Shown piece after piece: positions 1-64,000 of a stretch of DNA of 64,000 bases (its first letter is position 1; the number at the start of each line of letters is the position of its first letter). The notes beneath the pieces were generated by a model. It made no database searches, was not told the DNA's origin, and saw only the letters and a list, made by a program, of their open reading frames with translations. This DNA is from Actinocorallia populi. GTDB lineage: Bacteria > Actinomycetota > Actinomycetes > Streptosporangiales > Streptosporangiaceae. Made by a program: the position numbers and the translations under genes. The DNA lies in NCBI RefSeq assembly GCF_002995495.1, contig NZ_PVZV01000002.1, forward strand, positions 930,001-994,000, given 5' to 3'.

Positions 1-151
1 ACCCCTGAGCGCACAGGCGGTCCACGACGGTGCCCTTGCCGGAGTCGCCGAAGCCCAGATCGACGACGATGCAATGCCGGGGGACGTCCCCCGAACCCCC
101 GCGAGGGCTCGACCGATCCTCGCTCCGCTGCGGTCGTTCGAGCCCTGTCAC
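1..151 (-). CDS. Adenylosuccinate-synthetase-like protein (PurA paralogue), N-terminal 50 residues only
   Basis: The frame runs off the left edge. About 30 residues in, it reads CIVVDLGFGDSGKGTVVDRL, which is the phosphate-binding loop of the adenylosuccinate synthetase fold (PurA has GDEGKG here; this has GDSGKG). The GTG start overlaps the TGA of the upstream VWA gene (GTGA), so the two are translationally coupled. The loop differs enough from housekeeping PurA that I read it as a paralogue dedicated to this operon, with an unknown substrate. The first 28 or so residues are low in character and are partly encoded by a hairpin repeat (105-145). Classification as PurA-like is fairly firm from the loop, but only 50 residues are visible and any reaction is inference. 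Confidence 0.6.
   Translation of the reverse strand, partial: MTGLERPQRSEDRSSPRGGSGDVPRHCIVVDLGFGDSGKGTVVDRLCAQG
105..145. repeat. Bulged hairpin / REP-like element
   Basis: Arms GGGCTCGA (105-112) and TCGAGCCC (138-145) are exact inverted repeats. Inside them GACCG (111-115) pairs with CGGTC (131-135), leaving an asymmetric bulge. The loop carries the motif CTCGCTCCGCTGCGG. This looks like a dispersed palindromic repeat rather than ordinary coding sequence, although it lies inside the predicted N-terminus of the PurA-like gene. I found no second copy in the window, so its being dispersed is inference. Confidence 0.45.
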
Positions 152-1113
152 AGCCGGGTGGTGCCGCGCGGCAGGTCGTCCGACAGGTCCAGCGGGGTGC
201 TCGCCTTGGCCAGGGAGCCGCGCCGCAGCGGCGCCAGGGCGCGGGAGACGACCTCGCCGGCGTTCGAACCGACCTCTTCCAGGTGCTCCAGGCCCTCGTC
301 CAGATCGATCGCGTCCTCGGCGAGGCCGATGGTCAGGGCGATGGTCTCGCAGACGGCGTCGAGGTCGTCCAGGCGGATGACGTTCTGGCCCAGGAGGCCG
401 CGCCAGAACTCCAGCAGCTTCGGGTCCTCGGCGTGGAACGTCCCGGTGGGGATGAAGTAGTAGACGTCGAAGCGCTCCTTCAGCTCCGCCACGAGGTCGG
501 CGATGGGGATGTCCCGCTCCAGGTCGTCACCGATGATCTTCTTCACCTCGGCCTTCTTGACCTTGGAGTAGGCGAGCTCGTCGCCCATGAGGAAGAGGTA
601 TCCGCGCTTGCCGCGCTTCTCCCAGCAGTCCATCGAGGTGTGCCGGGCCATGAAGTACATCGCCAGCTCGTAGGACTCGGTCATCTGGCCGCCGCCACCG
701 CCCTCCAGCAGGATGCGGCCCAGGTCGTCGTCCATGCGGTTGTCGGACTCGAACTGCCCGACCTGCAGCGGGGCGCGGTCGCAGGTGGCGTCGCCGATCG
801 CGCCGAACAGGATGTGCGGGTCGGTGACGTAGCCCTTGCGCAGGATCAGGCCGAGCAGCTCGGGCAGCTTGGTCTGCAGGGCGCGCGGGACGTTGCGCAT
901 CGAGCCGGTGACGTCGAACAGCACCGCGATCGCCAGCGACTCGGGGTGCTCGTCGTTGTCGCGGCTCTCCCGGACGGTCACGCCGTGCGGGTCGAGGGCG
1001 GGGTGGACGTGCCGGGCGCCGCTGTCGGAGTGGGCGAAGGCGCTCGCTCCGGTGGCCCTGCGGTAGTTCGCCGCGGCGGCGTAGACGTCGGTGGACCAGG
1101 TGCCGCTTCCCAT
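148..1113 (-). CDS. VWA-domain protein of the Nudix/J-kinase/PurA-like operon
   Basis: 321 residues, starting at an ATG with AAGGAGAA just upstream; the longer in-frame extension is the shadow of the kinase gene. A von Willebrand A domain is visible: the metal-ion site D67-V-T-G-S71 follows a hydrophobic strand, a glycine run with a threonine (EGGGGGQMT) supplies the third ligand, and a later MGDE strand the fourth. No signal peptide or membrane segment is seen, so it should be cytoplasmic, binding a protein partner through a divalent metal. It lies 26 bases after the kinase gene and is coupled to the PurA-like gene. VWA proteins often act as scaffolds or chaperone-like partners of ATPases; the partner here is probably a product of this operon. 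No specific function is known to me. Confidence 0.8.
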   Translation of the reverse strand: MGSGTWSTDVYAAAANYRRATGASAFAHSDSGARHVHPALDPHGVTVRESRDNDEHPESLAIAVLFDVTGSMRNVPRALQTKLPELLGLILRKGYVTDPHILFGAIGDATCDRAPLQVGQFESDNRMDDDLGRILLEGGGGGQMTESYELAMYFMARHTSMDCWEKRGKRGYLFLMGDELAYSKVKKAEVKKIIGDDLERDIPIADLVAELKERFDVYYFIPTGTFHAEDPKLLEFWRGLLGQNVIRLDDLDAVCETIALTIGLAEDAIDLDEGLEHLEEVGSNAGEVVSRALAPLRRGSLAKASTPLDLSDDLPRGTTRL

Positions 1114-1139
1114 GGGGTTCTCCTTGTGTCGCGAGGGGT

Positions 1140-2105
1140 TCAGAGCTTGAAAGGGCGGAAGGTGCGTGGCCCGTACAGGCGCTCCAGGAGCTCGTCCAGC
1201 TCCGTGAGGAGACGCCAGGCGTTCGAGGGGCGCTTCTTCTGCGCGGAGAGAGTGCAGCCGCGCGCGAAGTTCCGCAGCGGGTCCGGGATCTTCGGGCCCA
1301 TCAGGTAGGTCATGCAGCGGGTGGCCAGGAACAGGTCGGTGGCGGGGGAGGCGGGTTCGCGTCCCGGCACCTCCGGCGGATACCAGGACGCCCTGCCGCT
1401 CACCAGCGCCGGCACCCGTCCGCCGGAATCGACGGTGGCGGGCACCGAGTAGCACCAGTCGACCAGTACGAGGCCGTGCTGCTCCGGGTGGATCATCACG
1501 TGTTCGGGCAGTACCGCGCCGTGCAGGACGCCCGCCCGGTGGGCGAAGCCGAGTGCGACGAGCAGCCTGCGCCACATCCAGGCGGCGTCCCGCGGATCCA
1601 CTCCGTCCGGCCGGGCATCGTGCACTTCGGCGAGCGTGTGGAAGCCCTCCAGCCGGACGAGGATGTGGCCGCTGCGACCTTCGTAGCGCAGGCTTTCCAC
1701 GAGTTCCGGTACGTACGGCAGGAACCGGGGATCTCCGTTCGCGCGCAGCTGCCGCAACGCGACGGCCTCGCGTTCGAGCAGGTCGTTGTCGGCCGCGTTC
1801 CGGGGGAGCTTGAGGACGGCGGGGCCGCCGTCGAGGGTGACCTCGAACAGGTCGGCCAGATCGCCTCTGGCCAGCTTCGGCCCCACCTCGTAGACGTGCT
1901 TCTTGGTGGTGATGGTCGTGCTCTCCCCGCGGCCGTACGCGCGCCACTTGGCGGTCAGCCGGGTGAAGGCCGCGCCGTCCATCCCGGTGTCCGGGTGCAG
2001 GAGGCGGGCCATCCGGTGGTAGACCCGCACGGCCTCGGCCGGGTCCGGGCCGAAGATCTCCGTGGCGGGACGGTCGAGCAGCGCCAGCACGGCGTCCCTG
2101 TTCAT
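1140..2105 (-). CDS. J-domain / degenerate protein-kinase-fold fusion
   Basis: 321 residues. Residues 20-57 resemble helices II and III of a DnaJ J-domain, with the HPD tripeptide at 37-39 after a basic helix (YHRMARLLHPD). A protein-kinase fold follows: the ATP-binding lysine is K99 (VLKLPR), E113 is a candidate helix-C glutamate, and the catalytic loop reads LHGAVLPEHVMI where HRDxKxxN is usual. The metal-binding strand is VLVDW in place of DFG. The catalytic aspartate and the loop lysine and asparagine are therefore altered, so this is an atypical kinase or pseudokinase. The gap to the Nudix gene is 8 bases and to the VWA gene 26. The HPD suggests contact with DnaK. Function is unknown. 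Confidence 0.72.
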   Translation of the reverse strand: MNRDAVLALLDRPATEIFGPDPAEAVRVYHRMARLLHPDTGMDGAAFTRLTAKWRAYGRGESTTITTKKHVYEVGPKLARGDLADLFEVTLDGGPAVLKLPRNAADNDLLEREAVALRQLRANGDPRFLPYVPELVESLRYEGRSGHILVRLEGFHTLAEVHDARPDGVDPRDAAWMWRRLLVALGFAHRAGVLHGAVLPEHVMIHPEQHGLVLVDWCYSVPATVDSGGRVPALVSGRASWYPPEVPGREPASPATDLFLATRCMTYLMGPKIPDPLRNFARGCTLSAQKKRPSNAWRLLTELDELLERLYGPRTFRPFKL

Positions 2106-2113
2106 CCGAGCTC

Positions 2114-2908
2114 CTATCGCAGGTCGTCCTCGCTGCTGGGCCGCAGCAGCGCAGGGTGCAGCAGGCGGGCGTCGCCGGCGCGGTAGAGCCGGGCGCGAGG
2201 GCCGCCGCGCCGCCCGCCGGTCGGGGTGGTGTCGCCGGTGCCCTCGACGAAACCGGGGACCGACAGCACCTTGCGGTGGAAGTTGCCGGCGTGCAGCGGC
2301 TCGCCCCAGACCGACTCGTAGACCGCGCGCAGCTCCGGGATGGTGAAGGCCTCTCCGAGGAAGGCGGTGGCCAGCGGGGTGTATTCGAGCTTGGCGCGGG
2401 CCCGCTCCAGCCCGTCGGCGAGGATCCGGGAGTGGTCGAAGGCGAGTTTCCGGGTGGTCCCGGGAGCCTGGGAGGCGGCCGCGGTCAGCCGGAGGGACTC
2501 CACCGGCACCCAGGAGGCGTCGGCCGCGTCGCTGCCGGCGTGCGGGTCGGGCATTTCGGGTCCGAACGCCAGGTACGCCACCGAGATCACGCGCATGCGG
2601 GGGTCGCGCCCCGGCCTTCCGTAGGTGCCGAGCTGCTCGAGGTGGACGCGGCCCAGCGCCCGGACGGTGAGCCCGGTCTCTTCGGCGAGCTCCCGGGCGG
2701 CGGCCTCCTGGAGGTCCTCCTCGCCCTCGACGGCGCGCACGAACCCGCCGGGCAGCGCCCACTGCCCGGTGAAGGGCGGCGCGGCCCGCCGGATCAGCAG
2801 GACGTGCAGCACGCCGTCGCGGATGGTGAGGGCCACGACGTCCACCGTCACCGCGATCGGGTCGTAGCCGCGCGGATCGTACTCCGCGAGGAACTCCTCT
2901 TCGGTCAT
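2114..2908 (-). CDS. Nudix-family regulator, NrtR type (Nudix + winged helix)
   Basis: 264 residues. An N-terminal Nudix hydrolase fold carries a box of the form PGGFV...REL.EETGL (about 53-80) with a short insertion. The last 100 residues (KLEYTPLATAFLGEAFTIPELRAVYE..., then FHRKVL) match the winged-helix DNA-binding half of the NrtR group, which control NAD-related genes and sense ADP-ribose-like ligands. I chose the ATG at 2908, which has AGGTGG seven bases upstream; an in-frame GTG at 2938 lacks a ribosome site. It is the first gene of the operon, and a strong nested palindrome lies just upstream (2948-2980), so autoregulation is likely. The regulated pathway and whether the enzyme activity survives are not shown. 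Confidence 0.82.
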   Translation of the reverse strand: MTEEEFLAEYDPRGYDPIAVTVDVVALTIRDGVLHVLLIRRAAPPFTGQWALPGGFVRAVEGEEDLQEAAARELAEETGLTVRALGRVHLEQLGTYGRPGRDPRMRVISVAYLAFGPEMPDPHAGSDAADASWVPVESLRLTAAASQAPGTTRKLAFDHSRILADGLERARAKLEYTPLATAFLGEAFTIPELRAVYESVWGEPLHAGNFHRKVLSVPGFVEGTGDTTPTGGRRGGPRARLYRAGDARLLHPALLRPSSEDDLR

Positions 2909-2947
2909 CCGGCCACCTGCTCTTCCCCGTCCGTTCACCGACTGGAC

Positions 2948-2980
2948 GTTCTCAAACTGAGTAATACTCGATATGAGAAC
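2948..2980. promoter_or_regulatory. Nested palindromes, candidate operator of the Nudix regulator
   Basis: GTTCTCA (2948-2954) and TGAGAAC (2974-2980) form an outer inverted repeat. Within it GAGTAATACTC (2959-2969) is palindromic around its central base. The site is unusually AT-rich for this genome and lies between the divergent Nudix regulator and cutA. A dimeric winged-helix regulator fits this symmetry. Binding is inferred. Confidence 0.5.
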
Positions 2981-3046
2981 AACATAACCCGGGCCGAGGA
3001 GGATGTCCAGCGGCTACGATCATCTGTGGCGGGGAAGGAGCCCTTG

Positions 3047-3406
3047 ATGGCGCAGGCTTACGTGCAGGTGACCACCACGACCGACGAGCGGGCCGAGGCG
3101 GCCGAGCTGGCCGCCGTGGCGGTGTCCGAGAGGCTGGCGGCGTGCGCGCAGGTGCTCGGGCCGATCTCCAGCACCTACTGGTGGGAGGACGAGATCGAGA
3201 CCGCCGAGGAGTGGATGGTGCTGTTCAAGACGACGGCCGACCGCTTCGAGGAGCTGGCCGGTCTGATCAACGAGCAGCACTCCTACGAGACTCCGGAGAT
3301 CATCGCGACTCCGGTGGTGGCCGGCAGTGCCGACTACCTCGGCTGGGTGAGCGAGCAGACCGCCGAACCGGCGATCGAAGAGGACGAACTGGAGATTTTG
3401 GACTAA
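3047..3406 (+). CDS. cutA: CutA1 family protein (divalent cation tolerance family)
   Basis: 119 residues, the usual CutA1 length, starting at ATG with AAGGAG eight bases upstream. The sequence shows the family pattern: an opening YVQVTTTTDE strand, the segment LAACAQVLGPISSTYWW, then EEWMVLFKTT, and the ending SYETPEIIATPV followed by YLGWV. CutA1 proteins are small, very stable trimers with a ferredoxin-like fold; a role in copper tolerance was proposed in E. coli but the biochemical function is unsettled. The gene is monocistronic, divergent from the Nudix operon, and followed by a hairpin. The csoR/copZ pair lies about 1 kb away, which may be coincidence. Confidence 0.9.
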   Translation: MAQAYVQVTTTTDERAEAAELAAVAVSERLAACAQVLGPISSTYWWEDEIETAEEWMVLFKTTADRFEELAGLINEQHSYETPEIIATPVVAGSADYLGWVSEQTAEPAIEEDELEILD

Positions 3407-3437
3407 CACCCGTTTGGTGTCGCCGCGGCGCGGCGAC
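3406..3437 (+). terminator. Hairpin terminator after cutA
   Basis: Two adjacent stems follow the stop codon: ACACC/GGTGT (3406-3420) and GTCGCCGC/GCGGCGAC (3419-3437), with no T tract, as is common in high-GC actinobacteria. Confidence 0.45.
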
Positions 3438-3475
3438 ATATCGGACCAGGGGGCGCCGCTGACCGAGGAGTCGCC

Positions 3476-4318
3476 ATGGACCATGACGCCGCGCGGGATC
3501 ACGGGCTGTTCGGGCCCGGAACGGTGACCTGGCGGATCATGGGCGAGCCCGTGCTCATGATCGGCGGGTTCCGGGCGCTGCTGCTGCAGGCGCTGCATCC
3601 GCACTCGATGTGGGGGACGGCGCAGAACTCCGCGCTGATGGACTCCGAGGCCGCCTGGGCGAGGCTGGGGCGCACGATCGAGTTCGTGAGCGTGCGCACC
3701 TGGGGGAGCTCGCAGGAGGTCGAACGCGTCGGCCGCCGGGTGCGCAGGCTGCATTCCAGACTGAGCGGGATCGACCAGCGGACGGGCGAGGTCTTCCCGG
3801 TGGACGACCCCGAGAACCTGCTGTGGGTGCACCTGGGCGAGGTCGACTCCTACCTGGACGTCGCGCGCCGCGCCGGCGTCGGGCTGACCCCGGCCGACTG
3901 CGACCGCTTCGTGGACGAGCAGCGCCGCTCCGCCGAGGTCGTCGGGCTCGACCCGGCGGACGTGCCGGGCTCGGTCGAGGAGATGGCCGACTACTACCGG
4001 GCGATGCGGCCGCACCTGTACGCCTGCCACGAGGCGAAGGAGGGCCTGCGGCGCCTGCTGAACCCGCCGGTGCCCATGCCCTACGCGGCGGCGCTGAAAC
4101 CGATCGCGCCGCCGCTGGCCGCGCTGGTGGTCACGACGCTGCCGCGCTGGGCGCGGCGGATGTACGGGCTGCCGGGCCTGCCGACGTCCGACCTGGCCGC
4201 GACCACGGTGCTCAGGGCGCTGCACCGCACGACCCGGCTGGTGCCGGCCTCGCTGCGCTACCCGCCGGAGGCCCGGCGCGCCCGCGAGCAGACCGAGGCG
4301 CTCAGCCGCGCCGCATGA
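3476..4318 (+). CDS. DUF2236 / MpaB-type oxygenase-like protein
   Basis: 280 residues. The first third (GLFGPGTVTWRIMGEPVLM, then LLLQALHPHSMWGTAQNS) is the hallmark of the DUF2236 family. Later come WVHLGEVDSYL and MADYYRAMRPHLYAC. Members include latex-clearing-protein-like and MpaB/LcpA haem oxygenases; the conserved histidine in LHPH is a candidate haem or metal ligand. No signal peptide is seen, so it is probably cytoplasmic. It ends inside the 3' end of csoR on the opposite strand (17-base convergent overlap). The substrate cannot be inferred from the neighbours. Confidence 0.8.
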   Translation: MDHDAARDHGLFGPGTVTWRIMGEPVLMIGGFRALLLQALHPHSMWGTAQNSALMDSEAAWARLGRTIEFVSVRTWGSSQEVERVGRRVRRLHSRLSGIDQRTGEVFPVDDPENLLWVHLGEVDSYLDVARRAGVGLTPADCDRFVDEQRRSAEVVGLDPADVPGSVEEMADYYRAMRPHLYACHEAKEGLRRLLNPPVPMPYAAALKPIAPPLAALVVTTLPRWARRMYGLPGLPTSDLAATTVLRALHRTTRLVPASLRYPPEARRAREQTEALSRAA

Positions 4319-4586
4319 GCCTGCCGACGGCGGCCATCAGCTCCTCGGACATCTCCGCGCTCTTGCCCTCCTGCGCGCTCTTGGTGACGCAGTGCCGGAC
4401 GTGGCCGTCCAGCAGGCCGAGGGCGACCTTGTCCAGGGCGGCCTGGATCGCGCTGATCTGGGTGAGCACGTCGATGCAGTAGCGGTCCTCCTCGACCATG
4501 CGCTCGATGCCGCGCACCTGGCCCTCGATCCGGCGCAGCCGTGTCTGCAGTTGGTCCTTGGTCGCGGTGTAGCCGCGGGTGGTCAT
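4302..4586 (-). CDS. csoR: CsoR-type copper-sensing repressor
   Basis: 94 residues, all-helical. The Cu(I) ligand triad of CsoR is present: C37 (RYCIDVL), H62 (DGHVRHC) and C66. The N-terminal helix (RLRRIEGQVRGIERMV) is the family signature. Apo-CsoR binds GC-rich palindromes and releases them with Cu(I). It diverges from copZ, with two such palindromes in the shared 112-base gap, so it probably represses copZ and itself. The ATG at 4586 is chosen because it begins the conserved helix region; upstream residues are not family-like. Confidence 0.93.
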   Translation of the reverse strand: MTTRGYTATKDQLQTRLRRIEGQVRGIERMVEEDRYCIDVLTQISAIQAALDKVALGLLDGHVRHCVTKSAQEGKSAEMSEELMAAVGRLMRRG

Positions 4587-4630
4587 GGCGGGCCTCACAA
4601 TCGCCGGGCGGGGTGGTGACCAGAGTACCA

Positions 4631-4643
4631 ACCCCCAGGGGGT
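4631..4643. promoter_or_regulatory. CsoR-type operator 1
   Basis: ACCCCCAGGGGGT is a perfect palindrome around its central A, resembling the GTA-CCC-x-GGG-TAC copper boxes recognised by CsoR. It lies nearer the csoR side of the divergent gap. Confidence 0.6.
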
Positions 4644-4662
4644 ATGATCTGTTCCTGTCGAC

Positions 4663-4679
4663 ATACCCCTACGGGGTAT
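4663..4679. promoter_or_regulatory. CsoR-type operator 2
   Basis: ATACCCC-TAC-GGGGTAT is a perfect 7+7 inverted repeat with a 3-base spacer, ending 19 bases before the copZ start. Its position suits repression of copZ transcription. Confidence 0.7.
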
Positions 4680-4698
4680 CCCTATCAGGAGGAGTACC

Positions 4699-4899
4699 GT
4701 GTCCGAGCGCACTTACACCGTCCAGGGTATGACCTGCGGCCACTGCAAGGCCTCCGTCACCGAGGAGATCGGCGAACTCTCCGGCGTCACCGGCGTGGAC
4801 GTGGACCTCCAGAGCGGCAGGGTCGTCGTCAGCGGCGAGGGCTTCACCGACGACGAGATCCGCAAGGCCGTCGAGGAGGCCGGCTACCAGGTCGTCTGA
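4699..4899 (+). CDS. copZ: CopZ-like heavy-metal-associated copper chaperone
   Basis: 66 residues, one HMA domain. The metal site is GMTCGHC (M-x-C-x-x-C), followed by KASVTEEI and the closing EEAGYQV strand. Such proteins carry Cu(I) to P-type ATPases or to CsoR. The GTG start has AGGAGGAG upstream. No copper ATPase gene follows: the next gene is a convergent phosphatase, so copZ stands alone under probable CsoR control. Confidence 0.93.
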   Translation: MSERTYTVQGMTCGHCKASVTEEIGELSGVTGVDVDLQSGRVVVSGEGFTDDEIRKAVEEAGYQVV

Positions 4900-4910
4900 A
4901 CCGCGCGGCG

Positions 4911-5498
4911 CTACGCGCCGGGCGGGACGTTCCAGGAGGTGAAGACCTCGCGGCCGTGCTCGAAGCCCAGCGTGCAGGTGGTGCCCGTCCGCAGGGCGAA
5001 CAGCCTGCCGTGGTCGGCGGGCAGCCCCAGCCAGCGGGCCGCCAGGACGCGCAGCACGTGCCCGTGGGCCACCAGCGCCACGTCGCCGTGCTCCAGGTGG
5101 GGGCGGGCCGCGGCGATCACCCGGTCGCAGCGCCCGCCCACCGCCTGGACGCTCTCGCCCGGCGTCCTGCCGGGGACGATCTCGTGCGTCCAGACCGACC
5201 AGCCGGGCGTCTCCTCGCGGATCTCGGCGGTGGTGCGGCCCTCGTACCCGCCGTAGTCCCACTCCCACAGGTCCTCCAGCGGCTCGGCGTCACCGAGGCC
5301 GACCAGCCGGGCGGTGGCGCGGGCGCGCAGCGCGGGGGAGCAGAAGGCGCGGACGACGTGGCGCGCGGCCACCCGGGCGGCCAGGGCCGCGGCCTCCTCC
5401 TCCCCGCGCGGCGTGAGCGGGAGGTCGGTCCGGCCGGTGTGCTTGCGCACCCGGCTCCACTCGGTCTCCCCGTGGCGCAGGATCAGCAGTTCCCCCAT
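4911..5498 (-). CDS. Histidine phosphatase (phosphoglycerate-mutase-like) family protein
   Basis: 195 residues. The phosphohistidine motif is LRHGETEW (H9), and the second catalytic histidine is in LVAHGHVLR. The acidic and substrate-loop segment [16 protein letters not shown] is typical of the SixA/GpmB-like acid phosphatase branch rather than glycolytic mutase. The ATG at 5498 is preferred over an in-frame GTG three codons upstream because family members begin one or two residues before the LLILRHG strand. It lies 10 bases from the alanine dehydrogenase stop and is co-directional with it. The substrate is unknown; it is soluble. Confidence 0.88.
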
Positions 5499-5508
5499 GG
5501 GGGACACG

Positions 5509-6639
5509 TTACGGGACGGCGGGCCCGTCCAGAAGATCCGCGACCGGGGTGAAGGGCAGCCCGTGCGCGCGGGCGACCCCGGCGTGGGCGAGCCGCCCGG
5601 CGTGCGTGTTCAGGCCGCGCGCCAGTGCCGGGTCCGCGCGCAGCGCCTCCGCCCATCCCCTGTCCGCCAGGGCCAGCGCGTAGGGCAGCGTGACGTTGGA
5701 CAGCGCGTACGTCGAGGTGCGGGGGACCGAGCCCGGGATGTTGGCGACGCAGTAGAAGAGCGACTCGTGCACCCGGTACGTCGGGTCGGTGTGGGTGGTG
5801 GGGCGGGAGTCCTCGAAGCAGCCGCCCTGGTCGATGGAGACGTCCACCAGCACCGAACCCGGCGGCATCCGGCCGACCAGCTCGTGGGAGACCACGGTCG
5901 GCGCCTTGGCGCCGGGGACGAGCACCGCGCCGATCACCAGGTCCGAACGGACGGCCTGCCGCTCCACCGCGTAGGCGCTGGAGGCCAGGGTCCGGATCCG
6001 AGCCCCGTACCGGGACTCGATCAGGCGGAGCCGCTCGACGTCCACGTCCACGACGGTCACCAGGGCGCCCATCCCGGCGGCGATCCGCGCCGCGTTCAGG
6101 CCGGCGACCCCGCCGCCCAGCACCAGCACCTCGGCCGGGGGCACCCCGGGGACGCCGCCGAGCAGCACCCCGCGCCCCCCGTTGAAGCTCAGCAGGTGGT
6201 GCGCTCCGGCCTGCGCGGCCAGCCGCCCCGCCACCTCCGACATCGGTGCCAGCAGCGGCAGCGCCCCGCCGGGCGTCTGCACCGTCTCATAGGCGATCGC
6301 GGTGACACCGGCCTCCAGCAGCGCGCCGGTGCACACGCGGGAGGCGGCCAGGTGCAGGCAGGTGAAGAGCACCTGGCCCCGGCGCATCCGGTGGTACTCC
6401 GCGGCCACCGGCTCCTTGACCTTGAGGACCAGCTCGCCCTCGGCCCAGACCTCGTCGGCGGAGTCCAGCAGCTTCGCGCCCGCCCGCGCGTACTCGTCGT
6501 CGGGCAGGGACGAGCCCGCGCCCGCGCCGCGCTCGACGAACACCTCGTGGCCCGCCCGGGAGAGCTCGTGCACCCCGGCGGGGGGAAGGGCCACCCGGCC
6601 CTCGTCGGCCTTGACCTCGCGTGGAATGCCGATCTTCAC
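5509..6639 (-). CDS. ald: Alanine dehydrogenase
   Basis: 376 residues, close to the usual 371. The N-terminal [17 protein letters not shown] carries R15, and K75 (VKEP) and H96 (TCLHLA) match the pyruvate-binding and catalytic residues. The Rossmann segment is [22 protein letters not shown], and [16 protein letters not shown] is a family signature. It converts L-alanine and NAD+ to pyruvate, ammonium and NADH. The start is GTG with GGGAGG upstream; reading further upstream adds low-complexity residues only. The phosphatase gene follows closely and may be cotranscribed. Confidence 0.95.
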
Positions 6640-6805
6640 CGCATCGCCTCCCGGGAGCACCGGACGCCGCCCCGTCCCCTCGGGGCCCGGCACGGCCCGT
6701 GCCGCCGCCGGCCGCACCGTGTACGGCTCCGCGCGGCTTCGGCGACACCGTGTCAACCGGAGCCGGCCGGCCGGCCGCGCCTGGGGTGAGGGTTCCCGTT
6801 CCCGC

Positions 6806-7936
6806 TCACAACCACTCCTCGGCGATGGCGAAGGTGAGCCGCTCCAGCAGCGGGCCCGCGGCGCTGATGCAGCGTTCCACGTCGGGCTCCAGATCGGTGA
6901 GCGGGTAGGCGGCGCTGATCCTGGCCCGGCGCAGCTGCTCGCCGGTGAGCGACCTGCGGCCGCAGACGGCCACCACCGGGACGCCCGCCCGGGCGGCGGC
7001 GCGGGCCACGCCCACCGGGGCCTTGCCGCGCAGGGTCTGGGCGTCCAACGAGCCCTCCCCGGTGATCACCAGCCGGGCTCCGGCCAGCCGCCCGGTGAAG
7101 CCGAGCAGGTCCAGCAGGTAGGCGATGCCCGGTTCGACACGGGCGCCGAGGAGGGCCAGTGCGGCGAAGCCGACACCGCCGGCCGCGCCCGCGCCGGGGC
7201 GGTCCCTGGCGGGCCGGCGCGAGGCGGCCTCGACCAGGTCGGCCCAGCGGCGCAGCCCGGCCTCCAGCGTCTTCACGCCCTCCCGGTCGGCGCCCTTCTG
7301 CGGCCCGTAGACGGCGGCGGCGCCCTCCCGGCCCAGCAGCGGGTTGTCGACGTCGGAGGCGACGACGATCTCCACGTTGCCCAGGTCGTTGAACCCGCGC
7401 AGGTCCAGCGTGTGCAGCCGGCGCAGCGCCGCCCCGCCGGGCGGCAGCCGGTTGCCGCCCGCGTCCAGCAGCCGGGCGCCCAGCGCCTGGACGAGCCCGG
7501 CGCCGCCGTCGGTGCAGGCGCTGCCGCCCAGGCCCAGCACGATCCGGCGGGCCCCGCCCCGGGCGGCGGCCAGCAGGAGCAGGCCCGCGCCGAGGCTGGA
7601 GGCGGTCAGCGGCTGGAGCCGCCCGCCCGGCAGCAGGTGCAGCCCGGAGGCCTCGGCCAGCTCCACCACGGCGGTGTCGCCGCGGACGGCGTAGCAGGCC
7701 TCGACCGGCTCTCCCGTCGGGCCCGCGACCCGGGCCGTGCGGCGTTCGAACCCGGCGGCGACGGCGGCCTCGACCGTGCCGTCGCCGCCGTCCGCGACGG
7801 GCAGCGTCACCAGCGGGACGCCCGGCCGGTGCCGGGCCAGCCCGGCCGCCAGGCTGGCGGCCGCCTCGGAGGCGCTGAGCGAGCCTTTGAACTTGTCCGG
7901 GGAGATGAGGACGTGCCCGGTGGGTGAGGCCACCAC
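6806..7936 (-). CDS. glxK: Glycerate kinase, GlxK (type I) family
   Basis: About 376 residues from the chosen GTG (AAAGG upstream; a second GTG follows directly). Family signatures are ISPDKFKGSLSA at the N-terminus, PVADGGDGT, ELAEASGL, LGLGGSACTDGGAG and VITGEGSLDAQT near the C-terminus. It phosphorylates D-glycerate, giving 2-phosphoglycerate in most GlxK-type enzymes. It ends about 165 bases before the ald start on the same strand, so cotranscription is possible but uncertain. Confidence 0.92.
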   Translation of the reverse strand: MVASPTGHVLISPDKFKGSLSASEAAASLAAGLARHRPGVPLVTLPVADGGDGTVEAAVAAGFERRTARVAGPTGEPVEACYAVRGDTAVVELAEASGLHLLPGGRLQPLTASSLGAGLLLLAAARGGARRIVLGLGGSACTDGGAGLVQALGARLLDAGGNRLPPGGAALRRLHTLDLRGFNDLGNVEIVVASDVDNPLLGREGAAAVYGPQKGADREGVKTLEAGLRRWADLVEAASRRPARDRPGAGAAGGVGFAALALLGARVEPGIAYLLDLLGFTGRLAGARLVITGEGSLDAQTLRGKAPVGVARAAARAGVPVVAVCGRRSLTGEQLRRARISAAYPLTDLEPDVERCISAAGPLLERLTFAIAEEWL

Positions 7937-8034
7937 ATGCCTTTCTGGCCGTGATTCGCAGGGGATGGCACCCATTCAAACCCACCCGGGCGCGCCCGCA
8001 GGTGAGAGTGGCCCAGCCGATATGTAAACGGCTA

Positions 8035-8061
8035 CCCGGGGCCACTTGCCGAGGCCCCGGG
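8035..8061 (-). terminator. Hairpin after the purine permease gene
   Basis: CCCGGGGCC (8035-8043) and GGCCCCGGG (8053-8061) form a perfect 9-base stem with a 9-base loop, 19 bases past the permease stop. There is no clear T tract. Confidence 0.6.
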
Positions 8062-8079
8062 CAGCCGTTCCCACCCGGT

Positions 8080-9471
8080 TCAGAGGCCGAGCAGCCGCTG
8101 CAGGGGGTCGAGCGCGAAGAAGACGGCGAAGACCGCGGTGATGACCCACAGCAGCCAGCCGGCGCGGCGGCCCAGCGCGGTGCGCACCACGGTGTAGGCG
8201 ATGACGCCGGCGCCGATGCCGGTGGTGATCGAGTAGGTGAAGGGCATCATCACGATGGTGACGAAGGCGGGGACGAGCATCTCGGGGTCGGACCAGTCGA
8301 TCTTCGCCACCTGGGCCATCATCATCGCGCCGACGATCACCAGCGCGGGCGCCGCGGCCTGGGCGGGGACCACCGAGGCCAGCGGGGTGAAGAACAGCGT
8401 GAGCGCGAACAGGCCGCCGGTGACCAGGTTGGCCAGGCCGGTGCGGGCGCCCTCGCCGATGCCGGCGGCGGACTCGACGAAGACGGTGTTGGCCGAGGAG
8501 CTGGTGAGCCCGCCCAGCGCGGCGGAGACGCCGTCGACGGTGAGGATGCGGCCCAGGCCCGGCACCTGGCCCTTCTCGTCGGCGGTGCCGGCCTCCTCGC
8601 TGAGGCCCACGATGGTGCCCATGGCGTCGAAGAAGCCCGAAAGCACCAGGGTGAACAGGACGACCAGCGCGGTCACGACGCCCGCCTGGGCGAAGCCGCC
8701 GAAGATGTCGACCTGCCCGAACAGCGACAGGTCGGGCACGGCCAGCAGCTGGTCGGGCAGGTGCGGCACCACCAGGCCCCACTGCGCGTCGGGGATGTCG
8801 GCCACGGAGTTGATCACCACGGCCAGGACGGCGCCCGCCACGATGCTGATGAGGATGGCGCCGGGGACCCGGCGCGCGTGCAGCACGAACATCAGCAGCA
8901 GGGTCACGACGAAGACCACGATGGGCCAGCCGCGCAGCAGCCCGCCCTGCCCGAGGGTGAGCACGGTGCCCTCGCCGGAGCTGACGAACCCGGCGTCGAC
9001 CAGGCCGATGAGGGCGATGAAGGCGCCGATGCCCGCGGTGATGGCGTACTTGAGCGCCAGCGGGATGGAATCCATGATCATCTGCCGTACGCCGGTGACG
9101 GCGAGCAGCACGATGATCACGCCCTCCAGCACCACCAGGCCCATCGCCTGCGCCCAGGTCATCTGGGGCGCGGCCTGGTAGGCCACCACGGCGTTGATGC
9201 CCAGGCCCGAGGCGACCGCCATGGGGACGTTGCCGACCAGGCCCATGAGGACGGTGGCGATCGCCGCCGACAGCGCGGTCATCGCGGTGAGCTGCGGGAT
9301 GGACAGCTGGGCCCCGGTGACGTCGGCCGACCCGCCGAGAATGATCGGATTCAACAGCAGGATGTAGGCCATCGCCACGAAGGTGGTGATGCCGCCGCGG
9401 AATTCGCGGCCCACGGTGGTCCGCCGTTCCGCCAGGGCGAAACGCCGCTCCAGCACCGAGTTCCCCGCCAT
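8080..9471 (-). CDS. NCS2-family purine permease (AzgA-like)
   Basis: 463 residues, roughly a dozen or more hydrophobic segments. The first membrane segment GITTFVAMAYILLLNP is characteristic of AzgA/GhxP-type guanine-hypoxanthine permeases, as are GFFDAMGTIVGLSEEAG and STVFVESAAGIGEGARTG-like segments (here NTVFVESAAGI). It is an inner-membrane proton symporter; guanine, hypoxanthine or adenine are the likely substrates. The ATG at 9471 has AGGA upstream. It follows a transthyretin-like gene by 52 bases on the same strand, and a PucR regulator diverges, so this is a purine-use locus. Confidence 0.9.
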   Translation of the reverse strand: MAGNSVLERRFALAERRTTVGREFRGGITTFVAMAYILLLNPIILGGSADVTGAQLSIPQLTAMTALSAAIATVLMGLVGNVPMAVASGLGINAVVAYQAAPQMTWAQAMGLVVLEGVIIVLLAVTGVRQMIMDSIPLALKYAITAGIGAFIALIGLVDAGFVSSGEGTVLTLGQGGLLRGWPIVVFVVTLLLMFVLHARRVPGAILISIVAGAVLAVVINSVADIPDAQWGLVVPHLPDQLLAVPDLSLFGQVDIFGGFAQAGVVTALVVLFTLVLSGFFDAMGTIVGLSEEAGTADEKGQVPGLGRILTVDGVSAALGGLTSSSANTVFVESAAGIGEGARTGLANLVTGGLFALTLFFTPLASVVPAQAAAPALVIVGAMMMAQVAKIDWSDPEMLVPAFVTIVMMPFTYSITTGIGAGVIAYTVVRTALGRRAGWLLWVITAVFAVFFALDPLQRLLGL

Positions 9472-9494
9472 TACGGTCCTTTCATAAGTCCGTT

Positions 9495-9515
9495 GACCGA
9501 TTTCCGTAATCGGTC
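9495..9515. promoter_or_regulatory. Perfect 8+8 inverted repeat in the permease leader
   Basis: GACCGATT (9495-9502), TCCGT, AATCGGTC (9508-9515). It lies between the transthyretin-like gene and the permease start, so it could be an operator or an intercistronic hairpin. The regulator is unknown; PucR is one candidate. Confidence 0.45.
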
Positions 9516-9523
9516 CACGGAGA

Positions 9524-9826
9524 TTATGGCGTGACCAGGCAGGCCGAGTACCCGGCGGGGGTGACCTGGAGTTCGACGCGGTCACCGGGGGTGAACTCAA
9601 AGATGATCTGAATTTCCGGAAATTTCGTAGTGAAGTACTGACCGATGGCCGCGCGCGCCCGGTAGAGCCCGGCCTCGGCCACCGCGAACGCGAGCTCCCC
9701 CGCGCCGCCGGTCACCCCCTCGTCCACCGCCTGCCAGGTGTTCCCGTCGTAGCGGTCGAGGCGGACGGGCAGTTCGGCGGCCGGGCGGCCGCGCACGGAA
9801 TCGACGACGCGCAGGGTGAGACTCAT
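9524..9826 (-). CDS. Transthyretin-like / 5-hydroxyisourate-hydrolase-like protein, degenerate active site
   Basis: 100 residues. The fold follows hydroxyisourate hydrolase: GRPAAELPVRL near the N-terminus, then KFPEIQIIFEF and the C-terminal strand ELQVTPAGYSACLV. In active enzymes the N-terminal strand carries a catalytic histidine and the chain ends GYSTYRGS. Here the N-terminal residue is not histidine (LTLRVVDS) and the YRGS tail is replaced by CLVTP. I therefore expect weak or no hydrolase activity unless the register is shifted. The gene precedes a purine permease and diverges from PucR by 57 bases, which supports a purine/urate context. Confidence 0.7.
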   Translation of the reverse strand: MSLTLRVVDSVRGRPAAELPVRLDRYDGNTWQAVDEGVTGGAGELAFAVAEAGLYRARAAIGQYFTTKFPEIQIIFEFTPGDRVELQVTPAGYSACLVTP

Positions 9827-9883
9827 GTCCCCATCCTGCCGGATTCGGATGATCCTCCAAACCTCCGCCACTAGCCTGGGAGG

Positions 9884-11410
9884 GTGAAACTCCGGGATCT
9901 TCTGGGCATGGGCGAGCTGGGGCTGCGGCTGCTGTCCGGCGAGCACGCGCTGGACCGGCCCATCCGGTGGGTCTACCTGACCGAGCTGGCGGAGACCGGC
10001 CGCTACCTGTCGGGCAACGAGCTGGTGCTCACCGGGCTGATCGGGCCGCAGCTGCGCGAGCGCCCCGAGGCGCTGGTCGACGAGCTGGTCGACGCCGGGG
10101 CCACCGCGCTGGGCGTGGGGCTCTCGGTGCAGGACGAGGTGCCCGAACGGGTCAGGGAGGCGTGCGAGCGCGCCGGCCTCCCGCTGGTCGAGGTGCCGCG
10201 GGAGGCGTCGTTCGGCACCATCAGCGAGGTGGTCACCCGCCGGCTCACCGCCGAGCGGGCGGCGGGGCTGGCCACCGTGCTGGGCCGGCACCGCAGGCTG
10301 ATCTCCTCGGTGGCCGAGGGCACCGGGCTGGCCCGGATCTTCGAGCTCACCCGGGCCGAGCTGGGCCGGGCGTGCTGGGTGGTCTCGCCGACCGGGCGGG
10401 TGGTCGTGGGACCCGGGCGCGAGCTGCCCGACGCCGCGCGGCTGGCCGCCGAGTACCTGTCGGCCGACCGGCTGCCGCACGTGGTGGAGCTGCCCGGCGG
10501 CGCCTCCTTCACGCTGCTGCCGGTCAACAGCCGGGCCGCGCACCGGGTGGCCGGGTGGTTCCTGGTCTGCGAGGGCGCGCTGGTCGACGTGCCGGAGGAG
10601 AGCCGCGAGTCGGCCTACGAGCTGGCCGCGCTCACCGCGCTGGAGCGGGCGCGCCTGGCCGAGGGGCACCGGGTGGAGCGGCGGCTGCTGAACGCGCTGC
10701 TGGACCCGGCCGTGGCCGAGCCGAGCGAGGTCGCGGCCCGGATGCGCGCCTGCGGCCTGGACCCCGAGCGCCGGTTCGTCGCGGTGGCCTGCGCGTTCGG
10801 CGAGCCGGGCGACGCCGAACCGGGCGATGCCGTGGCGGTGCTGCGCGAGCTGATGCCCGAGGCCGCGGCGGTGACCGCGCTGGCGGACGAGGCGGTGACC
10901 GTCGTCACCGACGAGGACCCCGGCCTGGTCGAGCGGCTGCGCGCGGCGGTGGCGCTGCTGGAGACCGCGCTGGCGCGCGAGCGGCTGACCGTCGGCGTCA
11001 GCGGCCCGGCGCCCGGCCCCGCGCTGCTGCGCGGCGCGGTGGAGGAGGCCCGGCACACCCGGCGGCTGGCGGCGGCCCGCCGCGCCGGGCGGGCCCACGT
11101 GGTGACCAGCGACGAGATCCACTCCCACGCGCTGCTGCTGGCGACCGTGCCGGACGGGGTGCGGCGCTCGTTCCGGGACCGGCTGCTGGGGCCGCTGCAG
11201 GAGTACGACGCCGAGCACCACTCCGACCTCGTGCGGACGCTGGCGGCGTTCCTCGACAACTCCGGCTCCTGGAGCCGGTGCGCCGGGCGGCTGCACCTCC
11301 ATGTCAACACGTTGCGCTACCGCATCCGGCGGATCGAGGAGCTGACCGGCCGTGACCTGTCGACTTTGGAGGACAGAGTGGACTTTTTCCTAGCACTGCG
11401 CGCGATGTGA
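9884..11410 (+). CDS. PucR-family transcriptional regulator
   Basis: 508 residues. The N-terminal PucR domain (about 1-120: MKLRDLLGMGELGLRLLSG, then WVYLTELAETGRYLSGNELVLTG) precedes a central GGDEF-like region. The C-terminal helix-turn-helix is LAAFLDNSGSWSRCAGRLHL followed by HVNTLRYRIRRIEELTGRDL. This architecture belongs to activators of purine catabolism and related pathways. The GTG start has GGGAGG immediately upstream. It diverges from the transthyretin-like gene and permease, its probable targets. The ligand is unknown. Confidence 0.9.
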   Translation: MKLRDLLGMGELGLRLLSGEHALDRPIRWVYLTELAETGRYLSGNELVLTGLIGPQLRERPEALVDELVDAGATALGVGLSVQDEVPERVREACERAGLPLVEVPREASFGTISEVVTRRLTAERAAGLATVLGRHRRLISSVAEGTGLARIFELTRAELGRACWVVSPTGRVVVGPGRELPDAARLAAEYLSADRLPHVVELPGGASFTLLPVNSRAAHRVAGWFLVCEGALVDVPEESRESAYELAALTALERARLAEGHRVERRLLNALLDPAVAEPSEVAARMRACGLDPERRFVAVACAFGEPGDAEPGDAVAVLRELMPEAAAVTALADEAVTVVTDEDPGLVERLRAAVALLETALARERLTVGVSGPAPGPALLRGAVEEARHTRRLAAARRAGRAHVVTSDEIHSHALLLATVPDGVRRSFRDRLLGPLQEYDAEHHSDLVRTLAAFLDNSGSWSRCAGRLHLHVNTLRYRIRRIEELTGRDLSTLEDRVDFFLALRAM

Positions 11411-11576
11411 TGCTTCTCTCGGCCAGAATCAACAACAATGCACACGTGGCCCTGCTCCCGCGGGCGGAGCGGCGTGGGCGGCAGGCGCGGATGCCGGGAT
11501 CCCGAAAGTTCCCAGTATCACCATAAATGTAATGACTCTGTGCAAGCGGGGCATGACTCCAAGTTAAAAGGAGCGG

Positions 11577-12878
11577 GTGTCAGTGAGTCAAGAGACTCTG
11601 GGAGACCGGATCAGAGACCTCCGTATCAAACTGGGCATAAGCCAGGCCCAGCTGGCCTTCCCCGAGCTCTCCGACAGCTATATCTCCCTGATCGAGAGCG
11701 ACAAGCGGGTGCCCGCCCCCAGCGTGATCGACCTGCTCGCGCGCAAGCTCAACTGCTCGCCCACCTACCTGGTCAGCGGCGTCAGCGAGGACATCGTCGA
11801 CGAGCTGCGCGTCACCCTGGAGTATGCCGAGATCGCGCTGCAGAACGGCGCGGCGGCCGAGGCCCGCGACCGCTTCGCCGAGGTCCTCGCCCACTCCGAC
11901 GCCCTGGCCCTGCCCGAGATGCTGCGCCAGGCCCGGTGGGGCCACGCGCTGGCGCTGGAGGCCGCGGGCGAGCTGGAGGAGGCCATCGCCGCGCTGCGGG
12001 AGATCGCCGCGGGCTCGTCCCTGGAGTACGACCGCGACCACTGGACCCGCACCCACGTCGCGCTCAGCCGCTGCCTGCGCGAACGCGGCGACACCAGCGC
12101 GGGCGTCCAGGTCGCCGAGGACGCGCTGCGCCGCCTGTCGGTGGCCGGAGGCGAGTACACCGACGCCGCCGTCCACCTGGGCGCCACCCTGCTGGGCTGC
12201 TGCATCGAGCGCGGCGACCTCGTGCGGGCCGGGCAGCTCGCCGACGACCTGGTGGTGCGGGCCGAGCGGATCGGCACCGTGCAGGCCAGGATCGCCGCCT
12301 ACTGGGAGGCCGCGTACGTGGCCGAGATGCGCGGCGAGTACGAGCGGGGCGTCTCCCTGGCCGAACGCGCGCTGAGCCTGCTGGGCGAGGACGAGGACCC
12401 GCGCAACCTGTCCCGGCTGAAGCTGGCCTACGCCTCGCTGCTGCTGCGCGCCCGCCCGTCCGAGGCGGCCCGCGGCAGGGAGATCCTGCTCAAGGCGCGC
12501 AAGGAGATCGAGGGCAACGCCGCGGGCGAGGTGGACACCGCCTGGTGCCTGACCGAGCTGGCCCGCGCCGAGACGCTCCTGGGCCGCCCGGCCGAGGCCG
12601 TCGAGCTGGCACAGCAGGCGCTGGACCTGCTGGGCGGCGCGCCGCGGCGCACCTCGGCCTGGGCGCTGACGGTGCTGGGCGAGGCGTACGTGCGGCTGGG
12701 CCGCCGGAACGAGGCGCTGGAGGTGCTGACCAGGGCCGCCACCCACCTGGAGGAGATGGAGTCGACCCGCGACGCGGCCCAGGCCTGGTTCGACCTGGCC
12801 GAGCTGATGGGCGAGACCGGCGAGGAGACCCACCGGCGCGACGCCTACCGCCGGGCGCTGGCCTGCGTCGGCCTCTAG
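11577..12878 (+). CDS. XRE-type HTH regulator with TPR sensor domain
   Basis: 433 residues. Residues 5-65 are a lambda-repressor-type helix-turn-helix (LGDRIRDLRIKLGISQAQLA, then DSYISLIESDKRVPAPSVI). The rest, about 75-430, is a chain of alpha-helical tetratricopeptide-like pairs. This layout is shared by peptide-responsive RRNPP-type regulators of Firmicutes and by actinobacterial developmental and antibiotic regulators. The GTG start has AAAAGGAG upstream. The 166-base gap before it, after pucR, is AT-richer than its surroundings and may hold the promoter. No signal-peptide gene is evident next to it. Ligand and targets are unknown. Confidence 0.85.
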   Translation: MSVSQETLGDRIRDLRIKLGISQAQLAFPELSDSYISLIESDKRVPAPSVIDLLARKLNCSPTYLVSGVSEDIVDELRVTLEYAEIALQNGAAAEARDRFAEVLAHSDALALPEMLRQARWGHALALEAAGELEEAIAALREIAAGSSLEYDRDHWTRTHVALSRCLRERGDTSAGVQVAEDALRRLSVAGGEYTDAAVHLGATLLGCCIERGDLVRAGQLADDLVVRAERIGTVQARIAAYWEAAYVAEMRGEYERGVSLAERALSLLGEDEDPRNLSRLKLAYASLLLRARPSEAARGREILLKARKEIEGNAAGEVDTAWCLTELARAETLLGRPAEAVELAQQALDLLGGAPRRTSAWALTVLGEAYVRLGRRNEALEVLTRAATHLEEMESTRDAAQAWFDLAELMGETGEETHRRDAYRRALACVGL

Positions 12879-12924
12879 GCGCCGGCTCCTCCTTCGGGAG
12901 GAGGGGATCATCCTGGAGACGGAC

Positions 12925-12952
12925 GGGCCCCGGCCGCATGCGGCCGGGGCCC
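12925..12952. terminator. Bidirectional terminator between the TPR regulator and GtrA gene
   Basis: A perfect 12-base stem, GGGCCCCGGCCG / CGGCCGGGGCCC, with loop CATG, followed by TTT on the plus strand. It separates two convergent genes. Confidence 0.8.
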
Positions 12953-12982
12953 TTTCGCGTCCGGGGCGGTGGGCGGAGCCGG

Positions 12983-13516
12983 TCAGGCCGCCAGGACCAC
13001 CGTGTTGCGGCCGTCGCGGCGCCCGCGGTCCGTCCGGCCGAAGACGACGAGCCGCAGCACCAGGAAGCGGCAGGTGCCGGCGACGCCCGAGGCGACGAGG
13101 TAGACGCCCTGCTCGAGCAGGGCGGCCGGGTCGGTGTCGAGGTGGTGCAGGGCCAGCATGGCCCCGGTGGTGACCAGGTAGGCGCCGAGCGCGGTGAGCG
13201 CCGACTCGCCGTGCATGCGCCAGCCGCGCCGGTCGCTCTTGAAGGAGACGCGGCCGTGCAGCTCGTTGACCAGGAGGGTGCCCAGGGCTGTCACCAGCGC
13301 GTTGGCCAGGACCAGGCTCATGGTGGCGTCCAGCAGGATGAGCGCCCAGCTGGAGAGCAGGGTGACGCCGCCGCCGCACAGGACGAAGCGGATGAAGGAC
13401 GAGACAGGGCCCGGGGTCCGGTCACCGCGCGGCACGTCCCGGCGCGCGCCGGGCGTCCGCGGGTGGTCCGCGGGCTCGCAGGGCCGCAGCCCCGTCTGAT
13501 CTTCCTGACCGCTCAT
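12983..13516 (-). CDS. GtrA-family membrane protein
   Basis: 177 residues. A charged N-terminus of about 35 residues precedes four hydrophobic segments: FIRFVLCGGGVTLLSSWALI, LVLANALVTALGTLLVNEL, then two more. The short basic motif HGRVSFKSD between segments two and three is typical of GtrA proteins, which take part in moving lipid-linked sugars for cell-surface glycosylation. No glycosyltransferase is adjacent. The start is the ATG at 13516; a later start would remove part of the variable N-terminus only. Confidence 0.82.
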   Translation of the reverse strand: MSGQEDQTGLRPCEPADHPRTPGARRDVPRGDRTPGPVSSFIRFVLCGGGVTLLSSWALILLDATMSLVLANALVTALGTLLVNELHGRVSFKSDRRGWRMHGESALTALGAYLVTTGAMLALHHLDTDPAALLEQGVYLVASGVAGTCRFLVLRLVVFGRTDRGRRDGRNTVVLAA

Positions 13517-13691
13517 GTTCGCACGCTATCGTCAGTCACTGACACTTTTAACCTCCCGATCACCTTAGCCCGGGTGGTGCTTTATTTATAGAACCGTGTC
13601 CTGTCTCCTCCGTCACTCCCGCGCTGGGGGGATATGTGGACGGGACCTGGGGTGGAGGCCCCCGGGTCCGGTCGGCTGAGAGAATGAGGGC

Positions 13692-14930
13692 ATGCCCGGA
13701 TCCCCGCTCCGCCCCCTGTACTCCGGGGTGACGTGGCGGCGCTGGGCGTTCATGATCCTCGGCGGGATGGTCTCCTTCCCCTACCTGTTCATGGCGATGG
13801 TCGTGGGCGGCACGGTGGACGAGGCAGGCGGGTCGGCCCTGCTGCCGATGGGGACGTTCTTCGCCGTGCTGGCGGCCGGGTTGTTCGTGACCGGCCTGAT
13901 GCCGGTGGTCCGCCGCCTGGAGTGCTCCATCTCCCTGGAGATGCTGGGCGCGCCGGAGCAGCCCGGCCAGGACACCCGCTGGCCGGCCAGGCTGCGCGCC
14001 GCCGTCTGGTTCACCGTCCACGTGGCCGTCGGCGGTGCGGTCGGCGCCCTCAGCGTGCTCGTCCCCCTCCTGTGCGGCTGGGTCTTCACCCGGCCCTTCG
14101 CCGCACGGGCCCCCAGCGGCCCGAAGTCCGAGATCCCGCAGATGTCCGGGGTCCCGCAGGGCTGGGAGGGCATGTGGGTGATCCCGCTGGGAATCGTGCC
14201 GCTGCTGGTCCTGGTCTACGGGATGGCCCTCCTGGGCAGCCTGGCCGTCAAGGGGGCGGCCTGGGCGCTGGGACCCTCACCCGAGGAGCGGATCGCCGCG
14301 GCCGAGCGGCGGGCCGACGCGCAGGCCGAGCGCACCCGCCTCGCCCGCGAGCTGCACGACTCGGTCGGGCACGCGCTCAGCATCGTCACCGTGCAGTCCG
14401 CCGCGGCCGCCCGCGTGCTGGAACGGGACACGGAGTTCGCCCGGCAGGCGCTCCAGGCGATCGAGGAGAGCGCGCGGACCGCGCTGGAGGACCTCGACCA
14501 CGTCCTCGGCCTCCTGCGCGAGGAGGAGGGCGGCGGCAAGCGCACCCCCCAGCGGACCCTGCACGACCTGGAGGACCTGCTGGGCAAGACCGGCCTGGAG
14601 ATCGACCTGCGCCGCACGGGGGACCTGGACCGGCTGCCCGCGGCGGTCTCCCGGGAGGCCTACCGCATCGTCCAGGAGGGGCTGACCAACGTGGCCAAGC
14701 ACGCCGGACGCGTGCCGGTCGAACTGCGGCTGGCCATCGGCCCGTGCGGGCTCGACCTGGAACTGAGCAACCCGATGGGCGCGCGCACCCACGGCGGAGG
14801 CACCGGAGGCCGGGGGCTGGCGGGGCTGGGCGAGCGCGTCCACGTCCTGCGCGGCACGCTGAGCGCCGAAGCCGACCGGGACCGCTGGCGGCTGCGCGCC
14901 TCCATCCCGATCCCGAAGGGGAGTACATGA
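13692..14930 (+). CDS. Two-component sensor histidine kinase (HisKA_3 type)
   Basis: 412 residues. Four or five membrane segments in the first 200 residues (for example ILGGMVSFPYLFMAMVVGG and FFAVLAAGLFVTGLM) precede a short coiled linker. The dimerisation/phosphoacceptor helix is RLARELHDSVGHALSIV, with the histidine in ELHD. The ATPase region ends in GGRGLAGLGERV, a G-box of the NarL-partner class. Little periplasmic sequence exists, so it may sense membrane state or an internal signal. The gene overlaps its response regulator by four bases (ATGA). Confidence 0.92.
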   Translation: MPGSPLRPLYSGVTWRRWAFMILGGMVSFPYLFMAMVVGGTVDEAGGSALLPMGTFFAVLAAGLFVTGLMPVVRRLECSISLEMLGAPEQPGQDTRWPARLRAAVWFTVHVAVGGAVGALSVLVPLLCGWVFTRPFAARAPSGPKSEIPQMSGVPQGWEGMWVIPLGIVPLLVLVYGMALLGSLAVKGAAWALGPSPEERIAAAERRADAQAERTRLARELHDSVGHALSIVTVQSAAAARVLERDTEFARQALQAIEESARTALEDLDHVLGLLREEEGGGKRTPQRTLHDLEDLLGKTGLEIDLRRTGDLDRLPAAVSREAYRIVQEGLTNVAKHAGRVPVELRLAIGPCGLDLELSNPMGARTHGGGTGGRGLAGLGERVHVLRGTLSAEADRDRWRLRASIPIPKGST

Positions 14931-15574
14931 TCTCGGTGCTGATCGTCGACGACGAGCGGCTGATCCGTGCGGGGCTGCGGGCCATCGTGGCCGCCGAACC
15001 GGACCTGGAGGTGGTCGGCGAGGCCGCCGACGGGGCGGAGGCGCTGGTCGAGGCGCTGCGCCTGCGGCCCCAGGTGGTGCTCATGGACGTGCGGATGCCG
15101 AGGGTCGACGGCATCCAGGCCACCCGCGACCTCCTGGCGAAGGTCCCGGACCCGCCCCGGATCCTGGTGGTCACCACCTTCGAGAACGACGACTACGTCT
15201 ACGACGCCCTGCGGGCCGGGGCGAACGGCTTCCTGCTCAAGCGCTCCCGGCCCGAGGAGATCCTGCAGGCCGTCCGGATGGTGGTGCAGGGGGACATCCT
15301 GCTCTTCCCCGCGGCGATCAGGGCGCTGGCCGCCGAGCACGCCCAGCCCGCCCCCGAGCGGGCCGGCTGGCACGACCGGCTGACCGAGCGCGAGGCCGAG
15401 GTGCTGCGCCTGATGGCCTCCGGCCTGTCCAACTCCGAGATCGCCGGGTCCCTGGTCGTCAGCCCGCAGACCGTCAAGACGCACGTGGGCAACCTGCTGG
15501 CCAAGCTGGGCGCCAGGGACCGCACCCAGGCGGTGATCTTCGCCTACGAGAGCGGCTTCATCCAGCCGCGCTAG
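14927..15574 (+). CDS. Two-component response regulator, NarL/LuxR family
   Basis: 215 residues. The receiver domain (1-120) has the acidic pair in VDDERLIR, the phosphoacceptor aspartate in VVLMDVRMPRVDG, a switch threonine in VVTTF and the lysine in FLLKRS. The C-terminal LuxR helix-turn-helix is LTEREAEVLRLMASGLSNSEIA, then SPQTVKTHVGNLLAKLG. It is translationally coupled to the kinase. Its TAG stop lies in a CTAG whose complement provides the stop of the convergent CtaG gene. Targets are unknown. Confidence 0.95.
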   Translation: MISVLIVDDERLIRAGLRAIVAAEPDLEVVGEAADGAEALVEALRLRPQVVLMDVRMPRVDGIQATRDLLAKVPDPPRILVVTTFENDDYVYDALRAGANGFLLKRSRPEEILQAVRMVVQGDILLFPAAIRALAAEHAQPAPERAGWHDRLTEREAEVLRLMASGLSNSEIAGSLVVSPQTVKTHVGNLLAKLGARDRTQAVIFAYESGFIQPR

Positions 15575-17580
15575 CCGGCGTCGGTCGGCGCGGGCCTGGC
15601 GGGGGAGTCGGCAGGGTCGGAGTCGCCGAGCTGGGAGAGCATCGCGTTGTAGCGGGCGAGCTCGGCGTCCTCGTCGCGGTCGGCCTTGCGGTCGGAGCGG
15701 CGGGAGAGCCGCTGGTCGGAGACGGCCCACTGGACGACGATCGCGATGAGCACGATGAAGGTGGGGATCTCGCCGAACCCCCAGGCGATGGCGCCGCCCG
15801 TCTGCAGGTCGTGCACGGGCGTGACGCCCCACGGCGGCTGGACGGCCTCGTACCACTCGGCGGCCAGCGGCTTGCCCATGTTCATCAGCGCGATGCCGAA
15901 GAACGCGTGGAACGGCATGGTGACGAACAGCAGCAGCAGCCGCCCCACATGGGGGACCTTGTGCGGGGAGGGGTCCACGCCGATGATCACCCAGTAGAAG
16001 AGGTAGCCGCTGAGCACGAAGTGCATCATCATGCCGATGTGCCCGAGGTGGTTGCGCATCATCCACTCGAACGCGGGGCTGAAGTACAGCGCGTAGGTGC
16101 TGCCGATGAAGATCAGCCCGGCGGTCACCGGGTGCGCCAGGACCTTGGTGAACCGGCTGCCCAGGAAGGCGGTCAGCCACTCGCGCGGACCCCGGTCGCC
16201 GCGCACCTCGGCGGGTTTGAGGGCGCGCAGCGCCAGGGTCGTCGGCGCGCCCAGCACCAGGAAGATCGGAGTGAGCATGGCGAGCGTCATGTGCTGGGCC
16301 ATGTGCACGCTGAACAGGACCGGGGCGTAGGTGGCGACGCCGGTGAGGGTGACGGCGACGATCGACAGGAGGCCGGTGAACCAGGCGACGACGCGGCCCC
16401 ACGGCCAGGCGTCGCCGCGGCGGCGCAGCCGCAGCACCCCGGCCAGGTAAACGCCGCCCAGCACCAGCACCAGCACCACGAAGAAGAGGTCGAACCGCCA
16501 CAGCGAGGCGAGCCTGGCCACGGTGACCGGCGCCGGCATCTCGTAGCCGATCAGCGCCTCCACCGTGCTCACCGAGCCGGTCGCCGTCGGCGGGGGCGCG
16601 GTCTGGGCGAGCGCGACCGCCACGCCCATGGTCGCGCCCATGATCGCGGTCTCGACGACGGCGAGCCGGGTGAACGCCAGCGGCCTGCCCGCGGCGATGG
16701 CCGGGATCGTGTGCTCCCGGTGCCGCCAGCCGAACCAGCCGAGGACGGCGATCAGCACGATCTTCGCCAGGATGATCCGGCCGTAGTCGGTGGTGAACAG
16801 CTGCAGCGGGTCGGGCAGCCGGGAGACGGTGTTGGCCAGCCCGGACAGGCCCGTCACGACCAGGCACCAGACGGCCAGCCTGCTGAACCGGCCGACGGCG
16901 GTGTCCAGCAGCCTGCCCTTGCTGAGCGCGTGCCAGACCAGGACGGCCAGACCGCCCACCCAGGGCACCACGGCCAGCAGGTGCAGGGCGAGCCCGACGA
17001 TCGCGACCGAGTGGTTGGGGGAGGAGGCCGAGTGGCCGGTCAGCGCGGGCGGCAGCAGCGCCACCAGGGACAGCGCCAGCAGGCCCAGGCCGGCGGCCGG
17101 GGTGGAGACGGTGCGCGACAGCAGCGCCACCATCACCGACATCAGGATGACCATCAGCAGCGCGGTGCCCTCGGGGATCTGCCCGGCGTAGCTGGACAGC
17201 TCGTGGCCGCGCAGCAGCCCGGTGACCGGCAGGCCGAGGATCTCCGCGACGGTCAGCACCAGGACGGAGCCCGCGGCGGCGGCCCAGGCGGCCGCGCACC
17301 AGGAGGCCGCCCGCAGGTAGCGCTGGGCGGCCGAGGTGAGCCCGTCCTTGATCAGGGGGAGCAGCACGATCGCCATGAGCAGGCAGCCCACGGTCAGCGC
17401 CGAGGCGATCTCCATCGTGGTGCGGGCCACCGGAAGGCCCCACCGCACCAGGGTCCCGGCGTCGCTGATGCCGGGGATCACCCGTTCGGCGATCGCGCCG
17501 CCGGCGTAGAGCGCGGCGATCAGGCCCGCGACGGTCGCGGCGACCGCGAGCGCCGCGGCCTTGGCCACCTGGCGTATCAC
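15571..17580 (-). CDS. CopD-CtaG fusion: copper import / cytochrome oxidase assembly protein
   Basis: 669 residues, with many hydrophobic segments. The N-terminal half (about 1-320) is CopD-like, with conserved motifs around PNHSVAIVGLALHLLAVVPWVGGLAVL. The C-terminal half (about 350-630) is caa3-type CtaG: FSVHMAQHMTLAMLTPIFLVLGAP, AFEWMMRNHLGHIGMMMH and TMPFHAFFGIALMNM, rich in histidine and methionine that could bind copper. The last 45 residues are charged and cytoplasmic. The GTG start overlaps the copC stop (GTGA), so CopC and this protein are coupled. The likely role is moving copper across the membrane and loading the CuB site of cytochrome c oxidase. Confidence 0.88.
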   Translation of the reverse strand: MIRQVAKAAALAVAATVAGLIAALYAGGAIAERVIPGISDAGTLVRWGLPVARTTMEIASALTVGCLLMAIVLLPLIKDGLTSAAQRYLRAASWCAAAWAAAAGSVLVLTVAEILGLPVTGLLRGHELSSYAGQIPEGTALLMVILMSVMVALLSRTVSTPAAGLGLLALSLVALLPPALTGHSASSPNHSVAIVGLALHLLAVVPWVGGLAVLVWHALSKGRLLDTAVGRFSRLAVWCLVVTGLSGLANTVSRLPDPLQLFTTDYGRIILAKIVLIAVLGWFGWRHREHTIPAIAAGRPLAFTRLAVVETAIMGATMGVAVALAQTAPPPTATGSVSTVEALIGYEMPAPVTVARLASLWRFDLFFVVLVLVLGGVYLAGVLRLRRRGDAWPWGRVVAWFTGLLSIVAVTLTGVATYAPVLFSVHMAQHMTLAMLTPIFLVLGAPTTLALRALKPAEVRGDRGPREWLTAFLGSRFTKVLAHPVTAGLIFIGSTYALYFSPAFEWMMRNHLGHIGMMMHFVLSGYLFYWVIIGVDPSPHKVPHVGRLLLLFVTMPFHAFFGIALMNMGKPLAAEWYEAVQPPWGVTPVHDLQTGGAIAWGFGEIPTFIVLIAIVVQWAVSDQRLSRRSDRKADRDEDAELARYNAMLSQLGDSDPADSPARPAPTDAG

Positions 17581-18122
17581 CGGCGCCGTCGCATCGTGAA
17601 CAGCAGTCCGAGGCCCGCTCCGGCGGCCAGTCCGGCGCCGACCATGATCCAGCGGGTGGCGCCGCCCTCGGCCTCGGCGGGCTCGGCGGGAGCGCTCTGC
17701 GCGGGGGCCGGGGCGCTACCGGCCTCGGTGGGCTCGGTGCCGCCCTCGGCGGGCGGGCCGGTGACGGTGAAGGACAGCACTCCGGTGACCGGGTGCCCGT
17801 CGGCGGAGATCACCCGGTACCCGATCGTGTACTTCCCGTTCGGCAGGGTGCCCTTGATCCGCTGGACGGCCTTCGCGCCGTCCAGCCGGGCGGCGCCCCG
17901 CTGCACCTCGGCCTCGGAGTTCTCCGGCCGGACGATGATCCGGGCCGAGCGCACGTTCTCGTTGAAGGTCAGCGTCACCTGGGACGGGGCGGCGACCTCG
18001 GCCCCGTCGGCCGGGTCGCTGCCGGTGAGCGCGGTGTGCGCGGAGGCGGGGGCGGCGAAGAGCAGCAGCAGCAGCGCGGCCAGCGCGGTGAGCGGGCCGA
18101 GGCGGCGAACAGGAAGGTTCAT
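17577..18122 (-). CDS. CopC-domain copper-binding protein, membrane anchored
   Basis: 181 residues. A signal peptide (about 1-28, ending PASA) leaves a mature start at HTALTGSDPADGAEV, where the first histidine is the classic CopC Cu(II) ligand. DGHPVTGVLSF near residue 115 holds the second histidine of the site. After an Ala/Pro/Glu linker comes a C-terminal membrane helix (MVGAGLAAGAGLGLLF) and RRRR, so the domain sits outside, anchored. The downstream CopD-CtaG gene is translationally coupled. The usual name would be CopC or YobA-like. Confidence 0.93.
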   Translation of the reverse strand: MNLPVRRLGPLTALAALLLLLFAAPASAHTALTGSDPADGAEVAAPSQVTLTFNENVRSARIIVRPENSEAEVQRGAARLDGAKAVQRIKGTLPNGKYTIGYRVISADGHPVTGVLSFTVTGPPAEGGTEPTEAGSAPAPAQSAPAEPAEAEGGATRWIMVGAGLAAGAGLGLLFTMRRRR

Positions 18123-18204
18123 GATCTTCTCGGGTCGGGGCTGGAGACCCTTCCACCTTATTGACCCTTCGGCGCGGTCGGCGCCCGCCCGCCCCGAAGG
18201 GGGG

Positions 18205-18330
18205 TCAGCAGTCGCAACTGCAGTTGCAGTCGCAGCAGCCGCCGTCCCCGCAGCAGCTGCAGCAGTCCCCGCAGCCACCGCAGCAGTCCCCGCAGCCGCT
18301 GCAGTCATCGCAGCGGCTGCAGACGCACCG
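18205..18330 (-). repeat. Cysteine-codon low-complexity tract
   Basis: The 3' end of the DUF5685 gene is built of imperfect TGC-rich units (GCAGC / GCAGTC on the plus strand) coding CGDCC, CGGC and CDC blocks. This is a compositionally biased coding repeat that could expand or contract by slippage. Confidence 0.6.
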
Positions 18331-19443
18331 GTCGGTGCAGGACGCGTCGTGGTACTCGCTCCACTCCGGCCGCCACAGGCCGCAGGTGCAGCCGACCGCC
18401 GCACCGGCCAGGCACAGCTCCGGCCCGCCCGGACGCCTCTTGGGCGGCCGGTGGCCGGGAGGCACCTGCCCGGGCGGCGGGTAGTGCCCCGGAGGGTACT
18501 GCCCCGGCGGGGGGTACTGGCCCACGACCGGCAGGACGGGAAGACCGCCGCGGGCGGCGGCCGCGGGCTCGTCGAAGACCGCGTACGGGTGGCCCTGGAA
18601 CGTCCGGTCCACGGCCTTGCGGGTCTCCCGCTCCAGCAGGGCCTTCACCAGCGAGCGGTTCTCGAACTCGGCGTCGGCCAGGGCCAGGCGCAGCCCGTGC
18701 AGGGACGCGTCGCACAGCCGCCGCGCCTCGCGCAGCGGGGTGTCGGTGGCCGTCAGGGGGTTGAAGACCCCGGCGGAGTGGTCGGCGGGGAGGTCCTCCA
18801 CGGCGTCGAGCAGGTGGGCGAGCCTGCCGAAGAAGCGGCCGGCCTCGGCCAGGGGCTCGGCGTTGCCCGGACGGCCCGCCAGCACCGCGGTGTGCGCGAA
18901 GGCCGCCGCGACGGCGGTCTCGGTCGGTTCCAGCAGCTCCAGCAGGGTTCGGCCGGGGGTGCCTTCCAGGACGGTCTGGCGGGCCACGGCGTCGCGCAGC
19001 ACGGCCGCCTCGAAGCCGAGGCCCGCGCCGGCGGCGCCGCCCGCGGCGTCCCAGCGGTCGGCCATCCGGGCGGCGGCCGCGGCGACCGGCCTGCGGGCGT
19101 AGGGGCCGTCCCCGTCGGCGATGTGGTCGCGGGTCTTGCCCGCCGCCAGCAGCAGGGAGACCGCGGCGGCCAGCCGCGCTCCCTCGGCCCGCGCGGCCAC
19201 CACGTCGGCGCCCTTGAAGCCGCGCAGCGCGCACGCGCCGGCCCTGCGGCGCGGGGACGCGGCGGCGGACTGCGCCTCGGTGAGCACCGAGACCAGCAGG
19301 CCGTCGTAGTTGGTCACCAGCCGGGCGCGGTGCCCGTGCTCATCGCGCAGGGTGAGGCACAACCCGCACAGGTGGGCCATCCAGTCCTTGAACAGCGTCG
19401 TGCACATACCGTGCCGGCAGGGTCGTACCACCCCGAACATCAT
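18205..19443 (-). CDS. DUF5685 family protein with cysteine-rich C-terminal tail
   Basis: About 412 residues from the ATG at 19443, which has GAAGGGA upstream; a second ATG follows at once. The opening MFGVVRPCRHGMCTTLFKDWMAHLCGLCLTL with paired cysteines is the DUF5685 signature. A long helical middle follows, then a Gly/Pro/Tyr-rich linker (about 290-345) and a tail of roughly 50 residues that is almost half cysteine (CDDCSGCGDCCGGCGDCC and similar). The tail looks able to bind metal or form many disulfides. There is no signal peptide. Its place between HtrA and CopC on the same strand hints at a copper or envelope link, but that is inference. Confidence 0.75.
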   Translation of the reverse strand: MMFGVVRPCRHGMCTTLFKDWMAHLCGLCLTLRDEHGHRARLVTNYDGLLVSVLTEAQSAAASPRRRAGACALRGFKGADVVAARAEGARLAAAVSLLLAAGKTRDHIADGDGPYARRPVAAAAARMADRWDAAGGAAGAGLGFEAAVLRDAVARQTVLEGTPGRTLLELLEPTETAVAAAFAHTAVLAGRPGNAEPLAEAGRFFGRLAHLLDAVEDLPADHSAGVFNPLTATDTPLREARRLCDASLHGLRLALADAEFENRSLVKALLERETRKAVDRTFQGHPYAVFDEPAAAARGGLPVLPVVGQYPPPGQYPPGHYPPPGQVPPGHRPPKRRPGGPELCLAGAAVGCTCGLWRPEWSEYHDASCTDRCVCSRCDDCSGCGDCCGGCGDCCSCCGDGGCCDCNCSCDC

Positions 19444-19521
19444 GTTCCCTTCGCAGGCGATCAGCGCATTATTCACTGACGTCCCTGCTTGTGCGGGTGT
19501 TCGGGGTTTTTGTGCGAAAAA

Positions 19522-20574
19522 TCAATCTCCAGGTAGTTCGCCCAGTTTCACCTGGACGGTCTGCTCCCGGCCGTCCCGCCGCACCTTCACCGGCACGGTC
19601 TGGCCCACCTTCAGGTCGGCCAGCACCTCGGCGAGCGCGGTGGTGGTCGGGGTCGCCCGCCCGGCGATCTCCACGATGACGTCGCCCTCGCGCAGGCCCG
19701 CCTCGGCGGCGGCGCCGCCCTCGCCCACCGAGACGATCGCGACGCCGCCGGGCTCCCCGGTGGCGTTGTCGAAGGTCTGGGCGATCGTGACGTTCAGCGC
19801 GGCCCGCCCGGTGTTGGTGACCCGTCCGGAGGAGATCAGCTGGGGCACGATGGTGCGCACGGTGTCGCCGGGGATGGCGAAGCCGATGCCGGCCGCCAGG
19901 TCGCCCGAACCGGTGCCCGCGGCCAGGGTGGGGATGCCGACGACCTCGCCGTCCAGCGTGACCAGCGCGCCCCCGCTGTTGCCGGGGTTGATGGCCGCGC
20001 TGGTCTGCACCGCGTCGGAGATGGTCGCGCCGGGGAAGGCGCCCTGCCGCTGGGAGGTCACCGTCCGGCCGGTCGCCGAGATGATGCCGTTGGTGACGCT
20101 GCCCGACAGGCCCAGCGGGCTGCCCATGGCCAGGACGATCTGCCCGACCTTCAGCCCGGTGGAGTCGCCGAACCTCGCCGGGCGCAGGTTCGCGCCCTCC
20201 ACCTTCACCACGGCCAGGTCCCCGGCCTCGAAGGCGCCGACCAGCCGGGCGCGCTGCGGGCTGCCACCGCTGGAGGGCACCACCTCCAGGCTGCGCGCCC
20301 CCGCCACCACGTGCGCGTTGGTGACGATGTGCCCCTCGCCGTCGTAGACGACGCCCGACCCCTCGCCCTGGTCGGTGTTGATCTGGACGACGGACGGCAG
20401 CACGGAGGCCACGATGCGGACGTAGGCGTCCTCCAGCCCCGTCAGGGCGGAGGTGTCCCCGGCGGGCGGGGCGGTGGTCCCGGCCGTCGTGGCGCGCTGG
20501 TCGCCGCCGCCTCCCGAGCATCCGGCCAGCAGCACGGCGGCCAGGACCGCCGCACAGAACTCTCGTCTCCCCAC
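19522..20574 (-). CDS. HtrA/DegP-like serine protease, PDZ lipoprotein
   Basis: 350 residues. An N-terminal lipoprotein signal ends in LLAGC, followed by a disordered linker. The trypsin-like domain (about 50-230) has the triad: histidine in TNAHVV, aspartate in GDLAVV and serine in NPGNSGGAL. The PDZ domain (about 255-345) contains GGVAIVSVGEGGAAAEAGLREGDVI. It should sit on the outer face of the membrane and degrade or refold damaged proteins. The GTG start has GAAGGGA nine bases upstream. It is the first gene of the minus-strand run leading to DUF5685, CopC and CtaG. Confidence 0.93.
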   Translation of the reverse strand: MGRREFCAAVLAAVLLAGCSGGGGDQRATTAGTTAPPAGDTSALTGLEDAYVRIVASVLPSVVQINTDQGEGSGVVYDGEGHIVTNAHVVAGARSLEVVPSSGGSPQRARLVGAFEAGDLAVVKVEGANLRPARFGDSTGLKVGQIVLAMGSPLGLSGSVTNGIISATGRTVTSQRQGAFPGATISDAVQTSAAINPGNSGGALVTLDGEVVGIPTLAAGTGSGDLAAGIGFAIPGDTVRTIVPQLISSGRVTNTGRAALNVTIAQTFDNATGEPGGVAIVSVGEGGAAAEAGLREGDVIVEIAGRATPTTTALAEVLADLKVGQTVPVKVRRDGREQTVQVKLGELPGD

Positions 20575-20746
20575 GAGACGTTCCCTTCCCCGCCCGCGGC
20601 GCCTTAGACGGCTCCCGCGCGCCGACGGGGAGGAGAGACTTCCCTTCCCGCGGGGAATCGGCGCGCCGGAGACACAGACTCGCCCAGGTCAGGCGGCGTA
20701 CGCTCGAATCGACGCAGCGCAGTACAAGGGAAGGAAGGGTGAGGAA

Positions 20747-20839
20747 ATGCATACCCTGCCGGGGTGCGGCCAGTGCAGCTGCTCCGACGAGGCCCAGAAG
20801 GTGGACGTCTCCCTCCACACGGTGACGCTCAAGGACTGA
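20747..20839 (+). CDS. Putative 30-residue peptide with a CxxCxC motif
   Basis: A short frame with a strong ribosome site (GTGAGGAA directly before ATG). It has cysteines at 7, 10 and 12 (GCGQCSC) and an acidic/polar C-terminus ending in LKD. It starts 172 bases from the divergent HtrA gene and stops 16 bases from the convergent hydrolase gene, so it fills an otherwise empty gap. It could be a small metal- or redox-binding protein, a peptide precursor or a leader. I do not recognise a family; the ribosome site and tidy fit are the only support. Confidence 0.45.
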   Translation: MHTLPGCGQCSCSDEAQKVDVSLHTVTLKD

Positions 20840-20855
20840 CGCGGCGGCCGGGGGC

Positions 20856-21575
20856 TCAGACCCCGTTCTCCAGCCAGTTCGCGACCTCGTCGCCCACCGC
20901 GGTGCGAACGGCCAGGATCACCACCCCCAGGGTGAGGACCGGAGTGATCACCCACTTCTCCATCCTGCCGTTCGTCCGCGGGACCAACGGCACGGCCAGC
21001 CGCCAGGGCGCGGGCCACAGCACGGGGCAGCCGCGCGGCGTGCAGCAGTCGCCCGCCAGGTGCATCAGGCAGCCCAGCGCGACGGCGTAGCCCGCCCACA
21101 GCATGTCGAGGTCGTGCATCCAGAAGACCAGCGCCGCCGCGGCCAGCGCGTTGAGCACGCCGGTGTAGGCGTCGTTGGCGCCGATCCGGATGCCCAGGCC
21201 GCGCAGCCCGAGCCCCACCAGCAGGAAGAGCAGCGCCCACCAGACCGGCTCCTGGTGGGCGGCCAGCCAGTGGGCCCCGTACCCGGCGCCCAGCGCGAAC
21301 AGGATCGAGTGGGTGGCCTGCCGGTGCCCGCCGGAGACCTTGCCGACGGCCCGGCACAGCACCTTCGTCAGGACGCCGAAGGTGTTGGCGATGGTGCCGT
21401 CGTGGTGGTCGATGTCGGGCAGCATCGCCGCCCCGGCGCACACCACCGTCCCCGCGGCGATCTGCCCGGCGGACAGCTGCACCGCGTGGCCCTGCATCAG
21501 CTCGGCGCTCTGCAGCAGCGGCACGGCGGCCAGCCAGGCCGCCGCGCCCGACAGCGCGTGTGTGGGACCCATCAT
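20856..21575 (-). CDS. YdjM-like membrane-bound metal-dependent hydrolase
   Basis: 239 residues. The N-terminal MMGPTHALSGAAAWLA, the acidic/histidine cluster AAMLPDIDHHDGTI, the segment GGHRQATHSILFALG and a later LMHLAGDCCTPRGC are the conserved metal ligands of the YdjM/DUF457 family. Five or so hydrophobic helices place it in the cytoplasmic membrane. E. coli YdjM belongs to the SOS regulon, but no LexA box is evident here. The start is one of two adjacent ATGs. The substrate is unknown. Confidence 0.85.
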   Translation of the reverse strand: MMGPTHALSGAAAWLAAVPLLQSAELMQGHAVQLSAGQIAAGTVVCAGAAMLPDIDHHDGTIANTFGVLTKVLCRAVGKVSGGHRQATHSILFALGAGYGAHWLAAHQEPVWWALLFLLVGLGLRGLGIRIGANDAYTGVLNALAAAALVFWMHDLDMLWAGYAVALGCLMHLAGDCCTPRGCPVLWPAPWRLAVPLVPRTNGRMEKWVITPVLTLGVVILAVRTAVGDEVANWLENGV

Positions 21576-21714
21576 GCGGCACGCACCTCGAAGTTCAGCA
21601 CGGGCGGATTATCGCCCGCCGGTCCGGCCGTGACCATGCCCGCCGCGCCGTTTGTCATGGATTGCCCGCCTGATGGCCAGGCCGGCGCCCCCGCCGGGAC
21701 AGGAGGGTGTGCCC

Positions 21715-22566
21715 TCAGGGCAAGGTGAGGATCTCGGCGCCCGACTCGGTGACCAGGAGCGTGTGCTCGAACTGGGCGGTGCGCCTGCGGTCCTTGGTGA
21801 CCACGGTCCAGCCGTCGTCCCACATGTCGTAGTCGTGGGTGCCCAGGGTGAGCATCGGCTCGATGGTGAAGGTCATGCCCGCCTCCATGACCGTGGTGGC
21901 GTGCGGGTCGTCGTAGTGCGGGATGATCAGCCCGGAGTGGAACGTGGTGCCGATGCCGTGGCCGGTGAAGTCGCGCACCACCCCGTAGCCGAACCGGCGG
22001 GCGTAGGCCTCGATCACCCGGCCGACGACGTTGACGGCGCGGCCGGGGCGCACCGCCTTGATGCCGCGCATCATGGCCTCGCGGGTGCGCTCCACCAGCA
22101 GGCGGGACTCCTCGTTCACGTCGCCGACGAGGAACGTGGCGTCGGTGTCGCCGTGGACGCCGCCGATGAAGGCGGTGATGTCGACGTTGACGATGTCGCC
22201 GTCACGCAGGACGGTGTCATCGGGGATGCCGTGGCAGATCACCTCGTTGATCGAGGTGCACAGCGACTTGGGGAAGCCGCGGTACCCCAGGGTGGAGGGG
22301 TAGGCGCCGTGGTCGAGGAGGAACTCGTGGCCGATCCGGTCGAGCTCGTCGGTGGTGATCCCCGGGCGGACGGCGCGGCCGACCTCGGCCAGGGCCTGCC
22401 CGGCGATCCGGCCGGCCACCCGCATGGCCTCGATGATCTCGGGCGTCTTGACGTCGGGCTCACCGGTCTTGGGGGACTTCTTCCCGACGTACTCGGGCCG
22501 CTCGATGTTCGAGGGGACCTTGCGCGGAGGCGAGACCTTGCCGGGCGTGAGATACGTCGTCGTCAT
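21715..22566 (-). CDS. map: Methionine aminopeptidase, type I
   Basis: 283 residues. An N-terminal extension of about 40 residues ([23 protein letters not shown]) is the SH3-binding-like linker of actinobacterial MetAP1c. The catalytic domain carries the metal ligands: aspartates in [17 protein letters not shown], histidine in [10 protein letters not shown], glutamate in [10 protein letters not shown] and glutamate in QFEHTLLV. It removes initiator methionine from new proteins. The ATG at 22566 leads directly into the conserved extension. It diverges from a small gene at 22623. Confidence 0.95.
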
Positions 22567-22622
22567 GGGAAGAGAGTTTAGATGCCCGAATCAGGGCAGG
22601 AATTCGGACAGGAGGGCTGATC

Positions 22623-22793
22623 ATGGCTGATGAGGGACACTGGTTTTTCTGCCTGCGGCACATGCGGGTGGAGGAGGGGCCCGGCTGCCCCGACGGCGTT
22701 CGCATGGGTCCCTACGACAGCGAGGAGGAGGCCAGGTTCGCCCTGACCACCGCGCAGGAGCGCAACGAGCAGTGGGACGCTCAGGACACCTGA
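22623..22793 (+). CDS. Small conserved-looking protein, 56 residues, unknown function
   Basis: Starts at ATG with AGGAGG eight bases upstream. The sequence includes WFFCLRHMRVEEGPGCPD, then MGPYDSEEEARFALTTAQER, and ends WDAQDT: a compact fold with two cysteines and a Tyr-Asp-(Ser/Thr)-x-Glu-Glu-Ala helix start, a pattern I associate with small actinobacterial proteins near map. It overlaps the convergent downstream gene by 13 bases. Codon use is normal for the genome. No function can be assigned. Confidence 0.75.
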   Translation: MADEGHWFFCLRHMRVEEGPGCPDGVRMGPYDSEEEARFALTTAQERNEQWDAQDT

Positions 22794-23347
22794 GGGCCGC
22801 TGACGGCGTCCAGCAGCCGCGCGAGCCGCTCGCGCAGCCCCCGCCGGGGGCTCTCCTCCGCCGCCGAGGCGCTCACCAGGTGCTGCGCCTGGTCGAAGGT
22901 GACCAGGCCGCCGGACCGCACGGTCAGCGTCTCGTGCGCCAGGCCCGTCAGCTCCCGGTCCCCGCCGTCCATGGTGAGGATCACCGCGCCCGAGCGCCGC
23001 GCGTCGTCGACCCGCTCCAGCAGCGGGTCGGGCGCGCTTTCGGGCGCGACCACGAACAACGCCTCGCCGCGCCGCGCGTCGGCCAGCCGCTCCAGGCCGA
23101 CCGCCAGGTGCGCCGGCGCCCCAGGCGGGGGGTTCCAGCGCACCAGGGTCGGCTTCAGCCGGGGGACGAAGCGGCTCTCCTCGTCCAGATGGGCGGCCAG
23201 ATGCCAGGGCTCCTCCCGCGGGGTGCCCAGCAGCAGCAGGTCCTCGCGCGCCGAGGAGCGCAGGGCGCGGGCGAACCTGCGGGTGTCGGCCATCAGCTCG
23301 GTGGAGGACAGGAGCTCGCGCAGCAGTGTCACTTGACCGGCGTCCAT
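22781..23347 (-). CDS. Conserved hypothetical protein, 188 residues
   Basis: An alpha/beta protein without membrane segments. The second half alternates strands and helices (EALFVVAPES, AVILTMDGGD, LTGLAHETLTV, LVTFDQAQHLVSASA), which resembles a sugar-isomerase (SIS) or nucleotide-binding Rossmann-like half, but I cannot assign it. The ATG at 23347 is chosen because upstream codons look non-coding. It is divergent from the F420 oxidoreductase gene by 97 bases and overlaps the small upstream gene tail to tail. Confidence 0.6.
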   Translation of the reverse strand: MDAGQVTLLRELLSSTELMADTRRFARALRSSAREDLLLLGTPREEPWHLAAHLDEESRFVPRLKPTLVRWNPPPGAPAHLAVGLERLADARRGEALFVVAPESAPDPLLERVDDARRSGAVILTMDGGDRELTGLAHETLTVRSGGLVTFDQAQHLVSASAAEESPRRGLRERLARLLDAVSGPQVS

Positions 23348-23444
23348 CGCTCCATCCTGACGCAAACGGCGCGGAGCCGCCCGCGGATCGCCACGGGCGG
23401 GGCCGATGGAACCGGGTTCCGGCCCACCTGGCAGGATCGGCCCC

Positions 23445-24116
23445 ATGAGTGATCTCCCTGACGTGAGCGGCCTGACCATCGGCATCCTGGGCGGCACCGG
23501 TGACCAGGGCAAGGGCCTGGCGCGCCGGTTCGCCCTCGCCGGGCACCAGGTGATCATCGGCTCCCGCGCGGCCGACCGCGCCCAGGAGGCGGCGGACGAG
23601 CTCGGCGGCGCCGACAAGGGGCTGCGCGGCCTGGACAACGCCGCCTGCGCCACCGAGTCCGACATCGTGATCATCGCGGTGCCCTGGGGCGGGCACCAGG
23701 CGACCCTCCAGGCGCTGAGGTCCGAGCTGGCCGGGAAGATCGTGGTGGACTGCGTGAACCCGATGGGCTTCGACAAGAAGGGCGCCTACGCGCTGCCGGT
23801 CGAGGAGGGCAGCGCCGCCCAGCAGGCCGAGGCCATCCTCACCGAGAGCCGGGTCGTGGCCGCCTTCCACCACGTGTCGGCCGTGCTGCTGCTGGACCCG
23901 CAGGTCGACACGATCGACCTGGACGTGCTGGTGCTGGGCGACGACCGCGAGGCGACCGACCTCGTGCAGGCGCTGGCCGCCCAGATCTCCGGCGTCCGCG
24001 GCGTCTACGGCGGACGGCTGCGCAACGCCCACCAGGTGGAGGCGTTCACCGCCAACCTCATCTCGATCAACCGCCGCTACAAGGCCCACGCGGGCATCCG
24101 CCTCACCGACGTGTGA
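23445..24116 (+). CDS. npdG: NADPH-dependent F420 reductase (F420H2:NADP+ oxidoreductase)
   Basis: 223 residues. The N-terminal Rossmann motif IGILGGTGDQGKGLARRFALAGH and IIGSR are typical of Fno/NpdG enzymes. Later VIIAVPWGGH, VVDCVNPMGF and GGRLRNAHQVEAFTANLISIN follow the family. It passes hydride between NADPH and the deazaflavin F420, which indicates that the host makes F420, as many actinomycetes do. The ATG start begins eight residues before the first beta strand. A strong terminator follows. Confidence 0.93.
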   Translation: MSDLPDVSGLTIGILGGTGDQGKGLARRFALAGHQVIIGSRAADRAQEAADELGGADKGLRGLDNAACATESDIVIIAVPWGGHQATLQALRSELAGKIVVDCVNPMGFDKKGAYALPVEEGSAAQQAEAILTESRVVAAFHHVSAVLLLDPQVDTIDLDVLVLGDDREATDLVQALAAQISGVRGVYGGRLRNAHQVEAFTANLISINRRYKAHAGIRLTDV

Positions 24117-24132
24117 CCTCCCCGCAGGCGGA

Positions 24133-24162
24133 AACGGCCCCCGGCGAGCGCCGGGGGCCGTT
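24133..24162. terminator. Bidirectional terminator between npdG and panB
   Basis: A perfect 14-base stem, AACGGCCCCCGGCG / CGCCGGGGGCCGTT, with an AG loop, then CCGTTT. It serves two convergent genes. Confidence 0.85.
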
Positions 24163-24190
24163 CCGTTTCTCCTCCAGGGGCGGGAGGGGG

Positions 24191-25033
24191 TCAGTGGTAG
24201 GAGTGCTCCGCCGCCGGGAAGGCCCCGCCGACGACCTCCTCGGCGTACTCGCGGGCGGCCTGGGAGAGCAGGTCGCCGACCGCGGCGTACTTCTTCACGA
24301 ACTTGGCGGTGTGCGGGACCAGCCCGGCCATGTCCTGCCAGACCAGCACCTGGGCGTCGGTCCCCGCTCCGGCGCCGATGCCGATGGTCGGGATCGACAG
24401 GGAGGCGGTGACCCGCGCGGCCAGGTCCTCGGGCACGCACTCGAGCACCACGGCGAAGGCGCCCGCGGCCTCCAGCGCCTTGGCGTCCTGCAGCAGCTGC
24501 TCGCCGGCCTCGCCGCGGCCCTGGACCCGGTAGCCGCCGAAGACGTTGACCGACTGCGGGGTCAGCCCGAGGTGGCCCATGACCGGGATGCCGGCCGCGA
24601 CCATGGCCTCGGCCTGCGGCAGGACGCGGCGGCCGCCCTCCAGCTTGACCGCGTGCGCCCCGGTCTCCTTCAGGAAGCGGGTGGCGGTGGTCAGGCCCTG
24701 CTCCACCGAGGCCTGGTAGGAGCCGAACGGCAGGTCGGCGACGACCAGAGCGCGCTTGGAGCCGCGCACGACGGCGGCGGTGAGGGGGATGAGGTCGTCG
24801 ACCGTCACCGGGACGGTGGAGTCGTACCCGTAGACGACCATGGCGGCGGAGTCGCCGACGAGCAGCACGGGGATGCCCGCCTCGTCGAAGATCCGCGCGG
24901 TGAGCGCGTCGTAGGCGGTGAGCATCGGCCACTTCTCGCCGCGCGCCTTGGCCGCGGCGATGTCGCGTACGGTGATCCGCCGGGTTCCCTGGCCGCCATA
25001 GAGCATGGTCGACCGGTCCTGCGTTGTGGACAT
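24191..25033 (-). CDS. panB: 3-methyl-2-oxobutanoate hydroxymethyltransferase
   Basis: 280 residues. PanB signatures include [42 protein letters not shown] with the metal-binding aspartate, VKLEGG, and [13 protein letters not shown]. It adds a hydroxymethyl group from 5,10-methylene-tetrahydrofolate to ketoisovalerate, the first committed step to pantothenate and coenzyme A. The ATG at 25033 gives the usual N-terminal length. No other pan gene is adjacent. The 279 bases to the next gene upstream hold no recognisable feature beyond an AT-rich patch near 25110-25160 that may be its promoter. Confidence 0.95.
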
Positions 25034-25312
25034 GCTTGATCTACCTCCAGTCTCGAGGCGCCCCTTCGGCGTACCCGGACGGGATCGATGATCCCACCAT
25101 CTCAACGGCAGGGGAAGAGGCCCCATTCCCCACTTTTTGTCCGAAAGTGAAGTAGATCTCACCAGGCGGGACCACTCCGGGGAACCGGCTCCGCAACACC
25201 CCGAACACGCCCGCGACGGGCGGTCTTGACCGACTAACCACGCACGAAACGCTCCGGTGCTCCATACTTGGCCCCAGGACTTGGAAGGCGGACGGCGGCG
25301 GGAGCGGCACAC

Positions 25313-27436
25313 GTGAGAACCGCGATGGCGCGAAGGGCCACGGCGTCCCTTCCGGATTCGGCGTCCAGGACCCTCGTCCTCGGCATCGACGCCGGCGGCG
25401 TGATCGTCCAGTCGGGGCGGAACGCGGCGGCGGTGCTGGCCACCGAGCCCGGCGAGCTGCTGGGCACCCCGCTGGCCGCGCTGATCGAGGAGGGCGCCGA
25501 GCAGCTCGAGGGCGTCCTGCGGGCGGTCGCCGAGGGGCAGGAGCGCACCGCCGTCTGGCGGATGCGCGGGCCCGGCGAGGCGGTGGTGACCCTCCAGCCG
25601 ATGGTCGGCGGGGGAGACCTCGCCGCGCTGGTGCACGTCCGGGTCGCGCTGCCCTCGGCCGAGCGCTTCCAGGACCCGGTGCAGGTGCGCCGCGCCCTCT
25701 TCGACGACCCGCTCACCCGCTTCGGCGCCAACCTCGACCTCGACCAGTGCGCCCGCGAGCTGGCCGACGTGGTGGTCCCGCACTACTGCAACGTCGCGGC
25801 CATCGTGGTTCTGGAGAGCCTGGTCGCCGCCGACGAGTCGCCCGGCGAGGCCGGCGGCTCGGCGGTGCTGCGCCGCATCGCGCTGGCCACCGACAGCCAC
25901 GACCTGGACTGGGCCTCGACGTTCCCCACCGGCGAGGTGCTGGTCTACCCGCCCGACACCCCCTACCGGGAGTGCCTGGACCGGCGGGAGGCGGTGCACC
26001 TGAAGCAGATCACCACCGAGCGGGCCGCCGAGATCGCCGCCTCCTGGCGCCGCGCCCCGGTCGGGGAGCTGCTGGACGACGTCTCGATGGTGATGCTGCC
26101 GCTGATCGCCCAGGACTCCCTGCTCGGGATGATGATCTGCACCAGGACCGCGGGCTTCCGCCGGTTCGACGCCTACGACGTCGAGATCGGCATGGAGTTC
26201 GCCTCCCGCGCCGCCATCGTCATCGACAACGCCCGCCGGTTCAGCCGGGAGCGCGCCACCGCCCTCACCCTGCAGCGCAGCCTGCTGCCCAACCGGCTGT
26301 CGCACCCGTCCTCGGTCGAGGTGCGCCACCGCTACCTGCCCGGCAGCAAGCTGGTCGAGGTCGGCGGCGACTGGTACGAGTCGATCGCGCTGCCCGGCGG
26401 CCGGGTCGCGCTGATCGTCGGCGACGTGGCGGGCCACGGCGTCAAGGCCGCGGTCACCATGGGCAGGCTGCGCACCGCGCTGCACACGCTGGCCAACCTC
26501 GACTACCCGCCGGCCGACGCCCTGCACATCCTGCACGAGCTGATGACCGAGCTGGGCGAGCAGGAGCCGCACTTCGCCACCTGCGTCTACGGGGTGTACG
26601 ACGCCACCACCGGGCTGCTGGAGATCGCCTCGGCCGGGCACCTGCCGCCGCTGCTGCTGCGCGCCGACGGCACCACCGAGTACCTCGACCTGCCCGACGC
26701 CCCGCCGCTGGGCGTGGTCGGCGGCAACCCCATCGAGAGCCGGGAGTACGCCGTCGAGGACGGCAGCATGTTCGTCATCTACACCGACGGCCTCGTCGAG
26801 AGCCGGGGCCGCGACATCGACGACGGCCTGGCCCGGCTGCGCGGCATCTTCGACGCCTCCGCGCTGCAGCGCCCGATGGAGGACCTGGCCAAGGCCTGCC
26901 TGGCGGGCGTCTACGACGACCACCACCGCGACGACATCGCGCTGCTCATCGCCCGGCTGCGGCAACTGCCGTCCGGCACCCACGAGTCCTGGACGCTGCC
27001 CAACGACCCGGCCGCGGTGCGCCGCGCCCGCGGCCTGGTGCGCGCCCAGCTGGAGGAGTGGGGCCTGGCGGAGCTGTCCTACACCGCCGAGCTCCTGGCG
27101 TCCGAGCTGGTCACCAACGCGGTGCGCTACTCGCCCGGCGCGCTGGAGCTGCGGCTGCTGCGCGAGCGCACCCTGGTCATCGAGGTGATGGACCGCTCGG
27201 CCGCGCTGCCGCGGCTGCGCCGCGCCGCCGACGACGACGAGGGCGGCCGCGGCCTGCTGGTGGTCAGCGAGTTCGCCCGCCGCTGGGGCACCCGCCGCAC
27301 AGCCCTGGGCAAGGTCGTCTGGTGCGACCTGCCGATCCCCGGCACCGACCCCGACGGCACGGCCTTCACCGAGGAGTGGCCCGGCCAGAACCACCACACC
27401 GACGAGTTCCCCCTGCCCCGGCTGCCCCGCGACTGA
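25313..27436 (+). CDS. PAS/GAF-SpoIIE phosphatase with C-terminal anti-sigma-type ATPase
   Basis: 707 residues from a GTG with GGGAG nine bases upstream. Order of domains: a PAS-like region (about 20-120), a GAF domain (about 150-320), a PP2C/SpoIIE phosphatase (about 340-550) with metal-binding motifs [14 protein letters not shown] and IYTDGLVE, and a HATPase_c kinase-like domain (about 580-690) with [12 protein letters not shown] and [10 protein letters not shown]. Such proteins dephosphorylate anti-anti-sigma factors and can bind or phosphorylate them, linking a small-molecule signal to sigma-factor partner switching. No STAS-domain partner is in the window. It is cytoplasmic. Confidence 0.92.
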
Positions 27437-27443
27437 GCGAGAC

Positions 27444-28217
27444 TCAGGGCCGCCGGTCGTTCAGCACGACGGTGCCGGCCATCTTGTCGTGCCAGGCCTG
27501 GCGCCTGGGCTGGTCCCACAGCGGTGAGAAGTCGTTCAGCAGGCTGATCAGGCCGATCAACGGCAGCATGCCCACGAAGGTGAAGCCCGCCGGGTAGAGG
27601 GCCGCGCGGGCGAAGGCCTTCCCTCCGGCCAACGGGAGGTGGGGGGCGTCGGCGGACGCCACCCGCAGGTGCATGAGGCGCTTGCCCAGGGTCCGCGACC
27701 ACAGCGCGTGCTGGACGCCGTCGTAGAGGAAGTAGCCGCCGAAGACGATCAGGAAAAAGGCCGCGACGACCAGGTGCACCATGGCCTCCTGCGTGGCGGG
27801 ATCCTGCCTCCGGAAGGCCAGCACGATCGGGACGACCAGGCATACGGACAGGGAGACGGAGGCGGCGATGTCGATGGTCCTGGCCAGGAACCGCTTGCCG
27901 AGATGGGCCACGGCGAAGTATCCCGGCGGCGCGTCCGGCGGCCCCCAGGGCGGTTCGGCGTAGCGGTGCAGGTCGTACGGACCGTACGGGCCGGCGGCCG
28001 GGCGGTGAACGGCCGGGCGGTGGGCGGGCGGGGAGTACCTCTCGGGAGAGGGGTATCGGCCGGGCTGCCCGTACGGGTCGTCCGGGGGGAGGAAGGTCGG
28101 CTGGAGCTGACCGGCAGGGGACTGCCCTGCGGGGTCGCCCTGCCATTCGGGCGGGGTGGTCAAGGGGGGTTCCGTCCGTTCGGAGGGTGGTGCGGCCTGA
28201 TCGTACTCAGGCCGCAT
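27444..28217 (-). CDS. RDD-family membrane protein with proline-rich N-terminus
   Basis: About 257 residues. The first 95 residues are Pro/Tyr/Gly-rich and probably disordered in the cytoplasm. The RDD domain follows with three or four membrane helices: [20 protein letters not shown], the segment [13 protein letters not shown] and the ending [18 protein letters not shown] proteins include a Na+/H+ antiporter and many of unknown role. The start is uncertain: the ATG at 28217 has GGAGG touching it, while a TTG about 16 codons later is an alternative. It follows nadE by 20 bases. Confidence 0.78.
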
Positions 28218-28237
28218 CCTCCGGAACAGACAGGCGG

Positions 28238-30016
28238 TCAGTGCTTTTCGCGCCAGCGGGACGTGATGGGCAGGCGGCGGTCGCGGCCGAAGTTCTTGGC
28301 GGTGATCTTCGGGCCCGGCGGGTACTGGCGCCGCTTGTACTCGGCGCGGTCGACCAGCAGGATGACGCGCTCGACCAGGGCCGGGTCGTGGCCGGCCGCG
28401 ACCAGCTCGTCGTGGCCCAGGTCGCGTTCGACGTAGTCGTCCAGCAGGCGGTCGAGCTGGTCGTAGGGCGGCAGGGAGTCGGTGTCGCGCTGGTCGGGGC
28501 GCAGCTCGGCCGACGGCTCCTTGTCGATGATCGCCACCGGGATCGGCTCGGGGCCGAGCGCGGCCAGGAACGGGCCGGGCCCGGCCTGGGTGTTGCGCCA
28601 GCGCGACACCTCCCACACCAGGGTCTTGGTGAGGTCCTTGATGGGGGCGAAGCCGCCGGCGCTGTCGCCGTAGAGGGTGGAGTACCCGACGGCGAGCTCG
28701 CTCTTGTTGCCGGTGGTCAGCACCAGGTGGCCGTGCTGGTTGGACAGGCCCATCAGGATGTTGCCGCGGACGCGGGCCTGGAGGTTCTCGGCGGCCAGGC
28801 CGGTCAGCTCCAGCTCCCGCTCGTAGGAGTCGACCAGGTCGCGGATCGGCACCGTGCGGGCGTTCAGGCCCTGGCGCTTGACCAGCTCCTCGGAGTCGGT
28901 CACCGAGTGGCCGCTGGAGTAGCGCGAGGGCATGAGCACCACGTGGACCTTCTCGGGGCCCAGCGCGTCGGCGGCGATGGTCGCCACCAGCGCCGAGTCG
29001 ATGCCGCCGGACAGGCCGAGGATCACCGAGCCGAAGCCGTTCTTGCGCACGTAGTCGCGCACGCCGGTGACCAGGGCGCCGTAGATCTCGGCGGCGTCCG
29101 CGAGCGGCTCGGCGAGCGGCGCTGCCTCGGCGGGGCCGTCCCGGCGGGGCCCGTCGGAGACGAGGCGGCGCTCGACGGTGATCACGGTGCCGTCCCCGGC
29201 GTCCAGCGGGAAGGAGCCCTCGCCGCGGGCGGGGTCGGCCTCGGGCAGGTCGAGGTCGGCGATCAGGAGGTCCTCGGCGAACTGCGGCGCGCGGGCCAGC
29301 AGCTCCCCGGACGCGTCGACGATCAGGGAGTCGCCCTCGAAGACCAGCTCGTCCTGGCCGCCGACCATGTTGACGTAGGCCAGCGTGCAGCCGGCCTCGC
29401 GGGCGCGCCGGGCGCACAGCTCCAGCCGCTGGTCGTCCTTGCTGCGCTCGTAGGGCGAGCCGTTGATCACCAGCAGCAGCCCGGCGCGGGCCTTGGCGGT
29501 GGCGCTGACGGGCCCGCCGTCCTGCCAGAGGTCCTCGCAGATGGCCGAGGCGACGTCCACCCCGGCGATCCGCACGACCGGCAGCCGGTCGCCCGGCACG
29601 AAGTAGCGGAACTCGTCGAAGACCCCGTAGTTGGGCAGGTGGTGCTTGGCCGAGCGCAGCAGCACCTCGCCGCGGTGCAGCCAGGCCAGCGAGTTCTCGG
29701 GAGCGCCCGCGGGCTGCCCCGCGGCCGCGGCCTCCCGGCGGTCGAGGTAGCCGACGACCACCGGCAGCCCGCCCAGCCCCTCGGCGGCGAGCCGCGCGGC
29801 CAGGTCGGTCAGGGCGGCGCGGGAGGCGGCGACGAACGAGCCGCGCAGCGCCAGGTCCTCCACCGGGTAGCCGGTCAGCACCATCTCGGGGAAGGCCGCC
29901 AGATCGGCGCCCGCCGCCAGCGCGCGCCGCGCGCCTTCGACGACGAGCCCGGCGTTCCCTGCGAGATCGCCGACGGTGGGATTGACCTGGGCGAGAGCGA
30001 TGCGTAGACGGGCCAT
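28238..30016 (-). CDS. nadE: Glutamine-dependent NAD+ synthetase
   Basis: 592 residues. The N-terminal nitrilase-type glutaminase (about 1-260) has the triad: glutamate in FPEMVLTGYP, lysine in SAKHHLPNYGVF and cysteine in ICEDLW. The C-terminal synthetase has the PP-loop LGLSGGIDSAL and TTGNKSELAVGYSTLYGD. It converts nicotinate adenine dinucleotide to NAD+ using ATP and glutamine. It lies downstream of glnA2 (77-base gap with a hairpin) and upstream of the RDD gene. nadA lies elsewhere in the window. Confidence 0.95.
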   Translation of the reverse strand: MARLRIALAQVNPTVGDLAGNAGLVVEGARRALAAGADLAAFPEMVLTGYPVEDLALRGSFVAASRAALTDLAARLAAEGLGGLPVVVGYLDRREAAAAGQPAGAPENSLAWLHRGEVLLRSAKHHLPNYGVFDEFRYFVPGDRLPVVRIAGVDVASAICEDLWQDGGPVSATAKARAGLLLVINGSPYERSKDDQRLELCARRAREAGCTLAYVNMVGGQDELVFEGDSLIVDASGELLARAPQFAEDLLIADLDLPEADPARGEGSFPLDAGDGTVITVERRLVSDGPRRDGPAEAAPLAEPLADAAEIYGALVTGVRDYVRKNGFGSVILGLSGGIDSALVATIAADALGPEKVHVVLMPSRYSSGHSVTDSEELVKRQGLNARTVPIRDLVDSYERELELTGLAAENLQARVRGNILMGLSNQHGHLVLTTGNKSELAVGYSTLYGDSAGGFAPIKDLTKTLVWEVSRWRNTQAGPGPFLAALGPEPIPVAIIDKEPSAELRPDQRDTDSLPPYDQLDRLLDDYVERDLGHDELVAAGHDPALVERVILLVDRAEYKRRQYPPGPKITAKNFGRDRRLPITSRWREKH

Positions 30017-30057
30017 GCGAACAGCCTAGATCAGAGCCCGCGGATCGATCCGGGCGA

Positions 30058-30081
30058 GGAGAGTGGCCTGGACCACTCTCC
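30058..30081 (-). terminator. Hairpin between glnA2 and nadE
   Basis: GGAGAGTGG / CCACTCTCC (9-base stem, 6-base loop) 12 bases beyond the glnA2 stop. No T tract follows, so it may attenuate rather than fully stop transcription into nadE. Confidence 0.5.
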
Positions 30082-30093
30082 GTCGCCTCAGGA

Positions 30094-31461
30094 TCAGAGC
30101 ACCTCGATGTAGCGCTTGCGCTCGTATTCGGTCACCTGGCGGCGGTAGTCCTCCCACTCCGCGCGCTTGTTGCGCAGGAAGAAGTCGAACACGTGCTCGC
30201 CCAGGACGTCCGCGAGCAGCTCCGAGCGCTCCATGGTGCGGATCGCCTCGTCCAGCGACTGCGGCAGCGGCTGGATGCCCAGCACCCGGCGCTCGGCCGG
30301 GGTCAGCGCCCACACGTCGTCCTCGGCGCCCGGCGGCAGCTCGTAGCCCTCCTCGATGCCCTTCAGGCCGGCGCCCAGGACGGCCGCGAAGGCCAGGTAG
30401 GGGTTGCAGGCGCTGTCCAGCGACCGGAACTCGATACGGGTGGAGTGGCCCTTGGTCGGCTTGTACATGGGCACGCGGATCAACGCCGAGCGGTTGTTGT
30501 GGCCCCAGCAGACGTACGACGGGGCCTCGCCGCCCTGCCCGGCGTCGTAGCCGGGGCCGCCCCACAGGCGCTTGTAGGAGTTGACCCACTGGTTGCAGAC
30601 GGCGGTGATCTCCGGCGCGTGCCGCAGCAGGCCCGCGATGAAGGCGCGGCCGGTCTTGGAGAGCTGGTACTCCGCGCCCGGCTCGTAGAACGCGTTGCGG
30701 TCGCCCTCGAACAGGGACATGTGGGTGTGCATGCCCGAGCCGGGGTACTCGGTGAACGGCTTGGGCATGAACGAGGCCCACACGCCCTGCTCCAGCGCGA
30801 CCTCCTTCATGACCAGGCGGAAGGTCATGATGTTGTCGGCCGTGGTCAGCGCGTCGGCGTACCGCAGGTCGATCTCCTGCTGGCCGGGGGCGCCCTCGTG
30901 GTGGCTGTACTCCACCGAGATGCCCATCGACTCCAGCATGGTGATCGCGTTGCGGCGGAAGTCGTGCGCCGTGGAGTGCGGCGTGTGGTCGAAGTAGCCG
31001 GCCTGGTCGACGGGCTCGGGCGCCGCGCCGTCCTGGGGCAGGCCCTTGAACAGGAAGAACTCCACCTCGGGGTGGGTGTAGAAGGTGAACCCGAGGTCGG
31101 CGGCCTTGCCCAGGGTGCGCTTGAGCACGTACCGGGGGTCGGCGAAGGAGGGGGTGCCGTCCGGCATCAGGATGTCGCAGAACATGCGGGCGACACCGGG
31201 CGCCTCGGCCCGCCACGGCAGGACCTGGAAGGTGGAGGGGTCCGGCTTGGCCAGCATGTCGGCCTCATGGACCCGGGCGAAGCCCTGGATCGAGGAGCCG
31301 TCGAACCCGATGCCCTCGGCGAAGGCGCCCTCCAGTTCGGCGGGGGCGACCGCCACGGACTTCAGGAAGCCCAGGACATCGGTGAACCAGAGCCTGATGA
31401 ACCGGATGTCCCGCTCTTCGAGGGTCCGGAGCACGAACTCCTGCTGACGGTCCAATGCCAT
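30094..31461 (-). CDS. glnA2: Glutamine-synthetase-family protein, GlnA2 type
   Basis: 455 residues. GS type I motifs are present: GFDGSSIQGFARVHEADML, PEVEFFLF, SSHHEGAPGQQEIDLRY-like (here YSHHEGAPGQQEIDLRY), PGSGMHTHMSLFEG and IEFRSLDSACNPYL. The loop around Y373 (GYELPPGAEDD) differs from the adenylylation loop of the true GlnA1 at 44429-45853. GlnA2-type proteins in Streptomyces act on polyamines as gamma-glutamyl ligases, so glutamine synthesis should not be assumed. The ATG has AAGGAG directly upstream. A GlnR-like half site lies 82 bases upstream of the start. Confidence 0.88.
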   Translation of the reverse strand: MALDRQQEFVLRTLEERDIRFIRLWFTDVLGFLKSVAVAPAELEGAFAEGIGFDGSSIQGFARVHEADMLAKPDPSTFQVLPWRAEAPGVARMFCDILMPDGTPSFADPRYVLKRTLGKAADLGFTFYTHPEVEFFLFKGLPQDGAAPEPVDQAGYFDHTPHSTAHDFRRNAITMLESMGISVEYSHHEGAPGQQEIDLRYADALTTADNIMTFRLVMKEVALEQGVWASFMPKPFTEYPGSGMHTHMSLFEGDRNAFYEPGAEYQLSKTGRAFIAGLLRHAPEITAVCNQWVNSYKRLWGGPGYDAGQGGEAPSYVCWGHNNRSALIRVPMYKPTKGHSTRIEFRSLDSACNPYLAFAAVLGAGLKGIEEGYELPPGAEDDVWALTPAERRVLGIQPLPQSLDEAIRTMERSELLADVLGEHVFDFFLRNKRAEWEDYRRQVTEYERKRYIEVL

Positions 31462-31542
31462 TCTCCTTACGAGCCGGTGAACCGGGGTCTTGGCTGCTCA
31501 GCGCCGCCACACCGGGCCTTGCTCCCAGTCTGCACCGCGGGT

Positions 31543-31558
31543 GTTTCCCCGGCGTTAC
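31543..31558 (-). promoter_or_regulatory. GlnR-type half site upstream of glnA2
   Basis: On the minus strand it reads GTAAC, six bases, GAAAC, matching the a-b half of the GlnR box (gTnAC-n6-GaAAC) exactly. A second half is not evident in the next 11-base steps. It lies 82 bases before the start codon. The match could be chance but the spacing is exact. Confidence 0.5.
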
Positions 31559-31647
31559 AAACCTACCCGCCGGGTGCGATCCGCGTAGTGGCCCGTCCAG
31601 GGTCGAAGTCCTCGAACGATCCCACAGTTCCGGGATACCTTCATCCA

Positions 31648-32385
31648 GTGAGCGTTATCTGTGTGCCCTATCACCTCGACGAGCGGCTGCCGGACTTCGA
31701 GGCGCCGGTCGAGGCCGACGAGACCATCACGCTGCTGCTCCCCGAGGGCGGGCACTGGCGGCGGATGGCGGTGCTCTACGACACGGTGGCCGACTCGGTG
31801 GCGAAACTGGTGGGGGAGGGGGACCGGCCGGTCGTCGTCTCCGGCGACTGCACCACCTCCCTGGCCGTCGTGGCGGGTCTGCAGCGCGCGGGGGTCAGCC
31901 CCTCCATCGTCTGGTTCGACGCCCACGGGGACGTGCACACCCCGCAGAGCACCACCTCCGGTTATCTGGGGGGCATGCCGCTGCGGCTGCTGGTGGGCGC
32001 CAACCCCGAGGTGATCGCCGACCTGCTCGGCCTGGTGCCGGTGCCCGAGCGGCAGGTCACCCTGGTGGACGCGCGCGACCTGGACCCGCCGGAGGCCGAG
32101 TACCTCGCCGCCGCCGAGATCACCCGCTGCCAGGTGGCCGACGTGGACGAGCCGGTCCTGCCGGACGGGCCGATCTACCTGCACGTGGACTTCGACGTGG
32201 TCGACGCCGACGAGCTGCCCGGCCTGCTGTACCCCGCGCCGGGAGGGCCCTCCCTCAAGAAGGTGGGCAAGGCGATCCGCCGGGTGCTGGACACCGGCCG
32301 GGTCGTGGCGGTGGGCGGCGCCTGCACCTGGGTGCCGGGCCACGGCGCCGCCGCCCGGGTGGAACCCATCATGACCGGACTTTGA
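31648..32385 (+). CDS. Arginase/agmatinase-family protein with a substituted metal ligand
   Basis: 245 residues, short for an agmatinase. The second metal motif is intact (WFDAHGDVHTP, D-A-H-x-D) and the third is intact (LHVDFDVVDADE, D-x-D). The first, usually GGDHS, reads SGDCTTS, so a cysteine replaces the histidine ligand. The two-manganese centre may therefore be altered, or the enzyme may use other metals. The family hydrolyses guanidino or amidino C-N bonds. It is divergent from glnA2 and 46 bases ahead of a terpene synthase. The GTG start has no clear ribosome site. Confidence 0.82.
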   Translation: MSVICVPYHLDERLPDFEAPVEADETITLLLPEGGHWRRMAVLYDTVADSVAKLVGEGDRPVVVSGDCTTSLAVVAGLQRAGVSPSIVWFDAHGDVHTPQSTTSGYLGGMPLRLLVGANPEVIADLLGLVPVPERQVTLVDARDLDPPEAEYLAAAEITRCQVADVDEPVLPDGPIYLHVDFDVVDADELPGLLYPAPGGPSLKKVGKAIRRVLDTGRVVAVGGACTWVPGHGAAARVEPIMTGL

Positions 32386-32431
32386 CCCGCAGGACCCGGG
32401 GGCCGCGGCGGCGCTCACCTAACGTGAGCGC

Positions 32432-33460
32432 ATGCTGACCTCCGAGCTGCTGCTGCCGCTGACCTGGCGGGTCCCCTCCCTCGCCGAGCCCTGCGCGGTC
32501 CACCGGGACCTGTGGACGATCGGGGAGGAGACCGCCTCCTGGGCCAGGTCCCGGGGGCTGGTGGTCGGCGACGCCGACACCTCGCGGCTGGGCCGCGGCC
32601 GGTTCGAGCGATTGGCCTGCCGGGTCTTCCCGGACGTCCCGGCCGAGCGGGCCGCCCTGTTCTCGCGGTGGCTGCTGTGGTTGTTCGCCTTCGACGACCT
32701 GCGCGACGAGACCCCGTTCGGCTGCTCGGCGACCGAGGTGGACGCCCTGTACGAGGAGATGGCGCGGGCGGTGCGCCGGGGGACGCCCCGCGCCGGGGCG
32801 GGCCCGCTGGAGATCGCGCTGGCCGAGCTGTGGCGGGAGTCGTCGCGGGAGATGGGCGGGGACTGGCGCCGCCGGTTCCGCATCCACCTGGGCTGGCACC
32901 GCCAGGGCTGCGCGGACGAGGCGGTGGGCCGCCGCACCAGGACGCCGCCCTGCCTGGCGGACTACCCGCGGCTGCGCCGCCGCACCAACGGCCCGTTCAT
33001 GCTGGACCTGGCCGAGCCGGTCCTGGGCGTGGAGATCCCCGACGCGGTGGTGCGCACCCGCTCCTGGCAGCGCCTCTTCGACGGCGTCAACGACGTGACC
33101 GCCTGGTGCAACGACGTCGCCTCCTACCCGCACGAGAGCGGCCTGGGCAACTCCTTCAACTACGTCGCCCTGGCGGTGCGGGAGCTGGAGTTGGAACCGC
33201 TGGCGGCGATCGCCTGGGTCGGCGAGCGCATCGAGGGCGGGCTGGCGCGGATGGCCGAGGCGGCCGAAAGGCTCGTCGAGGAGGCGGCCTGGCGGGAACT
33301 GGCCGAGGAGGACCGGGAGCGGGCGGGCCGGGTGGTCCGCGCGCTCCTGTCGGTGCCCCGCGCCCAGCTGGACTGGCTGGTGGAGAGCGGGCGCTACAGT
33401 CCCATGCCCGACACGTCGGCGCCTTCACCGCGCCGCCGCGTCGGCGTAGCTTTGAGGTGA
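32432..33460 (+). CDS. Class I terpene synthase
   Basis: 342 residues, normal for a bacterial terpene cyclase. The aspartate-rich motif is FAFDDLRDE (D88, D89, D92). The NSE triad NDVASYPHE supplies N227, S231 and E235 for the second metal cluster. An arginine about 45 residues earlier in LRRRTNG is placed as the diphosphate sensor, and the C-terminal RY pair (321-322) is present. All parts needed for ionising a prenyl diphosphate are seen, so it should be active; product and chain length cannot be told. No prenyl transferase is adjacent. It precedes glnE by 74 bases. Confidence 0.9.
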   Translation: MLTSELLLPLTWRVPSLAEPCAVHRDLWTIGEETASWARSRGLVVGDADTSRLGRGRFERLACRVFPDVPAERAALFSRWLLWLFAFDDLRDETPFGCSATEVDALYEEMARAVRRGTPRAGAGPLEIALAELWRESSREMGGDWRRRFRIHLGWHRQGCADEAVGRRTRTPPCLADYPRLRRRTNGPFMLDLAEPVLGVEIPDAVVRTRSWQRLFDGVNDVTAWCNDVASYPHESGLGNSFNYVALAVRELELEPLAAIAWVGERIEGGLARMAEAAERLVEEAAWRELAEEDRERAGRVVRALLSVPRAQLDWLVESGRYSPMPDTSAPSPRRRVGVALR

Positions 33461-33534
33461 GGTCTGTAACGTTCCGGAGACCTTGCCCACCTTGATCCAT
33501 TCCCAGTGGTCCCTGGACGGTTAGTTTGACAGGT

Positions 33535-36513
33535 GTGAGTGAACGCCGTACCTCCCTCACCGCAAGGCTCGCGAGGCTGGGTTTCAGCGACGCGTCCGCG
33601 GCTGAGAGGGCCCTCTCCACTTCCCCTGTTCCACTCGACGATCCGCTGCTCGACGCCCTGGGCGGGACCGCGGATCCCGACCTGGCCCTGAGCGGACTCC
33701 TCCGGCTGGTCGAGGCCGATTCCGCTTTCCCCCGCCGGATGGCGGACGACCCCCTCTTCGCCGGCAGGCTCCTGGCCGTCCTGGGCGTCAGCACGGCCCT
33801 GGGCGACCACCTGGCGCGCCACCCCGGGCAGTGGAACGTTCTCACCGGACCGCCCGAAAGGCCTGCTCCAGGGCTGCTGCGCGCCGAACTGCTCGCCGCG
33901 GTGGGCGCCGACCCCGCCGACACGCTGCCCGTGGGACTGCCCGACGCGCTGGACGCGCTGCGGACCGCCTACCGGGGCAGGCTGCTGAACCTGGCCGGCC
34001 GCGACCTCACCGGCGAGGCGGACGTGCGGGAGGTGGCCGAGGAACTGGCCGTCCTGGCCGACGCCGCGCTGGAGGCGGGGCTGGCCGTCGCCCGCGCCCA
34101 GGTCCCCGAGCACGTGCTGTGCCGCCTGGCCGTCATCGGCATGGGCAAGTCCGGCGGGCGCGAGCTCAACTACGTCTCCGACGTGGACGTCATCTTCGTC
34201 GCGGAGCCCGCCGAGGGCGCCGAGGACAGGGAGGAGGAGGCGCTGCGCGCGGCCACCAGGCTGGCCTCGGCGATGATGCGGGCGTGTTCGGCCGTCACCC
34301 CCGAGGGCTCCCTGTGGGAGGTCGACCCCAACCTCCGCCCGGAGGGCAAGTCGGGCCCGCTGGTGCGCACCCTGGCCAGCCACCGCGCCTACTACGAGCG
34401 CTGGGCCAAGACCTGGGAGTTCCAGGCGCTGCTCAAGGCGCGCCCGGTGGCAGGCGACCCGGAGCTGGGGCGGGCCTACCTCGACGCCCTGTCCCCGATG
34501 GTGTGGAAGGCCGCGGCGGGGGAGGACTTCGTCGCGGACGTGCAGGCGATGCGCCGCAGGGTCGAGGAGCACCTGAGGGAGCGGCACGGCGAGGTCGAGC
34601 GGCAGCTCAAGCTCGGTCCGGGCGGACTGCGCGACGTGGAGTTCGCCGTGCAGCTCCTGCAGATGGTCCACGGCCGGACGGACGCCCAGCTGCACAGCCC
34701 CAACACCCTGGACGCCCTGGCCGCGCTGTCGGAGGGCGGGTACGTGGGGCGGGACGACGCCGCCGCGCTGGAGGAGGCGTACCGCTTCCTGCGCCGCACC
34801 GAGCACCTCATCCAGCTGCACCACCTGCGCCGCACCCACCTGGTGCCCGCCGACGAGGCGGGGCTGCGCCGGCTGGGCCGGGCGCTGGGGCTGACGGGAG
34901 ACCCCGCCGAGCGGTTCACCGAGTTGTGGCGCAGGCACGCGCGGGGCGTGCGGCGCATCCACGAGAAGCTCTTCTACCGGCCGCTGCTGCGGGCGGTGGC
35001 CAACCTGCCGGGCGAGGAGGCCAGGCTCACCCCGGAGGCGGCGCGGGCCCGGCTGCTGGCGCTGGGCTACAACGACCCGGCCGGGGCGCTGCGCCACATC
35101 GAGGCGCTCACCCGCGGAGTGTCGCGGCGGGCGGCGATCCAGCGCACGCTGCTGCCGGTGATGCTCGGCTGGTTCGCCGACGCGCCCGATCCGGACGCGG
35201 GGCTGCTGGGATTCCGCCGGGTCAGCGACGCGCTCGGCGCCACTCCCTGGTACCTGCGGCTGCTGCGCGACGACGTGACGGTGGCCGAGCGGATGGCGCG
35301 GCTGCTGGCCTCCAGCGCCTACGTCACCGACCTGCTGCTGCGCGCCCCCGACGCGGTGAAGATCCTGGGCGACGACGCCGAGCTCGCCCCCCGCCCCGTG
35401 GCGGACCTGCGCGCCGAGATGCTGGCGGTGGTGGGCAGGCACGGCGACCGGGAGAAGGCCGAGCACGCCGTCGCGGCGGTCCGGGCCATCCGGCGGCGGG
35501 AGCTGTTCCGCGTCTCGGCCGCAGACCTGCTGGACCTGGCCGACGTGCGGACGGTCAGCGAGGCGCTCAGCGACATCACCGCCGTCACCCTGGAGGCGGC
35601 GCTCACCGCGGCCGTCAACAAGGTCGAGACCGAGCGGGGGGAGCCGCTCCCGGCCCGGCTGGCGATCGTGGCGATGGGCCGGTTCGGCGGGCGCGAGATG
35701 AACTACGGCAGCGACGCCGACGTCATGTTCGTCTACGAGCCGGTGGAGGGCGCCGAGGACCGCCAGGCGCACCGGGCGGCGCACGCCGTCGTGGAGGAGC
35801 TGCGCAGGCTGCTGGCGCTGCCGGCGCCCGAGCCGCCGCTGGGCATCGACCCCAACCTCCGCCCGGAGGGCAAGTCGGGTCCGCTGGTGCGCAGCCTGTC
35901 GTCCTACGCCGCCTACTACCGGCGCTGGTCGTCGCCGTGGGAGAGCCAGGCGCTGCTGCGCGCCGACCCCGTCATCGGGGACGCGGGGCTGTGCGCGCGG
36001 TTCGCCCAGGTCATCAACCCGATCCGCTGGCCCGAGGGCGGCGTCGGCGAGCAGGAAGTGCAGGACATCCGCCGGCTCAAGGCGCGGATGGAGGCCGAGC
36101 GGCTGCCGCGCGGCGTCGACCGCAGGCTGCACCTGAAGCTCGGCCCAGGCGGCCTGTCGGACGTGGAGTGGGTGGCGCAGCTGCTGCAGCTGCGCCACGC
36201 GTTCGAGGTGCCCGAACTGCGCACCACCCGCACGCTCGCCGCGCTGGAGGCGGCGGTGGACTACTCGCTGCTGCGGGCCGAGGACGCCCGGACGCTGGTG
36301 GCCGCCTGGTGCCTGGCCACCCAGATCCGCGACGCGGTGATGCTGGTGCGCGGCCGGGCGTCGGACCTGCTGCCGACCGACCACCACCGGGAGCGCACGG
36401 CGGTCAGCGGGCTGCTGGGCTACTCCGGCAGCGGCGACCTGCTGGAGGACTGGCGCAGGCACGCCCGGCACGCCCGCGAGGTCACCGAGCGCGTCTTCTA
36501 CGGGACGCGGTGA
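33535..36513 (+). CDS. glnE: Bifunctional glutamine synthetase adenylyltransferase / deadenylase
   Basis: About 992 residues, full length. Two nucleotidyltransferase domains face opposite ends: the N-terminal deadenylase has GMGKSGGRELNYVSDVDVIFV, and the C-terminal adenylyltransferase has AMGRFGGREMNYGSDADVMFVYEP. Each is followed by a helical bundle with NLRPEGKSGPL. It adds AMP to, or removes it from, the tyrosine of GlnA according to nitrogen status. The GTG at 33535 is chosen; an in-frame TTG three codons earlier follows a stop closely. A terminator hairpin follows the gene. Confidence 0.95.
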   Translation: MSERRTSLTARLARLGFSDASAAERALSTSPVPLDDPLLDALGGTADPDLALSGLLRLVEADSAFPRRMADDPLFAGRLLAVLGVSTALGDHLARHPGQWNVLTGPPERPAPGLLRAELLAAVGADPADTLPVGLPDALDALRTAYRGRLLNLAGRDLTGEADVREVAEELAVLADAALEAGLAVARAQVPEHVLCRLAVIGMGKSGGRELNYVSDVDVIFVAEPAEGAEDREEEALRAATRLASAMMRACSAVTPEGSLWEVDPNLRPEGKSGPLVRTLASHRAYYERWAKTWEFQALLKARPVAGDPELGRAYLDALSPMVWKAAAGEDFVADVQAMRRRVEEHLRERHGEVERQLKLGPGGLRDVEFAVQLLQMVHGRTDAQLHSPNTLDALAALSEGGYVGRDDAAALEEAYRFLRRTEHLIQLHHLRRTHLVPADEAGLRRLGRALGLTGDPAERFTELWRRHARGVRRIHEKLFYRPLLRAVANLPGEEARLTPEAARARLLALGYNDPAGALRHIEALTRGVSRRAAIQRTLLPVMLGWFADAPDPDAGLLGFRRVSDALGATPWYLRLLRDDVTVAERMARLLASSAYVTDLLLRAPDAVKILGDDAELAPRPVADLRAEMLAVVGRHGDREKAEHAVAAVRAIRRRELFRVSAADLLDLADVRTVSEALSDITAVTLEAALTAAVNKVETERGEPLPARLAIVAMGRFGGREMNYGSDADVMFVYEPVEGAEDRQAHRAAHAVVEELRRLLALPAPEPPLGIDPNLRPEGKSGPLVRSLSSYAAYYRRWSSPWESQALLRADPVIGDAGLCARFAQVINPIRWPEGGVGEQEVQDIRRLKARMEAERLPRGVDRRLHLKLGPGGLSDVEWVAQLLQLRHAFEVPELRTTRTLAALEAAVDYSLLRAEDARTLVAAWCLATQIRDAVMLVRGRASDLLPTDHHRERTAVSGLLGYSGSGDLLEDWRRHARHAREVTERVFYGTR

Positions 36514-36518
36514 GCCGA

Positions 36519-36547
36519 CCCGGGCACGGTCTCGAGCCGTGCCCGGG
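36519..36547. terminator. Bidirectional terminator between glnE and the P450 gene
   Basis: CCCGGGCACGG / CCGTGCCCGGG (11-base stem, 7-base loop) in the 42-base convergent gap. Confidence 0.75.
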
Positions 36548-36555
36548 GACGGCCG

Positions 36556-37737
36556 TCAGCGGCGGGCGGTCACCTTGGTGGGCAGCGAGAGGAAGCCGCG
36601 GTTGATGGAGGTGTGCACCCGCTCGGCGGCGGCCTCGTCGATCTCGTAGTCGGCGACGACCGCCGTCAGCTCCTTCAGGGCCAGCCGGGCCTCCAGCCGG
36701 GCCAGGTTCGCGCCCAGGCAGTGGTGGCGGCCGTTGCCGAAGGTGAGGTGCTGGCGGGCTTCGCGGTCGAGGTCGAACCGGTCGGGGTCGGAGAAGGCCC
36801 GCGGGTCGCGGTTGGCCGCGCCGCTCAGCAGCAGGACCTTGGCGCCGGCGGGGATCGTCACCCCGTGGAGTTCGACGTCCTCGGTGGTGGTGCGGGGCGA
36901 CGACTGGGAGACCGCGTCGTAGCGCAGGGTCTCCTCGATCCAGTCCTCGATCCGGCCGGCGAAGGCGCGCTGGCGCTCGGCGGGGTGCTTCCACGCGGCG
37001 TGCCAGGCGTTGCCCAGCAGCAGCATCGTGGTCTCGCTGCCCGCGCCGATCAGGAGGATCAGGATCCCGATGATCTCCTCGGGGGTGAGCCGGTCCTCGT
37101 TCTCGGCGGCCTGGAGCAGCCCCGACAGCAGGTCGTCCTGGGGCCGCTCGGCGCGTTCGGCGGTCAGCTGCGCGTAGTAGCCGATCAGCGCGCCCATGGC
37201 GTCGGTCGAGCCCTCGTGCATCTGGCCGTCGCCCTCCTCCGGGGCGTGCATGATGGCGAAGCCGAGGTCGCGGACCTTCGCGCGGTCGGACTCGGGCACG
37301 CCGACCAGCTCGGAGATGACGTCGATGGGGAACTTCTGGGCGAAGTCGATCAGGTCGAACTCGTCGCCCTCCAGCAGCGGCTCCAGGTGGGAGCGGGCGA
37401 TCTCCAGCAGCCGCGGTTCGAGGGCGGCGATGCGGCGGGGGGTGAACGCCTTGTTGACCAGCCCGCGCATCCGGGTGTGCTTCGGCGGGTCCATGGCGAT
37501 GAAGGAGAAGAACTGCTCGGCCTGGGGGCCCCAGAAGGGCTCCTCGATCCGGATCCCGTTCCTGCTGGAGAAGCGCCGGTCGTCGCGGAACGCCGCCAGG
37601 ACGTCGGCGTGCCGGGACAGCGCCCAGAACCCGTCCTTCTCGTTGTGGTAGACGGGCGCCTCTTCCCGCAGCCGCGCGTAGAACGGGTACGGGTCCTCGT
37701 GGACCGTGAAGTCGAACGGGCTGTAACGCAGCTCCAT
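36556..37737 (-). CDS. Cytochrome P450
   Basis: 393 residues, usual for a bacterial P450. The haem loop is FGNGRHHCLG with C340 as the thiolate ligand. The I-helix oxygen-activating motif is GAGSETT, and the ExxR motif is EETLRYD. No membrane anchor, so it is soluble and needs separate ferredoxin and reductase, which are not in the window. The ATG at 37737 has AAGGTG upstream and begins the typical MELRYSPFD strand. It diverges from a methyltransferase gene by 92 bases. The substrate is unknown. Confidence 0.93.
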   Translation of the reverse strand: MELRYSPFDFTVHEDPYPFYARLREEAPVYHNEKDGFWALSRHADVLAAFRDDRRFSSRNGIRIEEPFWGPQAEQFFSFIAMDPPKHTRMRGLVNKAFTPRRIAALEPRLLEIARSHLEPLLEGDEFDLIDFAQKFPIDVISELVGVPESDRAKVRDLGFAIMHAPEEGDGQMHEGSTDAMGALIGYYAQLTAERAERPQDDLLSGLLQAAENEDRLTPEEIIGILILLIGAGSETTMLLLGNAWHAAWKHPAERQRAFAGRIEDWIEETLRYDAVSQSSPRTTTEDVELHGVTIPAGAKVLLLSGAANRDPRAFSDPDRFDLDREARQHLTFGNGRHHCLGANLARLEARLALKELTAVVADYEIDEAAAERVHTSINRGFLSLPTKVTARR

Positions 37738-37829
37738 CGCCGCACCTTTCACGTTGTTTATGGCCACCAAGACGATCATGTCGTGAAAATTTCGGGATGT
37801 CAGGGATTCGTGGGGCACAATGAGGTTCC

Positions 37830-38645
37830 GTGAGCGCTGAACGTGTCCCACGGGGAATCGACCCGACCAGGGCGCACCCCGCGCGCCGGTACAACTACTG
37901 GCTCGGCGGCAAGGACAACTTCGCCGTGGACCGGGAGTCGGCCGAGATCCTCGCGTCGGCCTTCCCCACCATCAGGCTCTCCGCGCTGGAGAACCGCAGG
38001 TTCCTGCAGCGGGCGGTGCGCTACCTGGCCGCCGAGGCGGGGATCAGGCAGTTCCTCGACATCGGCGCGGGGCTTCCGTCCGCGGGCAACGTGCACGAGA
38101 TCGCCCAGGGCGTCGCCCCGGAGTCACGGGTGGTCTACGTCGACAACGACCCGATCGTGCTGGTGCACGCCCGCGCGCTGCTGAACAGCTCTCCCGAGGG
38201 CGCGACCGCGTACGTGGACGCGGACCTGCGCGAGCCCGAGAAGATCCTGGGCGCCCCCGAACTCGCCGAGACGCTGGACCTGTCGCGGCCGACGGCGCTG
38301 ATCCTGGTCGCGACCATGCACTTCATCACCGAAGAAGAGGACGCCTACGGGCTGCTGGGCAGGCTGCGCGAGGTCCTCGCCCCCGGCAGCCACATCGTCA
38401 TGACGCACGCGACCCTCGACTACCTCTCCCCGGAGCGGGGGGCCGAGGTCACCGAGGCCGACAAGAAGAGCGGCGTGACCTTCCAGATGCGGACCACCCG
38501 GGAGTTCGCCCGGTTCTTCGAGGGGCTCGACCTCGTCGAACCGGGGATCACCTCCGTCGTCGACTGGCGTCCCGACGTTCCGCCCGAGCAGCGGCCCGCG
38601 GTCGAGGACGTCTCGATGCTCTGCGCCGTGGCCCGGGTGCCCTGA
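37830..38645 (+). CDS. DUF574-family SAM-dependent methyltransferase-like protein
   Basis: 271 residues. The opening GIDPTRAHPARRYNYWLGGKDNF is the family hallmark, common in large copy number in Streptomyces and Streptosporangiales. The SAM motif is FLDIGAGLPSAGNVHEIA, then VVYVDNDP. The role in these bacteria is unresolved; members have been tied to development and secondary metabolism. The GTG start has GAGG five bases upstream. It shares a divergent gap with the P450 gene, which may mean co-regulation. Confidence 0.9.
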   Translation: MSAERVPRGIDPTRAHPARRYNYWLGGKDNFAVDRESAEILASAFPTIRLSALENRRFLQRAVRYLAAEAGIRQFLDIGAGLPSAGNVHEIAQGVAPESRVVYVDNDPIVLVHARALLNSSPEGATAYVDADLREPEKILGAPELAETLDLSRPTALILVATMHFITEEEDAYGLLGRLREVLAPGSHIVMTHATLDYLSPERGAEVTEADKKSGVTFQMRTTREFARFFEGLDLVEPGITSVVDWRPDVPPEQRPAVEDVSMLCAVARVP

Positions 38646-38664
38646 GGCGTCGCCCCCGCGACCG

Positions 38665-39471
38665 TCACACCGGGGCCCGGCCGCCCCGCCGCCTGAGGTG
38701 GACCAGCCAGGAGGCGCCGGTCGCCAGCAGGATCACCGCGGCGCCGGCCACCGCGTCCAGGACGTAGTGGTTGGCCGTCGCCATGATGACCAGCACGGTC
38801 ACCACCGGGTAGAGCACGCCCAGCGTCCGCACCCACCAGGCCCGGCCCAGCAGCGCCAGCGCGATGCCGCACCACAGCGCCCAGCCCGCGTGCATCGACG
38901 GCATCGCGGCGTACTGGTTGGACATCGCCGTCGAGGCGCCGGAGGAGTACAGGCCGGGGGTGTCGAAGAAGACGACCGGGTCGACGAAGCCGTGCTCGGG
39001 CAGGAACCGCGGCGGCGCCAGCGGGAAGAGCCAGAAGCCGATCAGCGCCAGCCCGGTGGCGGCCATGATGCCGGTGCGCAGCCACGCGTAGTGCAGGGGG
39101 CGGCTGCGGTAGAGCCAGGCGACGACGCCGATCGTCACCACGAAGTGGGCGCTGAGGTAGAAGAGGTTGGCGGCCGTGGCCAGCCACTGGTGTTCCAGCA
39201 GCATCCGGTTGAGGCCCAGCTCCACGTCCAGGCCCGCGGCCCGCTCCCAGTCCAGGATCCGCAGGGCGTTGCGGAACGCCGCTTGGGGACCGTCGGGGTC
39301 GTCGAGGATGACCCGGGTGGCCATGTAGGCGGCGTAGAAGAAGGCGATCAGCAGGAGCTCGCGCCACACGGGCGGCGTGCGGACCGCCGGGATCACCGGC
39401 CGGACGTCCGCGCCGCCGCCCGTGACCGGGACTCCCTGGAGTTTGGGGGGAGGTGGGGCGATCTGGAGCAT
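38665..39471 (-). CDS. PAP2-family membrane phosphatase / inositol-phosphoryl-transferase-like protein
   Basis: 268 residues with about six membrane helices. Conserved residues fall in YAAMPSMHAGWALW (motif with histidine) and in MATANHYVLDAVAGA (the second histidine and aspartate), as in PAP2_3/Aur1-like proteins. These act on lipid phosphates or transfer phospho-head groups at the outer membrane face. The ATG start precedes a proline-rich stretch; helix one starts at residue 35. The 212 bases upstream contain an AT-rich run (39474-39510) likely to hold the promoter. Confidence 0.85.
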   Translation of the reverse strand: MLQIAPPPPKLQGVPVTGGGADVRPVIPAVRTPPVWRELLLIAFFYAAYMATRVILDDPDGPQAAFRNALRILDWERAAGLDVELGLNRMLLEHQWLATAANLFYLSAHFVVTIGVVAWLYRSRPLHYAWLRTGIMAATGLALIGFWLFPLAPPRFLPEHGFVDPVVFFDTPGLYSSGASTAMSNQYAAMPSMHAGWALWCGIALALLGRAWWVRTLGVLYPVVTVLVIMATANHYVLDAVAGAAVILLATGASWLVHLRRRGGRAPV

Positions 39472-39683
39472 GGATTAACTTTGGCGGAATTTAAGCTTTT
39501 TGAGATCACCATGCTGGATGGTCTTCGCCTCAGACTTTCGGCGTAGTCCACCCTCACCCCCGGGTCGGGGACGGCTCAGGGACGCGCGCCGAACGATCCA
39601 CAGAATCGGGGAAAACGCCAACCGCGGCTGTGCGTGGTCGTACGGTGACTCTGCAAGGTCCTCACCGATCCCAAGGAGTGCAT

Positions 39684-40415
39684 GTGAGCACCGACGGACA
39701 GCCGCACATCCTCGCCATCGGCGGCGGGAGCTTCCTGCCCAACGCCAGGTACGGGCTCGAGCCCAGCCCGCTGCTGCGCTACGCCTTCGACCTCACCGGG
39801 CAGGACCGCCCCCGCGTCTGCTTCCTGGCCACCGCCACCGGCGACCCGGCCGAGCGGCTGGCGCTGGCCTACGACGCCTTCAACCGGATGGACGCCGAGG
39901 TCAGCCATCTCGCGCTGTTCCCCATGCCCAACCTCGAGGACGTGCGCGGCCACCTGCTCGCCCAGGACCTCGTCTACGTCTTCGGCGGCAGCGTGGTGAA
40001 CCTGCTGGCGCTGTGGCGGGCGCACGGCCTGGCCGAGGTCTTCGAGGAGGTCTGGCGGGCGGGCGTGGTGCTGGCCGGGCAGAGCGCCGGCGCGTTGTGC
40101 TGGCACTCCGGCGGCAACACCGACTCCTTCGGGCCCGAGCTGCGCCCGCTGCGGGACGGCCTCGGCCTGCTGCCCTACTCCTGCGGCGTGCACTACGACA
40201 GCGACCCGCAGCGGCGCCCGCTGCTGCAGGCCTCGGTCGGCTCGGGCGAGCTGCCCGACGGCTACGCCGCCGACGAGGGGGTCGGCCTGCACTACGTGGG
40301 CACCGAGTTCGTCCAGGCGGTGTCGTACCGGCCGCACGCGCGGGCGTGGCGGATCGAGGGCGACGGCTCGGGCGGGGCGAAGGAGACGCCCATCGAGCCG
40401 CGCCAGCTCAAGTAG
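39684..40415 (+). CDS. Peptidase E (S51 family) dipeptidase-like protein
   Basis: 243 residues. ILAIGGGSF opens the flavodoxin-like fold; the nucleophile is S134 in LAGQSAGALCWH, and the histidine in GVHYDSD is the probable catalytic base. Related enzymes are cyanophycinase and aspartyl dipeptidase. The GTG has AAGGAG five bases upstream. It ends 10 bases before lipB and may be cotranscribed with it. The exact peptide substrate is not known. Confidence 0.85.
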   Translation: MSTDGQPHILAIGGGSFLPNARYGLEPSPLLRYAFDLTGQDRPRVCFLATATGDPAERLALAYDAFNRMDAEVSHLALFPMPNLEDVRGHLLAQDLVYVFGGSVVNLLALWRAHGLAEVFEEVWRAGVVLAGQSAGALCWHSGGNTDSFGPELRPLRDGLGLLPYSCGVHYDSDPQRRPLLQASVGSGELPDGYAADEGVGLHYVGTEFVQAVSYRPHARAWRIEGDGSGGAKETPIEPRQLK

Positions 40416-40425
40416 GCTCTGCAGT

Positions 40426-41094
40426 GTGATTTTCGTGCATGCGGGCTTCGGTGACCAGGCGGTTCCCTACGAGGAGGGGTGGGCCCTGCAGCGGCGCACC
40501 CACGAGCGCCGGGTCGCCGGCGAGATCGACGACACGGTGATCCTGCTGGAGCACGAGCCGGTCTACACCGCGGGCAAGCGCACCGAGCCGCTGGACCGTC
40601 CGATGGGCGACCCGGGGGCCCCGGTGATCGACGTCGACCGCGGCGGGAAGATCACCTGGCACGGCCCGGGGCAGCTGACGTTCTACCCGATCGTGCGGCT
40701 TGCCGACCCGATCGACGTGGTGGCGTTCGTGCGGCTGCTCGAGGAGGCCATGATCGGGGTCATGGCGGACTTCGGCCTGACCGGGGTGCGGGTCGAGGGG
40801 CGCAGCGGCGTCTGGCTGGTCGACGGGGTGAACCCGGACCGCAAGCTGGTCTCCGTCGGGCTGCGGGTCTCCCAGGGGGTGACCATGCACGGGGTGCAGA
40901 TCAACTGCGACTGCGACCTGGGCTGGTTCGACAAGATCGTGCCCTGCGGCCTCAAGGACACCTCCTCCACCTCGCTCACCCGCGAGCTGGGCCGCCCGGT
41001 GGGGGTCCGCGAGGTGCTCCCGCTGGTGGAGAAGCACCTCGCGGCGCGGCTGGGCGCGACCGAGACGGCGCACCGCACGCTCGCGCAGCCGTAG
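40426..41094 (+). CDS. lipB: Octanoyltransferase LipB
   Basis: 222 residues. It carries RGGKITWHGPGQLTFYPI, the lysine K140 in NPDRKLVSVGLRV and the acyl-thioester cysteine C174 in IVPCGLKD. It moves octanoyl groups from acyl-carrier protein to lipoyl domains, which LipA (42111-43043) then converts to lipoyl. Their target SucB lies 9 kb away. Two overlapping GTGs are possible; the second keeps the frame. lipA is separated from it by two minus-strand genes. Confidence 0.95.
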   Translation: MIFVHAGFGDQAVPYEEGWALQRRTHERRVAGEIDDTVILLEHEPVYTAGKRTEPLDRPMGDPGAPVIDVDRGGKITWHGPGQLTFYPIVRLADPIDVVAFVRLLEEAMIGVMADFGLTGVRVEGRSGVWLVDGVNPDRKLVSVGLRVSQGVTMHGVQINCDCDLGWFDKIVPCGLKDTSSTSLTRELGRPVGVREVLPLVEKHLAARLGATETAHRTLAQP

Positions 41095-41098
41095 GGCC

Positions 41099-41587
41099 TC
41101 ACCCCATCGTCTTGAAGATCGTCTCTCCGTGGGCGGCGGCGTCGGAGAAGAACCGGCCCAGGGTGTGGTAGCTCGGTTTGAACAGGTTGTCCCGGGCGGC
41201 GTCGGTCCAGCTCGACACGCCCTGGACGTCCGCCATCGCCATCGCGGCGAGGTCGAAGCGGCGCGAGGGGAAGGGCGTGTGGGCCAGGTGGTCGGCGGCG
41301 ATCTTCACCCGCTCCTGGGAGAGGAAGATGACGTCGAACCCCAGCGCGTCGGCGCCGTCCTCGGTGAGCAGGCGGCCGCCGCACACGATGTCGGCTTCGG
41401 GGGAGCGTCCCTCCCAGGGGTCCCCGGTGATCAGGTAGTGCAGCCCCTGCCAGTTACCGGCCAGGTCGAGCACCCTTCCGGGGTGGGCCTTGCGCCAGTC
41501 GGGGGAACCGAACACCTGCCGCGCCACCTGGCCCGGGTCGGCACCGCCCTCCACCGGCAGCCTCAGATAGGTCATGGCCAGCGCCAC
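41099..41587 (-). CDS. DUF1877 (YfbM-like) family protein
   Basis: About 162 residues. It shows the family pattern: WQGLHYLITGDPWEG near residue 50, and C-terminal FSDAAAHGETIF. The GTG at 41587, with GAGAGGAA upstream, is preferred to an ATG five codons earlier that has no ribosome site. It converges with lipB. The function of this family is unknown; it is soluble. Confidence 0.8.
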   Translation of the reverse strand: MALAMTYLRLPVEGGADPGQVARQVFGSPDWRKAHPGRVLDLAGNWQGLHYLITGDPWEGRSPEADIVCGGRLLTEDGADALGFDVIFLSQERVKIAADHLAHTPFPSRRFDLAAMAMADVQGVSSWTDAARDNLFKPSYHTLGRFFSDAAAHGETIFKTMG

Positions 41588-41614
41588 GGCTGTTCCTCTC
41601 ATTTGTTCATGTGC

Positions 41615-41637
41615 GACTCGTTTGGCAACAGCGAGTC
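41615..41637. promoter_or_regulatory. Weak inverted repeat upstream of DUF1877
   Basis: GACTCG (41615-41620) and CGAGTC (41632-41637) with an 11-base spacer, 28 bases before the DUF1877 start. It may be an operator; support is only the symmetry. Confidence 0.25.
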
Positions 41638-41731
41638 ACCCTAGAGAGATCGCTTCGCGCGCGGGAGCCAAAACCGGGAATCGGCCTGCATGGACCACCC
41701 GATTGTTATACAGACTGTACTTTTCTATCCC

Positions 41732-42055
41732 TCAGTCCACCTTCTGGACACGTACCGCGGTGCCGTACGCGCAGATCTCCGTCCCCACATCGCGCAGGTC
41801 ATGGGACTCGTAGCGGACGGCCAGGACGGCGTCCGCGCCCGCCTCCTCGGCGGCCCTGACCAGCCGCCTGCGCGCCTGCAGGCGGAAGTCGTGCAGCTCC
41901 TTGGCCATACCGCGGGGTTCGCCCCCCAGCAGCGTCTTGAGGCCCGCCTCGATGCTCGACGCGCCGCTGCGGACCATGACCGTGAGCCCGAACACATCGC
42001 CGATCACCTCGGTCACCCGGTATCCGGGCAGGTCGTTCATGGTAGAGACGATCAT
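41732..42055 (-). CDS. YbjQ / UPF0145 family protein
   Basis: 107 residues. The conserved core [30 protein letters not shown] and the helical segment [29 protein letters not shown] match the family, whose members form pentameric beta-helical rings. The ATG has GGAGG eight bases upstream. It is divergent from lipA. Function is unknown. Confidence 0.88.
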
Positions 42056-42110
42056 GGGGGGTGCCTCCGCTGCGGATGAAGAACGCCGATCTGGGACGTA
42101 CCCTAGCCAT

Positions 42111-43043
42111 GTGAGTGCTGTAGCCCCAGAGGGGCGGAAGCTGCTGCGGCTGGAAGTGCGCAACGCCGAAGTCCCCATCGAACGCAAACCGTCGTGGATC
42201 AAGACCAAGCTCAAGATGGGCCCCCAGTACCGGGAGCTCACCGAGCTGGTCAAGGGCGAGGGCCTGCACACCGTCTGCCAGGAAGCCGGCTGCCCCAACA
42301 TCTTCGAATGCTGGGAGGACCGCGAGGCCACCTTCCTCATCGGCGGCGACCAGTGCACCCGGCGCTGCGACTTCTGCCAGATCGACACCGGCAGGCCCGC
42401 CGAGTACGACACCGGCGAGCCCGCCCGGGTGGCCGACTCCGTGGCGACCATGGGCCTGAAGTACGCCACCGTCACCGGTGTGGCCCGCGACGACCTGCCC
42501 GACCAGGGCGCCTGGCTGTACGCCGAGACCGTGCGGCAGATCCACGAGCGGGTCCCCGGCTGCGGCGTCGAGCTGCTGGCCCCGGACTTCAACGGGCGGC
42601 CCGACCTGCTCGGCCAGGTCTTCGACGCCGCGCCCGAGGTGTTCGCGCACAACCTGGAGACGGTGCCGCGGATCTTCAAGCGCATCCGCCCGGCGTTCCG
42701 CTACGAGCGCTCCCTGGACGTGATCACCCAGGCCCGCCGGGCCGGCCTCGTCACCAAGTCCAACCTCATCCTGGGCATGGGCGAGATCCGCGAGGAGATC
42801 TCCCAGGCGCTGACCGACCTGCACGAGGCCGGCTGCGAGCTGATCACCATCACCCAGTACCTGCGCCCCACCCCGCGCCACCACCCCGTGGAGCGCTGGG
42901 TCAAGCCGCAGGAGTTCGTCGAGCTCCAGGAGGAGGCCGGCGAGATCGGCTTCGCCGGAGTCATGTCCGGACCGCTGGTGCGCTCCAGCTACCGCGCGGG
43001 CCGGCTGTACCGCCAGGCGGTCGAGGCGCGCGCCGATCACTAG
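42111..43043 (+). CDS. lipA: Lipoyl synthase
   Basis: 310 residues, radical-SAM. The auxiliary [4Fe-4S] cluster is bound by C56, C61 and C67 ([12 protein letters not shown]), and the radical-SAM cluster by C82, C86 and C89 (CTRRCDFC). The C-terminal serine that also binds the auxiliary cluster is in VRSSYRAG. It inserts two sulfur atoms into octanoylated lipoyl domains, sacrificing its own cluster, so Fe-S repair is needed. The GTG start precedes the lipoyl synthase extension; DUF4191 follows by one base. Confidence 0.96.
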
Positions 43044-43044
43044 A

Positions 43045-43731
43045 ATGAGCGACATGGCAGAGAACGACAAGCCCGGGCGCTTCCGGCAGATCCGCATGGT
43101 GGCCCAGATGGTCCACCGGTCCAACCCGAAGGCGCTCCCGATCGTCTTCGCCTCGGCGCTGGGCACGCTGGCGCTGTTCGTGGTCCTCGGCTTCTTCATC
43201 AGCAGCCTGTGGTTCATGATCCCGCTGGGGATCATGGCGGCGATCATCGTGGGCATGGTGGTCTTCGGGCAGCTGGCCCAGAAGACCCAGTACAAGCTGA
43301 TGGAGGGCCAGATCGGCGCCGCCTTCGGCGTGCTCGACACCATGCGGGGCAACTGGGTGGTGACCCCGGCGGTGGCGGGCAACCGCAACATGGACGTGGT
43401 GCACCGGGTGGTCGGCCGGCCCGGCATCATCCTGGTCTCCGAGGGCCCCTCCTCCCGGGTGGCGGGACTGCTCGGCGCGGAGAAGAAGAAGATCTCGCGG
43501 CTCGCCGCCTCGGTGCCGATCTACGACTTCCAGGTGGGCGACGAGGAGGGCCAGATCCCGCTCTCCAAGCTGCAGGGCAAGGTGATGAAGCTGCCCCGCA
43601 ACCTCAACAAGGCCCAGCTCAACGACCTGAACGACCGGATGCGCGCGCTGCCGGCCAAGCCCGGCATGCCCGGCGGCCCGATGCCGCGCAACGTGCGGAT
43701 GCCCAAGGCCCCCCGGCCCCGCTCCCGCTGA
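43045..43731 (+). CDS. DUF4191 family membrane protein
   Basis: 228 residues. Two adjacent membrane helices (LPIVFASALGTLALFVVLGFF and LWFMIPLGIMAAIIVGMVVFG) follow a basic N-terminus (RFRQIRMVAQMVHR). The rest is cytoplasmic and basic, with KRLPRNL-like repeats and a proline/arginine-rich end. It almost always follows lipA in actinobacteria, which suggests a linked but unknown role. The start lies one base past the lipA stop. Confidence 0.85.
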   Translation: MSDMAENDKPGRFRQIRMVAQMVHRSNPKALPIVFASALGTLALFVVLGFFISSLWFMIPLGIMAAIIVGMVVFGQLAQKTQYKLMEGQIGAAFGVLDTMRGNWVVTPAVAGNRNMDVVHRVVGRPGIILVSEGPSSRVAGLLGAEKKKISRLAASVPIYDFQVGDEEGQIPLSKLQGKVMKLPRNLNKAQLNDLNDRMRALPAKPGMPGGPMPRNVRMPKAPRPRSR

Positions 43732-43746
43732 CGGCACGGCCGTGAG

Positions 43747-43777
43747 GAAGCCCGCGGAGACCCCTCCGCGGGCTTTC
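43747..43777 (+). terminator. Terminator after the lipA/DUF4191 operon
   Basis: GAAGCCCGCGGAG (43747-43759) pairs with CTCCGCGGGCTTTC (43764-43777), 13 bases with a 4-base loop, ending in TTT. It also lies just past the convergent RDD gene. Confidence 0.8.
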
Positions 43778-43789
43778 GCGTCGCCGGGG

Positions 43790-44266
43790 TCAGCGGCTCT
43801 CGATGACGATCGTGTCGGCGGCCCGGTCGTGCAGGCCGCGGTGGTCGCGGTCCCACAGCAGGGCGGGCACCACCAGGAGCAGCAGCACCATGCGGGCCAG
43901 CGACCACACCGGGCCGACCGGCCGGCCGTCGAGCCGCACCACGTGCAGCCCCGCGACGGCCTTGCCCAGCGTGGTGCCGGTGAAGCCCACCAGCACCCAG
44001 GCCTGCAGGCCGAAGATCAGCAGGGTCGTCAGGTTCTTGGCCTGGTCCGACCAGTCGAAGGCGTTGGCCAGGCCGCCGGAGATCAGCGTGCACAGGAACC
44101 AGTCGACCAGCAGCGCCACCAGCCGCCGCGCGTAGCTGCCGGCGGAGCCGCGGCCCGTGCGGGGCAGCCCGAGCTGCTCTCCCGGATACCCCAGGTCGGC
44201 TCCCGCCGCCCGCGCCCCGCTCAACCACGTCCCGGTCCAGCGGGCTTTGTTCTCGTTACCGCTCAC
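43790..44266 (-). CDS. RDD-family membrane protein, short form
   Basis: 158 residues with three hydrophobic helices. The RDD sequence is GSAGSYARRLVALLVDWFLC, then TGTTLGKAVAGLHVVRLDG and WDRDHRGLHDRAADTIVI, all near the family consensus. The GTG start is 162 bases from divergent glnA, and the two share the regulatory region with the GlnR-type box. Transport function is unproven. It is a paralogue of the RDD gene at 27444. Confidence 0.87.
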   Translation of the reverse strand: MSGNENKARWTGTWLSGARAAGADLGYPGEQLGLPRTGRGSAGSYARRLVALLVDWFLCTLISGGLANAFDWSDQAKNLTTLLIFGLQAWVLVGFTGTTLGKAVAGLHVVRLDGRPVGPVWSLARMVLLLLVVPALLWDRDHRGLHDRAADTIVIESR

Positions 44267-44342
44267 CCCTCAAACGTACCGGCAGTGGCCAGAGGGGTTG
44301 CCGCGCCCCGCGTCCGGCAAGGTAGGACTTAGGCCGGACCCG

Positions 44343-44380
44343 GTTACCGCCCCGCAACACATCGGAAACGAGCCGGATAC
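44343..44380. promoter_or_regulatory. GlnR-type four-box element upstream of glnA
   Basis: On the plus strand: GTTAC, n6, GCAAC, n6, GAAAC, n6, GATAC, four 5-mers with exact 6-base spacing, matching the gTnAC-n6-GaAAC layout of GlnR sites with a few changed letters. It ends 49 bases before the glnA ATG, so GlnR could regulate glnA and perhaps the divergent RDD gene. Confidence 0.7.
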
Positions 44381-44390
44381 GGCCGCGACC

Positions 44391-44396
44391 TAGAGT
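44391..44396 (+). promoter_or_regulatory. Candidate -10 element of glnA
   Basis: TAGAGT lies 11 bases past the GlnR-type element, which would then cover the -35 region. Transcription would start near 44403, leaving a leader of about 25 bases. Confidence 0.45.
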
Positions 44397-44428
44397 CGAT
44401 GATCGTTGGAAACGCCCAGGGAGGCCGG

Positions 44429-45853
44429 ATGTTCAACAGCGCCGAGGAAGTCCTGTCCTATATCCGTGACGAAGGTGTGGAGTTCGTCGACGTCCGCTTC
44501 GTCGACCTGCCCGGCACCGTGCAGCACTTCACCTTTCCCGCCTCGAACTTCGGCGAGAACGTCTTCAGCGACGGGCTGATGTTCGACGGCTCCTCGATCC
44601 GCGGCTTCCAGGAGATCCACGAGTCGGACATGCTGCTGCTGCCCGACCCGACCACCGCGGTCGTGGACCCGTTCCGCCAGCACAAGACGCTGAACCTGAC
44701 CTTCTTCGTCCACGACCCGCTGACCGGCGAGCCCTACAGCCGCGACCCGCGCAACATCGCCAAGAAGGCGCAGGACTACCTGATCGGCACGGGCATCGCC
44801 GACACCGCCTTCTTCGGTCCCGAGGCGGAGTTCTACATCTTCGACGACGTCCGGTTCAAGACCGCCGCCAACGAGGGCTTCTACTTCCTGGACTCGATCG
44901 AGGGAGCCTGGAACACCGGGCGCAAGGAGGAGGGCGGCAACCTCGGCGCCAAGCCCCCCTACAAGGGCGGCTACTTCCCGGTGCCCCCGATGGACCACTA
45001 CACCGACCTGCGCTCGGAGATGTCCAAGCAGCTCATGCAGGTGGGCATCGAGGTCGAGATGCAGCACCACGAGGTGGGCACCGCGGGCCAGTCCGAGATC
45101 GACATCCGGTTCTCGACGCTGCTGCACTCGGCCGACCAGCTGATGCTCTACAAGTACGTGGTGAAGAACGTGGCCCGCGAGCACGGCAAGGCCGTCACGT
45201 TCATGCCCAAGCCGATCTTCGGCGACAACGGCTCGGGCATGCACTGCCACCAGTCGTTGTGGAAGGACGGCAGCCCGCTGTTCTACGACGAGGTCGGCTA
45301 CGCGGGCCTGTCGGACACGGCGCGCTTCTACATCGGCGGCCTGCTCAAGCACGCCCCGGCCCTGCTGGCCTTCACCAACCCGACGGTCAACAGCTACCAC
45401 CGCCTGGTCCCCGGCTACGAGGCCCCGGTGAACCTGGTCTACAGCCAGCGCAACCGCAGCGCCTGCATCCGCATCCCGATCACCGGCACCAACCCCAAGG
45501 CCAAGCGCATCGAGTTCCGCGTCCCGGACCCGTCGTGCAACCCCTACCTGGCCTTCGCCGCGATGCTCATGGCCGGCCTCGACGGCATCAAGAACAAGAT
45601 CGAGCCGATCGAGCCCGTCGACAAGGACCTCTACGAGCTCCCGCCCGAGGAGGCCCGCAACATCCCGCAGGTCCCCGGCTCCCTGGAGGCCGTCCTGCAG
45701 GCCCTCGAGGCCGACCACGCCTTCCTCCTCGAAGGCGGCGTCTTCACCGAGGACCTCATCGACACCTGGATCGCCTACAAGCGCGAGAACGAACTCGACC
45801 CCATCCGCCTCCGCCCCCACCCGCACGAGTTCGAGCTGTACTTCGACGTCTGA
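44429..45853 (+). CDS. glnA: Glutamine synthetase, type I (GlnA1)
   Basis: 474 residues. Signatures include [19 protein letters not shown], the metal and substrate loop EFYIF, [20 protein letters not shown] (here [13 protein letters not shown]), [15 protein letters not shown] and [12 protein letters not shown]. The adenylylation tyrosine is Y402 in [10 protein letters not shown], the site modified by GlnE. It makes glutamine from glutamate, ammonium and ATP as a dodecamer. The ATG has GGGAGG upstream. A strong terminator follows. Confidence 0.97.
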
Positions 45854-45861
45854 TCGGGGCG

Positions 45862-45899
45862 GAAGGAGCGGGACGGGCCCAGGCCCGTCCCGCTCCTTC
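45862..45899. terminator. Bidirectional terminator after glnA
   Basis: A perfect 18-base stem (45862-45879 with 45882-45899) around a CA loop, rich in GGAGCGGGACGGG, then GGTTT. It lies between convergent glnA and the propeller-like gene. Confidence 0.9.
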
Positions 45900-45916
45900 G
45901 GTTTCGGGGCGGCGGG

Positions 45917-46972
45917 TCAGGAGGTCGTGGTGGCGACGGCCGGGTTCTTCTCGCCGTGGCCGACGACCCAGATCTTGCCGGAGGTGGCGGTGATGCCGCG
46001 GATCTTGAGGTGGGAGTGCGCGGGCAGCGGGTTCCAGGTGGTGGCCCAGGCGGATCCGTCGAGCCAGGAGACCGTGGCGGTGGGGTTGGACAGCGCGGGG
46101 GCGTAGTACCGCGTCAGCCAGGGGGTGCCGGCGGGGGACAGGGCGGCCTTGTCGGCGTAGGGGGCGGCCAGGTCGGCGGGCCCGACCGGGGCCCAGGCGG
46201 AGCCGTCCCAGCGGGCGTAGCGCTTCTGGTCGGTGTAGGCCAGCAGGTAGCCGGGCGCCAGCGGGTAGAGCTCGGTGAGGGAGGCGACCCCGTCGGGGAG
46301 GGGGAGCTCCTGCCAGGTCCCTCCTGCCCAGCGGGCGGCCACGAGGCGGTCGTTCTCCACCGCCTCGATCCAGGTTCCTCCGGTGGGGTGGGAGACGATG
46401 TTCCGGACGGAGGAGAACCGGGAGTCGGCGGTCCACTGCCCGTCGGCGTAGGTGTGGAGCTTTTCGGTGGAGGATTCGATCACGAACGTGGCATCGGACG
46501 CGACGGCGATGTCATGGACCGCGACGCCTTCGGGCAGGAGGACCCGGGTCCAGGCCGAGCCGTCCCAGCGGGCCAGGTAGGGGGCCAGGTCGGTTCCCAG
46601 CCTGGTGTAGGAGATGCCGCGTACCCAGACGTTCTCGGGGCCGCCGGCCGCCAGCTGCTCCATGCTCCCGTAGACCGGTCCGGGCAGGTCGAAGCTCTTC
46701 CACTTGCCCGCGGAGTAACGCTGCACGACGGGCTTGGCGTTCACGAGCGGGAAGCTGAGAAAGGCGTCTCCGACCGACACCGCCCCCTGGTATCCGGCGG
46801 TCCAGACGTCCTCGCCGACGGCGGCGGTGTCCAGCAGGCCGCTGCGCGACCAGGTGAAGGCGGGCTTCTCCTCGGTCCAGGTGACCTCCGCCGGTTCCTC
46901 GGCGGAAGCGGGGGCGGCGGTCGACAGCAGGCCCAGCAGGGCGGCTCCCATCGCGATTCTCAATTTGATCAT
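45917..46972 (-). CDS. Secreted beta-propeller-like repeat protein
   Basis: 351 residues. A signal peptide (about 1-24, ending APASA) is followed by repeating strands with a RWDGSAW motif (for example ARWDGSAWTRVLLPEG and ARWDGSAWAPVGPAD), GTWQELPLPDG and WLDGSAWATTW. These repeats of about 45 residues suggest a beta-propeller or galactose-oxidase-like surface fold. No catalytic residues can be named. The gene is monocistronic; its function is unknown. Signal peptide and fold are clear; any binding role is inference. Confidence 0.75.
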   Translation of the reverse strand: MIKLRIAMGAALLGLLSTAAPASAEEPAEVTWTEEKPAFTWSRSGLLDTAAVGEDVWTAGYQGAVSVGDAFLSFPLVNAKPVVQRYSAGKWKSFDLPGPVYGSMEQLAAGGPENVWVRGISYTRLGTDLAPYLARWDGSAWTRVLLPEGVAVHDIAVASDATFVIESSTEKLHTYADGQWTADSRFSSVRNIVSHPTGGTWIEAVENDRLVAARWAGGTWQELPLPDGVASLTELYPLAPGYLLAYTDQKRYARWDGSAWAPVGPADLAAPYADKAALSPAGTPWLTRYYAPALSNPTATVSWLDGSAWATTWNPLPAHSHLKIRGITATSGKIWVVGHGEKNPAVATTTS

Positions 46973-47092
46973 GCGGGCATCATCGCCTCGGGCCGCGGTG
47001 GTTCTCTTCTCACGGGAGTGCCGAAACGCCGACCCGTTTTCTCCTGCCTCTGGACAGGCGGCCTCGCTTTGTAGTTCCGGCGGCGGGGGTGG

Positions 47093-47689
47093 TCAGGGGC
47101 CGGTCTGGAGGATGGGGGCGAGGTGGTGGCGGGCGAAGTCGGCGGCGTTGGCGGGGTCGCGGAGGTCGACGACGGCGCTGGGGGAGAGGCAGTAGGAGAC
47201 GACGGTGCGGGCCAGGACGTCGGCGGAGACCTCCATGGCGGGGTGGTGGACCCCGGCGTCGCGCATGAGTTCCAGGTAGTAGGCGCGGAGAAGGACGATG
47301 AGGGGCTCGCCGCGGGTGGTGAAGGCGGGGAGGAAGGGGCCCGGGTCGGAGAGCAGGAGGGGCTTCAGGCGGCCGTGGCGGGCGTAGTCGAAGATGAAGA
47401 CGAAGGCCGCGGCGATCTTGTCGGGGAGGGTCTTCTCGGCGCGGGCGACGACGCGGCCGCGGGCGTACAGGTCGCGGGCCTCCTCGATGAGGACGGCGGT
47501 CACCAGGTCCTGCTTGCCGGGGTAGCGGCGGTGGACGGTGACGCGGGAGACGCCGGCGCGGCGGGCTATCTCCTCCAGTTTGGCCCGGCGGATGCCCTTG
47601 TCCAGGAACTCCTCGAGGGCGGCGCGCAGGATCCGGGCCGTCGTCGGGTGGTGCTCGGGAGACTCCTCCCGGGTGATCTCGTCCAGCAT
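47093..47689 (-). CDS. TetR-family repressor
   Basis: 198 residues. The N-terminal helix-turn-helix is ARILRAALEEFLDKGIRRAKLEEIARRAGVSRVTVHRRYPGKQDL (split here into its helices at about residues 19-65). The remainder is a helical ligand domain. It diverges from an acyl-CoA-ligase gene, with palindromes in the 105-base gap, so it probably represses that gene and itself in response to an acyl-type ligand. The ATG has AAGGAG upstream. Confidence 0.9.
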   Translation of the reverse strand: MLDEITREESPEHHPTTARILRAALEEFLDKGIRRAKLEEIARRAGVSRVTVHRRYPGKQDLVTAVLIEEARDLYARGRVVARAEKTLPDKIAAAFVFIFDYARHGRLKPLLLSDPGPFLPAFTTRGEPLIVLLRAYYLELMRDAGVHHPAMEVSADVLARTVVSYCLSPSAVVDLRDPANAADFARHHLAPILQTGP

Positions 47690-47701
47690 CTGCGCTCCTT
47701 C

Positions 47702-47718
47702 ACCGAATCAAATTCGGT
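47702..47718. promoter_or_regulatory. TetR-type operator candidate
   Basis: ACCGAAT-CAA-ATTCGGT is a perfect 7+7 inverted repeat, 13 bases before the tetR start codon. Size and symmetry suit a TetR dimer. Confidence 0.55.
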
Positions 47719-47727
47719 TTTCCTCTT

Positions 47728-47743
47728 CCCCTGGCGCCAGGGG
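47728..47743. promoter_or_regulatory. Second palindrome in the tetR / acyl-CoA-ligase gap
   Basis: CCCCTGGCGCCAGGGG is a perfect 16-base palindrome, 51 bases before the ligase start. It may be a further operator or a hairpin. Confidence 0.35.
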
Positions 47744-47794
47744 GTGTAACACAATGCGGAAAACGTAACATCGCTTCAACGTCGAGGTAGCGCT

Positions 47795-49333
47795 ATGGAT
47801 CTTGGGACGATGGCCGGGCGGTTCCCGGACAAGCCGGCCGTGATCATGTCGGGCTCCGGCCGGACCGTCACGTACCGGGAGCTCGACGAGGCGTCCAACC
47901 GCCTCGCCCGGGTCTTCCACGAAGCGGGGCTCCGTCCCGGAGAGCACATCGCGTTCATGCTCGAGAACCGGTGGGAGTTCTTCGCCGTGGCCTGGGCCGC
48001 GCAGCGCTCCGGCCTCTACTACACGGCCATCAGCACCCGGCTCACCGCCGACGAGGCCGGCTACATCGTCGGCAACTGCGAGGCCAGGGCGTTCGTCACC
48101 GCCGCCTCCCTGGCCGGCGTCGCCGGGCAGATCACCGAGGGCAACGAGCGCCTCGTCCTCAGGCTCATGCTGGACGGCGCCACCGCGGGCTTCACCTCCT
48201 ACGAGGACACCGTGGCCGCCGCCTCGGCGGCCCCGCTGGACGAGCAGGTCGAGGGCATGGACATGCTCTACTCCTCGGGCACCACCGGGCGGCCCAAGGG
48301 CATCAAGCCGGTCATCGACTTCCAGCCGTTCGGCACCCCGGGCGTGCTGTTCCACCTCATCCAGTTCCTCTTCGCGCCCGACGAGCACTCCGTCTACCTC
48401 TCGCCCGCCCCGCTCTACCACGCGGCGCCGCTGCGCTACACGATGACGTTCCAGCGCTTCGGCGCCACCGTCGTCGTCATGGAGAAGTTCGACCCGGAGA
48501 AGGCGCTGTCGCTCATCCAGGAGCACGGGGTGACCCACAGCCAGTGGGTGCCGACGATGTTCATCCGGCTGCTCAAGCTCCCCGAGGAGGTCCGCGCCTC
48601 CTACGACGTCTCCAGCCTGAAGTTCGCCGTCCACGCCGCGGCGCCCTGCCCGATCCCGGTCAAGCGGCAGATGATCGAGTGGTGGGGCCCGGTCGTCCAC
48701 GAGTACTACGCCGGCACCGAGGGCAACTGCTTCATGTACGTCAACAGCGAGGACTGGCTGGCGCACCCGGGCACCGTCGGCAGGCCCGTGCTCGGCGAGA
48801 TCCACGTGCTGGACGAGGCGGGCGAGGAACTGCCCGTCGGCGAGACCGGCGTCCTGTACTTCGACAAGGGCCCGCAGTTCGTCTACCACGGCGACCCCGA
48901 GAAGACCGAGTCCTCGCGCGACCCCAAGGGCCGCGGCTGGACCACCCTCGGCGACATCGGCCACGTCGACGCCGACGGGTTCCTCTACCTCACCGACCGC
49001 CAGTCCCACATGATCATCAGCGGCGGAGTCAACATCTACCCCCAGGAGGCCGAGAACCTCCTGGCGGTGCACCCCAAGGTCGCCGATGTCGCGGTCTTCG
49101 GCATCCCCGACCCGGAGATGGGCGAGCAGGTCAAGGCCGTCGTCCAGCCGATGTCGATGGACGACGCGGGCGAGGAGCTGGCCGCCGAGCTCATCGCCCA
49201 CTGCCGCGACAACCTCGCCCACTACAAGTGCCCGAAGAGCATCGACTTCCGCGACGAGCTGCCCCGCCACCCCACGGGCAAGCTGCTCAAGCGCGTCCTG
49301 CGCGACGAGTACGCCGGGCAGGCGGGTTCCTGA
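47795..49333 (+). CDS. AMP-dependent acyl-CoA synthetase / ligase
   Basis: 512 residues. The AMP-binding P-loop is YSSGTTGRPKG, followed by the adenylate motif YYAGTEGN, the hinge TLGDIGHVDADGFLYLTDR and the C-terminal catalytic lysine in HPTGKLLKR. These enzymes activate a carboxylate with ATP and join it to CoA. The sequence class (FadD-like) suggests fatty or aromatic acids; the exact substrate is unknown. The ATG begins the protein near the conserved N-terminal domain, and no ribosome site is striking. It is divergent from tetR. Confidence 0.92.
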   Translation: MDLGTMAGRFPDKPAVIMSGSGRTVTYRELDEASNRLARVFHEAGLRPGEHIAFMLENRWEFFAVAWAAQRSGLYYTAISTRLTADEAGYIVGNCEARAFVTAASLAGVAGQITEGNERLVLRLMLDGATAGFTSYEDTVAAASAAPLDEQVEGMDMLYSSGTTGRPKGIKPVIDFQPFGTPGVLFHLIQFLFAPDEHSVYLSPAPLYHAAPLRYTMTFQRFGATVVVMEKFDPEKALSLIQEHGVTHSQWVPTMFIRLLKLPEEVRASYDVSSLKFAVHAAAPCPIPVKRQMIEWWGPVVHEYYAGTEGNCFMYVNSEDWLAHPGTVGRPVLGEIHVLDEAGEELPVGETGVLYFDKGPQFVYHGDPEKTESSRDPKGRGWTTLGDIGHVDADGFLYLTDRQSHMIISGGVNIYPQEAENLLAVHPKVADVAVFGIPDPEMGEQVKAVVQPMSMDDAGEELAAELIAHCRDNLAHYKCPKSIDFRDELPRHPTGKLLKRVLRDEYAGQAGS

Positions 49334-49364
49334 CCATGTGACGGTGTCCTCCCCCCGGCACCCC

Positions 49365-49390
49365 GCCCCCGGCCCTCCCCGGCCGGGGGC
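49365..49390. terminator. Hairpin between the ligase and epimerase genes
   Basis: GCCCCCGGCC / GGCCGGGGGC (10-base stem, 6-base loop) in the convergent gap. Confidence 0.65.
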
Positions 49391-49395
49391 GGCGC

Positions 49396-50289
49396 TCATC
49401 TCCCCAGGACGGCCCGCAGCGCCGCGGGCAGGTCCGGGTCGGCGAAGGCGAACCCGGACTCCAGGAGCCGGGCGGGCAGGACCCGCTGGCTGATCAGGGG
49501 CCCCTCGGCGGCGAACCCGCGCAGGACGAGCTTCAGCAGGGGAGCGGGGACGGGCAGGACCGCTGGACGGCGCAGGACGCGGGCCAGCTCCCGGGTGTAG
49601 CCGGCGTTGGTGACCGGGGAGGGAGCGGTGAGGTTCACCGGCCCGGACAGGTCGGAGGCGATGAGGTGGCCCAGGGCGGCGACCTCGTCCCGCAGGGTGA
49701 TCCAGCTCATCCACTGGCGGCCGTCGCCGAGCCTGCCGCCCGCGCCCGCCCGGAACAGCGGCAGCGTCTTACCGAGGATCCCGCCGCGGCGGGACAGGAC
49801 GATGCCGGTGCGGGGATGGACCACCCGGATCCCGGCGGCGGCGGCCGGGGCGGCGGCGGCCTCCCAGTCGGCCACCAGGTCCGCCAGGAAGCCGGTGCCC
49901 CTGGGCGCCGACTCGGTGGCCTCGGCCGCTCCGGTGTCGCCGTAGAAGCCGATCGCGGAGCCGCTGACGAGGACGGGCGGCGGCGAGTCCAGCCCGGCCA
50001 GGGCTTCGGCCAGCAGCCGCGTGCCCCCGATGCGGCTGTCGCGGATCTCGCGCCTGTAGGACTCCGTCCAGGGCCGGTCGCCGATACCGGCGCCCGCCAG
50101 GTGCACGACCGCGTCCGCGCCCTCCAGCGCCGTACGGTCGACCTCGCCCGCGGCGGGATCCCAGAAGGCCTCGTCGGGGTGCGCGGGCGCGCGGCGCACC
50201 AGCCGCAGAACGTCGAAGCCCTCGCCGCGCAGACGCGCGGCGAGGGCTTCACCGATCAGACCTGAGGCACCCGAGATGATCGCTCGCAT
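49396..50289 (-). CDS. TIGR01777 family NAD(P)-binding epimerase-like protein
   Basis: 297 residues. ISGASGLIGEALAARL is the Rossmann dinucleotide motif; HLAGAGIGDRPWTESYRREIRDSRI and the DUF1731 C-terminal end (LPARLLESGFAFADPDL) fit TIGR01777, which includes the E. coli cell-division-linked YfcH protein. A tyrosine in GFYGDTG aligns with the SDR position. The function is unknown. It lies 26 bases downstream of sucB and is co-directional. Confidence 0.88.
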   Translation of the reverse strand: MRAIISGASGLIGEALAARLRGEGFDVLRLVRRAPAHPDEAFWDPAAGEVDRTALEGADAVVHLAGAGIGDRPWTESYRREIRDSRIGGTRLLAEALAGLDSPPPVLVSGSAIGFYGDTGAAEATESAPRGTGFLADLVADWEAAAAPAAAAGIRVVHPRTGIVLSRRGGILGKTLPLFRAGAGGRLGDGRQWMSWITLRDEVAALGHLIASDLSGPVNLTAPSPVTNAGYTRELARVLRRPAVLPVPAPLLKLVLRGFAAEGPLISQRVLPARLLESGFAFADPDLPAALRAVLGR

Positions 50290-50315
50290 GCCGTCAGCCT
50301 ACGGGGAGGCCTTGC

Positions 50316-51737
50316 TCAGAGGCCGAGCTCGGACTCGAAGTGGCCTTCCTCGAGACGGTGCTTGACCGTGGTGAGGAAGCGGGCGGCGTCGGCGCCGTCC
50401 ACCAGCCGGTGGTCGTAGGTCAGGGACAGGTAGACCATGGACCGGATGGCGATGACCTCGCCCAGGGCCGGGTCGTTGACGACGACGGGGCGCTTGACGA
50501 CCGAACCGGTGCCCAGGATGGCGACCTGGGGCTGGTTGATGATCGGCGTGTCGAACAGCGCGCCGCGGCTGCCGGTGTTGGTGACGGTGAAGGTGCCGCC
50601 GCCCAGCTCGTCGGGGCTGACGTTGCCGGTGCGGGTGCGCTCGGCGAGGTCGGAGATCTTGCGGGCGAGCCCGGCGAGGTTGAGCTCGCCGGCGTCCTTG
50701 ATCACCGGCACGGACAGGCCGCGCTCGGCGTCCACCGCGATGCCCAGGTGCTCGACCTCGTGGTAGACGATCTCGTTGTTCTCGGTGTCGAGGACCGCGT
50801 TGACGACCGGGTGCACCTTCAGCGCCTCGACGGCGGCGAGGGCGAAGAACGGCAGGAACGACAACTTGACGCCCTCGCGGGCCTGGAAGTCGGCCTTGGC
50901 GCGGTCGCGCAACCGGGCGATCTTGGTGATGTCGGCCTCGACGACCGTGGTGAGCTGGGCGGAGGTCTGCAGGGACTCCATCATGCGCCGGGCGATGGTC
51001 TGGCGCATGCGGCTCATCTTCTCGGTGGTGCCGCGCTTGGCCGCGGCCGCGGCCGGCACCGGGGCGGGCGCGGCCGGAGCCGCCGGAGCCGCAGGCGCCT
51101 GCACGGGCGCGGCGGCCGGAGCGGGAGCCGCGGCGGCCTTGGCCTTGGCGGCGTCCTGGACGTCCTGCTTGCGGATGCGGCCACCGACACCGGTGCCCTT
51201 CACCGCGGACAGGTCGACGCCCAGCTCGGCGGCCATCTTGCGGACCAGCGGCGTCACGTAGGCGCCCTCGGCCTCGGCCGGAGCGGTCTGCGGGGCGGCG
51301 GCCGGAGCCGGCGCCTGAGCCTGCGGCTGGGGAGCCGCGGGCGCGGGTGCGGGCGGCGGGGTCGGCGCCGCCGCGGGTGCGGCCGGCGGCCAGGACGACG
51401 GGGCCGGGGCGGCGGCCTGCGGCGCGGGCGCCTGCGGCTCGGGCTCGGGTTCCGGCTCGGGGGCGGCCGGGGCCGGGGCGGCCGGGGCCGGAGCCTCGTC
51501 CGCGCCGGAGATGACCGCCAGCTCGGCGCCCACCTCGACGGTCTCGTCCTCGGCGACGGTGATGCTGCTCAGGATGCCCGCGGCGGGAGAGGGGATCTCG
51601 GTGTCGACCTTGTCGGTCGACACCTCGAGGAGCGGCTCGTCGACCTCGACGTGCTCACCCTCCTTCTTCAGCCAGCGGGTGACGGTGCCCTCGGTGACGC
51701 TCTCTCCGAGCTGGGGCATGGTGACGGAGACCGGCAT
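50316..51737 (-). CDS. sucB: 2-oxoglutarate dehydrogenase E2 (dihydrolipoamide succinyltransferase)
   Basis: 473 residues. One lipoyl domain (1-78) carries K43 in STDKVDTEI, the site filled by LipB/LipA. Ala/Pro-rich linkers of about 85-160 and 200-235 flank the peripheral-subunit-binding domain (about 165-200: [17 protein letters not shown]). The catalytic acyltransferase domain ends with [16 protein letters not shown], where the histidine and aspartate act. It is co-directional with lpd, 36 bases apart. The specificity (succinyl) is inferred from similarity to actinobacterial SucB-type E2; branched-chain use cannot be excluded. Confidence 0.9.
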
Positions 51738-51773
51738 GGTTCTCAGCGACTCCTCTTCGTGGGCTGTCTGTCG

Positions 51774-53153
51774 TCAGCCGTGGACGTGCAAGGGCTTGCC
51801 GGCGAGGGCGAGTGCTGCCTCGCCGACCGCCTCGGACTGGGTGGGGTGCGCGTGGATGAGCTGCGCCACCTCGGCCGGCAGGGCCTCCCAGTTGTAGAGC
51901 AGCTGGCCTTCGGTGACCAGCTCGCCGACCCGCGCGCCCACCATGTGGACGCCGAGGATCGGACCGTCTTTCTCGGCGATCATCTTGACCTCGCCCTGGG
52001 TGCCCAGGATCTTGCTCTTGGGGTTGCCCGCGAGGTCGTAGGTGATCTCGTTGATCTCCAGGCCGAGTTCGCGCGCCTTGGCGGAGGTGATGCCCACGGA
52101 GGCGACCTCGGGGTTGGAGTAGGTGATGCGGGGGACCCCGTCGTAGTCGATGGGGGTGGGGTTGAGCCCCGCCACCTTCTCGGCGACCAGGATGCCCTCG
52201 GCGAAGCCGACGTGGGCCAGCTGCAGGGTCGGGATCAGGTCGCCCACCGCGGAGACGGTCGGCACGGAGGTGGTGCAGTACTCGTCGACGGTCACGAAGC
52301 CGCGCTCGGTGCGCACCCCGTTCTCCTCGAAGCCCAGGCCCTGGGAGACCGGGCCGCGGCCGACGGCCACCAGCAGCAGCTCGGCGTCGATGGTCTTGCC
52401 GTTCTCCAGGGAGACCGACACGCCCGCGTCGGTGGTCTTCACACCGGAGAAGCGGGCGCCGAGCTCGAACTTGATGCCGCGCTTGCGGAAGGCGCGCTCC
52501 AGGCGCTTGGAGGAGGACTCCTCCTCCAGCGGCAGCAGGTGCGGCAGCCCCTCGACGATGGTCACCTCGGCGCCGAAGGAGCGCCAGACGGAGGCGAACT
52601 CGACGCCGATGACGCCGCCGCCCAGGATGACCGCGGAGGCCGGGACGTGGTCGAGCTCCAGGGCGTGGTCGCTGGAGATGACCTTGTCGCCGTCGATCTC
52701 CAGGCCGGGCAGCGAGCGGGGGGCCGAGCCGGTGGCCAGCACCACGTGGTCGCCCTCGTAGACGTCGTCGCCGACGGCCACGGCGGTCGGGGAGACCAGC
52801 CGTCCCGCGCCGTTGACGATCTCGATGCCCTTGGACTTGATCAGGCCGGTGAGGCCCTTGACCGTGGTGGAGACGATCTTGTTCTTGTATGCCTGCACCC
52901 CGGGCACGTCGATGCCCTCGAAGCTGGCCTTGATGCCGTAGGAGGAGGCCTCCTTGATCTCGTCGGCCACCTCCGCCGCGTGCAGCAGGGCCTTGGTCGG
53001 GATGCAGCCCCGGTTCAGGCAGGTGCCCCCGAGGTCGGGGTCCTTCTCGATCAGGACGACGCGCATGCCCAGTTCCGACGCGCGCAGCGCGCAGGCGTAG
53101 CCGCCGCTCCCGCCGCCGAGCACGACGAGGTCGTACGGGCCCTTGTTCGTCAC
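51774..53153 (-). CDS. lpdA: Dihydrolipoyl dehydrogenase (E3)
   Basis: 459 residues. The FAD motif is VVLGGGSGGYACALRASELG; the redox-active disulfide is C45 and C50 in GGTCLNRGCIPTK. A second dinucleotide fold (AVILGGGVIGVEFASVWRSFG) binds NAD+, and the C-terminal HAHPTQSE provides the catalytic histidine and glutamate. It reoxidises dihydrolipoyl groups of 2-oxoacid complexes. The GTG at 53153 has AAGGAG eight bases upstream, which decides against the ATG five codons earlier. It is cotranscribed with sucB. Confidence 0.96.
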   Translation of the reverse strand: MTNKGPYDLVVLGGGSGGYACALRASELGMRVVLIEKDPDLGGTCLNRGCIPTKALLHAAEVADEIKEASSYGIKASFEGIDVPGVQAYKNKIVSTTVKGLTGLIKSKGIEIVNGAGRLVSPTAVAVGDDVYEGDHVVLATGSAPRSLPGLEIDGDKVISSDHALELDHVPASAVILGGGVIGVEFASVWRSFGAEVTIVEGLPHLLPLEEESSSKRLERAFRKRGIKFELGARFSGVKTTDAGVSVSLENGKTIDAELLLVAVGRGPVSQGLGFEENGVRTERGFVTVDEYCTTSVPTVSAVGDLIPTLQLAHVGFAEGILVAEKVAGLNPTPIDYDGVPRITYSNPEVASVGITSAKARELGLEINEITYDLAGNPKSKILGTQGEVKMIAEKDGPILGVHMVGARVGELVTEGQLLYNWEALPAEVAQLIHAHPTQSEAVGEAALALAGKPLHVHG

Positions 53154-53239
53154 CGGACGCTCCTTCATGTGGATACTCGTTTCTCCGGCCCCGGTAGGCA
53201 CCCGGAGAAATGCCAGGTAGGGCCATCTTTTCATTTGTA

Positions 53240-53274
53240 CTGAGCGGTAAGAGCCGCATACGGCTTTGACTCAG
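53240..53274 (-). terminator. Hairpin after pepA
   Basis: CTGAG (53240-53244) and CTCAG (53270-53274) enclose AGCCG/CGGCT (53252-53265). It lies directly past the pepA stop on the minus strand, before the lpdA leader. Confidence 0.4.
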
Positions 53275-53275
53275 G

Positions 53276-54745
53276 TCACAGGAGCCCGTCGGCGACGTCC
53301 TCGGCGATCTGCACCAGCGCGCGGGTCGCGGCACCGGTGCCGCCCTTGGGGGTGTAGCCGTAGGGCTCGCCCTTGTTGTAGGCGGGGCCGGCGATGTCCA
53401 GGTGCGCCCAGCGCACGCCGTCGGGCACGAACTCCTTGAGGAAGACGCCCGCGGCGAGCATGCCGCCCCACCGCTCGCCGCTGATGTTGGCGAGGTCGGC
53501 GACCTGGGAGTCGAAGCCCTTGCGCAGCTCCTCGGGCAGCGGCATGCCCCAGGCGTTCTCGCCGGAGCGCTCCGCGGCCTGGACGACCTTCTCGCGCACC
53601 TCGTCGGAGTTGGCCATGACGGCGGTCGTGCGCACGCCCAGGGCGACCAGCGCGGCGCCGGTCAGCGTGGCGACGTCGACGAGCAGGTCGGGGGAGTCCT
53701 GGGCGGAGCGCACGATGGCGTCGGCCATGACGAGCCGGCCCTCGGCGTCGGTGTTGAGGACCTCGACGGTCTTGCCGCCGTAGATGGTGATGACGTCGGA
53801 GGGCCGCTGCGCGGTGCCCGACGGCATGTTCTCGGCGATGGCCAGGTAGCCGACCACGTTGACCTTCGGCTTGAGCGCGGCGACGGCCTGCAGCGCGCCG
53901 AGCACGGCCGCCGCGCCGCCCATGTCGGACTTCATCCAGTCCATGCCCTCGGCGGGCTTGATCGAGATGCCGCCGGTGTCGAAGGTGATGCCCTTGCCGA
54001 CGAAGACCACGGTCTTGTCGGCCTGCGGGTGGCGGTAGCCCAGGCGGACCAGCCGCGGCGGGTTCACCGAGCCCTGGCCGACGCCGACGAGGCCGCCGTA
54101 GCCGCCGTCCACCAGCGCCTTCTCGTCGAGGACCTCCAGGTCGAGGCCGTGCTCGCGGGCGACGTTCTCGGCCACGCCGGCCAGGTCCTCGGGCGTGAGG
54201 TGGGAGGGCGGGGTGTTGACCAGGTCGCGCGCCAGGCGGACCGCGCCGGTGACCGCCTCGGCCCGCTCGGCCAGGGTGGTGGCGTCCAGGTCGGTGACGA
54301 GCACGAGCTCGCCCACCGGTTCGGGCTGCGCGTCGGTGCGGTAGCGGCCGAAGGAGTAGTTGCCCAGCAGCGCGCCGGTGGCCACGGCGGAGGCGCGCTC
54401 GGGGGTGTCGGCGGGCAGCGCGAGCGCGACGCGGGCGGTGCCGGCCAGGGCGCGCACGGCGGCTCCGGCGGCCCGGCGCAGCGCCTCGGGCCCGGGGTCC
54501 TCGCCCAGCCCGGCGGCCACGATCACCTTGGCCGGCAGCGCGCCGAGGGTCGGGAGCTTGACCACCTCACCGGCCTTGCCGGTGGCGCCGACGGCCTTGA
54601 GCGCCTCGGCCAGGCGCCCGTCCAGCGCGCCGTCCACGCCCTGCGAGCCGGCGGCCGGGACGGCCTCGGGGCCCACGCCTATGACGAGGGCGTCCACGTC
54701 GAGGGAGGCGGGATCGGTCTGGCTGATACTGAGATTCGTCGTCAC
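53276..54745 (-). CDS. pepA: Leucyl aminopeptidase (M17)
   Basis: 489 residues. The M17 signature NTDAEGRLVMADAI is present, with metal ligands also in VFVGKGITFDTGGISIKPAEGMDWMKSDMGGAAA (lysine and aspartates; motif about residues 245-280). The N-terminal domain (about 1-160) is less conserved. It removes N-terminal residues from peptides, using two metal ions. The GTG start has no strong ribosome site but gives the typical length. The cobS gene lies on the same strand upstream. Confidence 0.95.
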   Translation of the reverse strand: MTTNLSISQTDPASLDVDALVIGVGPEAVPAAGSQGVDGALDGRLAEALKAVGATGKAGEVVKLPTLGALPAKVIVAAGLGEDPGPEALRRAAGAAVRALAGTARVALALPADTPERASAVATGALLGNYSFGRYRTDAQPEPVGELVLVTDLDATTLAERAEAVTGAVRLARDLVNTPPSHLTPEDLAGVAENVAREHGLDLEVLDEKALVDGGYGGLVGVGQGSVNPPRLVRLGYRHPQADKTVVFVGKGITFDTGGISIKPAEGMDWMKSDMGGAAAVLGALQAVAALKPKVNVVGYLAIAENMPSGTAQRPSDVITIYGGKTVEVLNTDAEGRLVMADAIVRSAQDSPDLLVDVATLTGAALVALGVRTTAVMANSDEVREKVVQAAERSGENAWGMPLPEELRKGFDSQVADLANISGERWGGMLAAGVFLKEFVPDGVRWAHLDIAGPAYNKGEPYGYTPKGGTGAATRALVQIAEDVADGLL

Positions 54746-54854
54746 GCCTCTCGACCTTACTCGCCCCCGGAACCTGTTTCCCCCGTTTCGATCGAGCCTT
54801 GCCCCGATCGGGGAGGGTGCGAGAACCCGGAAAATCGTTGGGATTTGTCGGTCT

Positions 54855-55646
54855 TTACCCCAGGGTGGCGACGACCAGGACCACGGTTCCGGCGAGCTCC
54901 GCCAGGGCGCCCAGCACGTCCCCGGTGACCCCGCCGAACCGCCGGACCAGGTGGCGGCGCAGCAGCGCGGCGGCGCCCAGCGCGACGGGCACCGCGGCGG
55001 CGAGGACCAGGGACTCCGCGGCCGGGCCCGCCCGCCACGCGGCGGTCCCGGCGGCGGCCAGGAGCAGCGCCCCGGTCCAGGCCGCCGGAACGCGCGCCGG
55101 CACCGTCCCGGCGACCAGCGCGCCCAGCCCGTCCGGCCGGGCCGCGGGCACGCCGGGGGAGCAGGCCCACACCAGCGCCAGCCGCCCGGTCGCCCCGGCC
55201 AGGACCAGCGCCGCCGCCGGATGCCCGGCCGAGGCGACCGCGGCGACCTGCGCCAGCAGGGTGAACACGAGTGTCACAACGCCGAACGGCCCGATGTCGG
55301 AGCGCTTCATCACCGCCAGGGCCTCGGCGGCGGGCCTGCCGCTGCCCAGGCCGTCGGCGACGTCGGCGAGCCCGTCCAGGTGCAGCGCGCGGGTGAGCAC
55401 CGCGCCCAGCCCCACCGCGAGCACCGCGGCCAGGAGGGCGCCCGCCCCGGCCCGCTCCAGCAGGACGAACGCCAGCGCCTGGCAGCCCCCGAGCACCGCG
55501 CCGACCAGCGGGGCCCAGGCCATGGCCGCGCCGAACGTCCGGCGGTCGGCCTCGACGAAGCCGACGGGAAGGACGCTGAGCAGGCCGAAGGACAACCGCA
55601 GGGAGGGGGGAAGGGGCACGGGCAGCGAGGCTACCGTCAGGGCCAC
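54855..55646 (-). CDS. cobS: Adenosylcobinamide-GDP ribazoletransferase
   Basis: 263 residues with about seven membrane helices. The motif LTRALHLDGLADVADGLGSGRP carries the acidic residues for metal and substrate; VMKRSDIGPFGVVTLVFT is also typical. It joins alpha-ribazole to adenosylcobinamide-GDP, the last step of cobalamin assembly. It overlaps the end of cobU by 10 bases, so the two are coupled. The start is a GTG without a clear ribosome site; no cobT is present in the window. Confidence 0.93.
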   Translation of the reverse strand: MALTVASLPVPLPPSLRLSFGLLSVLPVGFVEADRRTFGAAMAWAPLVGAVLGGCQALAFVLLERAGAGALLAAVLAVGLGAVLTRALHLDGLADVADGLGSGRPAAEALAVMKRSDIGPFGVVTLVFTLLAQVAAVASAGHPAAALVLAGATGRLALVWACSPGVPAARPDGLGALVAGTVPARVPAAWTGALLLAAAGTAAWRAGPAAESLVLAAAVPVALGAAALLRRHLVRRFGGVTGDVLGALAELAGTVVLVVATLG

Positions 55647-56584
55647 AGCGGCAGGGGGCGGCCCGCCACCACGAGCGCGGCGTCCTCGGACTCGGCGGCC
55701 AGCCGCTGGTTCAGCTCGCCGAGCAGGTCGCGGAACAGCCGCCCCGCCCGGTTCTCCGGCACGAGCGAGAGCCCCACCTCGTCGGAGACCGCCACCACGA
55801 CGGCCCGCGTGCCGCGCCACGCCGCCACGGCCTCGGCCAGGAGGGGGCGGACGGCGTCGGCGTCCTCCCAGGCGCCCGTGCGGTCCATGACGGCGGCCAG
55901 CCAGGTGCCCAGGCCGTCCACCAGCACCGCGCCGGTCGCCTCGCGCAGCACCCCGGCGAGCGCGTCGGACTCCACCGTCCGCCACCAGGACGGCCTGCGC
56001 GTCCGGTGCGCGCCCACCCGCGCCGCCCACTCGGGGTCGGAACCGTCCGGGCGGGGCCCGGTGGCCAGATAGGTCACCTCGGGGTGGGCGGCCAGCCTCA
56101 GTTCGGCCTCGGCGGACTTGCCCGAACGCGAGCCGCCGAGCAGCAGCGTCCGGTGCGGCCCGGCGACGGGCGCCCGCCAGAACCCCAGCCGCCGCCGCAG
56201 TTCGGCCGCGTCCCGCACCCGGTGGTCGACGTGGACGGCGTGGATCCGGGTGTGCTCGGCCACCGCCCCCGACCGCCGCAGCACCGCCAGCTGCTCGGGG
56301 CGCTCCAGCAGGTCCAGCAGGACGGCGTCGTAGACGGCCCCGGCAGCCGGTTCCGGACACGCCGCGCGGTGGCCGTAGAGCAGCCGCCCTCCCGCGTCCG
56401 TCCGCACGTCCAGACCGCCGGGGACGGCGACCGATTCCCACTGGTCCAGCGGCCGCCCGTCGACCAGGACGCGCAGCGGAGCGCGGCTCTCCCCCCGCCG
56501 GCGCAACGGCGAGCAGGAGGCGCAGGAGCAGCCGGGGGCGGGCCAGCCCAGCGCGGAGGCGTCGCCCTCGATCTCGATTCGCAT
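55637..56584 (-). CDS. cobU: Adenosylcobinamide kinase/guanylyltransferase with extra N-terminal domain
   Basis: 315 residues, about 130 more than CobU alone. CobU itself is the C-terminal part: P-loop TLLLGGSRSGKSAEAE, YLATGPR, the histidine in VGAHRTRR (guanylylation site) and SDEVGLSLVPENRAGRLFRDLLGELNQRLA. The first 130 residues (GWPAPGCSCASC, then IHAVHVDHRV) look like a degenerate metallo-beta-lactamase-type domain that in some actinobacteria is fused intact to CobU; the metal motif HxHxDH is not evident here. It transfers phosphate, then GMP, to adenosylcobinamide. The ATG at 56584 includes this extension. Confidence 0.88.
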   Translation of the reverse strand: MRIEIEGDASALGWPAPGCSCASCSPLRRRGESRAPLRVLVDGRPLDQWESVAVPGGLDVRTDAGGRLLYGHRAACPEPAAGAVYDAVLLDLLERPEQLAVLRRSGAVAEHTRIHAVHVDHRVRDAAELRRRLGFWRAPVAGPHRTLLLGGSRSGKSAEAELRLAAHPEVTYLATGPRPDGSDPEWAARVGAHRTRRPSWWRTVESDALAGVLREATGAVLVDGLGTWLAAVMDRTGAWEDADAVRPLLAEAVAAWRGTRAVVVAVSDEVGLSLVPENRAGRLFRDLLGELNQRLAAESEDAALVVAGRPLPLWP

Positions 56585-56683
56585 GGCGCAGCGCACTATA
56601 CGGCGCCGAACACGTGGCATGATCCCAGTGGGACACATCCCCGGAGCGGTAGCGGGCACGAAGTCGAGGGGGTCTGGCGGGAC

Positions 56684-56905
56684 ATGGCGTGGACGTGGCG
56701 TTACGAGAAGGCGGACGGGACGGAGATCCCGGCGAGCGTTCTGCCCGCGCCCTTTGATCAGCCCGATTACCAGACCACCCAGTCCGACGCCGAGAGCTGG
56801 CTGGGCGAGAACTGGCGCCTGCTGGCCGATGCGGGCGTCGCCCGGGTGCGCCTGCTGGACGACGACCGCGTCGTGTACGGCCCGATGCCGCTCTCCCTGG
56901 ACTGA
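56684..56905 (+). CDS. Small conserved-looking hypothetical protein, 73 residues
   Basis: A soluble acidic protein with alternating aromatic residues: MAWTWRYEKADGTEI, then SDAESWLGENWRLLADAG and a short beta ending RLLDDDRVVYGPMPLS. The shape suggests a small alpha/beta fold. The start has only a weak ribosome site (GGCGGGAC). It is divergent from cobU by 99 bases and is followed by a small hairpin. I recognise it only as a type of short protein seen often in actinobacteria; function is unknown. Confidence 0.75.
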   Translation: MAWTWRYEKADGTEIPASVLPAPFDQPDYQTTQSDAESWLGENWRLLADAGVARVRLLDDDRVVYGPMPLSLD

Positions 56906-56911
56906 GCGCCG

Positions 56912-56926
56912 GTCCCCGAGGGGGAC
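56912..56926 (+). terminator. Small hairpin after the 73-residue gene
   Basis: GTCCCC / GGGGAC with a GAG loop, six base pairs, shared with the convergent aldo-keto reductase gene end. Confidence 0.35.
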
Positions 56927-56942
56927 GACCTGCTCCCGTTCG

Positions 56943-57944
56943 TTACGGGCGGGTGGCGGGCGACTGCGTGTGCGCGGGGTCGCGGACGACCGCGTCGCCC
57001 AGCACCTCGTCGACGCGCGCGAGCAGCTCCTTCTCCAGCCGCACCCCGCTGGCCTTCACGTTGTCGCGGATCTGCTCGGGGCGGGACGCGCCGATGATCG
57101 CCGCGGACACGTTCGGGTTCTGCAGCACCCAGGCCACCGCGAGCTGCGCCATGCTCAGCCCGGCCTCCTGCGCGATCGGCCGCAGGCCCTGCACGCGGTC
57201 GAGGATCTCGTCGCGCATCCAGGTCTTGACGAAGTCCGCGCCGCTCTTGTCGTCGGTGGCGCGCGAGCCGGGCGGCGGCGCCTGGCCCGGCAGGTACTTG
57301 CCGGTCAGCACGCCCTGCGCGATCGGCGACCAGACGATCTGCCCGATGCCCTCGCGCTCGCACAGCGGCACGACCTCGGCCTCGATCACCCGGTGCAGCA
57401 TCGAGTACTGCGGCTGGCTGGAGATGATGCGGTCGAAGCCGCGCTCCTCGGCGATCTTCAACGCGGCGGCGATCTCCTCGGCCCGCCACTCCGAGACCCC
57501 GATGTACAGCGCCTTGCCCTGGCGCACGACGTCCTCGAACGCCCGCATGGTCTCCTCGAGCGGGGTCTCGTGGTCGAAGCGGTGGGCCTGGTAGAGGTCG
57601 ACGTAGTCGGTGCCGAGCCGGCTCAGCGAGCCGTTGATCGACTCCATGATGTGCTTGCGCGACAGGCCGCGGTCGTTGGGCCCGGGGCCGGTCGGCCAGT
57701 AGACCTTGGTGAAGATCTCCAGGGACTCCCGGCGCTGCCCCTTCAACGCGCGCCCCAGGACGGTCTCGGCGCGGGTGCCGGCGTAGACGTCGGCGGTGTC
57801 GAAGGTGGTGATGCCCTCGTCGAGCGCGGCGTGCACGCAGGCGACCGCGGTGTCCTCCTCGACCTGGGATCCGTGGGTGATCCAGTTCCCGTAGGCGATC
57901 TCAGAGATTTTCAGGCCGCTGCGGCCCAGGTATCGGAATTCCAT
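56943..57944 (-). CDS. Aldo/keto reductase, Kv-beta-like
   Basis: 333 residues with the complete catalytic tetrad: D49 and Y54 (FDTADVYAG), K80 (FTKVYW) and H121 (YQAHRFD). The NADPH-binding end is IIGASRPEQIRDNVKAS. The sequence type is close to voltage-gated potassium-channel beta-subunit-like reductases. The substrate is unknown. The ATG start matches the first beta strand. It is transcribed toward the small gene on the other strand. Confidence 0.93.
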   Translation of the reverse strand: MEFRYLGRSGLKISEIAYGNWITHGSQVEEDTAVACVHAALDEGITTFDTADVYAGTRAETVLGRALKGQRRESLEIFTKVYWPTGPGPNDRGLSRKHIMESINGSLSRLGTDYVDLYQAHRFDHETPLEETMRAFEDVVRQGKALYIGVSEWRAEEIAAALKIAEERGFDRIISSQPQYSMLHRVIEAEVVPLCEREGIGQIVWSPIAQGVLTGKYLPGQAPPPGSRATDDKSGADFVKTWMRDEILDRVQGLRPIAQEAGLSMAQLAVAWVLQNPNVSAAIIGASRPEQIRDNVKASGVRLEKELLARVDEVLGDAVVRDPAHTQSPATRP

Positions 57945-57983
57945 GATCCCGATCCTAGGCTCGCGCGGGGCCGGGTCGCCTCG

Positions 57984-58580
57984 TCAGATCTTGTCCTTGT
58001 CCCCGGGCCCGTAGCGCGGGGTGGGGATGCGCAGGCGGCGCATCTGCAGGGAGCGGGTCGCGGCGTACAGGCCGACGCCCTTGAGCTGCTCGTTCGGGAA
58101 GCGCGCGGCGGCCAGCTTCTTGATCTTCTGGGAGATCAGCAGGCTCTCGGTGAGGACCACGAACAGCAGCACCGGCGGGATGATCACGAACAGCAGCTGG
58201 GTCAGCGGGGTCTGCACGAAGCTCACCAGCACGACGACGAACATGATCAGCATGAGGTGGGAGCCGAAGGTCCGCCGCGAGTCGACGTAGTCGCGGGCGA
58301 ACTCGCGCACCGGGCCCTGGTCCCGCTTGGGCAGGTAGCGGGTGTCGCCCTTGGCCATGCCCTCGCGCACCTTGGCCCGCTGCTGGGCCTGGCGGGCGCG
58401 GACCTGCCGGTAGGCCTCCTTGCGGTCCTTGGGCGCGGTCACCAGCCGGTTGCGGCGGACCTTCTCGGCCTCGCTGCGTTTGGGAGTGGGACGGCCCTTG
58501 CCTCCTTCCTTGAGGGGCCGCGCCTCGGCGGTCTCGGCGGAGGAGGAGGTGTCTGAGGAGTCGCTGCCACGTCGGAACAC
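57984..58580 (-). CDS. DUF3043 family membrane protein
   Basis: About 198 residues from the GTG at 58580, which begins VFRRGSDSS as in other members. A basic charged N-terminus with KEGGKGRPTPKRSEAEKVRRNR and RQVRARQAQQRAKVREGMAKGD precedes REFARDYVDSRRTFG and two membrane helices (LMLIMFVVVLVSFVQ and LLFVIIPPVLLFVVLTESLL). Extended ATG starts near 58621 exist but are not supported by ribosome sites and would overlap the pspA promoter. Function unknown; the divergent pspA gene suggests a membrane-stress link only by position. Confidence 0.82.
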   Translation of the reverse strand: MFRRGSDSSDTSSSAETAEARPLKEGGKGRPTPKRSEAEKVRRNRLVTAPKDRKEAYRQVRARQAQQRAKVREGMAKGDTRYLPKRDQGPVREFARDYVDSRRTFGSHLMLIMFVVVLVSFVQTPLTQLLFVIIPPVLLFVVLTESLLISQKIKKLAAARFPNEQLKGVGLYAATRSLQMRRLRIPTPRYGPGDKDKI

Positions 58581-58612
58581 GGAAGAAGGATATTTGATGG
58601 CGATACCGGCAA

Positions 58613-58638
58613 GGAACCTCATGGTCGGGCCGTGCGTC
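58613..58638 (+). promoter_or_regulatory. ECF-sigma-type promoter upstream of pspA
   Basis: GGAACC (58613-58618), 16 bases, CGTC (58635-58638): the -35/-10 pair of extracytoplasmic-function sigma factors of the SigE type. It lies 79 bases before the pspA start. Stress-induced pspA transcription by such a sigma factor is known in actinobacteria. Confidence 0.55.
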
Positions 58639-58716
58639 AACAACGTAGGGTGATAAGAGCCCATCCGTGGCTGGCTCGGGTTTAGCGACCCCGTATCGAA
58701 GGGACGTCCGCGCGCG

Positions 58717-59517
58717 ATGAGCGTGATGAAGCGAATGTCGATGATCTTCAAGTCCAAGGCCAACAATGCGCTGGACCGTCTCGAGGATCCGCGGGAGACC
58801 CTGGACTACTCCTACCAGCGCCAGCTTGAGATGCTGCAGAAGGTGCGGCGGGGCGTGGCCGACGTGGCCACCTCGCGCAAGCGCCTCGAACTGCAGATCA
58901 CGAGGTTGGAGAAGGAGCACAACAAGCTCACCGACCAGGGGCGCCAGGCGTTGCAGGTGGGCCGGGAGGACCTGGCCAGGGCAGCGCTGGAGCGCCGCGC
59001 CGGCCTCGACTCCCAGTTGACGGACCTGCGCGCGCAGTACGGGCAGCTGCAGGGCGAGGAGGAGAAGCTCACGCTGGCGGCGCAGCGGCTGCAGGCCAAG
59101 GTGGACGCCTTCCGCACCCGCAAGGAGACGATCAAGGCGACCTACACCGCGGCCGAGGCGCAGACCCGCATCAGCGAGGCGTTCAGCGGCATCTCCGAGG
59201 AGATGGGCGACGTGGGCCTGGCGATCCAGCGCGCCGAGGACAGGACCGCGCAGCTGCAGGCCAGGGCCGGGGCGATCGACGAGCTGCTGGAGTCCGGCGC
59301 GCTGGAGGACTACTCCGGTCCGCGCGACGACATCCAGGCCGAGCTCAACCGGATGAACGCCACCACCGGGGTGGAGCTGGAGCTGGAGCGGCTCAAGGCC
59401 GAGCTCGGCCAGGGCGGCGAGGCGCCCAAGCCGCTGGACGCCGGCCCCGCCCAGCCCCAGCAGCAGCCCGCCCCGCAGCCCCAGCAGCAGAAGCAGTGGC
59501 CCGAACAGGGAAGCTGA
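58717..59517 (+). CDS. pspA: PspA/IM30 family phage-shock protein
   Basis: 266 residues, almost wholly alpha-helical and coiled coil: MKRMSMIFKSKANNALDRLEDPRETLDY is the amphipathic membrane-binding helix, then LTRLEKEHNKLTDQGRQAL-type helices, and an Ala/Pro/Gln-rich tail after 245. PspA proteins are ESCRT-III relatives that polymerise on stressed membranes. The plus-strand ATG is divergent from the DUF3043 gene, and an ECF-type promoter lies upstream. The glutamine-proline tail may be a partner-binding region. Confidence 0.92.
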   Translation: MSVMKRMSMIFKSKANNALDRLEDPRETLDYSYQRQLEMLQKVRRGVADVATSRKRLELQITRLEKEHNKLTDQGRQALQVGREDLARAALERRAGLDSQLTDLRAQYGQLQGEEEKLTLAAQRLQAKVDAFRTRKETIKATYTAAEAQTRISEAFSGISEEMGDVGLAIQRAEDRTAQLQARAGAIDELLESGALEDYSGPRDDIQAELNRMNATTGVELELERLKAELGQGGEAPKPLDAGPAQPQQQPAPQPQQQKQWPEQGS

Positions 59518-59591
59518 TCCCGCCGCCCGTTCCCTTCGCGGGCCTCCGGGAGCGTGTCCTCCCCGGCGCGCCGAGCCACCGGAAACCGTTG

Positions 59592-59617
59592 CGATTCGGG
59601 CCCTAAGGCCCGAATCG
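59592..59617. terminator. Bidirectional terminator between pspA and nadA
   Basis: CGATTCGGGCC / GGCCCGAATCG (11-base stem) around CTAA, between convergent genes. Confidence 0.8.
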
Positions 59618-59643
59618 CCGCCGCGACGGGGTCGCGGCCGCCG

Positions 59644-60795
59644 TCACGGCAGGGCCAGCATCCGGTCCAGGGCGGCCTTGGCGTGGCGGGTGGTCTCGGG
59701 GTCGACCGTGATCTGGTTGGGGACCTCGCCGCGGACGAGGGACTCCAGGGCCCAGACCAGGTGGGGCAGGTCGATGCGGTTCATGGTGGAGCAGAAGCAG
59801 ACCGTCTTGTCGAGGAACATGACGTTCTTGTCCGGGTGCGCGGCGGCCAGCCGCTTGACCAGGTTGAGCTCGGTGCCGATCGCCCAGGAGCTGCCGGGCT
59901 CGGCGGCGTCCAGGGTCTTGATGATGTACTCGGTGGAGCCGATGAGGTCGGCGGCGGTGACGACCTCGTGCCGGCACTCGGGGTGGACCAGCACGTTGAC
60001 GCCGGGCACCCGCGCGCGCACGTCCTCCACCGACGCGAGGCTGAAGCGGCCGTGCACGGAGCAGTGGCCCTTCCACAGGATCATCTTGGCGTTGCGCAGC
60101 TGCTCGTCGGTGAGCCCGCCGCCCGGCCGGTGCGGGTTGTAGACCACGCAGTCCTCCAGGGACAACCCCAGCTCCAGGACCGCGGTGTTGCGGCCGAGGT
60201 GCTGGTCGGGCAGGAAGAGGACCTGCTCGCCCTGCTCGAAGGCCCACTCCAGGGCCCGCTTGGCGTTGGAGGAGGTGCACACCACGCCGCCGCGGCGGCC
60301 CACGAACGCCTTGATGTCGGCCGAGGAGTTCATGTAGGTGACGGGGACGACCCGGTCGGCGATCCCGAGGTCGGCCAGGGTGTCCCAGCAGTCCTCGACC
60401 TGGTCGAAGGTGGCCATGTCGGCCATCGAGCAGCCCGCGGCCAGGTCCGGCAGGACGACCCGCTGGTCGTCGCCGGTGAGGATGTCGGCGGACTCGGCCA
60501 TGAAGTGCACGCCGCAGAAGACGATGTAGGGGGCCTGCGGCCGGGCGGCGGCGTCGCGGGCCAGTTTGAAGGAGTCGCCGGTGACGTCGGCGAACTGGAT
60601 CACCTCGTCGCGCTGGTAGTGGTGGCCCAGCACGAAGACCTTGTCGCCGAGGGCGGCCTTGGCCGCCGCGGCCCTGGCCACCAGCTGCGGGTCGGAGGCG
60701 GGGGGCAGCTCGCCGGGGCACTGCACGCCCCGTTCGCTGTGGGGGTCCGCGTCCTGCCCGAGGAACAGCAGGGGGAGATCGGTTGTGGTCGCCAC
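59644..60795 (-). CDS. nadA: Quinolinate synthase A
   Basis: 383 residues. It carries the three cysteine ligands of the [4Fe-4S] cluster, in VFCGVHFM, VHPECRHEV and TVCFCSTM. Other signatures are GHHYQRDEVIQ and SMADMAT. It condenses iminoaspartate and dihydroxyacetone phosphate to quinolinate, the de novo entry to NAD. The GTG start gives the usual length. nadB and nadC are not adjacent. A palindrome about 45 bases upstream may regulate it. Its cluster requires Fe-S supply from the nearby desulfurase/ErpA genes. Confidence 0.95.
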   Translation of the reverse strand: MATTTDLPLLFLGQDADPHSERGVQCPGELPPASDPQLVARAAAAKAALGDKVFVLGHHYQRDEVIQFADVTGDSFKLARDAAARPQAPYIVFCGVHFMAESADILTGDDQRVVLPDLAAGCSMADMATFDQVEDCWDTLADLGIADRVVPVTYMNSSADIKAFVGRRGGVVCTSSNAKRALEWAFEQGEQVLFLPDQHLGRNTAVLELGLSLEDCVVYNPHRPGGGLTDEQLRNAKMILWKGHCSVHGRFSLASVEDVRARVPGVNVLVHPECRHEVVTAADLIGSTEYIIKTLDAAEPGSSWAIGTELNLVKRLAAAHPDKNVMFLDKTVCFCSTMNRIDLPHLVWALESLVRGEVPNQITVDPETTRHAKAALDRMLALP

Positions 60796-60836
60796 GGGGG
60801 CTCCTTCCCGCGCACGGGGACTGGCTGGGGGTACTT

Positions 60837-60853
60837 ATCGTCGGAGTGACGAT
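60837..60853. promoter_or_regulatory. Inverted repeat upstream of nadA
   Basis: ATCGTC-GGAGT-GACGAT, a perfect 6+6 repeat with a 5-base spacer. It lies 42 bases before the nadA start and could be an operator for a NAD-responsive regulator. It does not resemble the palindrome beside the Nudix gene. Confidence 0.4.
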
Positions 60854-61017
60854 TCCCATGTAACCACATACCGGACACATCACGCGTAGTCGGGGTCGGT
60901 GCCCGGGGGGTCCTGTGGCACCATGAGAAAAACCCCGCCGGCAGGGGAAGAACCACGTCGGCAGGTACGTTGTGACTGTTGGCAATTCCTCGGCCCCGCT
61001 ACTGGGAGTACATAGAT

Positions 61018-61362
61018 ATGACGGAGACCAGCACTCAGCAGGGGATCATCCTCACCGACGCCGCCGCGCAGAAGGTCAAGGCCCTGCTGGAGCAGGAAGG
61101 CCGCGACGACCTGGCGCTGCGCGTGGCGGTGCAGCCGGGCGGCTGCTCCGGGCTGATCTACCAGCTGTTCTTCGACGAGCGGCAGCTCGACGGCGACATC
61201 ACCTACGACTTCGACGGCGTCACCGTGGTGACCGACCGCATGAGCGGCCCCTACCTGGGCGGGGCCACCGTCGACTTCGTCGACACGATCGAGAAGCAGG
61301 GCTTCACGATCGACAACCCCAACGCCACGGGTTCGTGCGCCTGCGGCGACAGCTTCTCCTAG
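61018..61362 (+). CDS. Fe-S cluster insertion protein, ErpA/HesB type
   Basis: 114 residues, A-type carrier with the three cluster cysteines C43 (GGCSGL), C107 and C109 (SCACGDSF). It takes Fe-S clusters from a scaffold and hands them to targets, plausibly NadA and LipA nearby. The ATG start has GGGAG upstream. It is divergent from nadA by 222 bases, and a strong terminator follows. Confidence 0.95.
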   Translation: MTETSTQQGIILTDAAAQKVKALLEQEGRDDLALRVAVQPGGCSGLIYQLFFDERQLDGDITYDFDGVTVVTDRMSGPYLGGATVDFVDTIEKQGFTIDNPNATGSCACGDSFS

Positions 61363-61381
61363 GGGCTTCTCAGCTCCCCGA

Positions 61382-61415
61382 GGGCCTGACAGAGTAATCT
61401 GATCAGGCCCTTTTT
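61382..61415 (+). terminator. Intrinsic terminator after the ErpA-type gene
   Basis: GGGCCTGA (61382-61389) pairs with TCAGGCCC (61403-61410) and is followed by TTTTT: the most canonical rho-independent terminator in the window. Confidence 0.9.
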
Positions 61416-61433
61416 CCGTTCACCCCTGCATGA

Positions 61434-62411
<978 letters not shown>

Positions 62412-62414
62412 CAG

Positions 62415-62452
62415 GGGTCTCTTCAGTAATCACGGGTCTCTTCAGTAATCAC
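62415..62452. repeat. Tandem direct repeat of 19 bases
   Basis: GGGTCTCTTCAGTAATCAC occurs twice with no gap (62415-62433 and 62434-62452). The second copy contains the stop codon and last codons of the TusA-like gene; the first lies just past the stop. This looks like a recent duplication. Confidence 0.75.
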
Positions 62453-62756
62453 GGCGGACGTGGAAGGCCCACCCCCCCTGGGGGAGGGCCTCCTCGCGCA
62501 CGAACGTCTGCGACTTCATCCGGCACCAGGCGGGGATGTCGGTGCGGGCCGCGACGTCGTCGGCCTGGACCGCGATGACCTGGCCGAGCGGCACGTCGCG
62601 GATGCGTTCGGCCAGCATGATGATCGGAATGGGGCACTTGCGGCCCAGCGCGTCCAGGACCAGGGCGGCCGGGGGACCGGCCGGCACGGGCGGGGGCGCG
62701 GGCGGGGCCGGCGGCGCGGGGGGCTGCCTGCGGGTGCCGCGGCGGCGGAAGCCCAT
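62442..62756 (-). CDS. TusA-like sulfurtransferase
   Basis: 104 residues. A Pro/Ala-rich N-terminus of about 30 residues precedes the sulfur-carrier domain, with C41 in LGRKCPIPIIMLAERI (C-P-x-P) as the persulfide-carrying cysteine. TusA proteins accept sulfur from a cysteine desulfurase, which lies 32 bases upstream on the same strand. The target could be a tRNA thiolase, molybdenum cofactor or another enzyme. The 3' end overlaps a tandem repeat. Confidence 0.88.
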   Translation of the reverse strand: MGFRRRGTRRQPPAPPAPPAPPPVPAGPPAALVLDALGRKCPIPIIMLAERIRDVPLGQVIAVQADDVAARTDIPAWCRMKSQTFVREEALPQGGWAFHVRRDY

Positions 62757-62788
62757 GGATCACGCTTCCCTTCTCGGCGTGGCGGGCG

Positions 62789-63919
62789 TCAGGTGACGCC
62801 CGCGCTCTTGCGCAACCGGGTCACCGCGTCGGGCAGGACGGCGAGGAACCGGTCGACGTCCGCGGTGGTCGCGCCACGGGGCAGCGATACCCGGACGTTG
62901 CCATGGGTGATCACTCCCATGGCCTCCAGCACATGGCTCGGTCGAAGCGTATCGGCCGTGCACGAACTACCGGACGAAACCTCGAAACCCAGCCGGTCCA
63001 GTTCGGTGATGATGGCCTCTCCTTCCACATAGAGGAAGGAAAAGGTCACCAGGTGGGGGAGTCTTCGCACCGGATCGCCCACGATCTGCACGTCGGCCAC
63101 CAGTTCGGGCAGCCGGGTGCGGATGCGGTCGACCAGCTCCCGCAGCCGGGGCGCGTCGGCGGCGAACTCGGCGGAGTGGGCCTCCAGCGCCGCGGCCGTG
63201 GCCAGGGCGGCCGGCACGTTCGGGAAACCGGGCACCCGCCCGCCCTCCCGCTCGTCGGAGGGCAGCGGGGACCGCCAGCGGGTGCCCTTCCTGATCACCA
63301 GCAGGCCGGTGCCGGGCGGGCCGCCGAACTTGTGGGCGCTGGCGGCCAGCAGGGACCAGCCGCCGGGGAGCGGCACCCGTCCCGCGGACTGGGCGGCGTC
63401 GACGAACAAAGGCACCCCGGCCGCGCGGCACGCCTCGGCGGCCTCCTCGACCGGCTGCACCGTGCCCACCTCGTGGTTGGCCGACTGCAGGCAGGCCAGC
63501 GCGGTGCCGGGGCGCAGCGCGGCGGCGAACTCCGCCGGGTCGACCCGGCCGTGGCGGTCCACCGGCACGGTGGTGACCGTCCCGCCCTCCCGTTCGTGCA
63601 GTTCCGCGGCGTGCAGGACGCTGGAGTGCTCCACCGCGCCCACCACCAGATGGCGCCCCACCCGGCGGCGGGCGGCCAGCGCGCCCAGCACCGCCAGGTG
63701 CACGGCCTGGGTGCCCGACGCGGTGAAGCTCAGCTCGTCCGGCCTGACCCCCAGGGAGGCCGCGGTCCGGGCCCTCGCCTCATCCAGTAGCATTCTGGCC
63801 CGTCGTCCGGAGCCGTACAGGCGCGCCGGGTCCGCCCATCCCGTCTCGAACGCCGCCAGCAGCGCGGATCGGGCCGCCGGGTGTAGCGGTTCGGTAGAGG
63901 CAGCGTCGAAGTAAGGCAC
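62789..63919 (-). CDS. Cysteine desulfurase (IscS/NifS family)
   Basis: 376 residues. Pyridoxal phosphate binding residues: K197 in ASAHKFGG, H98 in AVEHSS, D174 and Q177 in VDAAQSA. The persulfide-forming cysteine is C320 in SSGSSCTADTLRPSHVLEAMG, the flexible active-site loop. It liberates sulfur from cysteine for Fe-S clusters and for the TusA-like protein just downstream. The GTG start is the first of the frame and leads directly into YFDAASTEP. The 81 bases to the right edge hold no gene that I can identify. Confidence 0.94.
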   Translation of the reverse strand: MPYFDAASTEPLHPAARSALLAAFETGWADPARLYGSGRRARMLLDEARARTAASLGVRPDELSFTASGTQAVHLAVLGALAARRRVGRHLVVGAVEHSSVLHAAELHEREGGTVTTVPVDRHGRVDPAEFAAALRPGTALACLQSANHEVGTVQPVEEAAEACRAAGVPLFVDAAQSAGRVPLPGGWSLLAASAHKFGGPPGTGLLVIRKGTRWRSPLPSDEREGGRVPGFPNVPAALATAAALEAHSAEFAADAPRLRELVDRIRTRLPELVADVQIVGDPVRRLPHLVTFSFLYVEGEAIITELDRLGFEVSSGSSCTADTLRPSHVLEAMGVITHGNVRVSLPRGATTADVDRFLAVLPDAVTRLRKSAGVT

Positions 63920-64000
63920 AGTACGACATTAACGGGGGTCCCGAGGGGGACTCCCAGGACACCCGCGCTAATGTGTCCACCAAACGAGGATCTATTTGAA

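Follow-up and report, generated by a model that had tools for sequence, protein, structure and literature searches.

Organization and Conservation of the Operon

The window (the whole stretch of 64,000 nucleotides analysed here, from Actinocorallia populi) raises at its left end the question of what a gene resembling purA does in the company of a Nudix regulator, a J-domain pseudokinase and a VWA protein. On the minus strand of this genome, the NrtR-like Nudix, pseudokinase, VWA and PurA-like genes are predicted to constitute one operon. All four frames lie where the first-pass annotation had located them, with the gaps of 8 and 26 bases and the single GTGA overlap that it had described. The PurA-like frame, which it had seen only up to the window edge, runs on to a complete gene of 444 aa (G000:C2:928817-930151). 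The features are as follows:

2948..2980, no strand assigned: predicted operator, GTTCTCA-N4-GAG-N5-CTC-N4-TGAGAAC, 5' of the Nudix gene
2114..2908, minus strand: Nudix/NrtR-like regulator gene, the first of the operon, 264 aa (Pfam NUDIX, 8.2e-22; NrtR_WHD, 3.8e-12)
1140..2105, minus strand: J-domain pseudokinase gene, 321 aa (AlphaFold model, match to PknB 5u94)
1926..2105, minus strand: J-domain part of the pseudokinase, residues 1-60, with HPD at 37-39
148..1113, minus strand: VWA protein gene, 321 aa, of a family common to phages (phage relatives are phrog_2971)
1..151, minus strand: 5' end of the PurA-like gene, the remainder lying left of the window (G000:C2:928817-930000; Pfam Adenylsucc_synt, 6.5e-59)
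76..145, no strand assigned: dispersed repeat within the 5' end of the PurA-like frame, outside the conserved system

The first ~23 aa of the PurA-like frame derive from this dispersed 70-bp repeat and are missing in all 19 aligned relatives.

The first-pass annotation had made conservation of the gene order elsewhere a test of its reading. The order Nudix, J-kinase, VWA, PurA-like was found in 76 of the 80 named actinobacterial loci; three of the others (L089, L138, L140) are cut by contig ends, and L120 is devoid of the kinase gene. The class sample gave all four genes in 16 of 20 loci, the exceptions being two loci cut by contig ends (L039, L040), one without a Nudix gene (L047), and L048, where a deletion has fused a portion of the kinase gene to a portion of the VWA gene. 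L048 was left out of alignments A2 and A3; for the kinase model, L040 was omitted along with it, and part of the rows entered the tree and structure alignments. The VWA, pseudokinase and PurA-like genes occur in an identical set of 20 out of 246 class genomes, and VWA loci were confirmed at least 572 times in bacterial genomes. Many soil actinobacteria are among the carriers. Neighbouring genes repeatedly overlap by 1 or 4 bases, the Nudix with the kinase gene in 56/76 loci and the VWA with the PurA-like gene in 58/78 loci. Together with an operator in 73 of 77 loci, these overlaps make the predicted single operon with its own operator well supported by comparison.

A hidden fifth gene was rejected, as no flanking family (the families being partly named) was found in more than four genera among the 80 loci, within 6 kb per side. 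No RNA elements were detected at Rfam gathering scores in L009:10700-15200.

Nudix Regulator and Its Operator

Pfam analysis matched both the NUDIX and the NrtR_WHD domain in the window protein, and the call of an NrtR-type regulator thus holds. The Agrobacterium vitis copy has the NrtR winged helix as well, and NrtR_WHD gave no match in the Nudix genes that adjoin the copies of Rhodococcus and Tsukamurella. Against the NCBIfam equivalog for ADPR-responsive NtrR, the regulator scored 124.4 bits, the cut-off being 400. An RDPR motif is kept in 77 of 77 regulators, which is only suggestive of a release by ADP-ribose; AraR is also among the matches of the protein, so that NrtR relatives may bind ligands other than those of the ADP-ribose type.

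The operator, 31-33 bp in length, precedes the Nudix gene in the aforementioned 73 loci, as judged from called gene starts. At up to three mismatches, the pattern occurs only once in the window genome, before this operon, and no site was therefore found that would place NAD biosynthesis genes under its control. When eight genomes were searched, seven had the site 5' of the operon, while none was found in G078, which also has no Nudix gene. A wider NrtR regulon was rejected: four extra places with 2-3 mismatches, in three of the eight genomes, compared with one in the reversed-pattern control, were taken as chance. The pattern GAGTANTACTC by itself was too short.

J-Domain Pseudokinase and VWA Protein

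The AlphaFold model of the pseudokinase has a pLDDT of 95.2. Among the structure matches listed, its residues 61-321 match PknB (5u94) with a Z of 24.9, so the model predicts a protein kinase fold. The HRD motif is replaced by HGA in 18 of 18 proteins (an HGA-type loop was found by pattern in 78/78), leaving the fold without its catalytic aspartate, whereas the beta3 lysine is invariant (18/18). In the predicted N-terminal part, HPD is placed as in J-domains, between helices modelled at 22-36 and 44-58; H37 is invariant (57/57), P38 and D39 are kept at 90% or more, and the complete motif is present in 76 of 78 actinobacterial and 25 of 30 viral copies. Pfam DnaJ matched two relatives weakly (0.0061 and 0.025) and did not match the window protein. 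The original call of a J-domain joined to an altered kinase is thus upheld by the HPD layout and the kinase fold. The families ActPs1-3, GLW, CP1, DYD and DLHK, as presented in the available part of PMC12599244, were compared by eye; the retention of the beta3 lysine distinguishes the present proteins from ActPs1-2.

The VWA protein had no match in Pfam, NCBIfam or PADLOC. Its model (pLDDT, 89.5) matches, among the structures listed, an integrin beta I domain (Z, 16.2; rmsd, 2.6; 187 residues aligned), and the DxTxS metal-site motif is intact in 80 of 80 relatives and in 70 of 75 viral ones; both observations agree with the proposed VWA domain with a metal site. The adhesion role ascribed to it was not borne out, as a hydrophobic N-terminal stretch is absent in all 80 relatives and the family is common to phages. 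Two phage relatives matched phrog_2971, which is listed as of unknown function.

PurA-Like Enzyme

The protein belongs to the PurA family (PF00709; 6.5e-59; 200 bits, cut-off 27), as had been proposed. In E. coli PurA, we take Asp13, Lys16, His41 and Gln224 to be the catalytic residues, Asp333 the GTP site, Thr301 and Arg303 the aspartate loop, and Asn38, Thr129 and Arg143 the ligands of the IMP 5'-phosphate, with Thr239 as a further ligand. All four catalytic residues are kept in 79 of 79 actinobacterial and 70 of 70 viral PurA-like proteins, and T239 and D333 in 79 of 79 actinobacterial ones.

The aspartate loop is not retained: T301 is replaced by Q in all copies of both groups, Arg303 is not kept, and TTGRxRR becomes xQGxxR, one residue shorter; of the two arginines after Arg303 one is retained, its identity varying with where the gap is placed. 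Among the phosphate ligands, N38 is replaced by Q (79/79 and 69/70 viral), T128T129 by SC in all actinobacterial copies and R143 is lost; position 129 of the viral proteins is C in 53, V in 14 and T in 3 out of 70. K331 is replaced by H or C. The site pattern of the 70 viral copies is otherwise largely that of the actinobacterial ones. The cut-offs of the NCBIfam purA equivalogs were not reached (150.2 of 402 and 124.2 of 395.55 bits), and the PurA-like clade is separated from 25 canonical PurA rows with a support of 100/100.

Since the catalytic residues are kept while the aspartate loop and a number of residues at the phosphate site are lost, the enzyme is neither an ordinary PurA nor PurZ. 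Comparison shows that it retains the residues predicted to serve GTP-dependent activation of a 6-oxopurine, without those presumed to hold aspartate and several of those for the IMP 5'-phosphate; this substrate inference is based on the residue roles in E. coli PurA.

Phage and Plasmid Copies

The core of the system is found in hundreds of phage genomes, often next to NAD-making genes. Runs of pseudokinase, VWA and PurA-like genes are carried by plasmids and Mycobacterium phages, the carriers including laboratory phages of Mycobacterium smegmatis mc2 155, and VWA-PurA pairs by Vibrio and Rhizobium phages as well as 70 of 82 metagenomic phage loci. In phages, the pair is often located near NAMPT, NadM or NADAR genes, and in 13 of 22 phage loci of the V95 type NAD/ADPr genes lie no more than 6 kb away. 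NAMPT was found within 6 kb of the VWA gene in 10 of 20 NAMPT-bearing records (2.0 expected by random placement) and NADAR in 5 of 13 (1.06 expected), these not being independent events because NAD genes are frequent in large phages and the contigs are in part related to one another. Few phage loci of the pseudokinase type, the one found in actinobacteria, have such neighbours: a flank search gave 3 of 30, and a whole-record search added an NAD/ADPr gene in one locus (L230). In Mycobacterium phage Sebata, no NAD gene is annotated over the 5.0 kb that precede the VWA gene or the 2.9 kb that follow it, most neighbours being unnamed.

Clustering of NAMPT and NADAR above random lends independent support to the NAD link, which the first-pass annotation had drawn from domain types alone. 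A pathway link of the module to NAD/ADP-ribose may be regarded as moderately supported.

Proposed Function and Alternative Explanations

The earlier reading is thus partly supported: its domain types hold, its operon is well supported and its NAD link moderately so, adhesion is not supported, and a signalling or stress-response role is putative. From a single stretch it could discern neither the phage and plasmid copies of the core nor the rebuilt substrate pocket of the enzyme. Based on the comparisons above, the favoured reading, with a probability of roughly 40%, is that the four genes serve as a self-regulated module, linked to NAD/ADP-ribose, for the modification or repair of purine nucleotides. 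The Nudix repressor would leave its operator when the level of ADP-ribose, or of a ligand related to it, goes up. Next, the PurA-like enzyme would phosphorylate a hypoxanthine-type base at its 6-oxo group. This base would belong to a substrate larger than IMP, possibly a nucleotide on a macromolecule or a deaminated one of the NAD or ADP-ribose type, and an amine other than aspartate would be coupled to it; we infer this reaction from the residues kept and lost. The VWA protein and the pseudokinase may act as a scaffold that recruits Hsp70 for enzyme assembly or substrate presentation. The outcome would be a repaired or reshaped NAD/ADP-ribose pool, in bacteria under NAD stress and in phages against NAD depletion.

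A bolder and rather doubtful version sees here a new system of the contest between phages and bacteria over NAD, in which a PurA-fold, GTP-dependent ligase joins an NAD/ADP-ribose-type nucleotide to a non-aspartate amine on a VWA/J-pseudokinase scaffold, and which, having arisen in large phages or been kept by them for long, was taken up by actinobacteria and placed under a switch of the ADP-ribose type.

Somewhat unlikely, though the strongest of the rivals, is a conflict module in which the NAD link is secondary: a bacterial phage defence triggered by an NAD-derived signal, serving in phages for the exclusion of rivals or for counter-defence. Its patchy spread (20/246 genomes), the plasmid and phage copies and the NrtR-type control would suit such a role. 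The kinase part also weakly matches the anti-phage kinases MkoA (3.5e-11), PD-T4-6 (2.1e-9), Mad6 and PglW (PADLOC, NCBIfam), the Nudix part matches the candidate PDC-S07 at 2.6e-6, and Nudix regulators occur with vWA proteins in systems predicted to counter ADP-ribosylation, according to the accessible part of PMC9503650. However, the scores for MAD6 (29.6 of 460) and PglW (19.2 of 990) are far under the cut-offs, the kinase has no catalytic aspartate, none of the four genes was recognised as encoding a toxic effector such as a nuclease or membrane protein, and the flanks are common within families.

Synthesis of a second messenger or alarmone is unlikely. This explanation, close to the earlier reading, has the PurA-like enzyme make a signalling nucleotide, with the pseudokinase and VWA protein as its receptor, and a dedicated regulator with a non-catalytic partner does resemble a regulated device; yet no other effector or receptor domains were recognised in the four genes, and the kinase was undetected in 52 of 82 viral loci, some stretches being cut.

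Base modification of nucleic acids in the manner of PurZ is improbable. The PHROG name '2-aminooxy adenylosuccinate synthetase' and the occurrence in phages point to it, but the bacterial operon has no polymerase gene, and all copies retain Asp13, which PurZ replaces by Ser in 147 of 147 phage sequences in the available portion of PMC12884076. PurZ identity was rejected on Asp13, and the PHROG and GenBank names of these phage proteins, modelled on PurZ, look wrong.

Very improbable, despite membership of PF00709, is an ordinary second PurA for purine salvage under stress, which was rejected given the family-wide replacement of the aspartate loop and phosphate ligands, the separate clade, the constant VWA partner and the canonical purA at C1:313255 of the same genome (610.8 bits versus 200.1).

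Among the matches listed from open-access full texts, no paper was found that brings a protein resembling adenylosuccinate synthetase together in one system with VWA, NrtR, a J-domain kinase or NADAR, although one may be in print elsewhere; in the part of PMC6112128 (tubercidin) where 'adenylosuccinate' and 'Nudix' co-occur, they refer to the PurA of the host and to a Nudix hydrolase that is unrelated. The system gives a concrete and testable identity to many unexplained phage and actinobacterial genes, including phrog_2971, non-PurZ phage 'PurA/PurZ' proteins and the bacterial VWA loci. Should the PurA-like enzyme form a novel nucleotide of the NAD/ADP-ribose network, purine and NAD biochemistry would gain a new reaction, and the conflict between phages and their hosts a new move.

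Comparison with Known Systems

Phages reconstitute NAD by routes that employ NAMPT with NadM, or NARP. The phage copies of the present system resemble these routes in often lying amid NAMPT and NadM genes, and the VWA/PurA pair is not mentioned in the opening lines of the abstracts on them.

With PurA, the enzyme shares the fold, the four catalytic residues and the GTP-site Asp333, and differs from it in the loop, at positions 38, 129 (mostly), 143 and 331, and in its separate clade. Like PurZ/PurZ0 of phage 2-aminoadenine synthesis, it is a PurA relative borne by phages, although it retains Asp13 in place of Ser. The regulator resembles NrtR proteins in its Nudix and winged-helix domains and in having its own operator-like site, whereas the only site in the window genome serves this operon instead of NAD genes; its sequence differs from the mycobacterial NrtR motif GTTTTCGA-N7-TCGAAAAC given in the available text of PMC6800001. 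A Nudix regulator and a vWA protein also share a neighbourhood in the ARG-centred systems, for which reversal of viral ADP-ribosylation is predicted in the accessible part of PMC9503650. Unlike those systems, the four genes include no ADP-ribosylglycohydrolase or phosphatase, and have the PurA-like enzyme and the J-domain pseudokinase instead.

Organization and conservation of the four-gene operon

The window covers G000:C2:930001-994000 in an 8.25-Mb actinobacterial genome. The operon lies on the minus strand, and the 8- and 26-base gaps and GTGA overlap that the first-pass annotation had described between the genes for a Nudix regulator, a J-domain pseudokinase, a VWA protein and a PurA-like enzyme were found again. 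The PurA-like gene, which runs past the left edge of the window, encodes a full 444 aa (stop side at C2:928817, contig NZ_PVZV01000002.1) and does not end early. Pfam analysis assigned NUDIX (8.2e-22) and NrtR_WHD (3.8e-12) domains to the Nudix protein, weak APH and kinase matches to the pseudokinase and Adenylsucc_synt (6.5e-59) to the PurA-like protein, with zero matches for the VWA protein. Two further features were observed in this genome:

Window 76-145, within the 5' end of the PurA-like gene: 70-bp dispersed repeat (further genomic copies, 76–86% identity); translated, it is an N-terminal extension that relatives of the protein lack
G000:C1:337282-337930 (L002), on another contig: second NrtR-like Nudix gene, flanked by purC-like and hisC-like genes, with no NAD gene seen alongside (gene names by eye)

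The VWA protein search matched 20 of 246 genomes of the class, and the PurA-like (limit 1e-75) and pseudokinase (limit 1e-15) profiles retrieved the identical 20. At 1e-60, the PurA-like search matched two of 396 phylum genomes, the window's own and G095, and the operon is present in both. Scanning of one genome per species confirmed at least 572 VWA relatives, the best 80 of which formed the locus sample; these carry 24 labels in all, of which 22 are genera and two are unnamed-MAG labels. The proposed joint conservation of the set was borne out: the order Nudix, kinase, VWA, PurA-like on one strand was shared by 76 of the 80 kept loci, the exceptions being three loci cut by contig ends (L089, L138, L140) and one without the kinase (L120). 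Start/stop overlaps of 1 or 4 bases join Nudix to kinase in 56 of 76 pairs, and VWA to PurA-like in 58 of 78. The flanks of the 80 loci hold no further family common to more than four genera, and the flanking genes vary from family to family; therefore, the unit consists of these four genes. Individual variants were as follows:

L120 (Hamadaea metagenome genome): Nudix-VWA-PurA-like, no pseudokinase, 23 bases from Nudix to VWA
L110 (Actinoplanes italicus): about 2.5 kb, with another open frame inside, separates Nudix from kinase gene
L048:9315-10270 (G132, one f17 genome): deletion fusing the 5' pseudokinase part to the 3' VWA part; the Nudix and PurA-like frames survive beside it

Plasmid and phage copies

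VWA relatives were found in 21 plasmid records and in 207 of 50,697 phage records (188 from Mycobacterium phages), and PurA-like matches in 226 phage records, the weakest of which (about 28–32% identity) may include ordinary PurA. The kinase, VWA and PurA-like proteins of phage Sebata score 298, 311 and 418 bits, respectively, against the actinobacterial family models.

Gene order in named plasmid and phage copies
Phage Sebata: kinase gp260, VWA gp261, small protein gp262, gp263 labelled '2-aminooxy adenylosuccinate synthetase'
Rhodococcus and Tsukamurella plasmids: kinase-VWA-PurA-Nudix
Agrobacterium vitis plasmid: divergent NrtR-type Nudix gene, then weak-match kinase (55 bits), VWA, PurA
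Acetobacter plasmid: kinase (50 bits), VWA, PurA as in Agrobacterium vitis, no Nudix gene
Variovorax plasmid: kinase-VWA-PurA
Vibrio and Rhizobium phages: VWA-PurA

The Agrobacterium vitis Nudix/kinase spacer (L199:5778-5898) contains repeated TTAGAC/GTCTAA half-sites (by eye), perhaps an operator of different sequence.

Keeping 80 of 490 relatives on metagenomic virus contigs gave, together with an earlier scan, 82 viral loci. A PurA-like frame was called in 74, a VWA frame in 75 and both in 70; in every one of these 70, PurA-like follows VWA on one strand. Upstream stands the J-pseudokinase (30 loci) or the phage family V95 (22), and neither was detected in 30, including some cut stretches; both together occur in none of the 82. 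V95, which replaces the pseudokinase upstream of VWA in these 22 (e.g., L202:6216-6935 and L203:5675-6466), had no match in Pfam and PHROG searches.

Pseudokinase and VWA protein

The AlphaFold model of the pseudokinase (pLDDT 95.2, from 57 sequences) superimposes over residues 61–321 on PknB (5u94; Z 24.9, rmsd 2.0, 222 aligned), and modelled residues 1–60 are helical, with HPD between helices 22–36 and 44–58. The catalytic HRD is replaced by HGA in 18 of 18 pseudokinases, and a pattern search recognized an HGA-type loop in all 78 proteins examined; HRD as a string appears 47 times across these 78, with no instance lying within 10 residues of the loop. Across actinobacterial and phage pseudokinases H37 is invariant (57/57) and P38 and D39 are at least 90% conserved, whereas K99 and the HGA loop fall outside the conserved list; thus, these patterns indicate that selection maintains the J-domain and not catalysis. 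By simple pattern, HPD is present in 25 of 30 viral pseudokinases and absent from five.

The VWA model (pLDDT 89.5, from 65 sequences) resembles integrin beta I domains (Z 16.2, rmsd 2.6, 187 aligned). The D-V/I-T-G-S-M motif is found in all 80 actinobacterial VWA proteins, and 70 of the 75 viral copies show a pattern like it; a hydrophobic N-terminal stretch, looked for in the VWA relatives, was present in none.

PurA-like enzyme

Comparison of 79 actinobacterial PurA-like proteins with 25 canonical PurA of the phylum revealed that Asp13, Lys16, His41, Gln224, Thr239 and Asp333 are retained in all 79, which equally share the changes Asn38 to Gln, Thr128-Thr129 to Ser-Cys, Thr301 to Gln and Lys331 to His; Arg143 is lost. 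Among 70 of the 74 viral copies that were aligned (300–520 aa), Asp13 and His41 are kept in 70 and Asp333 in 67, Asn38 is Gln in 69 and Thr301 is Gln in 70, while position 129 is Cys (53), Val (14) or Thr (3). The TTGRxRR loop of PurA becomes xQGxxR, shorter by one residue; simple patterns found xQGxxR in 60 of the 70 viral copies and GSC/TG in 53. Because two alignments place the retained loop Arg at either 305 or 306, we assert the loss of Thr301 and Arg303 only. We take the retained residues to be the phosphoryl-transfer machinery and the changed ones to bind aspartate and part of the 5'-phosphate; on these roles, the enzyme would have kept the former function and lost the latter two.

The PurA tree (83 rows: 25 canonical, 14 of the 79 actinobacterial, nine named plasmid or phage records and 35 of the 70 viral copies) has long branches and omits PurZ and archaeal PurA. 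In it, the VWA-linked family is split from canonical PurA at 100/100, and the actinobacterial chromosomal copies form one clade (96/95). When the drawing is rooted at its midpoint, the copies from Rhodococcus and Tsukamurella plasmids, the Sebata copy and one from a Variovorax plasmid branch just outside this clade.

An identity with PurZ, the phage PurA relative of 2-aminoadenine synthesis with Ser at the Asp13 position, is ruled out by Asp13 (PMC12884076). The label '2-aminooxy adenylosuccinate synthetase' stands on phrog_1211 and on GenBank records such as NC_041993; since Asp13 is retained, the protein so labelled is not PurZ. One virus contig (L213:3403-5925) carries an 840-aa PurA-like gene with an intein-like insert directly after the GGSQAGH motif (by eye).

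Predicted operator and Nudix regulator

A predicted operator, TTCTCA-N4-GAG-N5-CTC-N4-TGAGAA, precedes the Nudix gene. Allowing up to three mismatches within 280 bp of called starts, it was found in 73 of 77 loci (absent from L068, L095, L098 and L110) versus four of 3,073 control windows of the same loci, some of which may be real operators where a gene start was misplaced. A whole-genome search of eight genomes found the pre-operon site in seven and none in G078, whose operon has no Nudix gene; the window's genome contains this site and no other. The Nudix protein is most naturally read as a putative dedicated repressor of the operon. By pattern, the Nudix box is intact in 72 of 77 regulators. 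Since it is eroded in four of 17 regulators of one alignment (A4; L037, L038, L042, L044), the conserved trait may be ligand binding rather than hydrolysis.

NAD/ADP-ribose gene neighbourhood

In stretches reaching up to 6 kb to each side of the 82 viral loci, genes for NAMPT (12), NadM-Nudix (11), NADAR (4), macro (1), NadA (1) and NadK (1) were identified. With the query loci included in the counts, any NAD/ADP-ribose gene or SLOG-like frame accompanies 13 of 22 V95-type, three of 30 pseudokinase-type and one of 30 neither-type loci; the NADAR of L230, overlooked by frame calling, is a fourth pseudokinase-type case. The order NadM - V95 - VWA - PurA-like - NAMPT recurs, and L263 has VWA - PurA-like - NADAR - NAMPT. 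In phage contig L224:7889-11849, genes for the PurA-like protein, NADAR, quinolinate synthase (NadA) and NAD kinase are clustered.

NAD genes are common in large phages. Proximity was compared with random placement in a set of 50 complete records. This set joined 48 contigs from the 82 loci, picked mainly by length (L263 and L268 excluded), with the Vibrio and Rhizobium phages, in which NAMPT was unmatched. NAMPT occurs in 20 records and lies within 6 kb of VWA in 10, versus 2.0 expected (reached by 0 of 200,000 simulations); NADAR occurs in 13 and is equally near in five, versus 1.06 expected (P 0.0018), though such cases are not independent events, because the contigs are partly related. On contigs above 100 kb, NAMPT is near VWA in four of 13, versus 0.57 expected (P 0.0018). 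This gene context argues strongly for an NAD link of the V95 type; for the pseudokinase type, i.e., the actinobacterial type, the link is weaker and is drawn from four cases in phages together with the NrtR-type regulator.

Proposed function and relation to known systems

We tentatively read the module as NAD/ADP-ribose-linked, with a probability of roughly 40%. Within this reading, the PurA-like enzyme might catalyse GTP-dependent amination of a 6-oxopurine in an NAD- or ADP-ribose-type substrate, using an amine other than aspartate. The chief rival, which may be compatible with it, is a role in defence or counter-defence, favoured by the weak scores that the kinase gives against models of anti-phage kinases.

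Among the matches listed in the literature searched, no description of the four-gene set was found. The closest published system among these matches combines Nudix regulators with vWA proteins and ADP-ribosylglycohydrolases (PMC9503650); no PurA relative is named there, and 'adenylosuccinate' has 0 occurrences.
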